DNA of 34,027 nucleotides, taken from Clostridia bacterium. Lineage in GTDB: Bacteria; Bacillota; Clostridia; Oscillospirales; QAMX01. The position numbers and the translations under genes are program-made. The stretch covers positions 1-34,027 of the forward strand of contig JAFRWU010000075.1 of NCBI GenBank assembly GCA_017441705.1. The letters are read 5' to 3'. The notes beneath the pieces are model-generated. The model had not been told where the DNA came from. It saw only the letters and a program-made list of their open reading frames with translations, and made no database searches. The stretch's first letter is position 1; each line of letters opens with the position of its first letter. Of the stretch, positions 1-34,027 are shown in pieces.

Positions 1-35
1 CGCGGCTTTTCTTTTTGCTTTTTCTTTTTCGCCAT
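1..35 (-). CDS. 5' end of an unidentified gene with a lysine-rich N-terminus (partial)
   Basis: Reading the minus strand, an ATG at position 35 is preceded by a strong Shine-Dalgarno sequence (AAAGGAGG, plus-strand 45-52) nine bases upstream. The eleven visible codons read MAKKKKQKEKP, and the frame is open to the window edge. Nothing more can be said about function, because lysine-rich starts occur in many unrelated proteins. A TATACT-like -10 with an upstream TG (plus-strand 64-71) may be its promoter, but no good -35 box is visible. Confidence 0.6.
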   Translation of the reverse strand, partial: MAKKKKQKEKP

Positions 36-123
36 GGCTTCGCGCCTCCTTTCATCACGACTCAGTATACACATTTTTCGGGGAAAATGCGCTTTCCGGC
101 AAAAAAGGCCCGTTTTGCGGCAC

Positions 124-164
124 GAAAAGCAGAGCTTCCCCGCCTTCCGGGAAAGCGGGGAAGC
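124..164 (-). terminator. Probable terminator of the kinase/regulator transcript
   Basis: A ten-base perfect inverted repeat (134-143 with 155-164, GCTTCCCCGC/GCGGGGAAGC) is separated by an eleven-base loop. On the minus strand it is followed, after seven bases, by a short T run. It lies downstream of the histidine kinase gene, so it could end that transcript. The T run is short and displaced, so this is a moderate call. Confidence 0.4.
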
Positions 165-195
165 GTAGGGACGGGCATTGCCCGTCCGCCTTTTT
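165..195 (+). repeat. Palindromic REP-like or terminator-like element
   Basis: An eight-base perfect inverted repeat (GGACGGGC, ATT loop, GCCCGTCC; 169-187) is preceded by GTAG and followed by GCC and five T. On the plus strand this looks like a factor-independent terminator, but no plus-strand gene lies upstream. It could be an interspersed palindromic element or act with the neighbouring hairpin. Only one copy with this exact core was noticed in the window. Confidence 0.4.
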
Positions 196-229
196 GATTG
201 CCGCACTGTTTTCCGGAGCAGAGCGGCTT

Positions 230-874
230 TTACAAAGGAAGAATGACCTCGGTGGTGAATCCGCCGTCCTCCGACGCGCGGGTCAGATAGCCGCCGTATT
301 TTTCGACCAGCCGGTCCACGCTCCAAAGGCCGAGACCGCCCCCGTCGGCCTTGGAAGAGAGAAAGCCCGTGCCGGTCTTCTTCTTTTTCCCGCCGGAGGC
401 GTTGGTGAAGCAGAGATACAGATGGGTACCCTTTTTCGGGACGATATAGATGCGCACGAACCGCTTTTCCTTCGGCAGGAGGCGGCAGGCCTCGATGGCG
501 TTGTCCAGAAGGTTTCCGATGATGATCGAAAGATCCACGTCGGACACCGGAAGGGAAGGAGGTACGGCGGCCGTGACGTCCGCCGGGATCTCTTCGGCGG
601 CCATCAAGGCAAGCTTGCTTCCCAGGATCGCGTCCACCATGGTGTTGCCGGTGCGATAGACCCGGTCCACCGAGAGAAGATCCTGATTGATTTTTTGCAG
701 AAAGCTTTTGGCTTCGGCGGTTTTGCCCTCGTCCAGAAGCGCCGAGAGGGTCTGAATGTGATTGTGGTAATCGTGCCGCCAGGCGCGCATTTTCCGGTAC
801 ATGCTCTCCACCTCGCGCGCGTGGTTTTCCATCAGGGACGCCTGATAGAGGGCGATCTTATCCTGCTTTTTCAT
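230..874 (-). CDS. Soluble GHKL-family sensor histidine kinase without a membrane sensor domain
   Basis: The 214-residue protein has a phosphoacceptor region typical of AgrC/SpoOB-type kinases (RHDYHNH, His34). An N box follows (NLLDNAIEA, Asn121 and Asn125), then a G box (GGGLGLWSV, about 178-186). It should phosphorylate the LytTR regulator encoded four bases upstream. Family members usually have an N-terminal multi-spanning membrane domain and about 430 residues. Here only some 25 residues precede the phosphoacceptor helix and no hydrophobic segment exists, so the kinase should be cytoplasmic. The ATG at 874 has a GAGGAG ribosome binding site inside the end of the regulator gene. Family assignment is secure; the signal sensed is unknown. 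Confidence 0.9.
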   Translation of the reverse strand: MKKQDKIALYQASLMENHAREVESMYRKMRAWRHDYHNHIQTLSALLDEGKTAEAKSFLQKINQDLLSVDRVYRTGNTMVDAILGSKLALMAAEEIPADVTAAVPPSLPVSDVDLSIIIGNLLDNAIEACRLLPKEKRFVRIYIVPKKGTHLYLCFTNASGGKKKKTGTGFLSSKADGGGLGLWSVDRLVEKYGGYLTRASEDGGFTTEVILPL

Positions 875-878
875 ACCG

Positions 879-1589
879 TCAGCTCCTCCGGAAATAGGCG
901 ATCAGGGCGCGGTTCAGCTCGTCGTACAGACCGCGGCCCAGGGGAAGGACGGTCCCGTCTTCCAGGGTGACGGCGGCGTGAGATACCGCCTTGATGAGGC
1001 GGAGCGGGGCAAGATAGGAACGGGAGACGCGGAAAAAATCCTCGCCCAGAAGGATTTCCGCCTCCGGAATGGTGGCGCGCAGACGTTTTTCTCCCGTCCG
1101 GGTGTGGAACCGGACGTAATGCCCGTCCGATTCGGCGTAGAGGATATCGTCGAAGAGGACCCGCTCGGTCTCCCGGCCGGAGGACAGAAAAAGATAACGC
1201 GGGACGCGCAGAAGACGGTCCGCCGCGCGGTCGAGTACCTCGAAGAGCTTTTCCTCCTTCACCGGCTTGAGGAGATAATGGATCGCGCCGACCTCGTAAC
1301 CCTCCTGCATGAAATCGGGGAATCCGGTGATGAACAGGATCTCGCTTGTCCGGTCGGTTTCGCGCAGCTTTTTCGCGAGCCCGACCCCGTCCATTCCGGG
1401 CATTTCGATGTCCAGAAGCAGAATATCCCACCCGCTCCGGTCTTCCCGGGCGAAAAGGAGGGCTTCGGCGGAGGGATAGGAATCCAGCAGGAGATCGTGA
1501 CCGCGGGAAGTCGCCCAGCGGCGGGCCATCCCGCCGAACGACGCGAGGACCGGGGGATCGTCGTCGCAGATCGCCATCGAAAGACGCAC
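879..1589 (-). CDS. LytTR-family response regulator
   Basis: This 236-residue regulator has an N-terminal receiver domain (about 1-120) with the acidic pocket CDDD at 8-11, phosphoacceptor Asp60 in LLLDIEMPGMDG, and conserved Lys108 in LLKP. A C-terminal LytTR DNA-binding domain (about 135-235) follows, with the typical ILYAESDGHYV and FFRVSRSYL segments. Start is GTG at 1589, chosen because GGAGG lies nine bases upstream. The kinase gene follows after four bases and the aminopeptidase gene ends 52 bases upstream, so the three may be cotranscribed. The target genes are unknown; no repeated LytTR operator was recognised nearby. Confidence 0.93.
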   Translation of the reverse strand: MRLSMAICDDDPPVLASFGGMARRWATSRGHDLLLDSYPSAEALLFAREDRSGWDILLLDIEMPGMDGVGLAKKLRETDRTSEILFITGFPDFMQEGYEVGAIHYLLKPVKEEKLFEVLDRAADRLLRVPRYLFLSSGRETERVLFDDILYAESDGHYVRFHTRTGEKRLRATIPEAEILLGEDFFRVSRSYLAPLRLIKAVSHAAVTLEDGTVLPLGRGLYDELNRALIAYFRRS

Positions 1590-1641
1590 GAAACCGCCTC
1601 CTTTCCGTGAGAGCTTATACCGCCCGGTTTGCCGCGCGGAA

Positions 1642-3429
1642 TCAGATCGCGCGGGTGTAATGCTTCAAATACCCCTTTTCCTCGTCCGAGAGGAAGGGGG
1701 AGACCTTTTCATAGACCATGGCGTGGTAGGCGTTCAGGCGTTCTTTGTCGCGGAAGGAGAGAAGAGAAGGCTCCACCGCGTCCAGGTCGATGGGCACGTA
1801 GGTCAGGTTTTCAAAACGCATGAACTGGCCGAATTCGTTCTTTTCGGCCTTGCGGCACAGAAGCTCGCTTTCGATGCGGATGCCGTACTCGTTTTCCAGA
1901 TAGTATCCCGGCTCGTCGGAGGTGATCATCCCCTCCTCCAGCACGGTTTCGGCCTTTCCGGGAACGCTCTTCCAGCGGAAGGCGTTCGGTCCTTCGTGGA
2001 CGCTCAGGATATGTCCGACGCCGTGGCCGGTGCCGTGCTTGTAATCGAGGCCCTCCTCCCACAGGGGGAGCCTTGCCAGAACGTCAAGATTGTATCCGCC
2101 GGCGCCGTGGAGGAACCGCGCCGAGGCGAGATTCAGGTGCCCGATCAGAACGAGGGTGAAATCCCGCCTCATCCGGCCGGTCACCGGTCCCAGGGCGAAG
2201 GTGCGGGTGATGTCGGTGGTCCCCTCCAGATAATGGGCGCCGGAATCCACCAGAAGGAGCCCCTCGGGCGCCAGAGACAGATTGCTTTCGGGCGTCGCGC
2301 CGTAGTGGATGATGGCGCCGTGAGGGCCGTAGCCCGCGATGGTGGAAAAGCTCAGCTCCAGGAAGCCCTCGTTCTCCCGCCGGAACGCCTCCAGACGGTC
2401 GGCGGCCGAGATCTCGGTCATCGGGATCTTTCCCACGTTGTTTTTCAGCCAGATCATGAACTTCGTCACGGCCACCGCGTCCTTCAGATGCGCGCGGCGG
2501 GTGTTCTCGATCTCGACCGGGTTTTTCACCGCTTTCAGAAGAGCGGTGGGATTCTTCCCGCGGATCAGCTTTGCGTCCTTCGGCAGGGAGGAGGCGATCC
2601 GGGAATTGACCGTGCCGGGATCGAGAAGGACCGGGATCCCGGCGGGCAGCGACGCGATATAGTCGTAAAAGCTTCCGTAAGGCCGGACGCCGACGCCCGC
2701 GGACGCAAGCGCGTCCCGGACGGCGGGAGAAAGCGCCTTTTCCTGCACGAACCAGAGACATTCGCTTTCGCTCAGGGCGAGATAGGAGAGGATCACCGGG
2801 GAATGGGCCACGTCGTCGCCGCGCAGATTGAGAAGCCAGGCGATGTCCGGAAGCGAGGTGAGAAGGTGCGCCTTTGCGCCCTTTTCCCGCATGATCCCGC
2901 GCAGCTCCCCGATTTTTTCGGCGGCGCTTTTCCCGGTGTATTTTTCCTCCAGCGCGAAGACGGGCCGGCAGGAAAGGGCGGGCCGGTCCTCCCAGATCAG
3001 ATCCGTCAGATCCTCGCCGGAGGCGATTCCGGCGCCTTTCGCATCGGCCAGAGAGACAAGGCTTTCGTAATACTCCAGGTTGATCACCCGGCCGTCGAAT
3101 CCCAGCACGCCGCCTTCGGAAAGATGATCCCGGAGGAATTCCGGAATGGTGGGCACGCCCTCTTCGCCGATCCGGTACAGGGTGAATTCGTGTCCCTTGA
3201 GCTGGTCCTCGGCCTGCAGGAAATAGCGTCCGTCGGTCCAGAGCCCGGCTTCGTCGGGGGTGACGACCGCGGTCCCGGCGGAGCCGGTGAAGCCGGTGAT
3301 ATACTCACGGGCTTTGAAATAATCGCCCACGTATTCCGATTCGTGAAAATCGGCGGTGGGGATCAGGTAACAGGTGATGCCGCGCTTTTTCATCTCGGCG
3401 CGCAGCTTTTGCAGTCTTTCGGCGTACAT
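1642..3429 (-). CDS. pepP: Xaa-Pro aminopeptidase, M24B family, long three-domain form
   Basis: This metallopeptidase removes the N-terminal residue from peptides whose second residue is proline. At 595 residues it is the long form related to eukaryotic XPNPEP1, with two N-terminal creatinase-like domains and a C-terminal pita-bread domain (from about 310). Expected metal ligands are visible: Asp395 (LLLVDSGA), Asp406 (TTDITRT), His469 (GTGHGVGH), Glu506 (DEPGYY) and Glu520 (IRIESE). There is no signal peptide, so it should be cytoplasmic and help recycle proline-containing peptides. It has its own promoter at 3482-3510 and is the first gene of a minus-strand run leading into the two-component genes. 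Symbol use follows family convention; it is not the shorter E. coli-type PepP. Confidence 0.95.
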   Translation of the reverse strand: MYAERLQKLRAEMKKRGITCYLIPTADFHESEYVGDYFKAREYITGFTGSAGTAVVTPDEAGLWTDGRYFLQAEDQLKGHEFTLYRIGEEGVPTIPEFLRDHLSEGGVLGFDGRVINLEYYESLVSLADAKGAGIASGEDLTDLIWEDRPALSCRPVFALEEKYTGKSAAEKIGELRGIMREKGAKAHLLTSLPDIAWLLNLRGDDVAHSPVILSYLALSESECLWFVQEKALSPAVRDALASAGVGVRPYGSFYDYIASLPAGIPVLLDPGTVNSRIASSLPKDAKLIRGKNPTALLKAVKNPVEIENTRRAHLKDAVAVTKFMIWLKNNVGKIPMTEISAADRLEAFRRENEGFLELSFSTIAGYGPHGAIIHYGATPESNLSLAPEGLLLVDSGAHYLEGTTDITRTFALGPVTGRMRRDFTLVLIGHLNLASARFLHGAGGYNLDVLARLPLWEEGLDYKHGTGHGVGHILSVHEGPNAFRWKSVPGKAETVLEEGMITSDEPGYYLENEYGIRIESELLCRKAEKNEFGQFMRFENLTYVPIDLDAVEPSLLSFRDKERLNAYHAMVYEKVSPFLSDEEKGYLKHYTRAI

Positions 3430-3481
3430 CGTGTCAGCTCCTTCCGTTCCCCGTTCCTGCGGGGAACCGGTTCATACCGGT

Positions 3482-3510
3482 ATTCTATCATAAACTTCCG
3501 GAAATGTCGA
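3482..3510 (-). promoter_or_regulatory. Sigma-A-like promoter of the aminopeptidase gene
   Basis: On the minus strand, TCGACA (plus-strand 3505-3510) and TAGAAT (3482-3487) are separated by exactly 17 bases. The pair lies about 50 bases upstream of the aminopeptidase ATG. Confidence 0.7.
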
Positions 3511-3534
3511 CACCCGGGGAGGAAGGATCCGCGC

Positions 3535-3563
3535 TTTTCAAAACGCGCGATCTGTGATAGAAT
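3535..3563 (+). promoter_or_regulatory. Weak sigma-A-like promoter of the GNAT gene
   Basis: TAGAAT at 3558-3563 is a reasonable -10. The -35 at 17 bases (TTTTCA, 3535-3540) matches TTGACA poorly. It sits 36 bases before the GTG start, and AAAGGAGGT at 3582-3590 gives a very strong ribosome binding site. Confidence 0.5.
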
Positions 3564-3598
3564 AAAGCCGACCGCTTTGAAAAAGGAGGTTTGCCGCC

Positions 3599-5050
3599 GT
3601 GACGAACCAGACTCTATACCTGACCGGGCTTTTCCACCGCAATTTTCCCGCCGCCGTGCGGGAGGAGGAGACGGTGGAAAGGCTTCTTTCCGATCCGGGA
3701 AACCGGGTCTTCACCACCCGGACGCCGGAAGGGGAGACGGCCGGGGCCGCGGTGCTTTTTGAAAACAATATCCTGCTCCTTGCGGTGGACGGATCTTACC
3801 GGAAAAGGGGATACGGAGAAAAGCTCCTTCGCGCGTGCGAGGAGGCGGCGAAGGCCGCGGGCTTCGACCGGATCACCGTCGGCGCGGGAGCCGGGGACTA
3901 TCTGACCCCCGGCGTGCCGGCGGACCGGCAGTTCTTCCCGGAAAAGCTGCGGGAGGAAAGGCTGGATCCCCGCCTCTCCGGAGAAGCCGCGGATTTCTTC
4001 CTGAAGCGCGGTTACTTCCACCGGTGGAAGGACGCGAACTGCTTCGATATGCGCCTTTCCTGGAACGAATTCCCGGAACCGGAGCATAAGCCCGGCGAGA
4101 CCTGGGACGGGGTGACCTACCGCTTTGCCGTCCCTTCGGATCTGCCGCGGATCAGGCTCTGCACCGACGATATCGAGGAGGATTTTACCCCGTATTATAT
4201 GGATCCCGGTCTTTACGACGGATCGAAAACGCAATGCGTCCTTCTGGCCGAGGAGGCGGGGGAGGTCGCGGGATGCGTGATGATCGGCCTGGAAACCGAG
4301 GGGAAAGGACTCGGCAGCGTCGGCTGCACCTCGGTCCGGCACAGGAGCCGCGGCCGCGGGATCGCGACCCGGATGATCCTTCTCGGCACGGCTTATCTGC
4401 GGGAAAAGGGGATGCGGAGCGCGTTTCTGGGCTATACCTATTCTGGGCTCGACAAGCTTTACGGCCGCGCGGGATACCGGATCTCGTCCTATTACCTGAT
4501 GGCCGGAAAGAAGCTTGTCCCCGAAGCGCCCGAAGAAGGAAAGAGGGAGGACGGCAAGCTGGAATTTACAAGGATCACGGGAGACGAGCCGGAAAAGATC
4601 GCGCATCTTTCCCTGCTCGCGTCGTCGATCATCCGGGAGTACTACGATCCACTGCTCGGCAGGGCGCAGAACGATTACATGATCGAGATGTTCCAGTCCG
4701 AAAGGGCGATCCGGGAGCAGCTTGCCGGCGGGTATCGCTATTACGTCCCGCGGGAAGGGGGAAGAGAGCTCGGCTTTCTGGCCTTCTATCCGCGGGAGGA
4801 CGCGCTCTATTTGAGCAAGTGGTATCTGAAAAAGGAGGAACGGGGCAAAGGGTACGCCCGTCCCATGCTGGATTTTCTCCGGGAGGAGGCCCGGAAGGAG
4901 GGCCTTTCGGCCGTGGAACTGAACGTCAACAAGTATAACCCCACCGTGGCGATCTACGAAAAACTCGGTTTCCGCCGGGTGAGAAGCGAAAAAAACGACA
5001 TCGGCGCGGGCTTTTATATGGACGATTACGTCTACCGTCTGACCTTCTGA
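3599..5050 (+). CDS. Tandem triple-GNAT acetyltransferase-like protein
   Basis: The 483-residue protein appears to contain three consecutive GNAT folds. The first (about 1-150) has YRKRGYGEKLL, matching the acetyl-CoA pyrophosphate-binding loop. The second (about 175-315) has RHRSRGRGIATRM and a C-terminal YGRAGYR element. The third (about 325-483) has KKEERGKGYARPM and YEKLGFRRV. GNAT enzymes move an acyl group from acyl-CoA to an amine; the substrate here cannot be told. Start is GTG at 3599, eight bases after an ideal AAGGAGGT. It is a single-gene unit ending in a strong terminator. Each acetyl-CoA-binding loop keeps its R/Q-x-x-G-x-G/A spacing, so none of the three domains is obviously dead. 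Confidence 0.88.
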   Translation: MTNQTLYLTGLFHRNFPAAVREEETVERLLSDPGNRVFTTRTPEGETAGAAVLFENNILLLAVDGSYRKRGYGEKLLRACEEAAKAAGFDRITVGAGAGDYLTPGVPADRQFFPEKLREERLDPRLSGEAADFFLKRGYFHRWKDANCFDMRLSWNEFPEPEHKPGETWDGVTYRFAVPSDLPRIRLCTDDIEEDFTPYYMDPGLYDGSKTQCVLLAEEAGEVAGCVMIGLETEGKGLGSVGCTSVRHRSRGRGIATRMILLGTAYLREKGMRSAFLGYTYSGLDKLYGRAGYRISSYYLMAGKKLVPEAPEEGKREDGKLEFTRITGDEPEKIAHLSLLASSIIREYYDPLLGRAQNDYMIEMFQSERAIREQLAGGYRYYVPREGGRELGFLAFYPREDALYLSKWYLKKEERGKGYARPMLDFLREEARKEGLSAVELNVNKYNPTVAIYEKLGFRRVRSEKNDIGAGFYMDDYVYRLTF

Positions 5051-5084
5051 CCGCTCTTTTGCGGAAGAGCTGCCGTTTTGACTG

Positions 5085-5120
5085 AAGCGCTCCGTTCCCG
5101 CCGGGAACGGAGCGCTTTTC
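5085..5120 (+). terminator. Factor-independent terminator after the GNAT gene
   Basis: A fifteen-base perfect stem (5085-5099 with 5103-5117) with a three-base loop runs straight into a T tract. It is 35 bases past the stop codon. The gene on the other strand ends at 5137, so the hairpin may serve both directions. Confidence 0.85.
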
Positions 5121-5136
5121 GCAAGGACGGATCCCT

Positions 5137-6126
5137 TCAGATTTTCTCTCCCGCAAGGGCGCGGCGGGCGGCGCACATCAGAAGGAAAAACGCCTGCCCC
5201 TCGGGCGCGGCGCCGGGACGGTCGAAATCCGGAACGCCGCACACGTCCCGCACGAACCCGTAAGGATCCACGCCGGCGCACGACGCGCGGAAAGCCTTCT
5301 CCGCCGTCTCGAAATACTGGTCGCCGAGCCATCCCTCCCGCATGCCGCGGTAGACCGTGTAGGCCGCCGTCTGTCCGAAATTGAGCTCGGGGAAGCTTCG
5401 GGGATCGTCCAGGACGTTGGGAAAGCTTCCGTCCGGGTTCTGGTACGGCGCGGCGTTTTCCAGAAGGATCCGGATCCTTTCGGCAAGCCTCTCCTTTTCT
5501 CCCGCCATCCGGTCGGGCAGGAGAGCGCGCACCCGCGCCATGCCCGCCATCGCCCATCCGTTCCCGACGCCCCAGACGTCGGCGCGGACGAACCGGCCGG
5601 TCCCTTCGTCGTACCGGTGGGCCAAAAGGCCCTTTTCCGGGAGAAAGAGGGCGTTCCAGTATCCGTCGATCTGGCGCATCGCCTCCTCCGGAAAGCCGGC
5701 GCGGGCCAGAAAGGGCGGCAGCATGTAAAGCGAATCCACCCAGAACTCCCTCGTCCCGCAAAGATGATACACTGTGCCCTCCGCGCTCCGCGGTGCATCC
5801 TTCAAAGCCCAGCGGAGAAGCTTCTCCGCCGCCCGGGCGAAGACCGGATCGCGGGTTTCCTCCGCGGCAAAGAGAAGGACCTCGCCGATCGCGCAGGGAT
5901 CGGTTTCCGAGATCTCGTCCCCGAGGTGCGAGGCGCGGCCGTCCTCCGCCTGACGGTTCGCCGCCTCGCGGGCGAAAAGGATCGCGAGCTCCCGTTCCCC
6001 CGCTTCCAGCAGAGCCTGGGCGACGGCGCCGTGCTCCCAGTCGTGCCGCTGGGTGGCGAGGGCCGCGCGCTTCGCCTTTTCAAAAAGCTCCTTTTCCCCC
6101 GGGGAGACGGAGATTTGACGCGTCAT
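5137..6126 (-). CDS. GH105/GH88-type unsaturated glycuronyl hydrolase
   Basis: The 329-residue protein matches the alpha6/alpha6-barrel family that hydrolyses unsaturated uronic acid from lyase products of rhamnogalacturonan or related glycans (YteR/YesR-like). Visible signatures are Asp76 in SETDP, Asp131 in FWVDSLYM (typical catalytic-site motif) and WGVGNGW at 185-191, a close match to the family WxRGNGW. No signal peptide is present, so it should act on imported oligosaccharides. The ATG at 6126 was chosen over an upstream in-frame ATG at 6216 because AAGGAGGA lies just before it and the promoter occupies 6188-6216. No polysaccharide lyase is in the window. Exact substrate is unknown. Confidence 0.85.
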   Translation of the reverse strand: MTRQISVSPGEKELFEKAKRAALATQRHDWEHGAVAQALLEAGERELAILFAREAANRQAEDGRASHLGDEISETDPCAIGEVLLFAAEETRDPVFARAAEKLLRWALKDAPRSAEGTVYHLCGTREFWVDSLYMLPPFLARAGFPEEAMRQIDGYWNALFLPEKGLLAHRYDEGTGRFVRADVWGVGNGWAMAGMARVRALLPDRMAGEKERLAERIRILLENAAPYQNPDGSFPNVLDDPRSFPELNFGQTAAYTVYRGMREGWLGDQYFETAEKAFRASCAGVDPYGFVRDVCGVPDFDRPGAAPEGQAFFLLMCAARRALAGEKI

Positions 6127-6187
6127 ATTCGTCCTCCTTTCCCGGCCGCGGAGAAACGGGATTCCTCCGGCCGGGGCTTTTTCTTTC

Positions 6188-6216
6188 ATTATACCGTCCC
6201 GTACTCCGGATTGCAA
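6188..6216 (-). promoter_or_regulatory. Promoter of the GH105-type hydrolase gene
   Basis: On the minus strand, TTGCAA (6211-6216), a 17-base spacer and a perfect TATAAT (6188-6193) lie about 60 bases upstream of the ATG at 6126. It is back to back with the alpha-galactosidase promoter at 6248-6276. Confidence 0.85.
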
Positions 6217-6247
6217 GGGGAGGAGGATAAGGAAGGCGCGGCACGTC

Positions 6248-6276
6248 TTGCAATCTCTCCGGCGCTTTGCTATAAT
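6248..6276 (+). promoter_or_regulatory. Promoter of the alpha-galactosidase operon
   Basis: TTGCAA (6248-6253), a 17-base spacer and TATAAT (6271-6276) lie 59 bases before the gene start. The divergent promoters are only 31 bases apart, so the two glycosidase genes could share regulation. Confidence 0.85.
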
Positions 6277-6335
6277 GAAGCCGGAAAGAACGGCCGAAAA
6301 AACCGGGGAACCGGGAACGGGAAGGGAGAAACGAC

Positions 6336-8516
6336 ATGCCCATTGCCTTTGACGAGCGGCGAAAGATCTTCAAGCTTGACGCGGCGGGATCCAGTTACCT
6401 GATCGGGATCCACGAGGACCGGTATCTCGCGCATCTGTATTACGGCGCTTATATCCCGGACGACAATCTCACGGATTTTGCCAGACGCCGTGAATACGCG
6501 TCTTTTTCCGCCTCCGATCCCGACCGGAAGGATCCTTCCTTCTCGCCCGACACCTGCCCCTTTGAGATCGGCGGCAGCGGCACGGCCGACATGCGGATCG
6601 CGTCGGTCGCGATCCGGAACGCCGACGGCAACGACGTCACCGATTTCCGATACGTCTCTCACCGGATCTTCGACGGAAAACCGGCGCTCCCCGGCCTTCC
6701 CTCGCTCTATGAGGAGACCCCGGGCGACTGCCGGACGCTGGAGATCCTGACCCGGGACGATACGACGCATGCGGAATGCGTTCTGCGCTATACCGCATAT
6801 GAGAAATACCCGGCGATCACCCGCTCGCTCACGCTGAAAAACGGTTCGGGAAAAACGATGGAGATCGAACGGGCGATGAGCCTCTGTCTCGATATGAACT
6901 CCGCCGATTTCGATCTGGTGACCCTTTACGGACGGCACAATCAGGAGAGGAATTTCACCCGCCGTCCGCTTTCGCACGGGCTTCAGGGGATCGCCAGCCG
7001 CCGCGGCTCCTCCTCGCATCAGCAGAATCCCTTCCTGGCCCTGATCTCCCGCGGGGGCGGCGAGGATCACGGCGAGGCCTACGGCTTCAACCTGGTCTAC
7101 TCGGCGAACTTCCTCGGCGAAATAGAAGTGGATTACAACGAATCCGCCCGCGTGATCCTCGGGATCAATCCGGACGATTTCGGCTGGCGGCTCGCTCCGG
7201 GCGAAGAGTTTACCGCGCCGGAGGCGGTGATGGTCTTCTCGGCCGAAGGCCTCGGCGGCATGAGCCGCGCCTTCCACCGGCTTTACAATCACAATCTGAT
7301 CCGCGGCGCCTGGAAAACGAAGAAACGCCCGCTCCTGGTCAACAACTGGGAAGGCACCGGCATGCGTTTCGACGACGAAAAGCTCTATGCCATCGCAAAA
7401 TGGGCGGCGGAGACCGGGATCGAGATGTTCGTGATGGACGACGGCTGGTTCGGAAGACGGGACGACGACACCTCGTCGCTGGGCGACTGGTTCGTGGACG
7501 AAAAGAAATTCCGTCACGGTCTCGGCGCCTTTATCGACCGTGTGACCGCTCTCGGCCTGAAATTCGGCATCTGGTTCGAGCCCGAGATGATCTCTCCCGA
7601 TTCGGACCTCTTCCGGGCGCATCCCGACTGGGCCATCGGCGTGCCGGACCGGAAACGCTCGGAGGGAAGGCAGCAGTACGTACTGGACATGACCCGGAAG
7701 GACGTGCGCGACTATATCTTCGAACGGATGAAGGATATCCTCGGGAACAACGACGTCTCTTATCTCAAATGGGATTTCAACCGCAACGTCACCGAACCGG
7801 GCTCGGCGCTCCTGCCTCCGGAAAAGCAGAAAGAATTCTATCACCGCTATATCCTCGGCACCTACGAGCTGATGGGGCGGATCGTCGACGCCTTCCCCGG
7901 CCTTCTGGTGGAGAACTGCTCGGGCGGCGGCGGCCGGTACGACCCGGGCATGCTCGCCTTCTCGCCGCAGATCTGGTGCTCGGACAACACCGACGCCCTT
8001 TCCCGCGTGGATATCCAGTTCGGATCCTCCCTCTGCTATCCCGCCTCGGTGCAGGGCGCTCACGTTTCCGCCTCCCGGCGCTCCTCCTACGAGACCAAAC
8101 GCAACGTGGCCATGTGGGGAAGCTTCGGGTACGAGCTGGATCCGGAAAAGATCCGCGAAGAGGACCGCGCCGCGATCCGGGAGCAGATCGCCGATTATCA
8201 CAAATACTACGATCTGATCCACCGCGGCGATCTCTACCGCCTGATCTGTCCCTGGGACGATCCCTACAAGTGCGCCTGGGAATTCGTGAGCGAGGACAAG
8301 ACCGAGGCGCTGGCCACGGTCCTCGTCAAGTTCAGGACCGAAGGACGCAATTTCTTCCTGAGGCTCAAGGGACTCGATCCCGATAAGACCTATGTCTTTG
8401 AAGAGAACGGGGAGGAATACTCCGGCGCGCTTCTGATGAACGCGGGGATCAACCTTTTCGGCATGCCGAACGAGGACGGCTATTCAAAGACCCTCCATTT
8501 CACCGCCTCAAGATAA
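6336..8516 (+). CDS. Alpha-galactosidase, GH36 family
   Basis: The 726-residue enzyme hydrolyses terminal alpha-1,6-galactose from raffinose-type oligosaccharides or galactomannan. It has the usual N-terminal beta-sandwich, catalytic TIM barrel and C-terminal beta domain. Motifs seen are FVMDDGWFGRRDDD, the nucleophile Asp480 in YLKWDFNRN, and acid/base Asp550 in CSDNTDALSR. The 70-residue spacing between these two agrees with characterised GH36 enzymes such as AgaA. There is no signal peptide, so it is intracellular. GGGAG precedes the ATG. It heads an apparent operon with a phosphatase (12-base gap), a lipoprotein and a PrsW-like protease. Family assignment is very secure; Aga/RafA/MelA-type symbols are not distinguishable here. 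Confidence 0.97.
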   Translation: MPIAFDERRKIFKLDAAGSSYLIGIHEDRYLAHLYYGAYIPDDNLTDFARRREYASFSASDPDRKDPSFSPDTCPFEIGGSGTADMRIASVAIRNADGNDVTDFRYVSHRIFDGKPALPGLPSLYEETPGDCRTLEILTRDDTTHAECVLRYTAYEKYPAITRSLTLKNGSGKTMEIERAMSLCLDMNSADFDLVTLYGRHNQERNFTRRPLSHGLQGIASRRGSSSHQQNPFLALISRGGGEDHGEAYGFNLVYSANFLGEIEVDYNESARVILGINPDDFGWRLAPGEEFTAPEAVMVFSAEGLGGMSRAFHRLYNHNLIRGAWKTKKRPLLVNNWEGTGMRFDDEKLYAIAKWAAETGIEMFVMDDGWFGRRDDDTSSLGDWFVDEKKFRHGLGAFIDRVTALGLKFGIWFEPEMISPDSDLFRAHPDWAIGVPDRKRSEGRQQYVLDMTRKDVRDYIFERMKDILGNNDVSYLKWDFNRNVTEPGSALLPPEKQKEFYHRYILGTYELMGRIVDAFPGLLVENCSGGGGRYDPGMLAFSPQIWCSDNTDALSRVDIQFGSSLCYPASVQGAHVSASRRSSYETKRNVAMWGSFGYELDPEKIREEDRAAIREQIADYHKYYDLIHRGDLYRLICPWDDPYKCAWEFVSEDKTEALATVLVKFRTEGRNFFLRLKGLDPDKTYVFEENGEEYSGALLMNAGINLFGMPNEDGYSKTLHFTASR

Positions 8517-8528
8517 AGGAGGAGAACC

Positions 8529-9203
8529 ATGAGGATCGTATTCGTGCGTCACGGAGATCCGGATTACAAAAACGACTGCCTGACTCCCATCGGGAGGGAA
8601 CAGGCGAAGGCGGCGGCCGAGCGGCTGAAGGAGGAGGGGATCTCGGAACTCTATTCCTCCACCTGCGGCAGAGCGCTGGAGACCGCGGCCTACGCCTCGG
8701 AAGCCCTGGGCCTTCCGGTCAGGGAGCTGGACTTCATGCGGGAGGTCAGCTGGGGCAGCCGGGACGGAACGCCGATCTTTGCCTGGGGACACCCGTGGGC
8801 CATCGCCAACGAGCTGGCGAAATCCGGCTACGACCTGACCGATCCCGCCTGGCGGGAACATCCCTACTACAAAAACAATACCGTCGTGGACGTGGTCGCC
8901 AAGGTGGACGAGGGGATCGACGGGTGGCTTTCCTCCCTCGGCTATGAGAGAGAGGGCGTTTATTACCGCTGCCGCCGCGGGGACGAGGAGGAATACACCG
9001 TCGCGCTTGTCAGCCACGGGGGCTCCTCCGCCGCGGCGATGGGCCGTATCCTGAACCTGACCTTCCCTTATACCTGTGCGCTTTTCCATATTCCTTTCAC
9101 CGGTCTCAACGTGATCCGGCTGGACCGCCGGATCGGAAGCCTCGGTCTCCCGGTCCTGGAGCTTGCGGGGGACGGGAAGCACATCCGCGGCCTGACGCTC
9201 TGA
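8529..9203 (+). CDS. Histidine phosphatase family protein (phosphoglycerate mutase-like)
   Basis: The 224-residue protein begins with FVRHGDPDY, so His8 is the likely phospho-accepting residue of the RHG motif. Arg48 (STCGRALETA), Glu72 and His163 (LVSHGG) complete the usual pocket. The family includes phosphosugar phosphatases and mutases; members of this size in Clostridia are mostly uncharacterised. The ATG follows AAAGGAGGAG and lies 12 bases after the alpha-galactosidase stop, implying cotranscription. A role in dephosphorylating a sugar intermediate is only an inference from context. Confidence 0.88.
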   Translation: MRIVFVRHGDPDYKNDCLTPIGREQAKAAAERLKEEGISELYSSTCGRALETAAYASEALGLPVRELDFMREVSWGSRDGTPIFAWGHPWAIANELAKSGYDLTDPAWREHPYYKNNTVVDVVAKVDEGIDGWLSSLGYEREGVYYRCRRGDEEEYTVALVSHGGSSAAAMGRILNLTFPYTCALFHIPFTGLNVIRLDRRIGSLGLPVLELAGDGKHIRGLTL

Positions 9204-9250
9204 ATGCGGGGCGCGCCGGATCGCGGCATATCGACGGAAAGGCGGGAAAA

Positions 9251-10198
9251 ATGAAAGAAACAGTCAGAACTCTTGCGCTTTTTCTTCTGGCCGCGTCGTT
9301 TTTCGGCCTCGCGGGATGCAGAGACGGCGGAACGACGAAGGACGGACCGGCGGACGGACCGGAAGACGGAAAGACCGTCGTCCGCTCCGACGACAGTCTG
9401 CCGAAGACGGCCCCCGAAAGCGAACTCGTCTTTTTCGACTGCAGCTTCGCAAACGACGTATCCGAAGAGCTCGGATGGGGAAACTTTGAACTGCACGCGG
9501 AAAAGACGGCGGAGGGAGCCGCGGGCTCCTACCGCTTCCGGGAACTGAACGGGAGCTTCGTCGCTCCGGTCTTCCGCTTTGAAGACGGTGGGGAGATCCT
9601 GAAAGAATGCCGGCGGATCCTTGCCGAAAGCGGCATTTTCGCCCAGAACGGCACGTGGGAAAAGACCGAGGGGATCCCGGAGGATCTGGGTTTCTCGGTG
9701 GCGGCGCGCTATGAAGACGGCGCGCGCCTTTCGGTCTCGGACAACGCGGCCACGCATTTCGACCGGGAGACCGTGGAGAAGCTCGCGTCGCTTTTCTCCC
9801 GCGCGAGCGGCGCCGAAGCCTTTTACGACACCGACGAACTGATCTCGGTCCATTACGAGGTCTACGAGCGGGACGTATACCATTTTTCCGCCGACGTCTA
9901 CCGGACGCCCGAAGGGACCGTGGCGTACGGGATCTATGAAAAGGACGGGGACGGCTCTTCGACGAACGACGGAGAAACCGACGGCGCGATCCTTTCGGAG
10001 ATCGGGAAAATCTATCGGGAAAACGGGATGGACGGCATTCAGGAGTTCCCGCGCCGGGAGGGAGACGTGTACTATACGCTGATGCTGGCTTTCGGGAAAC
10101 GGCAGGAGCGCGTCGCGTCGAACATGGCGATCTCCGACGGACAGCTCGCCGCGCTGAAAGGCGTCCGGGAGACGATCCTTTCCCTGCTTGCAGGCTGA
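9251..10198 (+). CDS. Lipoprotein of unknown function
   Basis: The 315-residue protein has a lipoprotein signal: a charged start (MKETVR), a hydrophobic stretch, and the lipobox LAGC with Cys23 as the lipidated residue. A low-complexity Asp/Gly/Thr linker follows. The rest has no recognised domain; it is acidic and predicted to lie outside the membrane. It starts 47 bases after the phosphatase gene with GGAAAGGCGG as ribosome binding site and is followed 21 bases later by the PrsW-like gene. It may be a partner or substrate of that protease, but nothing in the sequence proves it. Confidence 0.8.
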   Translation: MKETVRTLALFLLAASFFGLAGCRDGGTTKDGPADGPEDGKTVVRSDDSLPKTAPESELVFFDCSFANDVSEELGWGNFELHAEKTAEGAAGSYRFRELNGSFVAPVFRFEDGGEILKECRRILAESGIFAQNGTWEKTEGIPEDLGFSVAARYEDGARLSVSDNAATHFDRETVEKLASLFSRASGAEAFYDTDELISVHYEVYERDVYHFSADVYRTPEGTVAYGIYEKDGDGSSTNDGETDGAILSEIGKIYRENGMDGIQEFPRREGDVYYTLMLAFGKRQERVASNMAISDGQLAALKGVRETILSLLAG

Positions 10199-10219
10199 TT
10201 CTTTACAAAGAGGCTTTTT

Positions 10220-10939
10220 ATGTTTTATTTTTCCATTCCCTCGATCGGGACATATAAGATCCTTCTGGTGATCGCCGCGGTGATCCCCGCGGCCTTCCTG
10301 ATGTTCAAGGTCTACCGGTCCGACCGGCTGGAAAAGGAGTCGCCCGGGATGCTCTGGCGGCTTACGAAGGCGGGGATCTTCGCGGCCCTGATCGCCCTGG
10401 TCCTCGAACGCGCCGGCAGCGCGCTCCTCGACCTTCTCGTACGGGAGGAAAGCGCGGCTTACAACGTGATCCTCTATTTCGTCGTCGTGGCGCTTTCGGA
10501 GGAGGGAGCGAAGTATTTCCTCCTGAAGCGGAGCTCCTGGCGCTCGCCGGAGTTCGACTGCCAGTTCGACGGGGTCGTATACGCGGTGTTCGTGTCTCTG
10601 GGCTTCGCGCTCTGGGAAAACGTCAGCTACGTGATGGCCTACGGCTTTCAGACGGCGATCCTCCGGGCGCTGACCGCCATCCCGGGGCACGCCTGCTTCG
10701 GCGTTTTCATGGGCGTCTTCTACGGGCTCGCCCGCAGGAGCGAAAACGGAGGAAGGGCGGGGGAGGCGAAGGCCTGCCGGATCCTTTCGCTTCTGGTCCC
10801 GATCCTTCTCCACGGCGCTTACGATTACGTTGCGAGCGCGGAGGGCGGAGACTGGATCTTCGTCGGTTTCATACTCCTGCTGTTCGCCGTTTCTTACCTT
10901 ACGGTCGGAATCGCCTCGCGGCGCGACCGGTTCATCTGA
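10220..10939 (+). CDS. PrsW-family intramembrane metalloprotease
   Basis: The 239-residue multi-spanning membrane protein carries the motifs of the PrsW/CPBP-like glutamic protease superfamily: SEEGAKY (Glu94, Glu95), FDGVVYA, WENVSYV (Glu133), PGHACFG (His157) and LHGAYDY (His198). In Bacillus subtilis PrsW cleaves an anti-sigma factor (RsiW) at site 1. No sigma/anti-sigma pair is in this window, so the substrate is open. It is shorter than some relatives but keeps all active-site motifs. It is the last gene of the alpha-galactosidase operon; the ATG has AAAGAGG ten bases upstream. Confidence 0.87.
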   Translation: MFYFSIPSIGTYKILLVIAAVIPAAFLMFKVYRSDRLEKESPGMLWRLTKAGIFAALIALVLERAGSALLDLLVREESAAYNVILYFVVVALSEEGAKYFLLKRSSWRSPEFDCQFDGVVYAVFVSLGFALWENVSYVMAYGFQTAILRALTAIPGHACFGVFMGVFYGLARRSENGGRAGEAKACRILSLLVPILLHGAYDYVASAEGGDWIFVGFILLLFAVSYLTVGIASRRDRFI

Positions 10940-10949
10940 CCGGACGATG

Positions 10950-10980
10950 AAAAACGCCCCGCGCCGTCGGCGCGGGGCGT
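10950..10980 (-). terminator. Terminator of the TIM-barrel isomerase gene
   Basis: The stem ACGCCCCGCGCC/GGCGCGGGGCGT (10954-10965 with 10969-10980) is followed on the minus strand by a run of T (plus-strand 10950-10953). It lies 20 bases past the minus-strand stop at 11000. On the plus strand it has no T tract, although the preceding PrsW-like gene also ends here. Confidence 0.8.
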
Positions 10981-10999
10981 ACCGGTACCCGGCGGGATT

Positions 11000-11857
11000 T
11001 CAGGCTTCCTCGATCATGGAGGCGAGGAGTCTCGCGGAGGAGGCCATATACCGCGCGTAGTCGGCCCGGAGCGGTTCCGGACGGCGGCCGCATCCGACCT
11101 CCAGATTCAGACTGCCCCGGTATCCCGCGCCCTTCAGCCCGCGCGCGACCCCGGCCCAGTCGGTATTGCCCAGGAAGGGGGCGATATGCACGTCGCCCTC
11201 GGCGAAATTGTCGTTGATATGCACCATACGCAGCCTTTTCCCGATCAGGAGGAGGGATTTCTCCTGATCCTGTCCGGAGATGTTCGCGTGCCCCGTGTCC
11301 CAGCAGACGCCGATCCCGAGCTCGTCCGCGAGAGAGATCAGGTCGGCCGTTTCGGTGCCGAAGCGCCGGATCTCCTTCGGCGCGCTCCGTCCGGGTCCGC
11401 GCATGTTTTCCAGGGCGAGGGTCAGCCCGGCCTTTGCCGCCTCGTCGCGGTAGAAGGCGAGAAAATCCAGCGCCGCGGCTCTTTCCCGCCCGGCGTCGTA
11501 ATCCCGGGTCATGGCGGTGCGGGGATGGATCGCGGCGCAGTCGACCCCGGCGCGCACGGCGAGCTTTACGGCGCGCACGGAGGCGAGACGGAATTCCTCC
11601 CATCCGTAGGGAGAATCCGGCCCCGGATAGTCGAAGGGAAGATGCGCGTAACGGAACCGGACGCCTTCCGCCTCCGCGTCCCGCATTTTTCCGGCGAAAT
11701 CCTCCTCCCAGTCCTCCCGCAGAAGGACGGGCGTTTCAAACCCGTGATCGATCTCTTCAAATCCCGCGTCCTTCAGAAAAACGAGCGTCTCCCGGAACGG
11801 GAGCGGGGAACCGTCCTTTCTCCGCGTCACGATGTCCGACGACACGCAGAGCTTCAT
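11000..11857 (-). CDS. Sugar phosphate isomerase/epimerase-type TIM barrel protein
   Basis: The 285-residue protein belongs to the xylose-isomerase-like TIM barrel (AP endonuclease 2) superfamily. Conserved metal-site segments are visible: AAIHPRTA, LALENMRGP, VCWDTGHANISG, MVHINDN and LNLEVG. Members isomerise or epimerise sugars, keto-sugars or inositol derivatives, or act as endonuclease IV; the short loops and the WDTGHAN motif favour the sugar-active group. ATG at 11857 is preceded by AGAGGTGA. It stands alone on the minus strand with its own promoter and terminator. The substrate cannot be assigned. Confidence 0.85.
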   Translation of the reverse strand: MKLCVSSDIVTRRKDGSPLPFRETLVFLKDAGFEEIDHGFETPVLLREDWEEDFAGKMRDAEAEGVRFRYAHLPFDYPGPDSPYGWEEFRLASVRAVKLAVRAGVDCAAIHPRTAMTRDYDAGRERAAALDFLAFYRDEAAKAGLTLALENMRGPGRSAPKEIRRFGTETADLISLADELGIGVCWDTGHANISGQDQEKSLLLIGKRLRMVHINDNFAEGDVHIAPFLGNTDWAGVARGLKGAGYRGSLNLEVGCGRRPEPLRADYARYMASSARLLASMIEEA

Positions 11858-11874
11858 CCGAAATCACCTCTCCG

Positions 11875-11902
11875 GGATCTCCGGACGGCGCGTCCGGGAT
11901 CC
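11875..11902. promoter_or_regulatory. Hairpin in the 5' leader of the isomerase gene
   Basis: A near-perfect inverted repeat (GGATC-T-CCGGACG then CGTCCGGGATCC, with a three-base loop) sits between the minus-strand -10 and the ribosome binding site. On the plus strand it is followed by TGTTTTTG and looks like a terminator. It may control translation of the minus-strand gene or block read-through into the divergent promoter. Confidence 0.5.
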
Positions 11903-11917
11903 TGTTTTTGTATTTCT

Positions 11918-11946
11918 ATTATTCCATAACCGGCGCCGTTTTGCAA
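11918..11946 (-). promoter_or_regulatory. Promoter of the isomerase gene
   Basis: On the minus strand, TTGCAA (11941-11946), a 17-base spacer and AATAAT (11918-11923). It is divergent from the PAP2 promoter. Confidence 0.8.
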
Positions 11947-11970
11947 GAGGGAGGAGATCCCGGTAAAGGC

Positions 11971-11999
11971 TTGAAATTTCATCCCCGATAGGCTATAAT
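11971..11999 (+). promoter_or_regulatory. Promoter of the PAP2/YwaF gene pair
   Basis: TTGAAA (11971-11976), a 17-base spacer and TATAAT (11994-11999), 71 bases before the ATG. Confidence 0.85.
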
Positions 12000-12070
12000 G
12001 AAAAAAAGCGCGAAAAACCTCCTGTGTTTTTCGCGCGGGATAACGAAAAACGGTCACGGGAGCGGAAGAC

Positions 12071-12802
12071 ATGAAAGAAAAGCGGACGGCAAAGAAAATG
12101 CGCGGCGGGGGAAACCCGGAAAAACGAGAACCATCGAAGTTTTTCCGTCGTTTTCCTCCTTACGTTTGGATCTCCTTTGCGCTCGTATTCTCTTTTCAGA
12201 TGACGGTTTTCTACGGATCGCACGTCTTTTTGCCTTACCTTCCGAAGTATTGTCCGATCACCTGGCTCGATCTTCAGATCCCTCTCGTGCCGGAATGGCT
12301 CGTTGTCTATTTCCTTTCGTATCTTTCCTGGACGGTCACCGTGATCCTGATCCTGTCGGAAAACAAGAATCACGGCTACCGCTTCGCCATGGCCTATGTG
12401 ACCTCTCTTGCGATATCCGGCGTCTTTTTCCTCGCCTGGCCGCTGACGATGGAGAGACCGGAGGTCACCGGGACCGGCTTCTTTTATGACTGGCTGCGCT
12501 TTCTCTACGCCGTTGACGAGCCGGTCAATTTCTTCCCGTCGCTTCACGTGGTGTTCAGCTATATGTGCTTCCGCGGCAGCCTCGGCTGCCGGAAGATCCC
12601 CCGCGCTTATGCGATCGGTCAGGGCGTGTTTCTGATATTGGTCTGTTTCAGCGTGCTTTTCGTCAAGCAGCATTTCCTGATCGACGTGCCGGCCGGTCTT
12701 GCCGTGGGTGAAATCGCCTGGCAGATCGCCCGCCTTTCCCGCGCCGAACGGTTTCCGTTCCTTCTGGAACGTGCTTTCAAAAAAGAAAAGAAGAGGAGCT
12801 GA
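12071..12802 (+). CDS. PAP2-superfamily membrane phosphatase/phosphotransferase
   Basis: The 243-residue integral membrane protein has the active-site motifs of the PAP2 family: WPLTMERP (about 123-130) for the first motif, PSLHV (His159) for the second, and KQHFLIDVPAG (His201, Asp205) for the third. Such proteins dephosphorylate phosphatidic acid, undecaprenyl pyrophosphate or diacylglycerol pyrophosphate, or transfer inositol phosphate. Around six membrane spans follow a basic cytoplasmic N-terminus. The ATG at 12071 has a modest GGGAGCGG site. The YwaF-like gene starts five bases after its stop, so a shared lipid-related role is likely. Substrate is not determinable. Confidence 0.9.
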   Translation: MKEKRTAKKMRGGGNPEKREPSKFFRRFPPYVWISFALVFSFQMTVFYGSHVFLPYLPKYCPITWLDLQIPLVPEWLVVYFLSYLSWTVTVILILSENKNHGYRFAMAYVTSLAISGVFFLAWPLTMERPEVTGTGFFYDWLRFLYAVDEPVNFFPSLHVVFSYMCFRGSLGCRKIPRAYAIGQGVFLILVCFSVLFVKQHFLIDVPAGLAVGEIAWQIARLSRAERFPFLLERAFKKEKKRS

Positions 12803-12807
12803 TCCCC

Positions 12808-13611
12808 ATGACTTCCACGGCGGACATCCTGATCCTGCGGCCCTTCAACGCGGTTTTTCTCGTCACCTTCGCGGCCTTCGTTCTCCTTCTTGTGATCGCA
12901 AGTCTTCTGGTGCGCGGCAGGAGCGCCCGCGTCAAAAAGACGGTGATCGTCGCGGCGTGCGCCGTCACGCTGATCGGCTTTTTCATCTACAAATACTTCC
13001 TTTCGATCGACGCGGCGTACGATGCGATCACCGCCGACACAGGCGGCTTCAACTGGTGGGGGGAACTGCCGTTCCATCTTTGCAACGTCAACATGATCCT
13101 GATCCCGATCGCGGTCCTCACAAAAAAACGCCCGCTTCTCAGCTTCTGCTTTTTCGTGGGGCCTCTCGGCGCGACGCTGGCGCTTGTCATGCCGGGCAAC
13201 GGATTTGACGGCTATTCGATCCTGCTGCCGAGAATGATCGGCTATTTCGGGACCCATTTCATGATCGTGATCCTGGCGATCGCCATCGTGACTTTCGGTT
13301 TTTATAAGCCGCGCTTCCGCGACATCCCCATGACCGCGCTGACGCTGGCGGCGGTGGCTTTCGTCGCCTTCCTGATCTCGCTGCTTTTCCGGGTGACCGG
13401 TCTCAACGCCTTCGCGAATTATTTCTATACGATGGACCCCGAAGGGAACCCGGTGCTCGGCCTCTTCAAGAAGCTGATCCCGGTGCCGTATCTCTACCTT
13501 CTGCCCTCCATTCTTGTGATCGCGGCTTACGCAGCCCTGGTCACGCTGGGATTCTTCCTCGCGGACAGGATCCAGGGGCGTCTGCGGAATTGTAAAGAGA
13601 CTGAAGACTGA
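12808..13611 (+). CDS. YwaF/TMEM164-related integral membrane protein
   Basis: The 267-residue protein has about seven hydrophobic segments and matches the YwaF (TIGR02206) family through GELPFHLCNVNM, GYSILLPRMIGYFGTHF, NYFYTMDPEGNP and PYLYLLPS. The related human protein TMEM164 has been described as a phospholipid acyltransferase acting through a cysteine and histidine; the HLC pair here is in the equivalent region. Bacterial function is unproven. ATG 12808 follows AGAGGAG, five bases after the PAP2 stop. No terminator is obvious right after it; low-GC sequence with a possible new promoter follows. Confidence 0.85.
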   Translation: MTSTADILILRPFNAVFLVTFAAFVLLLVIASLLVRGRSARVKKTVIVAACAVTLIGFFIYKYFLSIDAAYDAITADTGGFNWWGELPFHLCNVNMILIPIAVLTKKRPLLSFCFFVGPLGATLALVMPGNGFDGYSILLPRMIGYFGTHFMIVILAIAIVTFGFYKPRFRDIPMTALTLAAVAFVAFLISLLFRVTGLNAFANYFYTMDPEGNPVLGLFKKLIPVPYLYLLPSILVIAAYAALVTLGFFLADRIQGRLRNCKETED

Positions 13612-13619
13612 GAACGGTG

Positions 13620-13646
13620 TTGACAGGAGAGCTTATGAGGTACAAT
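13620..13646 (+). promoter_or_regulatory. Possible promoter of a short transcript
   Basis: TTGACA (13620-13625) and TACAAT (13641-13646) are separated by 15 bases, shorter than usual. A GAAGGAA and an ATG at 13660 follow, but the 81-codon frame it opens has no recognisable content. A terminator-like hairpin at 13775-13819 would give a transcript of about 165 bases. It may instead be the left-end promoter of a decayed insertion sequence. In the gene-poor stretch 13612-14079 this is the only promoter-like signal seen. Confidence 0.35.
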
Positions 13647-13723
13647 AGAAGGAATCTCTATGGGTATTAACGGCTCCTTTCCTGGATGCGCAAGGGGAAT
13701 CCCGAATGTGTCCTCATTAATCG

Positions 13724-13740
13724 TGAAATATACCGAAAGT
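13724..13740 (+). repeat. Direct repeat, copy 1
   Basis: TGAAATATACCGAAAGT occurs here and again at 13992-14008, 268 bases apart, with GAAG following one base later in both. Both copies are followed by a hairpin (13775 and 14010). The repeats bracket the transposase remnant. Confidence 0.75.
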
Positions 13741-13774
13741 CGAAGGGATTGTAGTAAAAGCCCTGAAATAACAA

Positions 13775-13819
13775 GAGACCGAGACGGCAGAAAACAGCCG
13801 CCTCGGTTTCTCATTTTTT
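13775..13819 (+). terminator. Terminator-like hairpin with T run
   Basis: GAGACCGAGACGGC (13775-13788) pairs imperfectly with GCCGCCTCGGTTTCTC (13797-13812) around a short A-rich loop, and six T follow at 13814-13819. It would end a transcript from the promoter-like site at 13620. Confidence 0.65.
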
Positions 13820-13952
13820 GGCGTGGCCAAGCAGAACTATGGATTTCGGCAGTTCCTTCTGCGTGGGCAGAAGAAGGTTTACGACCGAGGTGCTTCTGCT
13901 GGTGATAACCTGCAACATAAACAAACTGCATGCCAAGAGTCAGCAAAATTGA
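13820..13952 (+). pseudogene. 3' remnant of a DDE transposase, frameshifted
   Basis: The frame reading KQNYGFRQFLLRGQKKV matches the C-terminal end of IS1182/IS5-type transposases, where a GxRxFLLRGxxKV segment is followed by a hydrophobic stretch and NINKLH. Here that continuation (TEVLLLVITCNINKLH) is found in the next frame, after an apparent one-base insertion near 13882. It ends at a TGA at 13950-13952. The rest of the gene is missing, so this is a dead fragment. The transposase family call rests on motif memory and could be off by subfamily. Confidence 0.6.
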
Positions 13953-13991
13953 ACCGGCACGCAGTTGTTCGAAAAAGATTCGGCTTAACCA

Positions 13992-14008
13992 TGAAATATA
14001 CCGAAAGT
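13992..14008 (+). repeat. Direct repeat, copy 2
   Basis: Same 17 bases as at 13724-13740. It lies 39 bases past the transposase remnant's stop and just before the hairpin at 14010-14045. It may mark the edge of the former element or be an older repeat used in the deletion. Confidence 0.75.
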
Positions 14009-14009
14009 A

Positions 14010-14045
14010 GAAGCGGGAAAGAATCGTTCTGTTCTTTCCCGCTTC
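14010..14045 (-). terminator. Inverted repeat downstream of the lipoprotein gene
   Basis: A perfect fourteen-base stem (GAAGCGGGAAAGAA with TTCTTTCCCGCTTC) and eight-base loop lie 35 bases past the minus-strand stop at 14080. The downstream T content is weak (TCTACTTTC). Probably the terminator of the lipoprotein gene. Confidence 0.55.
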
Positions 14046-14079
14046 GCAGCGACAGTGAATCACTGCGTGCCGTGTTTTG

Positions 14080-14625
14080 CTATTCGATGACGATCTTGTC
14101 CACTGAGCAGCAGGAAGTGAAGGAGGGCAGCGAAGATGCTCCGAACACACCGACATAGCTCCAGGTATCAAAAAGAATATCGCTTTTATTGCGAATCCAG
14201 CCGAGTATTACGTCGTCGCTCATGAGAAGATCACCCTCAATGGAATAGGAGATGTCGTTCTGGTACAGGTCTTTTCCGTAATAGGTGATTCTCGTCGCAT
14301 CAGAACGACCGACATCCTCCAGGAATTCACGGAGATGAATCCCGCCGCAGAGGAAGCTTGTCTGCATTGCTCCGGTGCCATTTTCACCGGGTTCTACGGT
14401 TTTCATCATGCTGCAGATGATCTTGGAAAGCTCATGTTCTTCGGCATCGGATCTCGAATAGGAGTCGACGGTGCCTCCTTCCACGGCAATAGTCCATGTG
14501 ACGGTATCCAGCGTGACGGCTGCGGCTTCCTCCGCTGCGATCTCATCCGGAGTCTTGCCGGAACAGCCTGAGAACAGAGATGTCAGAATAAGCATAACAG
14601 CGAGAAATGAAACAGTCTTCCTCAT
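14080..14625 (-). CDS. Small lipoprotein, possibly with a molybdopterin-oxidoreductase-like fold
   Basis: The 181-residue protein starts MRKTVSFLAV and has the lipobox LFSGC with Cys21 as the lipidated residue. The ATG at 14625 was preferred to an upstream in-frame start because AAAGGAG lies just before it. The mature part (GGIHLREFLEDVG, then YYGKDLYQNDISYSIEGDLL, then CSVDKIVIE) has the layout of small sulfite-oxidase-fold domains. No conserved cofactor cysteine can be confirmed, so this is tentative. Base composition is visibly less GC-rich than in neighbours, which suggests acquisition. It has its own promoter (14716-14743) and a downstream hairpin. Confidence 0.75.
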   Translation of the reverse strand: MRKTVSFLAVMLILTSLFSGCSGKTPDEIAAEEAAAVTLDTVTWTIAVEGGTVDSYSRSDAEEHELSKIICSMMKTVEPGENGTGAMQTSFLCGGIHLREFLEDVGRSDATRITYYGKDLYQNDISYSIEGDLLMSDDVILGWIRNKSDILFDTWSYVGVFGASSLPSFTSCCSVDKIVIE

Positions 14626-14715
14626 GAGAACTCCTTTCTTTATGTGTGGGATCATCGGACAAATTGTTGATTCTGACGTTGCAGAGGGAGACAGACGAAT
14701 CAGCCTCCTGCGTAT

Positions 14716-14743
14716 ATTATATGACATACATCGGGAAAAACAA
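14716..14743 (-). promoter_or_regulatory. Promoter of the small lipoprotein gene
   Basis: On the minus strand, TTGTTT (14738-14743), a 16-base spacer and TATAAT (14716-14721), about 90 bases before the ATG. Confidence 0.65.
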
Positions 14744-14772
14744 TGACAGAAATACGGCTAAAGATGACAAAT

Positions 14773-14958
14773 CTACAGATTTATAAGGGCGGGAGGTACT
14801 GAAGAGATCCTGCTCTTCCGGACAGATGACGGAGAACTCCCGGTAACGTTTTTGAAAGAACGCGAAAAGGAAGATGCGTCTGTGAAGCTGAAGTGTTCTG
14901 CGACTTCACTGACAGTTTTTCCGCCGGCGAGCATTTCCGCAGCCCGTTTCATCATCAG
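14773..14958 (-). pseudogene. C-terminal fragment of an AraC-family regulator
   Basis: Sixty-one codons ending at the TAG at 14773-14775 encode the second helix-turn-helix of an AraC regulator (MMKRAAEMLAGGKTVSEVAE, then FSFTDASSFSRSFKNVTG). The intact regulator encoded at 16707-17540 has the matching end MMKRAAELLTGGKSVGEAAE, so this is a diverged paralogue. Homology stops abruptly at 14959, where a MATE gene fragment begins. It has no start codon, N-terminal domain or promoter. Confidence 0.8.
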
Positions 14959-15068
14959 GCTCCGGCGCGGTGCTTCTGAACATTCTTCTGAACGCGGTCC
15001 TGATCTTCGGCCTTCTCGGGATCCCGGCCATGAGCTTCCGAGGCGCGGCGCTGGCGACGACGATCGCG
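14959..15068 (+). pseudogene. 110-base duplicated fragment of the MATE transporter gene
   Basis: By eye this stretch matches 18188-18297 at all but one of 110 positions, with the mismatch in CGAGGC versus CGGGGC. It encodes the segment LLNILLNAVLIFGLLGIPAM of the transporter. At its left edge, TTCATCAT-AGGCTCCGG resembles both the AraC sequence and the MATE sequence (TTCATCAGCTCCGG), which suggests joining by short homology. At its right edge similarity ends within GATCGCG. Confidence 0.85.
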
Positions 15069-15209
15069 CCGGGATCGATCCCCAATCGCTTGCCCGGGCT
15101 TCAAAACGTGTATCTGGCCGGTCAGTGGCTCCGCATGCCCGGCGGACTGCCGATGGCGGCCGCCAGCGGGCGCGACGCGGCGCTTGCCGTCGCGAAAGCG
15201 GCCGGATAA
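15069..15209 (+). pseudogene. C-terminal fragment of a phytoene-desaturase-like FAD oxidoreductase
   Basis: The frame reads PNRLPGLQNVYLAGQWLRMP and continues GGLPMAAASGRDAA before a TAA at 15207. This is the FAD-binding C-terminal signature of the CrtI/phytoene desaturase-type oxidoreductases (NVYLAGQW..GGLP.A..SGR). It is in frame with the preceding MATE fragment, giving a 79-codon chimeric frame from a GTG at 14970 that has no ribosome binding site. No upstream part of this enzyme is in the window. Confidence 0.75.
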
Positions 15210-15231
15210 GCTTTCCGGACCGTATCCAGAG

Positions 15232-15272
15232 AAAAACGCGGAGCCGGTTGATCTCGATCAACCGGCTCCGCG
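15232..15272 (-). terminator. Very strong terminator, minus strand
   Basis: A perfect 17-base stem (15237-15253 with 15256-15272) with a two-base loop is followed on the minus strand by five T. It implies a minus-strand transcript ending here, either read-through from the MDR dehydrogenase gene or a short gene between them. Confidence 0.85.
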
Positions 15273-15446
15273 GAGCTTACTGCGCGAAAGATCCCCCGAT
15301 GATGAACCTGGTCGCCGAGCTGCAGCAGGTGAATTCGCTCGGCTTGGCGCTGCCGCACACGCCGGCGTCGGGGTGCCTGTGCAGACGGTGAAGAGTGCAA
15401 AGAGCGTCGCAAGGAGAAACAGACAGGCGAATACGGATCTGCACAC
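15258..15446 (-). CDS. Possible small secreted peptide gene, frame uncertain
   Basis: From a GTG at 15446 the minus strand encodes a signal-peptide-like segment (CRSVFACLFLLATLFALFTV, then TPTPACAAA). This frame stops at 15258 inside the terminator stem, which is unusual. A neighbouring frame ends at a TAA at 15277-15279, four bases before the stem, and encodes a cysteine-containing tail (VCGSAKPSEFTCCSS, ending GGSFAQ). A one-base frameshift would join signal and tail into a short secreted peptide. No clear ribosome binding site is seen. It could equally be a decayed 3' region. Confidence 0.25.
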   Translation of the reverse strand: MCRSVFACLFLLATLFALFTVCTGTPTPACAAAPSRANSPAAARRPGSSSGDLSRSKLRGAG

Positions 15447-15477
15447 GGAATTCCGTTCTTTCTTGGTGCGAAGCGCT

Positions 15478-16560
15478 TTACAGGAAGCGGACCCCCATTT
15501 TGACGCTTTTTTCGGGATGCCGGTCCACAACGTCCAGGTAGGTTTCGGCGGCGTCCTGAAAACTGACGACCGGATCGAAAAGCTTTTCGCAGGAAAGCTT
15601 TCCGGAAGAGAGCAGGCGCCAGCATTCCCGGTTGATGCGTTCCCAGTTCCAGCGGGGGTAGTCCGGATTGGGCTCCGAGCAGGCGCGGGAAAAGAAGATC
15701 GTGGCGTTGTTCATATGCGCTTCGAGCCCGAGGTCGAAAGCGCCGCGGCAGGGCTGGAACCAACCGACGACGGCGATCCGCGCGCCGTAGGCAGCCGCGC
15801 GCAGAGCGGTCTGCAGCCCCGGGTAGGAGCCGCTGGTTTCGATCACGGCGTCGGCGCCCCGGTTGGCGGAAAGGCGCTTGACGGCAAGCCCCACATCTTC
15901 GGTCAGGGGATCGAAGGCGTAGTCGGCGCCGTTTTCCAGGGCGATCCTGCGTCTGCGCTCGATGGGATCGGAGACGATGACCATCCCCGCGCCCTGGAGC
16001 CGCGCAAGCTCGGCCGCCAGCAGTCCCACCGCGCCGAGCCCGCTGATCAGACAGACGTCGCCGAGGCGGACGTGCGCGTCCCGCACGCCGCTCATGGCGA
16101 ACTGGCACGGGTCGTAGGAGAGGGCCGCCTGCCAGGGCATCTCCTCCGGCACGTGAAGAACGTCGACGCAGAAGCCGAGACCCGGCTCGCTCCTTTTATC
16201 CACGGGGACGGTCTGGGTCTCCCGCAGGCAGCCGTAGCCCGCGACGCGGTCGCCGACGCGGAAGGAGGCGACCGCGGATCCGGTTTCGGTCACGCGTCCC
16301 ACCCACATATTGCCGGGACGGAAAGCGCCGGGGACCGCTTCTTCGCCCCCGTTCCGTGGTTTTTCCATGAAGCACTTGGTCCCGGCGTCGAAATCGCGCG
16401 CCGGGGCGTCGGGATCGGACCGCCATCCGTGAAGCTCGGAACCGTGCTTCGGCGCGGCGTAATCCACGCGGACGCGGATCTCGTCGGAAGCGAGCGGCTT
16501 TTCCTCATAGGAAGCGTAGGAAAGCTCGTGCGGCGTATAGGAAAGAATCTCTTTCGGCAT
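15478..16560 (-). CDS. MDR-superfamily dehydrogenase lacking the usual zinc ligands
   Basis: The 360-residue protein has the medium-chain dehydrogenase layout: a GroES-like N-terminal domain and a Rossmann domain with GLGAVG at 174-179 and Asp198, which favours NAD. In the positions where zinc alcohol dehydrogenases have catalytic Cys and the GHE motif, it has KHGSELHG and PGNMWVG, so catalytic zinc is unlikely. The structural cysteine cluster is also absent. It may oxidise or reduce a sugar, polyol or related alcohol. It lies downstream of the AraC regulator on the same strand but has its own promoter at 16650-16677; AGGGGG precedes the ATG. Confidence 0.85.
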   Translation of the reverse strand: MPKEILSYTPHELSYASYEEKPLASDEIRVRVDYAAPKHGSELHGWRSDPDAPARDFDAGTKCFMEKPRNGGEEAVPGAFRPGNMWVGRVTETGSAVASFRVGDRVAGYGCLRETQTVPVDKRSEPGLGFCVDVLHVPEEMPWQAALSYDPCQFAMSGVRDAHVRLGDVCLISGLGAVGLLAAELARLQGAGMVIVSDPIERRRRIALENGADYAFDPLTEDVGLAVKRLSANRGADAVIETSGSYPGLQTALRAAAYGARIAVVGWFQPCRGAFDLGLEAHMNNATIFFSRACSEPNPDYPRWNWERINRECWRLLSSGKLSCEKLFDPVVSFQDAAETYLDVVDRHPEKSVKMGVRFL

Positions 16561-16649
16561 CAGAAAGCCCCCTTGTCCTGTGCTTGTCCGGCAAAACCGC
16601 AGCTTTGCTTCACAGACGCGCGATCCCTCCGGTTTTTTTCTTCTATTCT

Positions 16650-16677
16650 ATTATAAATCCGACGCGGAGAAAAGCAA
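16650..16677 (-). promoter_or_regulatory. Promoter of the MDR dehydrogenase gene
   Basis: On the minus strand, TTGCTT (16672-16677), a 16-base spacer and TATAAT (16650-16655), about 90 bases upstream of the ATG and just past the AraC stop codon. Confidence 0.7.
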
Positions 16678-16706
16678 TGACACGTTTACCGCAGGATTTG
16701 ACAGAT

Positions 16707-17540
16707 TTACAGATGGATCAGGGCGGACGGCGAGGAACCGCTATCGCCCTTCCGGACGGCGGAGGGCGGGACGCCCATGACCGATTTGAAGGAGCGGGAA
16801 AAGGATGACGCGTCGCCGAACCCGAAGAGCTCCGCGGCCTCTCCGACGCTTTTCCCGCCGGTCAGCAACTCTGCGGCCCTTTTCATCATAAGGCTCCGGT
16901 GCAGCTTCATGGGGGAAACGCCGAAGAGAGAAGAGAAACGGTTGGAAAGGTAGGTGGGATGCAGATTGTGCCGCCGGGCGAGTGACTTGAGGTCGTATGG
17001 GGCTTCGTCGTTTGCGGTCACGTCTTCCAGAACCTTCCAAAAGACCTCCGGCACGTTTTCGCGCGCGCCGGCGCCTGCCGGGGTCATATCGTCCAGAAGA
17101 TATCCCAGGACCTCCAGCATGGAAGCCAGACGGTAAAGCGTCGTGCCGATGGAATCGGAAAGACGCATGGAATCGCTGTACTGACGGAAACGCGCTTCGA
17201 ATTCCCCGGCGTCGCCGACCGTATGTACGACGGGCAGATGGAAAAGGCGCAGAAGGTCGACCGTGTCGTAAGCCTTGTAATCGAAATGCCACCACCAGAA
17301 TACGCTTTCCTCTTCCCGCACCATGATATGATCGTGCCGGAGGAGGGGAGGGATCATGATCACGCTGTGGGGACACAGGTCTATCTCCCGGTCGGGCAGG
17401 CGCAGCACGGCGTGCCCTTCGGAGAGATAGGACATCACGTAAAAGGGAAAGCTGCGGCCGATGGACGACATGCTCCGCCTGCGGTCGATGCCGTAATCGT
17501 AGATGTGGATCGACCCCTTCGACATCAGATCCTCAAGCAT
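16707..17540 (-). CDS. AraC-family transcriptional regulator
   Basis: The 277-residue protein has an N-terminal cupin-like sensing domain (HSVIMIPPLLRHDHIM, then VFWWWHFDYK). The C-terminal AraC DNA-binding domain has two helix-turn-helix motifs (YDLKSLARRHNLHPTYLSNR, and GEAAELFGFGDASSFSRSFK). The ATG at 17540 is preferred over an upstream in-frame ATG because AAGGAGG lies eight bases before it. It is divergent from the MATE exporter gene and upstream of the MDR dehydrogenase gene, and probably controls one or both in response to a small molecule such as a sugar. A decayed paralogue of its C-terminus is at 14773-14958. Confidence 0.92.
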   Translation of the reverse strand: MLEDLMSKGSIHIYDYGIDRRRSMSSIGRSFPFYVMSYLSEGHAVLRLPDREIDLCPHSVIMIPPLLRHDHIMVREEESVFWWWHFDYKAYDTVDLLRLFHLPVVHTVGDAGEFEARFRQYSDSMRLSDSIGTTLYRLASMLEVLGYLLDDMTPAGAGARENVPEVFWKVLEDVTANDEAPYDLKSLARRHNLHPTYLSNRFSSLFGVSPMKLHRSLMMKRAAELLTGGKSVGEAAELFGFGDASSFSRSFKSVMGVPPSAVRKGDSGSSPSALIHL

Positions 17541-17611
17541 AAGGCGGCCTCCTTTCGCGCCGTATCCTGTCTGCGGATTTGCGGGAAACGGCATAGGTCT
17601 GCTCAAATCCT

Positions 17612-17641
17612 ATCCTATCATATTGCAAAGCGTTTCGTCAA
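17612..17641 (-). promoter_or_regulatory. Possible promoter of the AraC gene
   Basis: On the minus strand, TTGACG (17636-17641), an 18-base spacer and TAGGAT (17612-17617). It overlaps the divergent MATE promoter, so the two could compete for RNA polymerase. Confidence 0.5.
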
Positions 17642-17651
17642 CAGGTATAAT
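17623..17651 (+). promoter_or_regulatory. Promoter of the MATE transporter gene
   Basis: TTGCAA (17623-17628), a 17-base spacer and TATAAT (17646-17651), 37 bases before the ATG. Confidence 0.85.
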
Positions 17652-17688
17652 AGACGCAGTAAACCCGGGAGGAGTCGGTGTTATCCCC

Positions 17689-19053
17689 ATGCAGACGGCG
17701 ATAGACAACAAAACGTTTTACAAAAAGCTCTGGAAGCTCGCGCTGCCCATTTCCTTCCAGAGCCTGATGCTGGCGGCCGTGGCCGCGGGCGACGCCCTGA
17801 TGCTCGGCCGGGTGGCGCAGGAAGAAATGACGGCGGTGTCGCTGGCGACCCAGATCCAGTTCGTGCAGAACATGTTCCTGAGCGCCATCGCCACGGCGGG
17901 CTCCATTCTGGGCGCGCAGTATTTCGGGAAAGGCGCGAAGAAGACGATCTCCGAGATCTTCAATCTGATCCTGTTCCTTTCGGGGATCGTGTCGATCCTG
18001 TTTTTCGCCGCCTGCGAGCTGATCCCGGAATGGCTGATGCTGGCCTTTACCCACGACGGCGTCCTGATCGGGATCGGCGCGGAGTATCTCCGGATCGCGG
18101 GCTGGTCCTATCTCCTGACCGGCGTTTCCCAGTGCTATCTGACCGTGATGAAGGTCACCGATCACGTGCGCCAGAGCGTCTTCATCAGCTCCGGCGCGGT
18201 GCTTCTGAACATTCTTCTGAACGCGGTCCTGATCTTCGGCCTTCTCGGGATCCCGGCCATGAGCTTCCGGGGCGCGGCGCTGGCGACGACGATCGCGCGG
18301 GCGGTCGAGCTTATCCTGTCGGTTGCGCTTTCGGCGGGGAAAAGGCACGTCAGGCCGGATTTCCTGCGCTTTTTCCGCTGGCGGCGGGACCTTTTCCTCG
18401 ATTTCCAGAAGCAGTGTCTGCCGCTTCTCGGCGCGTTCCTCCTCTGGGGCGTGGGCTTTACCTCCTACACGGCGGTCATAGGCCATATGGGCAGCGACGC
18501 GGCGGCGGCCAATTCGGTCTCTTCGGTGGTGCGCGATCTGATCTGCTGCGCCTGCAACGGGATCGGAAGCGCCGCGGCGATCATGGTGGGCAACGAGCTC
18601 GGCGCGGGTCGCCTGGAGATTGGGAAAGCCTACGGGATCAAACTCAAGAACATCTCCTGGGTGATCGGCTTTCTTTCCACCGCGGTCATCCTGGCCCTGA
18701 CGCCGCTGACGGTGCGGATGGTGATCCTGACCGACGAGGCGCGGAGCTATCTCACCGGCATGATGGTCATCATGTCGTTTTACATGATCGGACGATGCGT
18801 CAACACCATCACCATCAACGGGGTCCTGGACGGCGGAGGCGACACGGTTTTCGATATGTACAGCCTGGCGGTGGCCATGTGGGGCCTGGCGGTGCCTCTC
18901 GCGATCCTCGGCGCCTTCGTGTTTCACTGGCCGGTATTTGCCGTCTATGCCTGCACCTGCCTTGACGAGGTGGGGAAGATCCCCTGGGTCATGATCCGCT
19001 TCCGGAAATACAAGTGGGTCAAGGACCTGACGCGGGCGGAGCCGGGAGAATGA
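17689..19053 (+). CDS. MATE-family multidrug/metabolite exporter
   Basis: The 454-residue protein has twelve hydrophobic segments and the usual MATE layout (KLALPISFQSLML at the start; the segment QIQFVQNMFLSAIATAGSIL; NGVLDGGGDTVF in the C-terminal half). MATE proteins export cationic drugs or metabolites using proton or sodium gradients. The ATG at 17689 gives a normal family length; GGGAGGAG is about 14 bases upstream, slightly far. The frame is open upstream, but those codons lie before the promoter. Divergent from the AraC gene. A 110-base piece of this gene (18188-18297) is duplicated at 14959-15068. Confidence 0.92.
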   Translation: MQTAIDNKTFYKKLWKLALPISFQSLMLAAVAAGDALMLGRVAQEEMTAVSLATQIQFVQNMFLSAIATAGSILGAQYFGKGAKKTISEIFNLILFLSGIVSILFFAACELIPEWLMLAFTHDGVLIGIGAEYLRIAGWSYLLTGVSQCYLTVMKVTDHVRQSVFISSGAVLLNILLNAVLIFGLLGIPAMSFRGAALATTIARAVELILSVALSAGKRHVRPDFLRFFRWRRDLFLDFQKQCLPLLGAFLLWGVGFTSYTAVIGHMGSDAAAANSVSSVVRDLICCACNGIGSAAAIMVGNELGAGRLEIGKAYGIKLKNISWVIGFLSTAVILALTPLTVRMVILTDEARSYLTGMMVIMSFYMIGRCVNTITINGVLDGGGDTVFDMYSLAVAMWGLAVPLAILGAFVFHWPVFAVYACTCLDEVGKIPWVMIRFRKYKWVKDLTRAEPGE

Positions 19054-19061
19054 AGAAGGGC

Positions 19062-19100
19062 AAAAAAACAAACGGCCGCGCGCCCATGGCGCGCGGCCGT
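19062..19100 (-). terminator. Terminator of the Gfo/Idh/MocA gene
   Basis: A perfect thirteen-base stem (19072-19084 with 19088-19100) has a three-base loop and is followed on the minus strand by a T-rich tract (plus-strand CAAAAAAACAA). It lies between the converging MATE and oxidoreductase genes. Confidence 0.85.
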
Positions 19101-19112
19101 GATTCGTCGTAT

Positions 19113-20246
19113 TCAGAATACCGGTATGACGACCTCTTCGCCGTCCCGGAGGGCGGATTCGTGGGCGCAGATCCCGGCCGCCGTGATGTTGGCGCCGAGG
19201 ATCTCGTCGATACGCGGTCTGCGCCCGCAAAGCGAGCTGGACACGAATTCATGCACCAGATGCGCGTGGGATCCGTGGTGCCCTCCGCCCGCGCCTGTTT
19301 TCAGGGATTCCTGCGGGTTCAGGGGATCGAAATTGCCGCCCACGGTGAAGTGCCAGAGCGCCTCGGGAAGGTCGGAATAATCGTTCGGCATCGGGGTGAC
19401 CGTCGTCTCCGTGACGCCGCCGCGGCGCCCCTCCCTCGGGGGAGCGAGCGTGGTGATCAGAGGCGGATCGTTGTCGGCAAAGCCCCACTCCAGACTGGCG
19501 TCGGACCCGTAGACGAACATGCCTTCCTGATAGGTGCGCGCCGTTTCAAAGAGAGACCGGGTCGCCTCTCCCTTCAGCCCGTTTTCAAAGGCGAAGATCG
19601 CCGTCTCCACGGGGAAGGGGTTGCCGTATCTTCTGACGAGCTCCTCCGACATGGTCCCGGAGCCGAAGGCGTGGACCCGGGCGATGCGGGAACCGGACAG
19701 CGCGACCATCGGCGCGATGGCGTGGGTCCCGTACCACATCGGCGGAAGTCCCATCCAGTAATCCGGCCATCCCGCCATATCCTGATAATGGGACCCGCGG
19801 AGGACCTGGATTTTGCCGAACCGGCCTTCCGTCTTCATCCTTTCGGCGTAGAGGAACTGGTAGGTATAAAGAGTCGTTTCCATCATCATGTAGTTTTTTC
19901 CGCTCTTCCGCTTCGCCTCCACGATCCGCCGGATATCCCGGAGGGAGGTGGCCATCGGAACGGTGCAGGCGCAGTGCTTGCCCGCCTCCAGGACCGCCGC
20001 GGACTGCTCTGCGTGCAGCGGGATGGGCGTCACCAGATGCACCGCGTCGATCGAAGGATCGCGAAGGATCGCCTCAAAATCCGGTGCGATCCCTGCGCCG
20101 CCGATCCGGGCGGCCGTCTTTTCCGCCAGGGAGCGGTCGACGTCGAACAGGGTCAGCTCTCCGACCGAGGGATGCTCCCTGTAGATCCCGGCGAAGGCGC
20201 CTCCGAAGCCGAGTCCCACCAGCGCCACGTTCAGCTTATCCTTCAT
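19113..20246 (-). CDS. Gfo/Idh/MocA-family oxidoreductase without the EKP lysine
   Basis: The 377-residue protein has an N-terminal Rossmann fold (VALVGLGFGGAFAG, 8-20) and the family's C-terminal alpha/beta domain (from about 125, with MWYGTHAIAPM). These enzymes use bound NAD(P) to oxidise or reduce sugars, inositols and their derivatives. The usual catalytic EKP motif is replaced by TVP (95-97, in CACTVPMATS), so the normal lysine is missing; the histidine of GTHAIAPM is kept. ATG 20246 follows AAGGAGAGG. It is divergent from the amidohydrolase operon and may act in the same pathway. Confidence 0.88.
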   Translation of the reverse strand: MKDKLNVALVGLGFGGAFAGIYREHPSVGELTLFDVDRSLAEKTAARIGGAGIAPDFEAILRDPSIDAVHLVTPIPLHAEQSAAVLEAGKHCACTVPMATSLRDIRRIVEAKRKSGKNYMMMETTLYTYQFLYAERMKTEGRFGKIQVLRGSHYQDMAGWPDYWMGLPPMWYGTHAIAPMVALSGSRIARVHAFGSGTMSEELVRRYGNPFPVETAIFAFENGLKGEATRSLFETARTYQEGMFVYGSDASLEWGFADNDPPLITTLAPPREGRRGGVTETTVTPMPNDYSDLPEALWHFTVGGNFDPLNPQESLKTGAGGGHHGSHAHLVHEFVSSSLCGRRPRIDEILGANITAAGICAHESALRDGEEVVIPVF

Positions 20247-20314
20247 GCCTGCGTTCCTCTCCTTCTCCGCGGCAGACGCGGAAAGATGGGGACGGCCCGC
20301 CGTCCCTCCGGTCC

Positions 20315-20343
20315 ATCATAACACGGACGTCCGGCAAAGTCAA
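20315..20343 (-). promoter_or_regulatory. Promoter of the EKP-lacking Gfo/Idh/MocA gene
   Basis: On the minus strand, TTGACT (20338-20343), a 17-base spacer and TATGAT (20315-20320). Confidence 0.8.
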
Positions 20344-20398
20344 GGCGCGGAGGGGAAGCGGACGGAGAAAAGAAACGGCGCTTTTTCGGATTTTCCCC

Positions 20399-20427
20399 TT
20401 GCAATCGGATGCGATTTGTGATGAAAT
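20399..20427 (+). promoter_or_regulatory. Promoter of the amidohydrolase-aminotransferase operon
   Basis: TTGCAA (20399-20404), a 17-base spacer and a weaker -10 (TGAAAT, 20422-20427), 63 bases before the first start codon. The poor -10 could mean it needs an activator. Confidence 0.65.
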
Positions 20428-20490
20428 AGAGGGGGACGGCGGAAGGGGTTCTCCGGGGCCGTCTTTTCAGGCAAGAGAGGAGGAAACCGC

Positions 20491-21372
20491 TTGATCATCG
20501 ACGTACACAATCATCCGGATTATTACGGCTATCACCCGGCAAAGTTCCTTTCCAATATGGACGAGTTCGGCATCGACTATACCTGCCTTCTTTCATGGGA
20601 AGCGCCGGTCAACGATTACGATCCCGGCTACAAGAATTCCGAATGCCCGTTTACCGACGTGCCGACTCCCTTTGAACGGTGCGTCGCCTACCGGGACAGG
20701 GCGCCGGACCGCTTCCTTCTGGGCTTCTGTCCCGATCCGCGCCGGCCGGACGCCGTCGGCAGGCTCCGCTCGGCGACCGCGCTCTTCGACGTGAATCTCT
20801 GCGGCGAGCTGAAGCTGCGCATGATGTACGACAATCCCGACGCGATCCGGCTTTACCGGGCCGCCGGAGAGCTGGGCCTGCCGGTCCTGATGCATTTTGA
20901 TTACGAACTCCCGCGCGCGGAAAGCTATCCCTGGCCGAACTTCTGGTACGGCGGCGGGATCGACGCCCTGGAACGGGTCCTGAAGCTCTGCCCGGAGACC
21001 CGCTTCATCGGCCATGCGCCGGGATTCTGGGCGCATATCTCGAACGACGACCGCTATCTCACCGAGGGCTATCCCAAGGGAAAGGTGATCCCCGGCGGGC
21101 GGATCGAGGAGCTCCTGGAAAAGTATCCGAATCTCTACTGCGAGATCTCCGCCGGATCGGGTCATAATGCGCTCAGCCGCGATCCGGATTTCTCCCGCGG
21201 CTTCCTGACCCGCTGGCAGGACCGGGTGCTTTACGGCAGGGATTACTACGACAACATCCATCAGGAACTCCTGACAAGCCTCGGCCTTCCGCAGGAGATC
21301 CTGGAAAAGATCTATTCCGGCAACGCTTTGAAGATCCTCCGGGGCGTCGAACGCCTCCGGGAAAAGAAATAA
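20491..21372 (+). CDS. Amidohydrolase-family metal-dependent hydrolase (amidohydrolase 2 type)
   Basis: The 293-residue TIM barrel begins IIDVHNHPDYYG, giving the HxH metal motif (His6, His8). Later come VLMHFDYEL, RFIGHAPGFWAH and LYGRDYYDN, matching the barrel-end histidines and aspartate of the amidohydrolase 2 family. Members hydrolyse lactones, amides or decarboxylate aromatic acids; sugar lactone hydrolysis would suit the neighbours. The start is TTG at 20491, fixed by AGAGGAGGAAA nine bases upstream. It is the first gene of an operon with a Gfo/Idh/MocA-like gene (21-base gap) and a DegT-type aminotransferase gene. Confidence 0.87.
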   Translation: MIIDVHNHPDYYGYHPAKFLSNMDEFGIDYTCLLSWEAPVNDYDPGYKNSECPFTDVPTPFERCVAYRDRAPDRFLLGFCPDPRRPDAVGRLRSATALFDVNLCGELKLRMMYDNPDAIRLYRAAGELGLPVLMHFDYELPRAESYPWPNFWYGGGIDALERVLKLCPETRFIGHAPGFWAHISNDDRYLTEGYPKGKVIPGGRIEELLEKYPNLYCEISAGSGHNALSRDPDFSRGFLTRWQDRVLYGRDYYDNIHQELLTSLGLPQEILEKIYSGNALKILRGVERLREKK

Positions 21373-21393
21373 ACGCGGGAAGGAGAAAGAAAC

Positions 21394-22206
21394 GTGAAAA
21401 TCGGGATCATCGGAACAGAAAACTCCCATACGGAGCATTTCCTGAAAACGCTGAACGCAGAGAAAGCCGTGCCCGACGCCCGCGTCGCCTTTCTTTTCGG
21501 CGACGACGACCCGGAAAAGGCCGGAAAGCTCGCGGCCCTCTTCGGCGCGGAGTGCTGCGAAAGCGCGGACGAACTGATCGAAAAGTCCGACGCCGTTGCG
21601 ATCACCTACCGCAGGGGCTCGCGCCATCCGGAGCCCGCGATGAAGGTCATCCGGGCGGGAAAACCGCTTTTCAACGACAAGCCCTTTGCCGCAAGCCTTT
21701 CGGACGCGGCGAAGATCGTGGCTCTTGCAGAGGAAAAGGGCGTCCCCGTCACCGGCGGCAGCAATCTGAAGGGCCTTCCGGAGCTTCCGGAGATCCGCTC
21801 CGAAATCAAAGAAGGAAGCGTGATCACGATCTCCTTCGCGGCCGATCCGGCCAGCGAATACGACGGCTACTGGTTTTACGGGATCCACTCGGCCGAGCTG
21901 TGTCTGACCCTTTGCGGACCGGATTTCACCTCGGTGGAGGCGTGGAGGAACGGCGACGCGGTAACGGCCGCGGTGGCCTATCCCGACAAGACCTGCCTGA
22001 TCCTGAACACGCCCTCGTCCGCCGATCTCCGCATCGCGGTGACGAACGGAGGAACGACCCGGGCGCGGCTCGTCCCGCTCAACTATCAGAGCGTGGGACC
22101 GAAAGAATTCTGCGATATGATCCGCACCGGGAACATGCCGCGCGACCCGCGTCATTTCGTCCGGGCGGCGGAGCTGACCGAAGAAATCATCAAGCGTCTC
22201 GTCTGA
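21394..22206 (+). CDS. Short Gfo/Idh/MocA-type dehydrogenase
   Basis: The 270-residue protein starts with a nucleotide-binding segment (KIGIIGTENSHTEHF) and has NDKPFAASLSD at the place of the family EKP motif, so the lysine is kept. The C-terminal substrate domain is smaller than usual (normal length 330-400). The GTG start at 21394 is supported by GAAGGAGAAAG. It lies between the amidohydrolase and aminotransferase genes, which suggests it makes the keto-sugar used for amination or processes the product; the substrate is not known. Confidence 0.82.
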   Translation: MKIGIIGTENSHTEHFLKTLNAEKAVPDARVAFLFGDDDPEKAGKLAALFGAECCESADELIEKSDAVAITYRRGSRHPEPAMKVIRAGKPLFNDKPFAASLSDAAKIVALAEEKGVPVTGGSNLKGLPELPEIRSEIKEGSVITISFAADPASEYDGYWFYGIHSAELCLTLCGPDFTSVEAWRNGDAVTAAVAYPDKTCLILNTPSSADLRIAVTNGGTTRARLVPLNYQSVGPKEFCDMIRTGNMPRDPRHFVRAAELTEEIIKRLV

Positions 22207-22239
22207 AACACAGAACCGTCTTTGAAAAAGGAGGAACCT

Positions 22240-23556
22240 ATGGAAAAGCTTGCGCTTCTGGGCGGAACGCCCGTCATCGAAAAGGAACCGGAGGAACTCT
22301 TCCGCTGGCCGATCATGACGGAGGAGGATTACGACGCGGCGATGGAGGTCATCCGGGAAAACAAATTCTCCGGCACCGATATCACCGAAAAATTCCAGGA
22401 CGAATTCGCCGCATGGCAGGGATCGAAATACGCCCTGGCCTTCTGCAACGGCACGATGGCCCTGACCGCCGCCATGTTCGCCGTCGGGCTCGGTCACGGA
22501 GACGAGATCATCTGTCCCACCAAAACGTATTGGGGCAGCGTCTCGCAGGCGATCAATTTCGGCGCGTCTCCGGTGTTCTGCAACATCAACGAGAATCTCA
22601 GCATGGATCCGAACGACCTGGAACGCTCGATCACCCCGCGCACCAAGGCGATCATGGTGGTCCATTATTACGCTTACCCCTGCGATATGGACGCCATCAT
22701 GGCCATCGCGAAAAAGCACGGCCTCAAGGTGATCGAGGACGTTTCCCACGCGCAGGGCGGTCTCTATAAGGGCAAAAGGCTCGGCACCTTCGGGGATGCG
22801 GCCGCCATGTCCATGATGAGCTGGAAATCCTTCGCGGCGGGCGAGCTCGGCATGCTCACCACCGACGACCGCCGGATTTTCGAGCGCGCCATGGCCTTCG
22901 GCCACTACGAAAGGAACAACGAAAACTACATCAGGGAATCGGACGATCTGAAGGATTATTTCTCCATCGCGCTGGGCGGAGTCAAGGGACGCGCCAATCA
23001 GGTCTGCACCGCCATCGCGCGGGTGCAGCTGAAATACTACGACGAACGCTGCCGGCGCATCCGCGAGGCCATGAATTATTTCTGGGACCGGATGGAGGGG
23101 CTCCCCGGCGTCCGCGCCATCCGCGTGGACGAATCCACCGGGTCGAACATGGCCGGCTGGTACAGTCCGCACGGCATTTACAAGCCGGAGGAACTGGACG
23201 GGCTTTCGGTCAGGCGCTTCTGCGAAGCGCTCCGCGCCGAAGGATACCGCGGCGCCTGGGAGGGAGGCAACTTCTGCCTGCACACCCATCCCTTCTTCAA
23301 GACCTTCGATCTGCGGCGCGAGGGCGTTCCCTCCCGCATCGTCTTCAACGACCGGGACGTGCGGCTGGACGACGACAAGTGCCGCCCCTCCGAGGATATC
23401 ATGTGCTTCTCGGTGCCCTGGTTCAAATATCTCGACAAGGAATGGATCGACCGGTACGTCGCGCTTTTCCGCAAGGTGATCGAAAATCACGAACCGCTCC
23501 TGGGAAACGATCTGGACAAAAGACAGGGCGGCCGCTGGTACGGCTTCACCAATTGA
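22240..23556 (+). CDS. DegT/DnrJ/EryC1-family PLP-dependent aminotransferase
   Basis: The 438-residue enzyme belongs to the sugar aminotransferase family that puts an amino group on keto-sugars or keto-inositols. Characteristic segments are FCNGTMALTAAM, the cofactor-binding VIEDVSHAQGG, and the Schiff-base lysine Lys196 in MMSWKSFAAGELG. The ATG at 22240 is used because AAGGAGGA immediately precedes it and lies inside the longer frame. The N-terminal start (LALLGGTPVI) resembles members acting on scyllo-inosose and AHBA-type substrates. Third gene of the amidohydrolase-dehydrogenase-aminotransferase operon. Product is unknown. Confidence 0.92.
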   Translation: MEKLALLGGTPVIEKEPEELFRWPIMTEEDYDAAMEVIRENKFSGTDITEKFQDEFAAWQGSKYALAFCNGTMALTAAMFAVGLGHGDEIICPTKTYWGSVSQAINFGASPVFCNINENLSMDPNDLERSITPRTKAIMVVHYYAYPCDMDAIMAIAKKHGLKVIEDVSHAQGGLYKGKRLGTFGDAAAMSMMSWKSFAAGELGMLTTDDRRIFERAMAFGHYERNNENYIRESDDLKDYFSIALGGVKGRANQVCTAIARVQLKYYDERCRRIREAMNYFWDRMEGLPGVRAIRVDESTGSNMAGWYSPHGIYKPEELDGLSVRRFCEALRAEGYRGAWEGGNFCLHTHPFFKTFDLRREGVPSRIVFNDRDVRLDDDKCRPSEDIMCFSVPWFKYLDKEWIDRYVALFRKVIENHEPLLGNDLDKRQGGRWYGFTN

Positions 23557-23598
23557 AAAAAACAGGCCCTCTTCTCCGCCTCCGCGGGGAAGAGGGCC
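23556..23598 (-). terminator. Terminator of the Pr6Pr gene
   Basis: A fifteen-base stem with one wobble pair (23565-23579 with 23584-23598) and four-base loop is followed on the minus strand by CTG and seven T. It lies between converging genes and may also stop the aminotransferase transcript. Confidence 0.8.
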
Positions 23599-23620
23599 CG
23601 TATCGATCTCCCGCCGTCTC

Positions 23621-24280
23621 TTACGGCGTGCGCTGTTTCCGGAACAGGACGGAGAAGAAAAGCCTGTGCGCGCCCCAGAGGAACGCGCCGAGGACGAAGC
23701 TTGCCGCCAGCATGACGATCGCCGAAAGATACCACCGCCCGCCCGCGTAGAGGTTGTAAAAATCCTTCCAGTGCCGCGTGAACACCACGTTCGTGAGATA
23801 AACGGCGCCGTAAAGCGCCGTGGGCAGCACGGCGAAAAGACTCGCGGGGAAGGGAAGCGGCTCGTGCCGGTCCAGGAATACGTAGGAAAGGATCGCAAGG
23901 AGCGGGACGATCAGATGAAGATAGAGCTGGACGTTGCTGAACAGTCCTTCGTAGCCCGCGGGAGGCCCGAGCCAGATCAGGATCGTCAGAAAAGTCAGTC
24001 CCACCGATGCGGTCGCGGCGAGCTTGAAAACCCCGAGAACGCGGGACAAGGGCCGATCCGGGTCCTTGAGCCGGCGAAGAGCCCCGACTGCGGCGGCGAG
24101 AGAAGCCGCGGCAGCCAGAAGATTGGAATCCACGGTGAAGTAAACCAGGATATAGGCGCCGTAGCCGCCGTACTCCTTCGTGCCGTCGAAGGCCAGGATC
24201 AGCACCGGGATCAGGACAAAAAAGAAGACGACCGCGTTCAGGACGAGCGAAAGCCATAAGAGGACCCGCTCTTTCCGCAT
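23621..24280 (-). CDS. Pr6Pr-family membrane protein
   Basis: The 219-residue protein has about six hydrophobic helices and matches the Pr6Pr family through YFTVDSNLLAA, NVQLYLHLIVPLLAILSYV and NVVFTRHW. The family is related to the animal FAR-17a/AIG1 proteins, and its bacterial role is unknown. ATG 24280 is chosen because AGGAGG lies twelve bases upstream; an earlier in-frame ATG at 24328 overlaps the -10 box. It forms a single-gene unit with its own promoter and terminator. Confidence 0.82.
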   Translation of the reverse strand: MRKERVLLWLSLVLNAVVFFFVLIPVLILAFDGTKEYGGYGAYILVYFTVDSNLLAAAASLAAAVGALRRLKDPDRPLSRVLGVFKLAATASVGLTFLTILIWLGPPAGYEGLFSNVQLYLHLIVPLLAILSYVFLDRHEPLPFPASLFAVLPTALYGAVYLTNVVFTRHWKDFYNLYAGGRWYLSAIVMLAASFVLGAFLWGAHRLFFSVLFRKQRTP

Positions 24281-24326
24281 CGCACCGATCCCTCCTCTCC
24301 GTCGCCGCCGCGACTCGACCGTATTC

Positions 24327-24355
24327 ATTATAAATCAACTCCCGGCGGGACACAA
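24327..24355 (-). promoter_or_regulatory. Promoter of the Pr6Pr gene
   Basis: On the minus strand, TTGTGT (24350-24355), a 17-base spacer and TATAAT (24327-24332). Confidence 0.75.
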
Positions 24356-24458
24356 GAGGGAAGACGAAAAAAGGCGGCGGCCGTCTCTGCGGCCGGCCGC
24401 GGCCGGAGAAAGGAAGGACGGACGCGCCCCGCGTCCGGAGAAAGGAAAAAAACAGAAG

Positions 24459-25448
24459 ATGAAAATCAGAACGCCCGCCCGCCTCGCGTCCCTGTACGCG
24501 GGGCCGGAACACCCCATCGATCCCGCCTCTCCGGAGCTGCGCTTCATAAAAGCCGCGTGCGAAAAAGACGCGGACAAGGCGCTCGCTCTCTTCCGGGAGA
24601 AAAAGCTTTTCGGCGGCGTCCCCCCGGCGGTGGACGCTCCTTACGGCCGCTTCGAAGGTCTCGCGGGGATCCGGCGGTTTGCCGAAGGGTGGCTCGGCGC
24701 CTTCCGCGCCGAAAGCGCCGAGGTCGTACCGGTGGCGCAGACCAGAGCCAACGGCCGCGCCGTGACCGAGATGGAGGTGCATTTCGTCTCGGACGGCATG
24801 ATCGATCAGGTGCCGATGTTCGTCGTCGGCGATCTCCGGACGGCGGACACCCTCGACGAGGTCCGGATCTATTGCCATCACACCTTCGTTCCCGGCCTCC
24901 AGGCTTACCGGAAGCCGATCTTTCCGTCGGCGCATCTGGAAATGGGGGACCCGGGGCTCCTGACCGGGGCGGTCCGGGAATACTACGAGGCGCTTCACCA
25001 CGTGCCCTCGGTAGACGTGGACCGGATCCTCGGCGCCATGGGCGACGGCTGCCGGTTCGGCGGATACGAACCGCCGAAGCCGGACCGCGCGCCCGCCGTG
25101 ACCAGAGAAGGGCTCCGGCGGGAATACGAGCATATGAAAAGCTACATTCCGCGCTGCGTCGGCATGCGGTACGAGACGATCGTCGACGACGGGAAGACCT
25201 GCGTGATCGAATGGGTGCATATCGTCTCCCGCGCGGGGCAGGAGGAGCGGAACCGCATCGCGCTTTCCGGGATCGCCGCCTACGAGCGCGGAGAGGACGG
25301 ACTTCTGACCGCCATCCGGATCAGCGATTACGCGGGATACGAAAACACCATCGACTGGACGAAAACGCCGGTCACGAAGGAAGAAGCGCAGAGGATCAAT
25401 TTCGTGAAAGAATTCCCCGCCGGCGTCGGCCGGAAGGGACAGAGCTGA
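24459..25448 (+). CDS. Protein with two NTF2/SnoaL-like domains
   Basis: The 329-residue protein appears to contain two cone-shaped NTF2-like domains. The first (about 20-150) has RFIKAACEKDADKALALF, FEGLAGIRRFAEGW and TEMEVHFVSDG. The second (about 165-300) has VREYYEALHHVPSVDVDRIL, FGGYEPP and DGLLTAIRISDYAGYE. Such folds serve as small-molecule isomerases, dehydratases or binding proteins; this one cannot be assigned. The ATG at 24459 is the first start after the divergent promoter, with a weak AAAGGA upstream. The gap 24356-24458 is rich in GGCCGG-type palindromes but shows no clear plus-strand promoter. Confidence 0.75.
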   Translation: MKIRTPARLASLYAGPEHPIDPASPELRFIKAACEKDADKALALFREKKLFGGVPPAVDAPYGRFEGLAGIRRFAEGWLGAFRAESAEVVPVAQTRANGRAVTEMEVHFVSDGMIDQVPMFVVGDLRTADTLDEVRIYCHHTFVPGLQAYRKPIFPSAHLEMGDPGLLTGAVREYYEALHHVPSVDVDRILGAMGDGCRFGGYEPPKPDRAPAVTREGLRREYEHMKSYIPRCVGMRYETIVDDGKTCVIEWVHIVSRAGQEERNRIALSGIAAYERGEDGLLTAIRISDYAGYENTIDWTKTPVTKEEAQRINFVKEFPAGVGRKGQS

Positions 25449-25456
25449 AGCGTACG

Positions 25457-25500
25457 AAAGGCGCCGCCCGGTCGGAAACCGGGCGGCGCCTTTTCTTTTC
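25457..25500. terminator. Bidirectional-looking terminator
   Basis: A perfect thirteen-base stem (25460-25472 with 25478-25490) and five-base loop are followed on the plus strand by TTTTCTTTT. It lies between the converging NTF2-like gene and the deacetylase-like gene. The A-run on the left side is short, so it mainly serves the plus strand. Confidence 0.85.
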
Positions 25501-26617
25501 AGGGGAAAACCGCGATCCTTTCCTTTTGAGGATAGATCTCGTACGTATCGTACGCCGCGCGCCTCTCGCGGAGGCGCAGGGTACAGCCCTCGCCGCGGGT
25601 AAGGGCCTTGCGGGACCGGAGGAGGAAGCGCTCAGCCCGCCCCGGCGCGCGGGGAACGGCGTGCAGATCGACGGCGCATCCGTCCTTTTCCTCCCGGAGC
25701 GCCGCGAACCGGCGATAGAGCGTCTGAGAGGCTGCGAAAGCGATATCCTCCGAAAGGACCAGGTCGAATTCTTCCCGCGCCTTCTCGAAATAGGCGGCCC
25801 ATCGATCGACGACGGTTTCGTTTCCGGCGGGATCCCGGCTCAGGAGATTGGGCCAATGGCATCCGAAGATCCCGTGAAAAGGGGGAAAGCCGCGCGGATC
25901 GGCGGCCGGCTCCTTCCACCGGATCGGATTGTGGTTCCGGTCCAGCACGATCACGCCGCAGTCGACGCCCGCATCGACCGGCTTCGGCCCCTCGGGCATT
26001 TCCATATCGTCGTCGGCGAAGACGGTGGAGGCGAAAAGCACCCCGTATTCTGTAAGGACCTCCGCGATCTCGCCCCAGCGATAGACGAAGTTGGGCGGCA
26101 CGAATGCGCGGACGGGCTTGCGGAAGTCCCAGTAATCCAGAAGATCGAAAAAGGCCTCCAGCCGCCGCCGCGTCTCGTCTTTGCCGATAAAGACCAGCCT
26201 GCCGTCCCTGCGGTAATAGTAATCGCTGTTGCCGTAGGGGACGCCGGGTTTGTAATAATTGTGCATCAGACCGTGGATCGCGATCTCGATCCGGGAAGAG
26301 GAACGGATGACCCCGGCGCACTTTTCGGCCTCCTCCCGGTCGATCAGAGAGGCGTTGTGCCACCGGTCTCCGTATCGGGAAAGACAGGGGATCGGCCTGA
26401 GGCGGTCGTCGGGATCCCATTCGCCCATCACGAAAGCCGCAAGGATCGTCATGCCGGTCTTCCTGCCGAGCAGCTCGAGAGCTTCGTAGTCGGCGGCGGT
26501 ATGAGACCGGGGCATGCCGGTGCGGGCGGAGCCGCCGTTTTCCCTGTCGTCCGGCCCGTGGAACCATCCCACGTCGTCCACGACGAGCTGCAGGGAAGCC
26601 GGTATCGAAAAAGTCAC
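25499..26617 (-). CDS. Polysaccharide-deacetylase-like barrel protein
   Basis: The 372-residue protein has an N-terminal LQLVVDDVGWFHGPDD, an aspartate pair in the position of the NodB-type metal and catalytic Asp, and a later EIAIHGLMHNYY that resembles the histidine motif of DUF2334-type and other divergent deacetylases. VPPNFVYRWGEI would form part of the barrel. The expected activity is removal of acetyl or similar groups from a glycan, but the sequence is far from characterised enzymes. GTG at 26617 was chosen because AAGGAG lies ten bases before it and the promoter is at 26684-26713. No signal peptide. Confidence 0.65.
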   Translation of the reverse strand: MTFSIPASLQLVVDDVGWFHGPDDRENGGSARTGMPRSHTAADYEALELLGRKTGMTILAAFVMGEWDPDDRLRPIPCLSRYGDRWHNASLIDREEAEKCAGVIRSSSRIEIAIHGLMHNYYKPGVPYGNSDYYYRRDGRLVFIGKDETRRRLEAFFDLLDYWDFRKPVRAFVPPNFVYRWGEIAEVLTEYGVLFASTVFADDDMEMPEGPKPVDAGVDCGVIVLDRNHNPIRWKEPAADPRGFPPFHGIFGCHWPNLLSRDPAGNETVVDRWAAYFEKAREEFDLVLSEDIAFAASQTLYRRFAALREEKDGCAVDLHAVPRAPGRAERFLLRSRKALTRGEGCTLRLRERRAAYDTYEIYPQKERIAVFP

Positions 26618-26683
26618 GGGAAGCACGCTCCTTCCGGCGCGTCTCCGCGTCTCCCGCGCGGAGACGCGCGCTTCTTTTTCTGC

Positions 26684-26713
26684 AGTATAGCGCGTGCGGC
26701 GCGGGCTTGTCAA
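26684..26713 (-). promoter_or_regulatory. Promoter of the deacetylase-like gene
   Basis: On the minus strand, TTGACA (26708-26713), an 18-base spacer and TATACT (26684-26689). Confidence 0.8.
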
Positions 26714-26751
26714 GAGAAAGCGGGTTCCCGGGGGAAAGCGCGTTTTCCGTC

Positions 26752-26780
26752 TTGCGAAGCGCGCCCGATGCGCGTATAAT
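26752..26780 (+). promoter_or_regulatory. Promoter of the GH5-like glycosidase gene
   Basis: TTGCGA (26752-26757), a 17-base spacer and TATAAT (26775-26780), 76 bases before the ATG. Confidence 0.8.
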
Positions 26781-26856
26781 ACCCCTGAGAAACGGTCCGG
26801 GAGCTTCCCGAAGGTCTTTCCGGATCGGCCTGCGGCGGGAAAAGGGGAGAAGATCG

Positions 26857-28716
26857 ATGAAAGAGTTTATGCTGGGATGCAATTACTGGGACAGCGCCCA
26901 CGGCACCGATATGTGGCGGTGCTTTGAGAAGGAGACCGTGGAGAAGGATCTTGAAGCCCTGGCCCGTACGGGCGTGCGGACCATGCGCGTTTTTCCCAAC
27001 TGGAGGGATTTTCAGCCGGTGAAAAAGCTCTACGCCTGGCAGGGGGAGGAGCACGGATACGTCGACGCCGACGAAAGGCCCCTTTCCGATCCCACGGGCG
27101 TGGATCCCCTGATGATCGCGCGTTTCCGGGAATTTGCCGCCGTCGCCGAAAAGAACCGGATCTCGCTTCTGGTGTCGGTGATGACCGGCTGGATGAGCGG
27201 GCGCCTCTTTCTGCCTCCCGCCCTGGAGGGGAAGAATCCCATCTCCGACCCGGAGGTCCTTTGCTGGACCGACCGGTTTATCCGCGGTTTTGTGAATGGA
27301 GTGAAGGATCTTCCGAACATCGTTCTGTGGGATCTCGGGAACGAATCGAACTGCCTCGGCCCCGCCGCCTCCCGGTATGAAGCCTACGTCTGGACCGCCT
27401 TCGTCCGCAACGCCATCCGCGCGTCGGACCCCCTCCGGCCGATCGCTTCGGGCATGCACGGCCTTTCCTCCGGCTCCGGCTTTTGGACCATCCGGGATCA
27501 GGGGGAGATCACCGACATGGTCACCACGCATCCTTACGCGTCGCCTACCATCAAAAACGACATCGAGCCGATGAACCGCCTGCGCACCACTCTTCTGCCC
27601 ACGGCGCAAAGCGTTTTTTACGCCGACCTTTCCGGAAAGGCCGCCATGATGGAGGAACAGGGCGGCTTTTCCGAGACGCTGGGAAATCCCGGGATGCAGG
27701 CCGATTTCGCCCGTATCAATATCTATTCCGCCTTCGTGCACGGCCTGAAGGGTTACCTCTGGTGGTGCGGGATGAATCATACCGATCTTCCGAACGCACC
27801 TTATCCCTGGTCGATGATCGAACGGGATCTTGGCATGCTGGATAACGACCGGAACCCCAAACCGGTGGGCGACGCGGTCCGGCTTGCGGGAGAACGGATC
27901 GACGCGCTGCCCCTGGAAGAGCTCCCGCAGAGAAGAAGGCGGGCGACGCTCCTTCTCACCGACGCCCAGGATCACTGGGCCGTGGCTTCATCGGCGTTTG
28001 TCCTGGCCAAGGAGGCCGGGTTCGAGTTGATTTTCGCTTCTCAGGACAGGAAGCTTCCTGAGTCGGAGCTCTATCTTCTGCCCGCGGTTACCGGATGGTC
28101 GGTGATGGATCAGAGCTTCTTCGACGCCATCCTCGACCGGGTGAAAAAAGGCGCGTCGCTCTATATTTCCTATGACGGCGGACACTTTACGCGCTTTGAG
28201 GAGATCACCGGTCTTCGCTCCCGCGGGATCGTGAAGAGCCGAAAGGCCCATCGGGCGCGCTTCACCTTCGGGGAGGTTTCTTACCGGGTGGAAAGCGAAA
28301 TGCTTCTGGAGCCCCGCGGCGCCGGGATCCTTGCGCAAAACGAGGAGGGAAACCCCGTCTTTTCCCGTCACGTCTTCGGCAAAGGCGCGGTGTATTTCCT
28401 CAACATGCCCCTGGAAAAGACGCTGGCCGAAACCTGCGACGCCTTCAACGGCACTCTCTGGTATAAAATCTACGAGGTTTTCTCGGAAGACCTGAGAAGG
28501 AAGGAGCCGGTCTCCTCCAGGAATCCCGTGATCGGTCTGACCATCCATCCTCTGGAGGAGGGAAAGCTCTTTCTGGCCGCCCTGAACTACGGGGACCGGG
28601 AAGAGGACGCAGAGCTTCGCCCCGCGCCGGGCTGGACCCTTTCGCCTCTGGCGGGGAGCGGAGAGAGGATCCCCGGATGCGACGCCGGCTTTTATCTGCT
28701 CGGAAAGACCGAATAG
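26857..28716 (+). CDS. GH-A clan glycoside hydrolase (GH5-like) with C-terminal accessory domain
   Basis: The 619-residue protein begins with a TIM barrel (about 1-375). A candidate acid/base Glu163 sits in LWDLGNES. A candidate nucleophile is at MMEEQGG (Glu266 or Glu267, the latter in the EQG position). RVFPNWRDFQP and YLWWCGMNH line the barrel. The C-terminal part (about 385-600) resembles the glutamine-amidotransferase-like and beta domains of GH42-type enzymes. No signal peptide is seen, so it may cleave imported oligosaccharides. The ATG at 26857 follows AAAAGGGGAG. The family number is uncertain; beta-mannosidase, galactosidase and glucosidase are possible. Confidence 0.78.
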   Translation: MKEFMLGCNYWDSAHGTDMWRCFEKETVEKDLEALARTGVRTMRVFPNWRDFQPVKKLYAWQGEEHGYVDADERPLSDPTGVDPLMIARFREFAAVAEKNRISLLVSVMTGWMSGRLFLPPALEGKNPISDPEVLCWTDRFIRGFVNGVKDLPNIVLWDLGNESNCLGPAASRYEAYVWTAFVRNAIRASDPLRPIASGMHGLSSGSGFWTIRDQGEITDMVTTHPYASPTIKNDIEPMNRLRTTLLPTAQSVFYADLSGKAAMMEEQGGFSETLGNPGMQADFARINIYSAFVHGLKGYLWWCGMNHTDLPNAPYPWSMIERDLGMLDNDRNPKPVGDAVRLAGERIDALPLEELPQRRRRATLLLTDAQDHWAVASSAFVLAKEAGFELIFASQDRKLPESELYLLPAVTGWSVMDQSFFDAILDRVKKGASLYISYDGGHFTRFEEITGLRSRGIVKSRKAHRARFTFGEVSYRVESEMLLEPRGAGILAQNEEGNPVFSRHVFGKGAVYFLNMPLEKTLAETCDAFNGTLWYKIYEVFSEDLRRKEPVSSRNPVIGLTIHPLEEGKLFLAALNYGDREEDAELRPAPGWTLSPLAGSGERIPGCDAGFYLLGKTE

Positions 28717-28722
28717 GAACAT

Positions 28723-28768
28723 GCGTCCTTTGCGCCGGGAAAGCCGGGACAGAGGACGCTTCTTTCTG
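28723..28768 (+). terminator. Probable terminator of the GH5-like gene
   Basis: GCGTCCTTTG pairs with CAGAGGACGC with one wobble pair, followed by TTCTTTCT. It begins seven bases after the stop codon. Confidence 0.6.
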
Positions 28769-28790
28769 CGGGAAAGGATGAAAAAACCGC

Positions 28791-28819
28791 TTGCCATTCT
28801 TTCTCCGGCGGCGTATAAT
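28791..28819 (+). promoter_or_regulatory. Promoter of the MFS transporter gene
   Basis: TTGCCA (28791-28796), a 17-base spacer and TATAAT (28814-28819), 52 bases before the ATG. Confidence 0.8.
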
Positions 28820-28871
28820 ACCGGCGGAAAATGCCGGGAGAGTTCTCCGGCAAAGGTGAGGAGACCGCCTT

Positions 28872-30155
28872 ATGATCGATTATCAATCGCCGGACTACCG
28901 GCGCTCCCGCGCCGCCTACGTCGCCCAATGCGCGACGGAGTATTTCGTCGCGCTTCTGGTCACAGACGCCTTCCTGGCCAAGCTTCTGGCCTACGTCGGG
29001 ATCAGCGACGCGCTGGTGGGCGTGATCTCTTCGTTTATCACCCTGGCCTTTGTGGTGCAGCTCGCCACGATCCTTCTGGTGCGCGCCCGCGTCAGCGTGA
29101 AAAGCCTCGTCCTGACGCTGGACACGCTGAGCATCGGCTTCTTCACCCTTCTGTATCTGGTGCCCTTTCTCCCGGCGGGGCGGGAAATGCGGACCGTTCT
29201 GGTGGTGATCAGCGTCTTTCTGGCCTATACGGGCCGGTATCTGATCACCTCGATGTATTTCAAATGGGCCAATTCCTACGTGGATCCCACCCACCGCGCA
29301 AGCTTTTCCGCGGTGAAGGAGATCATCTCGCTTATCGGCGGGATGCTCTTTTCCCTGGGCGCAGGCTTTGTGGTGGACCGGTTTGAAGGCGCGGGGAATC
29401 TGGAAGGCGCCTTTTTGTTCCTGGCGATCTCCATCCTGATTCTGAACGCGGTCAACTTCGTCACCATCGTCCTGATCCGCAGGGACGATCCCCGCCCGCG
29501 GGGCGAAAAAGGGGAAGGCCTCGGGACGGTCCTGAAGATGACGCTCGGCGCCGCGAATTTCCGCCACGTGGTAGTGATGGACGTGATCTGGGCCGTCGCG
29601 CGCTATTTTACCGTCGGCTTCATGGGGACCTTCAAGACCAAGGATCTCATGCTGTCGGTCCTGGCGATCCAGATCATCAACATCGCGGCGAGCCTGGTCC
29701 GCATCGCCGTTTCCAAATGGTTCGGCAGGTATTCCGACAGGCATACCTTTGCCAAAGGCTTCGAGCTGGCTCTCTGGATCGAGGCGGCGGCCTTCTTCGT
29801 CTCGATCTTCACCACCGGAGCCACCTGGTATCTCGTGATCGCCTATACCGTTCTGATGAGCGTCAGCTCGGCGGGCACGGGCCAGAATTCCTTCAATATC
29901 ACCTACAGTTACGTGGACGGACGGTACGTGACGCAGGCGCTGGCTCTGAAAACCTGCATCGGCGGCATTTTCGGCTTCGGCGCGTCGCTTCTGGGAAGCA
30001 GGATCCTGCACCTGGTGCAGGAGTCCGGCAACCGGGTCTTCGGGATCCCGCTCTACGGCCAGCAGCTTCTCTCCGCGATCTCTTTTCTCCTGATCGTGGT
30101 CCTGATCGTCTACGTCAAGCGGGTGATCGAAAAACAGAAGGTGATCGTGCAATAA
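28872..30155 (+). CDS. Major facilitator superfamily transporter
   Basis: The 427-residue protein has about twelve hydrophobic segments and the layout of an MFS permease, with a charged central loop (RRDDPRPRGEKGEG) separating two halves. Residues FVDRFE and the segment TGQNSFNITYSYV suggest membership of the subfamily often found beside glycosidase genes. It probably imports a sugar or glycoside; the substrate is not known. The ATG at 28872 is preceded by GGTGAGGAG. The next gene starts 30 bases after its stop, so the two are cotranscribed. Confidence 0.85.
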   Translation: MIDYQSPDYRRSRAAYVAQCATEYFVALLVTDAFLAKLLAYVGISDALVGVISSFITLAFVVQLATILLVRARVSVKSLVLTLDTLSIGFFTLLYLVPFLPAGREMRTVLVVISVFLAYTGRYLITSMYFKWANSYVDPTHRASFSAVKEIISLIGGMLFSLGAGFVVDRFEGAGNLEGAFLFLAISILILNAVNFVTIVLIRRDDPRPRGEKGEGLGTVLKMTLGAANFRHVVVMDVIWAVARYFTVGFMGTFKTKDLMLSVLAIQIINIAASLVRIAVSKWFGRYSDRHTFAKGFELALWIEAAAFFVSIFTTGATWYLVIAYTVLMSVSSAGTGQNSFNITYSYVDGRYVTQALALKTCIGGIFGFGASLLGSRILHLVQESGNRVFGIPLYGQQLLSAISFLLIVVLIVYVKRVIEKQKVIVQ

Positions 30156-30185
30156 ACCGGTGGTCCGGAAAAAGGAGCGAAAGAT

Positions 30186-31259
30186 ATGGATATGCGCGCC
30201 TGTGCCGCGCCCGATACGATCCTCCACGGATCGGAAAGCGCGGGATGGATGAAAAAGATGCGGGGTTGCCGCATCCGGGGGTTCTTTGTGACCGTCTACG
30301 ACGTGTCCGAAGAGATCGACCCCGAAAAGATCGCCCGGGTGAAAAGGATCCTGGACGGGGAAGGGTTCGAGACCTGGGGGATCGGCCTGCCCGTCGGACA
30401 CCCCGCGGGGCTCGACACGCCCCGCTTCACCTATCACGAAGGGTGGCACGTCCGGAGAGATATCGACGGGAACGAGTGCCGCTGGTGCAACGCCGTGACC
30501 GACCGGCTGATCCGCGACGCGCGGGAACGCGTCCTGATCCTGCGGGAGCTCGGGATCCCGGTCATGTTCTGGGACGACGATCTGCGCGCGGGAAATTACG
30601 AAGGGGACGTGCAGGGCTGCTTCTGCAGCGAATGCCTCGCAAAATTTGTCCGGGCGTATCCGGAATTCGACCGGAAAGACTTCGGACGGGAGACGCTGCG
30701 TCCCGTCCTGAAAAAAGATCCCGCCGGCCTTTCGGAGGAAGAGCTCGCCCTGCGGGAGGCGTGGATGGACTTCATCTCCGCCGGGATCACCCGCTTCATG
30801 CGCGAAACCACCGTGGAGGGCGTCCGGAACGGCATCATGGTCATGCACCGGGGCGACCGGCGCCACGGGATCGACATCCCTGCCATCCGGAAGGCGTGCC
30901 CGGGGTGCCTCTTCCGCGTGGGCGAGCTGATGTTCGACGACAGGAGCTTTGAAGCGCCCGGAAACAAACGCGCTCTGGCGGAGGGAGTCCTCCGTCATAT
31001 GGCCCTGATGGGCGATCCGGAGAGGATCTGGAGCGAATCCACCGTCTATCCTCACGGCGCGCTTACGCCCGAAAACCTCCGGAAAAAGATCGTGCTGGAG
31101 CGGAAGTGCGGCCTCCGCAACATCAACCTCATGGGCGTGGAGCGCATGAATTCCGACGCCTATTACGAAATGCTCGAAAAGAACGTCCGGGCGTTTGAAG
31201 AGACCGAGCCGTGTCTCACGCCGGGAAATCTGGACGGGTTCGATTTTGAAACGCTGTGA
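30186..31259 (+). CDS. Unrecognised TIM-barrel-like protein with a CFCSEC motif
   Basis: The 357-residue protein was not matched to a named family. It resembles uncharacterised GH-A-like TIM-barrel proteins: alternating strands such as VMFWDDDLRAGNY (Asp130-132), NGIMVMHRGDRRHGID and RVGELMFDD. A cysteine cluster (CRWCN at 98-102; CFCSEC at 145-150) could bind metal, as in some barrel glycosidases with FCxxCLxxF. No signal peptide. The ATG at 30186 has AAAGGAG eight bases upstream. It is cotranscribed with the MFS gene, so it may process the imported compound. No catalytic pair can be assigned with confidence. Confidence 0.7.
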   Translation: MDMRACAAPDTILHGSESAGWMKKMRGCRIRGFFVTVYDVSEEIDPEKIARVKRILDGEGFETWGIGLPVGHPAGLDTPRFTYHEGWHVRRDIDGNECRWCNAVTDRLIRDARERVLILRELGIPVMFWDDDLRAGNYEGDVQGCFCSECLAKFVRAYPEFDRKDFGRETLRPVLKKDPAGLSEEELALREAWMDFISAGITRFMRETTVEGVRNGIMVMHRGDRRHGIDIPAIRKACPGCLFRVGELMFDDRSFEAPGNKRALAEGVLRHMALMGDPERIWSESTVYPHGALTPENLRKKIVLERKCGLRNINLMGVERMNSDAYYEMLEKNVRAFEETEPCLTPGNLDGFDFETL

Positions 31260-31262
31260 AAG

Positions 31263-31311
31263 AGGAGACCGCGCGGCGGAGAGGATCCGCCGCGCGGCCT
31301 CTGCCGTTTTT
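31263..31311 (+). terminator. Terminator of the MFS/TIM-barrel transcript
   Basis: A perfect twelve-base stem (31269-31280 with 31286-31297) extended by GAGG/CCTC is followed by TGCCG and five T. It ends the two-gene transcript. Confidence 0.8.
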
Positions 31312-31347
31312 GCCGCTTGCGGTTTCCGTTTGGCAGAGCGGGACCGC

Positions 31348-31376
31348 TTGACAAACCCGCGCGGGACGGATATCCT
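31348..31376 (+). promoter_or_regulatory. Promoter of the sulfatase gene
   Basis: TTGACA (31348-31353), a 17-base spacer and TATCCT (31371-31376), 49 bases before the ATG. Confidence 0.75.
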
Positions 31377-31425
31377 ATGACTGAAGAGAAGCCGGAGAGT
31401 TTCCCGTTGAAAGGCGGATCCGACG

Positions 31426-33003
31426 ATGAAAAAACAGGTGATCCTTCTGATGACCGATTCCACCCGGTGGGACATGGTGGGCGCTTACGGCAATCCGGAT
31501 ATGCATACGCCGAACCTGGACAGGCTCGCCGCGGAAGGGGTGCGCTTCGACCGGGCGTATACCTGCCAGCCGGTCTGCGGTCCGGCGAGGTGCGCCCTTT
31601 TCACCGGTCAGTATCCCCACTCCTGCGGCGGATGGACCAACAGCGTCCCGATCTACGACAACTGCCGCACCGTCGGGCAGAGACTCAGGGACAACGGGAT
31701 CCGGAACACGGCGTTTATCGGCAAATGGCACGTGGACGGAGGCGATTATTTCGGGACCGGGCGCTGTCCCGCGGGGTGGGATCCCGCGTACTGGTACGAT
31801 ATGCACTGCTATCTGCAGGAACTGACGCCGGAGGAAAGAAGGCTTTCCCGCAAGTCCGCACTGATGGAATACCGGAACGTGGACGCGGAATTCACCTTTG
31901 CGCACCGGGTATCCGACCGCGCCGTGGAGTATCTCGCGCGTCACGCGGAGGAGGACTTCTTCCTCGCGGTCAGCTACGACGAGCCGCACGATCCCAGCCT
32001 GTGTCCCGAGCCTTACGCCTCGATGTTCAGGGATTACGACTTCCCGGCGGGAGAAAACGTACGGGACGATCTCCGGAATAAGCCGCGCCACCAGCGGATC
32101 TGGGCGGGAGAGCGCCTGGAGGAGGACAGGAGCGGGCTCCGGGTCAGGGCGCGCTGGTATCTCGGCTGCAACGCTTTCGCCGATCATGAAATGGGCCGCG
32201 TCCTGCATGCGATCCGGGAGAAATGCCCCGACGCCATGGTGATCTATACCTCCGACCACGGGGATTTTCTGGCGTCGCACCGCCTGTTTGCGAAAGGACC
32301 GGCCGCCTACGACGAGATCACACGGATCCCCCTGATCGTTTCGATGCCCGGCGGACCGAGGGGAGAGAGGTATCCCCATCCGGTCTCTCACATCGATCTC
32401 GCTCCGTCGATCCTTGCCTATATGGGCCTTCCGGTGCCGCGGCTTCTGGAGGGGAAAAGCATCCTTCCGGCCTTCGGCGGCGCAAAGGAGCGGATGCACG
32501 ACGCGATCTTTATGGAGTTCGGGCGGTACGAGATCGATCACGACGGCTTCGGCGGCTTCCAGCCCATGCGCGCGGTTTTCGACGGACGCTACAAGCTTAC
32601 GGTCAACCTGCTTTCCGACGACGAGCTGTATGATCTTAAAAAGGATCCCGACGAAATGGAAAACCTGATTGACCGGGAAGAGACGGCGGAGATCCGCGAC
32701 CGGCTGCACGACAGGCTCCTCGTCTGGATGAACGAAACGCGGGATCCCTTCCGCGGCTATTACTGGGAAAGAAGGCCCTGGAGAAAGGACGCGCGGGAAG
32801 CCGCGTGGGATTACACCGGCTGGACGCGTCAGCGGGAAAACGAGGAATACGAGGAAAGACAGTACGATTACGATACGGGCCTTCCCATGGAGGAGGCGTC
32901 CCGCCCGAAAAAGACGGGACCGAAGAGAATAAGCGGGGAAGAGCTGCGCCTCTGGGATGCGCGCAGGACGGGAGAAAGCGGGAAAGAAGGATCCGGCGCG
33001 TGA
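31426..33003 (+). CDS. Type I (formylglycine-dependent) sulfatase
   Basis: The 525-residue protein hydrolyses sulfate esters, probably on a sugar. The Cys-type active-site signature CxPxR is at Cys51-Arg55 (PVCGPARCALFTG), where Cys51 must be oxidised to formylglycine. Metal-site residues are visible in LLMTDSTRWD and YTSDHGD (Asp277, His278). No signal peptide is present, so it is probably cytoplasmic and works on an imported substrate. The radical SAM maturase (anSME) needed for Cys-type sulfatases is not in this window. A weak AAAGGCGG precedes the ATG. The last 60 residues are charged and probably disordered. Its exact substrate class cannot be told. Confidence 0.93.
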   Translation: MKKQVILLMTDSTRWDMVGAYGNPDMHTPNLDRLAAEGVRFDRAYTCQPVCGPARCALFTGQYPHSCGGWTNSVPIYDNCRTVGQRLRDNGIRNTAFIGKWHVDGGDYFGTGRCPAGWDPAYWYDMHCYLQELTPEERRLSRKSALMEYRNVDAEFTFAHRVSDRAVEYLARHAEEDFFLAVSYDEPHDPSLCPEPYASMFRDYDFPAGENVRDDLRNKPRHQRIWAGERLEEDRSGLRVRARWYLGCNAFADHEMGRVLHAIREKCPDAMVIYTSDHGDFLASHRLFAKGPAAYDEITRIPLIVSMPGGPRGERYPHPVSHIDLAPSILAYMGLPVPRLLEGKSILPAFGGAKERMHDAIFMEFGRYEIDHDGFGGFQPMRAVFDGRYKLTVNLLSDDELYDLKKDPDEMENLIDREETAEIRDRLHDRLLVWMNETRDPFRGYYWERRPWRKDAREAAWDYTGWTRQRENEEYEERQYDYDTGLPMEEASRPKKTGPKRISGEELRLWDARRTGESGKEGSGA

Positions 33004-33024
33004 AGCGCCGGCCCTTCCCGCACC

Positions 33025-33060
33025 GGCCGCCGCGCGGCGCGGCCGCGTCCCGTATTTTTT
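33025..33060 (+). terminator. GC-rich terminator after the sulfatase gene
   Basis: GGCCGC (33025-33030) pairs with GCGGCC (33039-33044) around an eight-base loop, and six T follow at 33055-33060. The T run is about ten bases past the stem, so efficiency is uncertain. Confidence 0.5.
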
Positions 33061-33070
33061 GAAAAATCCC

Positions 33071-33099
33071 TTGCAAAAAGCGAGGGATTCCTGTATACT
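33071..33099 (+). promoter_or_regulatory. Promoter of the DUF6935-like gene
   Basis: TTGCAA (33071-33076), a 17-base spacer and TATACT (33094-33099), about 80 bases before the ATG. Confidence 0.85.
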
Positions 33100-33179
33100 G
33101 GAAAAGGACAAATCTATCCCGCGGGTTCTTATGCGGCGCCCGCAGAAGGATCCGGGCGGCATGAAAGGAGCGTGAAACC

Positions 33180-33737
33180 ATGGCGCTTTTTGACAGCCTC
33201 AAAAAAGCGGCGGAAGCCGTGACCGGCGCTTCACAGAACCGGAACCGGAAGGTCGAGGTGGTTTTCCCGCGTCTGCCGGAAACGCTGGGCGAGTTTTCCA
33301 CGCTTCCGCAGGCGGCGATGAAAACGCCTTTCGACACGGCGGCTCTGGCGGTGCTTGCATTCTGCTTCTATCCGGAAAACCGGGAACTGGCGCTTTCCAT
33401 GCTGGACCTGCTTCGCGGGCCGAGGCCTCTGAGTCCGGCGGAGAAGCAGTTTTTCACCGATCGCTTCCGGGATCAGGATTACGTGCCGCGTTCCTATTTC
33501 AAGGGCGCGACGCCCGAAAACCGCTATCTGCCGTCGGAGCCCTATACCATCGTCGTGAGCGAGGGGCCGTATTCCTATCAGAATCAGAATTTTGCCAAGC
33601 TGTATCTCACCTCCGGAGGCGCCGACAGTCCGCGCTCGGTGGATCTCCGTCTGGCCAAGGACGGCAAATGGTATTTGTGGGAACAGTATTTCCTGGTCGG
33701 GATCCGCAAACCGGCGGACGAGGACCCCTGGGCCTGA
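33180..33737 (+). CDS. DUF6935-like protein of unknown function
   Basis: The 185-residue protein looks like members of DUF6935, with YFKGATPENRYLPSEPY in the middle and a conserved tail (LRLAKDGKWYLWEQYFLVGI). No signal peptide or membrane segment is visible. The ATG at 33180 has AAAGGAG eight to ten bases upstream. In related genomes such genes are, as far as I recall, found next to SPFH-domain genes, and the next gene here is one. The family name is from recognition and should be confirmed. Confidence 0.7.
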   Translation: MALFDSLKKAAEAVTGASQNRNRKVEVVFPRLPETLGEFSTLPQAAMKTPFDTAALAVLAFCFYPENRELALSMLDLLRGPRPLSPAEKQFFTDRFRDQDYVPRSYFKGATPENRYLPSEPYTIVVSEGPYSYQNQNFAKLYLTSGGADSPRSVDLRLAKDGKWYLWEQYFLVGIRKPADEDPWA

Positions 33738-33826
33738 GGGAGACCTGAAAGCAGCGGCCAAAGCGGCGCACGCCGTGTTGTGATACCATATCATTCCAAT
33801 AAACAAAGAAAGGGAAAGGACTAATC

Positions 33827-34027
33827 ATGGGACTGATCAAAGCAGGGATCGGAGCATTGGGAGGCGTACTGGCCGACCAGTGGAAGGAATTCTTCTATTG
33901 TGAAGCGATGGACAAGAGCGTGATGGTGACGAAGGGAAAGAAGCGGATCACGTCGCGGTCGTCGAACACGTCGGGGAACGACAACATCATCTCGAACGGA
34001 TCGGGGATCGCGGTAGCGGACGGACAG
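33827..34027 (+). CDS. SPFH-domain (YdjI-like) protein, N-terminal part, cut by the window edge
   Basis: Sixty-seven codons from the ATG at 33827 are open to the window end. The start (MGLIKAGIGALGGVLADQWK) and the following SRSSNTSGNDNIISNGSGIA match the conserved N-terminus of YdjI-like SPFH/virion-core-like proteins in Bacillota. Full-length relatives have about 350 residues, with an SPFH domain and often a zinc-ribbon C-terminus. AGGGAAAGGA lies just before the start. It follows the DUF6935-like gene by 89 bases, with no terminator seen between them. Confidence 0.85.
   Translation, partial: MGLIKAGIGALGGVLADQWKEFFYCEAMDKSVMVTKGKKRITSRSSNTSGNDNIISNGSGIAVADGQ

Follow-up and report, generated by a model that had tools for sequence, protein, structure and literature searches.

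The interval at positions 14773-15209 of the window, a stretch of 34,027 bp analysed at its full length, is very probably a non-functional rearrangement scar. Its sequence is best read as a direct duplication with deletion between the repeats, which could have arisen in two steps or in one template-switching event. The window is one whole contig (C15) of a 2.8-Mb draft genome in 120 contigs (98% complete), apparently metagenome-derived, and the source organism is uncultured.

Three pieces lie in the interval, as the initial annotation had described: the C-terminal end of an AraC-family regulator gene (AraC1), a 110-base copy of part of a MATE transporter gene and the tail of a CrtI-like oxidoreductase gene, in that order (Table 1). 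That annotation missed the wreck of a lipoprotein gene (lipo2) just downstream and an intact, low-GC paralogous lipoprotein gene (lipo1) just upstream. Between the TMEM164 and dehydrogenase genes, the window runs through low-GC DNA, lipo1, the AraC1 remnant, the MATE piece, the CrtI tail, a hairpin and lipo2. An Rfam search of the window returned no structured RNA match.

Table 1. Features of the scar and its surroundings, in window coordinates.
Feature	Position	Strand	Remarks
Low-GC stretch	13612..14958	.	GC ~0.47-0.53; ends at the AraC1/MATE joint; probably what remains of a second lipoprotein-AraC copy
lipo1, small lipoprotein-like gene, intact	14083..14625	-	third-position GC 0.59
AraC1 remnant: C-terminal ~64 codons and downstream DNA	14715..14968	-	homologous to 16649-16902
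110-base MATE copy	14959..15068	+	109/110 against 18188-18297; first bases GCTCCGG overlap AraC1, last four GCGC overlap CrtI
CrtI-like oxidoreductase, last 46 codons and stop	15069..15209	+	homology to the G002 gene
Inverted repeat, terminator-like, after CrtI	15237..15272	.	similar hairpin sequence aligns in G002
lipo2 remnant	15290..15440	-	signal peptide and C-terminus out of frame with each other; orthologous to the lipoprotein at the G002 locus
Zinc-binding dehydrogenase, intact	15478..16560	-	
AraC2, AraC-family regulator, intact	16707..17606	-	AraC1 paralogue
MATE transporter, intact	17689..19053	+	source of the copy is its 18188-18297

An intact AraC/MATE/oxidoreductase locus is present in one congener, G002 (MAG RUG11797, record CACYBP010000390), where a single 7.5-kb contig carries genes in the order PAP2, TMEM164-like, CrtI-like, small lipoprotein, zinc dehydrogenase, AraC and MATE. 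Both ends of this block are kept in the window at 72-75% DNA identity. The part from CrtI through lipoprotein, dehydrogenase and AraC to MATE is intact in the congener and damaged here; AraC1 and lipo1, which precede CrtI in the window, are absent from G002. Among 80 MATE relatives whose neighbourhoods were checked on their genome contigs, only RUG11797 has the locus. Many Clostridia MAGs encode relatives of this MATE protein (70-77% identity) without AraC, dehydrogenase or oxidoreductase neighbours; the transporter is suggested to move independently of the AraC/dehydrogenase/oxidoreductase locus.

The intact CrtI-like gene of G002 (1610-3067) matches the Pfam families NAD_binding_8 and Amino_oxidase, and the tail in the window (15069-15206) has 71% protein identity to its C-terminus, which bears out the earlier description of this piece as the end of a phytoene-desaturase-like enzyme. 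Approximately the first 440 codons are missing from the window, and the 46 that survive do not include the N-terminal FAD/NAD-binding motif. A search of 13540-14100 gave no convincing remnant of the CrtI N-terminus, and the tail is the sole CrtI-like match in the genome. Because no other part was found there, the CrtI-like gene appears to have been lost from this lineage.

The MATE copy and its source form a direct repeat with a spacing of 3,229 bp. Their single mismatch (A for G at 15041) is synonymous, and the longest exact identity between them is ~82 bp. A match of this length cannot be due to chance (a rough estimate of chance origin is 3e-53), and elsewhere in the 2.8-Mb genome the piece matches only the intact MATE gene. 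Nor is the near-identity mere conservation, since the orthologous stretch of G002 is only 81% identical. Near-identity starts and stops at the two joints, and no MATE homology beyond short overlaps was found on either side of the copy. Third-position GC of the piece is 0.86. The MATE remnant, 37 of 454 codons, gives no Pfam match to the MatE domain.

On the minus strand, the AraC1 piece matches HTH_18 (E 5.8e-11) over profile positions 29-79 of 80 only; the N-terminal part is gone, and the piece thus lacks a complete DNA-binding domain with both helix-turn-helix motifs. Its DNA is 69% identical to that of AraC2 (16669-16902), in agreement with the earlier view that it is a diverged paralogue of the regulator next to the complete MATE gene. 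The strand originally given for this fragment is correct, but the extent (14773-14958) was slightly too short, as homology continues past the gene end to ~14715, matching the DNA that separates AraC2 from the dehydrogenase gene. Third-position GC is 0.55 in AraC1 versus 0.82 in the same codons of AraC2, and the two have residues and a gap in common against the AraC of G002. Across 394 genomes of the order (E 1e-9), the only close relative of AraC1 was AraC2 of the same genome, and no intact relative was found elsewhere. Most of the differences that separate AraC1 and the CrtI tail from their relatives fall on the third base of a codon (33 of 61 for AraC1, 27 of 44 for the CrtI tail), the pattern to be expected if both had been working genes for most of the time of divergence.

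The AraC and MATE sequences overlap by 7 bp (GCTCCGG) where they meet on the left; at the right joint, the MATE and CrtI sequences overlap by ~4 bp (GCGC), with the lost CrtI sequence judged from G002. For random pairs of break points in the window, at least seven shared bases are expected with p ~9e-4 and at least four with p 0.02, and the short-homology join that had been suspected at the left joint is upheld. Both joints sit in a few common bases, not in long homology. No mobile element was matched at the joints among the neighbouring genes searched, and the nearby inverted repeats are terminator-like hairpins or weak. A search for the left joint in viral contigs found none.

The right joint connects MATE position 18297 to CrtI position 15069, both on the plus strand, so that the left portion of the downstream gene comes ahead of the right portion of the upstream one in a shared orientation (gene order being taken from G002 and the window). 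This is the arrangement that a head-to-tail duplication of 15069-18297 produces at its junction; given such a duplication, the repeat spacing of 3,229 bp would be the length of the unit. The AraC1/MATE joint, in turn, we infer to be a deletion across the seven common bases, reaching into the first duplicate.

Two routes could have produced this arrangement. In the first, the stretch from inside CrtI to inside MATE would have been duplicated head to tail, creating the MATE/CrtI joint; a deletion would then have run from inside the neighbouring, diverged AraC1 into the first MATE copy by way of GCTCCGG. With it would have gone the greater part of AraC1, almost the whole of CrtI and the first duplicate except for 110 bases. 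To the same effect, one event of replication repair may have switched template twice, from AraC1 to MATE and on to CrtI, with the 110 MATE bases copied into the deletion. Both routes would leave the same product, and in either case the event would be recent relative to the divergence of AraC1 and AraC2. The ancestral arrangement is reconstructed from a single congener, G002, with no observed intermediate.

We entertained the possibility that the joints are assembly errors and absent from the organism itself. The sequence belongs to a draft in many contigs, apparently metagenomic, and the piece repeats sequence only 3.2 kb away. However, a swap at the repeat would have disrupted the MATE gene, and that gene is whole and collinear with its G002 counterpart. 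In addition, the exact identity is short, the copy carries a base of its own, and the joints themselves have only 7 and 4 bp in common. On this sequence evidence, repeat-driven misassembly is unlikely and the reading as a whole improbable.

The initial annotation had proposed a second AraC/MATE pair, later patched by gene conversion: AraC1 would have had its own MATE gene, deletions would have left 110 bases of it, and conversion from the intact MATE gene would have made the piece near-identical. AraC1 is indeed a real, diverged paralogue of the MATE-adjacent regulator, and the presence of lipo1 beside it suggests that part of the locus once existed twice. A tract of near-identity next to diverged paralogous sequence also resembles conversion between paralogues. 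Unlike a conversion tract, however, which would lie inside longer aligned homology, this one ends at structural joints, as duplication predicts and conversion does not, and only short overlaps flank it; the AraC1 sequence that it touches is far more diverged from its paralogue. No further MATE relative of suitable age is present in the genome, the next best being 30% identical. Conversion would add a step without adding explanation, given that copying during the rearrangement suffices, and would make the tandem-duplication order of the MATE/CrtI joint a coincidence. We therefore rejected conversion of an old second MATE gene, which we consider very improbable: the tract coincides with the joints and a MATE relative of that age is missing from the genome. 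Of the proposed ancestral pair, a second lipoprotein-AraC copy (AraC1 and lipo1) does seem to have existed, but the membership of a MATE gene in it is not supported.

It is barely conceivable that the scar encodes an expressed, functional protein. The 79-codon chimeric frame noted earlier is present (GTG at 14970, stop ending at 15209), it is open, and the MATE-to-oxidoreductase join on the plus strand is in frame; a 162-codon minus-strand frame that ends in the AraC helix-turn-helix is open as well. Yet an in-frame join is expected by chance one time in three, a scan for sigma-70-like promoters found none, the AraC domain lacks its first part, and none of the pieces holds a complete domain. 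It is likewise scarcely credible that the rearrangement gave rise to a new small membrane protein, with the hypothetical in-frame chimera being expressed and retained.

The flanks record further changes. All that is left of lipo2 is its signal peptide and its C-terminus; this pseudogene is the product of a large deletion within the gene, distinct from the main scar. By contrast with three other lipoproteins of the genome (third-position GC 0.76-0.82), lipo1 has a value of 0.59. In a tree, lipo1 groups with the lipoprotein of the G002 locus and with lipoproteins of three other congeners at moderate support (93/92), the inner branching being without resolution. Members of this lipoprotein-like family (~180 aa) occur in all five genomes of the genus with 6-11 matches each, sometimes in tandem (four on contig C46 of G004). 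The family has no Pfam or NCBIfam match and was found in 0 of 16 other genomes of the taxonomic family that were searched. Since GC drops to ~0.48-0.50 in 13612-14958 relative to its surroundings (~0.6), the sequence suggests imported DNA that ends at the AraC1 joint. AraC1 and lipo1 are probably, to judge from their composition and relationships, what is left of a second copy of the lipoprotein-AraC part, lower in GC and perhaps received from a relative. The low-GC DNA also contains a 29-base direct repeat (13717-13745 and 13985-14013, 26/29 identical, 268 bases apart); its 17-base core was found nowhere else in the genus.

The scar resembles complex rearrangements joined by microhomology in Escherichia coli, for which template-switch or MMBIR models have been proposed. 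Junctions in E. coli amplification isolates show 3-30 bp of microhomology (PMC3161906), and both joints of the scar carry short microhomology. In such non-recurrent events, nearby sequence is commonly inserted at novel junctions (PMC3161906); the scar likewise holds a piece templated from DNA 3.2 kb away (109/110) at a novel junction. One class of E. coli junctions, direct duplication with deletion between the repeats, was read as two direct template switches (PMC3161906), and the scar has this form. Unlike those isolates, it is read from one natural genome, with no amplification and no parental strain. The order and direction of the MATE/CrtI joint, with the implied 3,229-bp unit, equally resemble a tandem duplication followed by an independent deletion; unlike in a full tandem duplication, only 110 bases of the first unit are left, and the unit is reconstructed.

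The scar lies in a gene block that is decaying; it is a clear but ordinary record of bacterial gene loss and reshuffling and involves no new mechanism. As a well-preserved natural case of direct duplication with deletion between repeats, it can be followed base by base, since both the source gene and the congener's intact locus are at hand, and it shows how an oxidoreductase gene would have disappeared from one uncultured bacterium and a short templated insertion would have been acquired.
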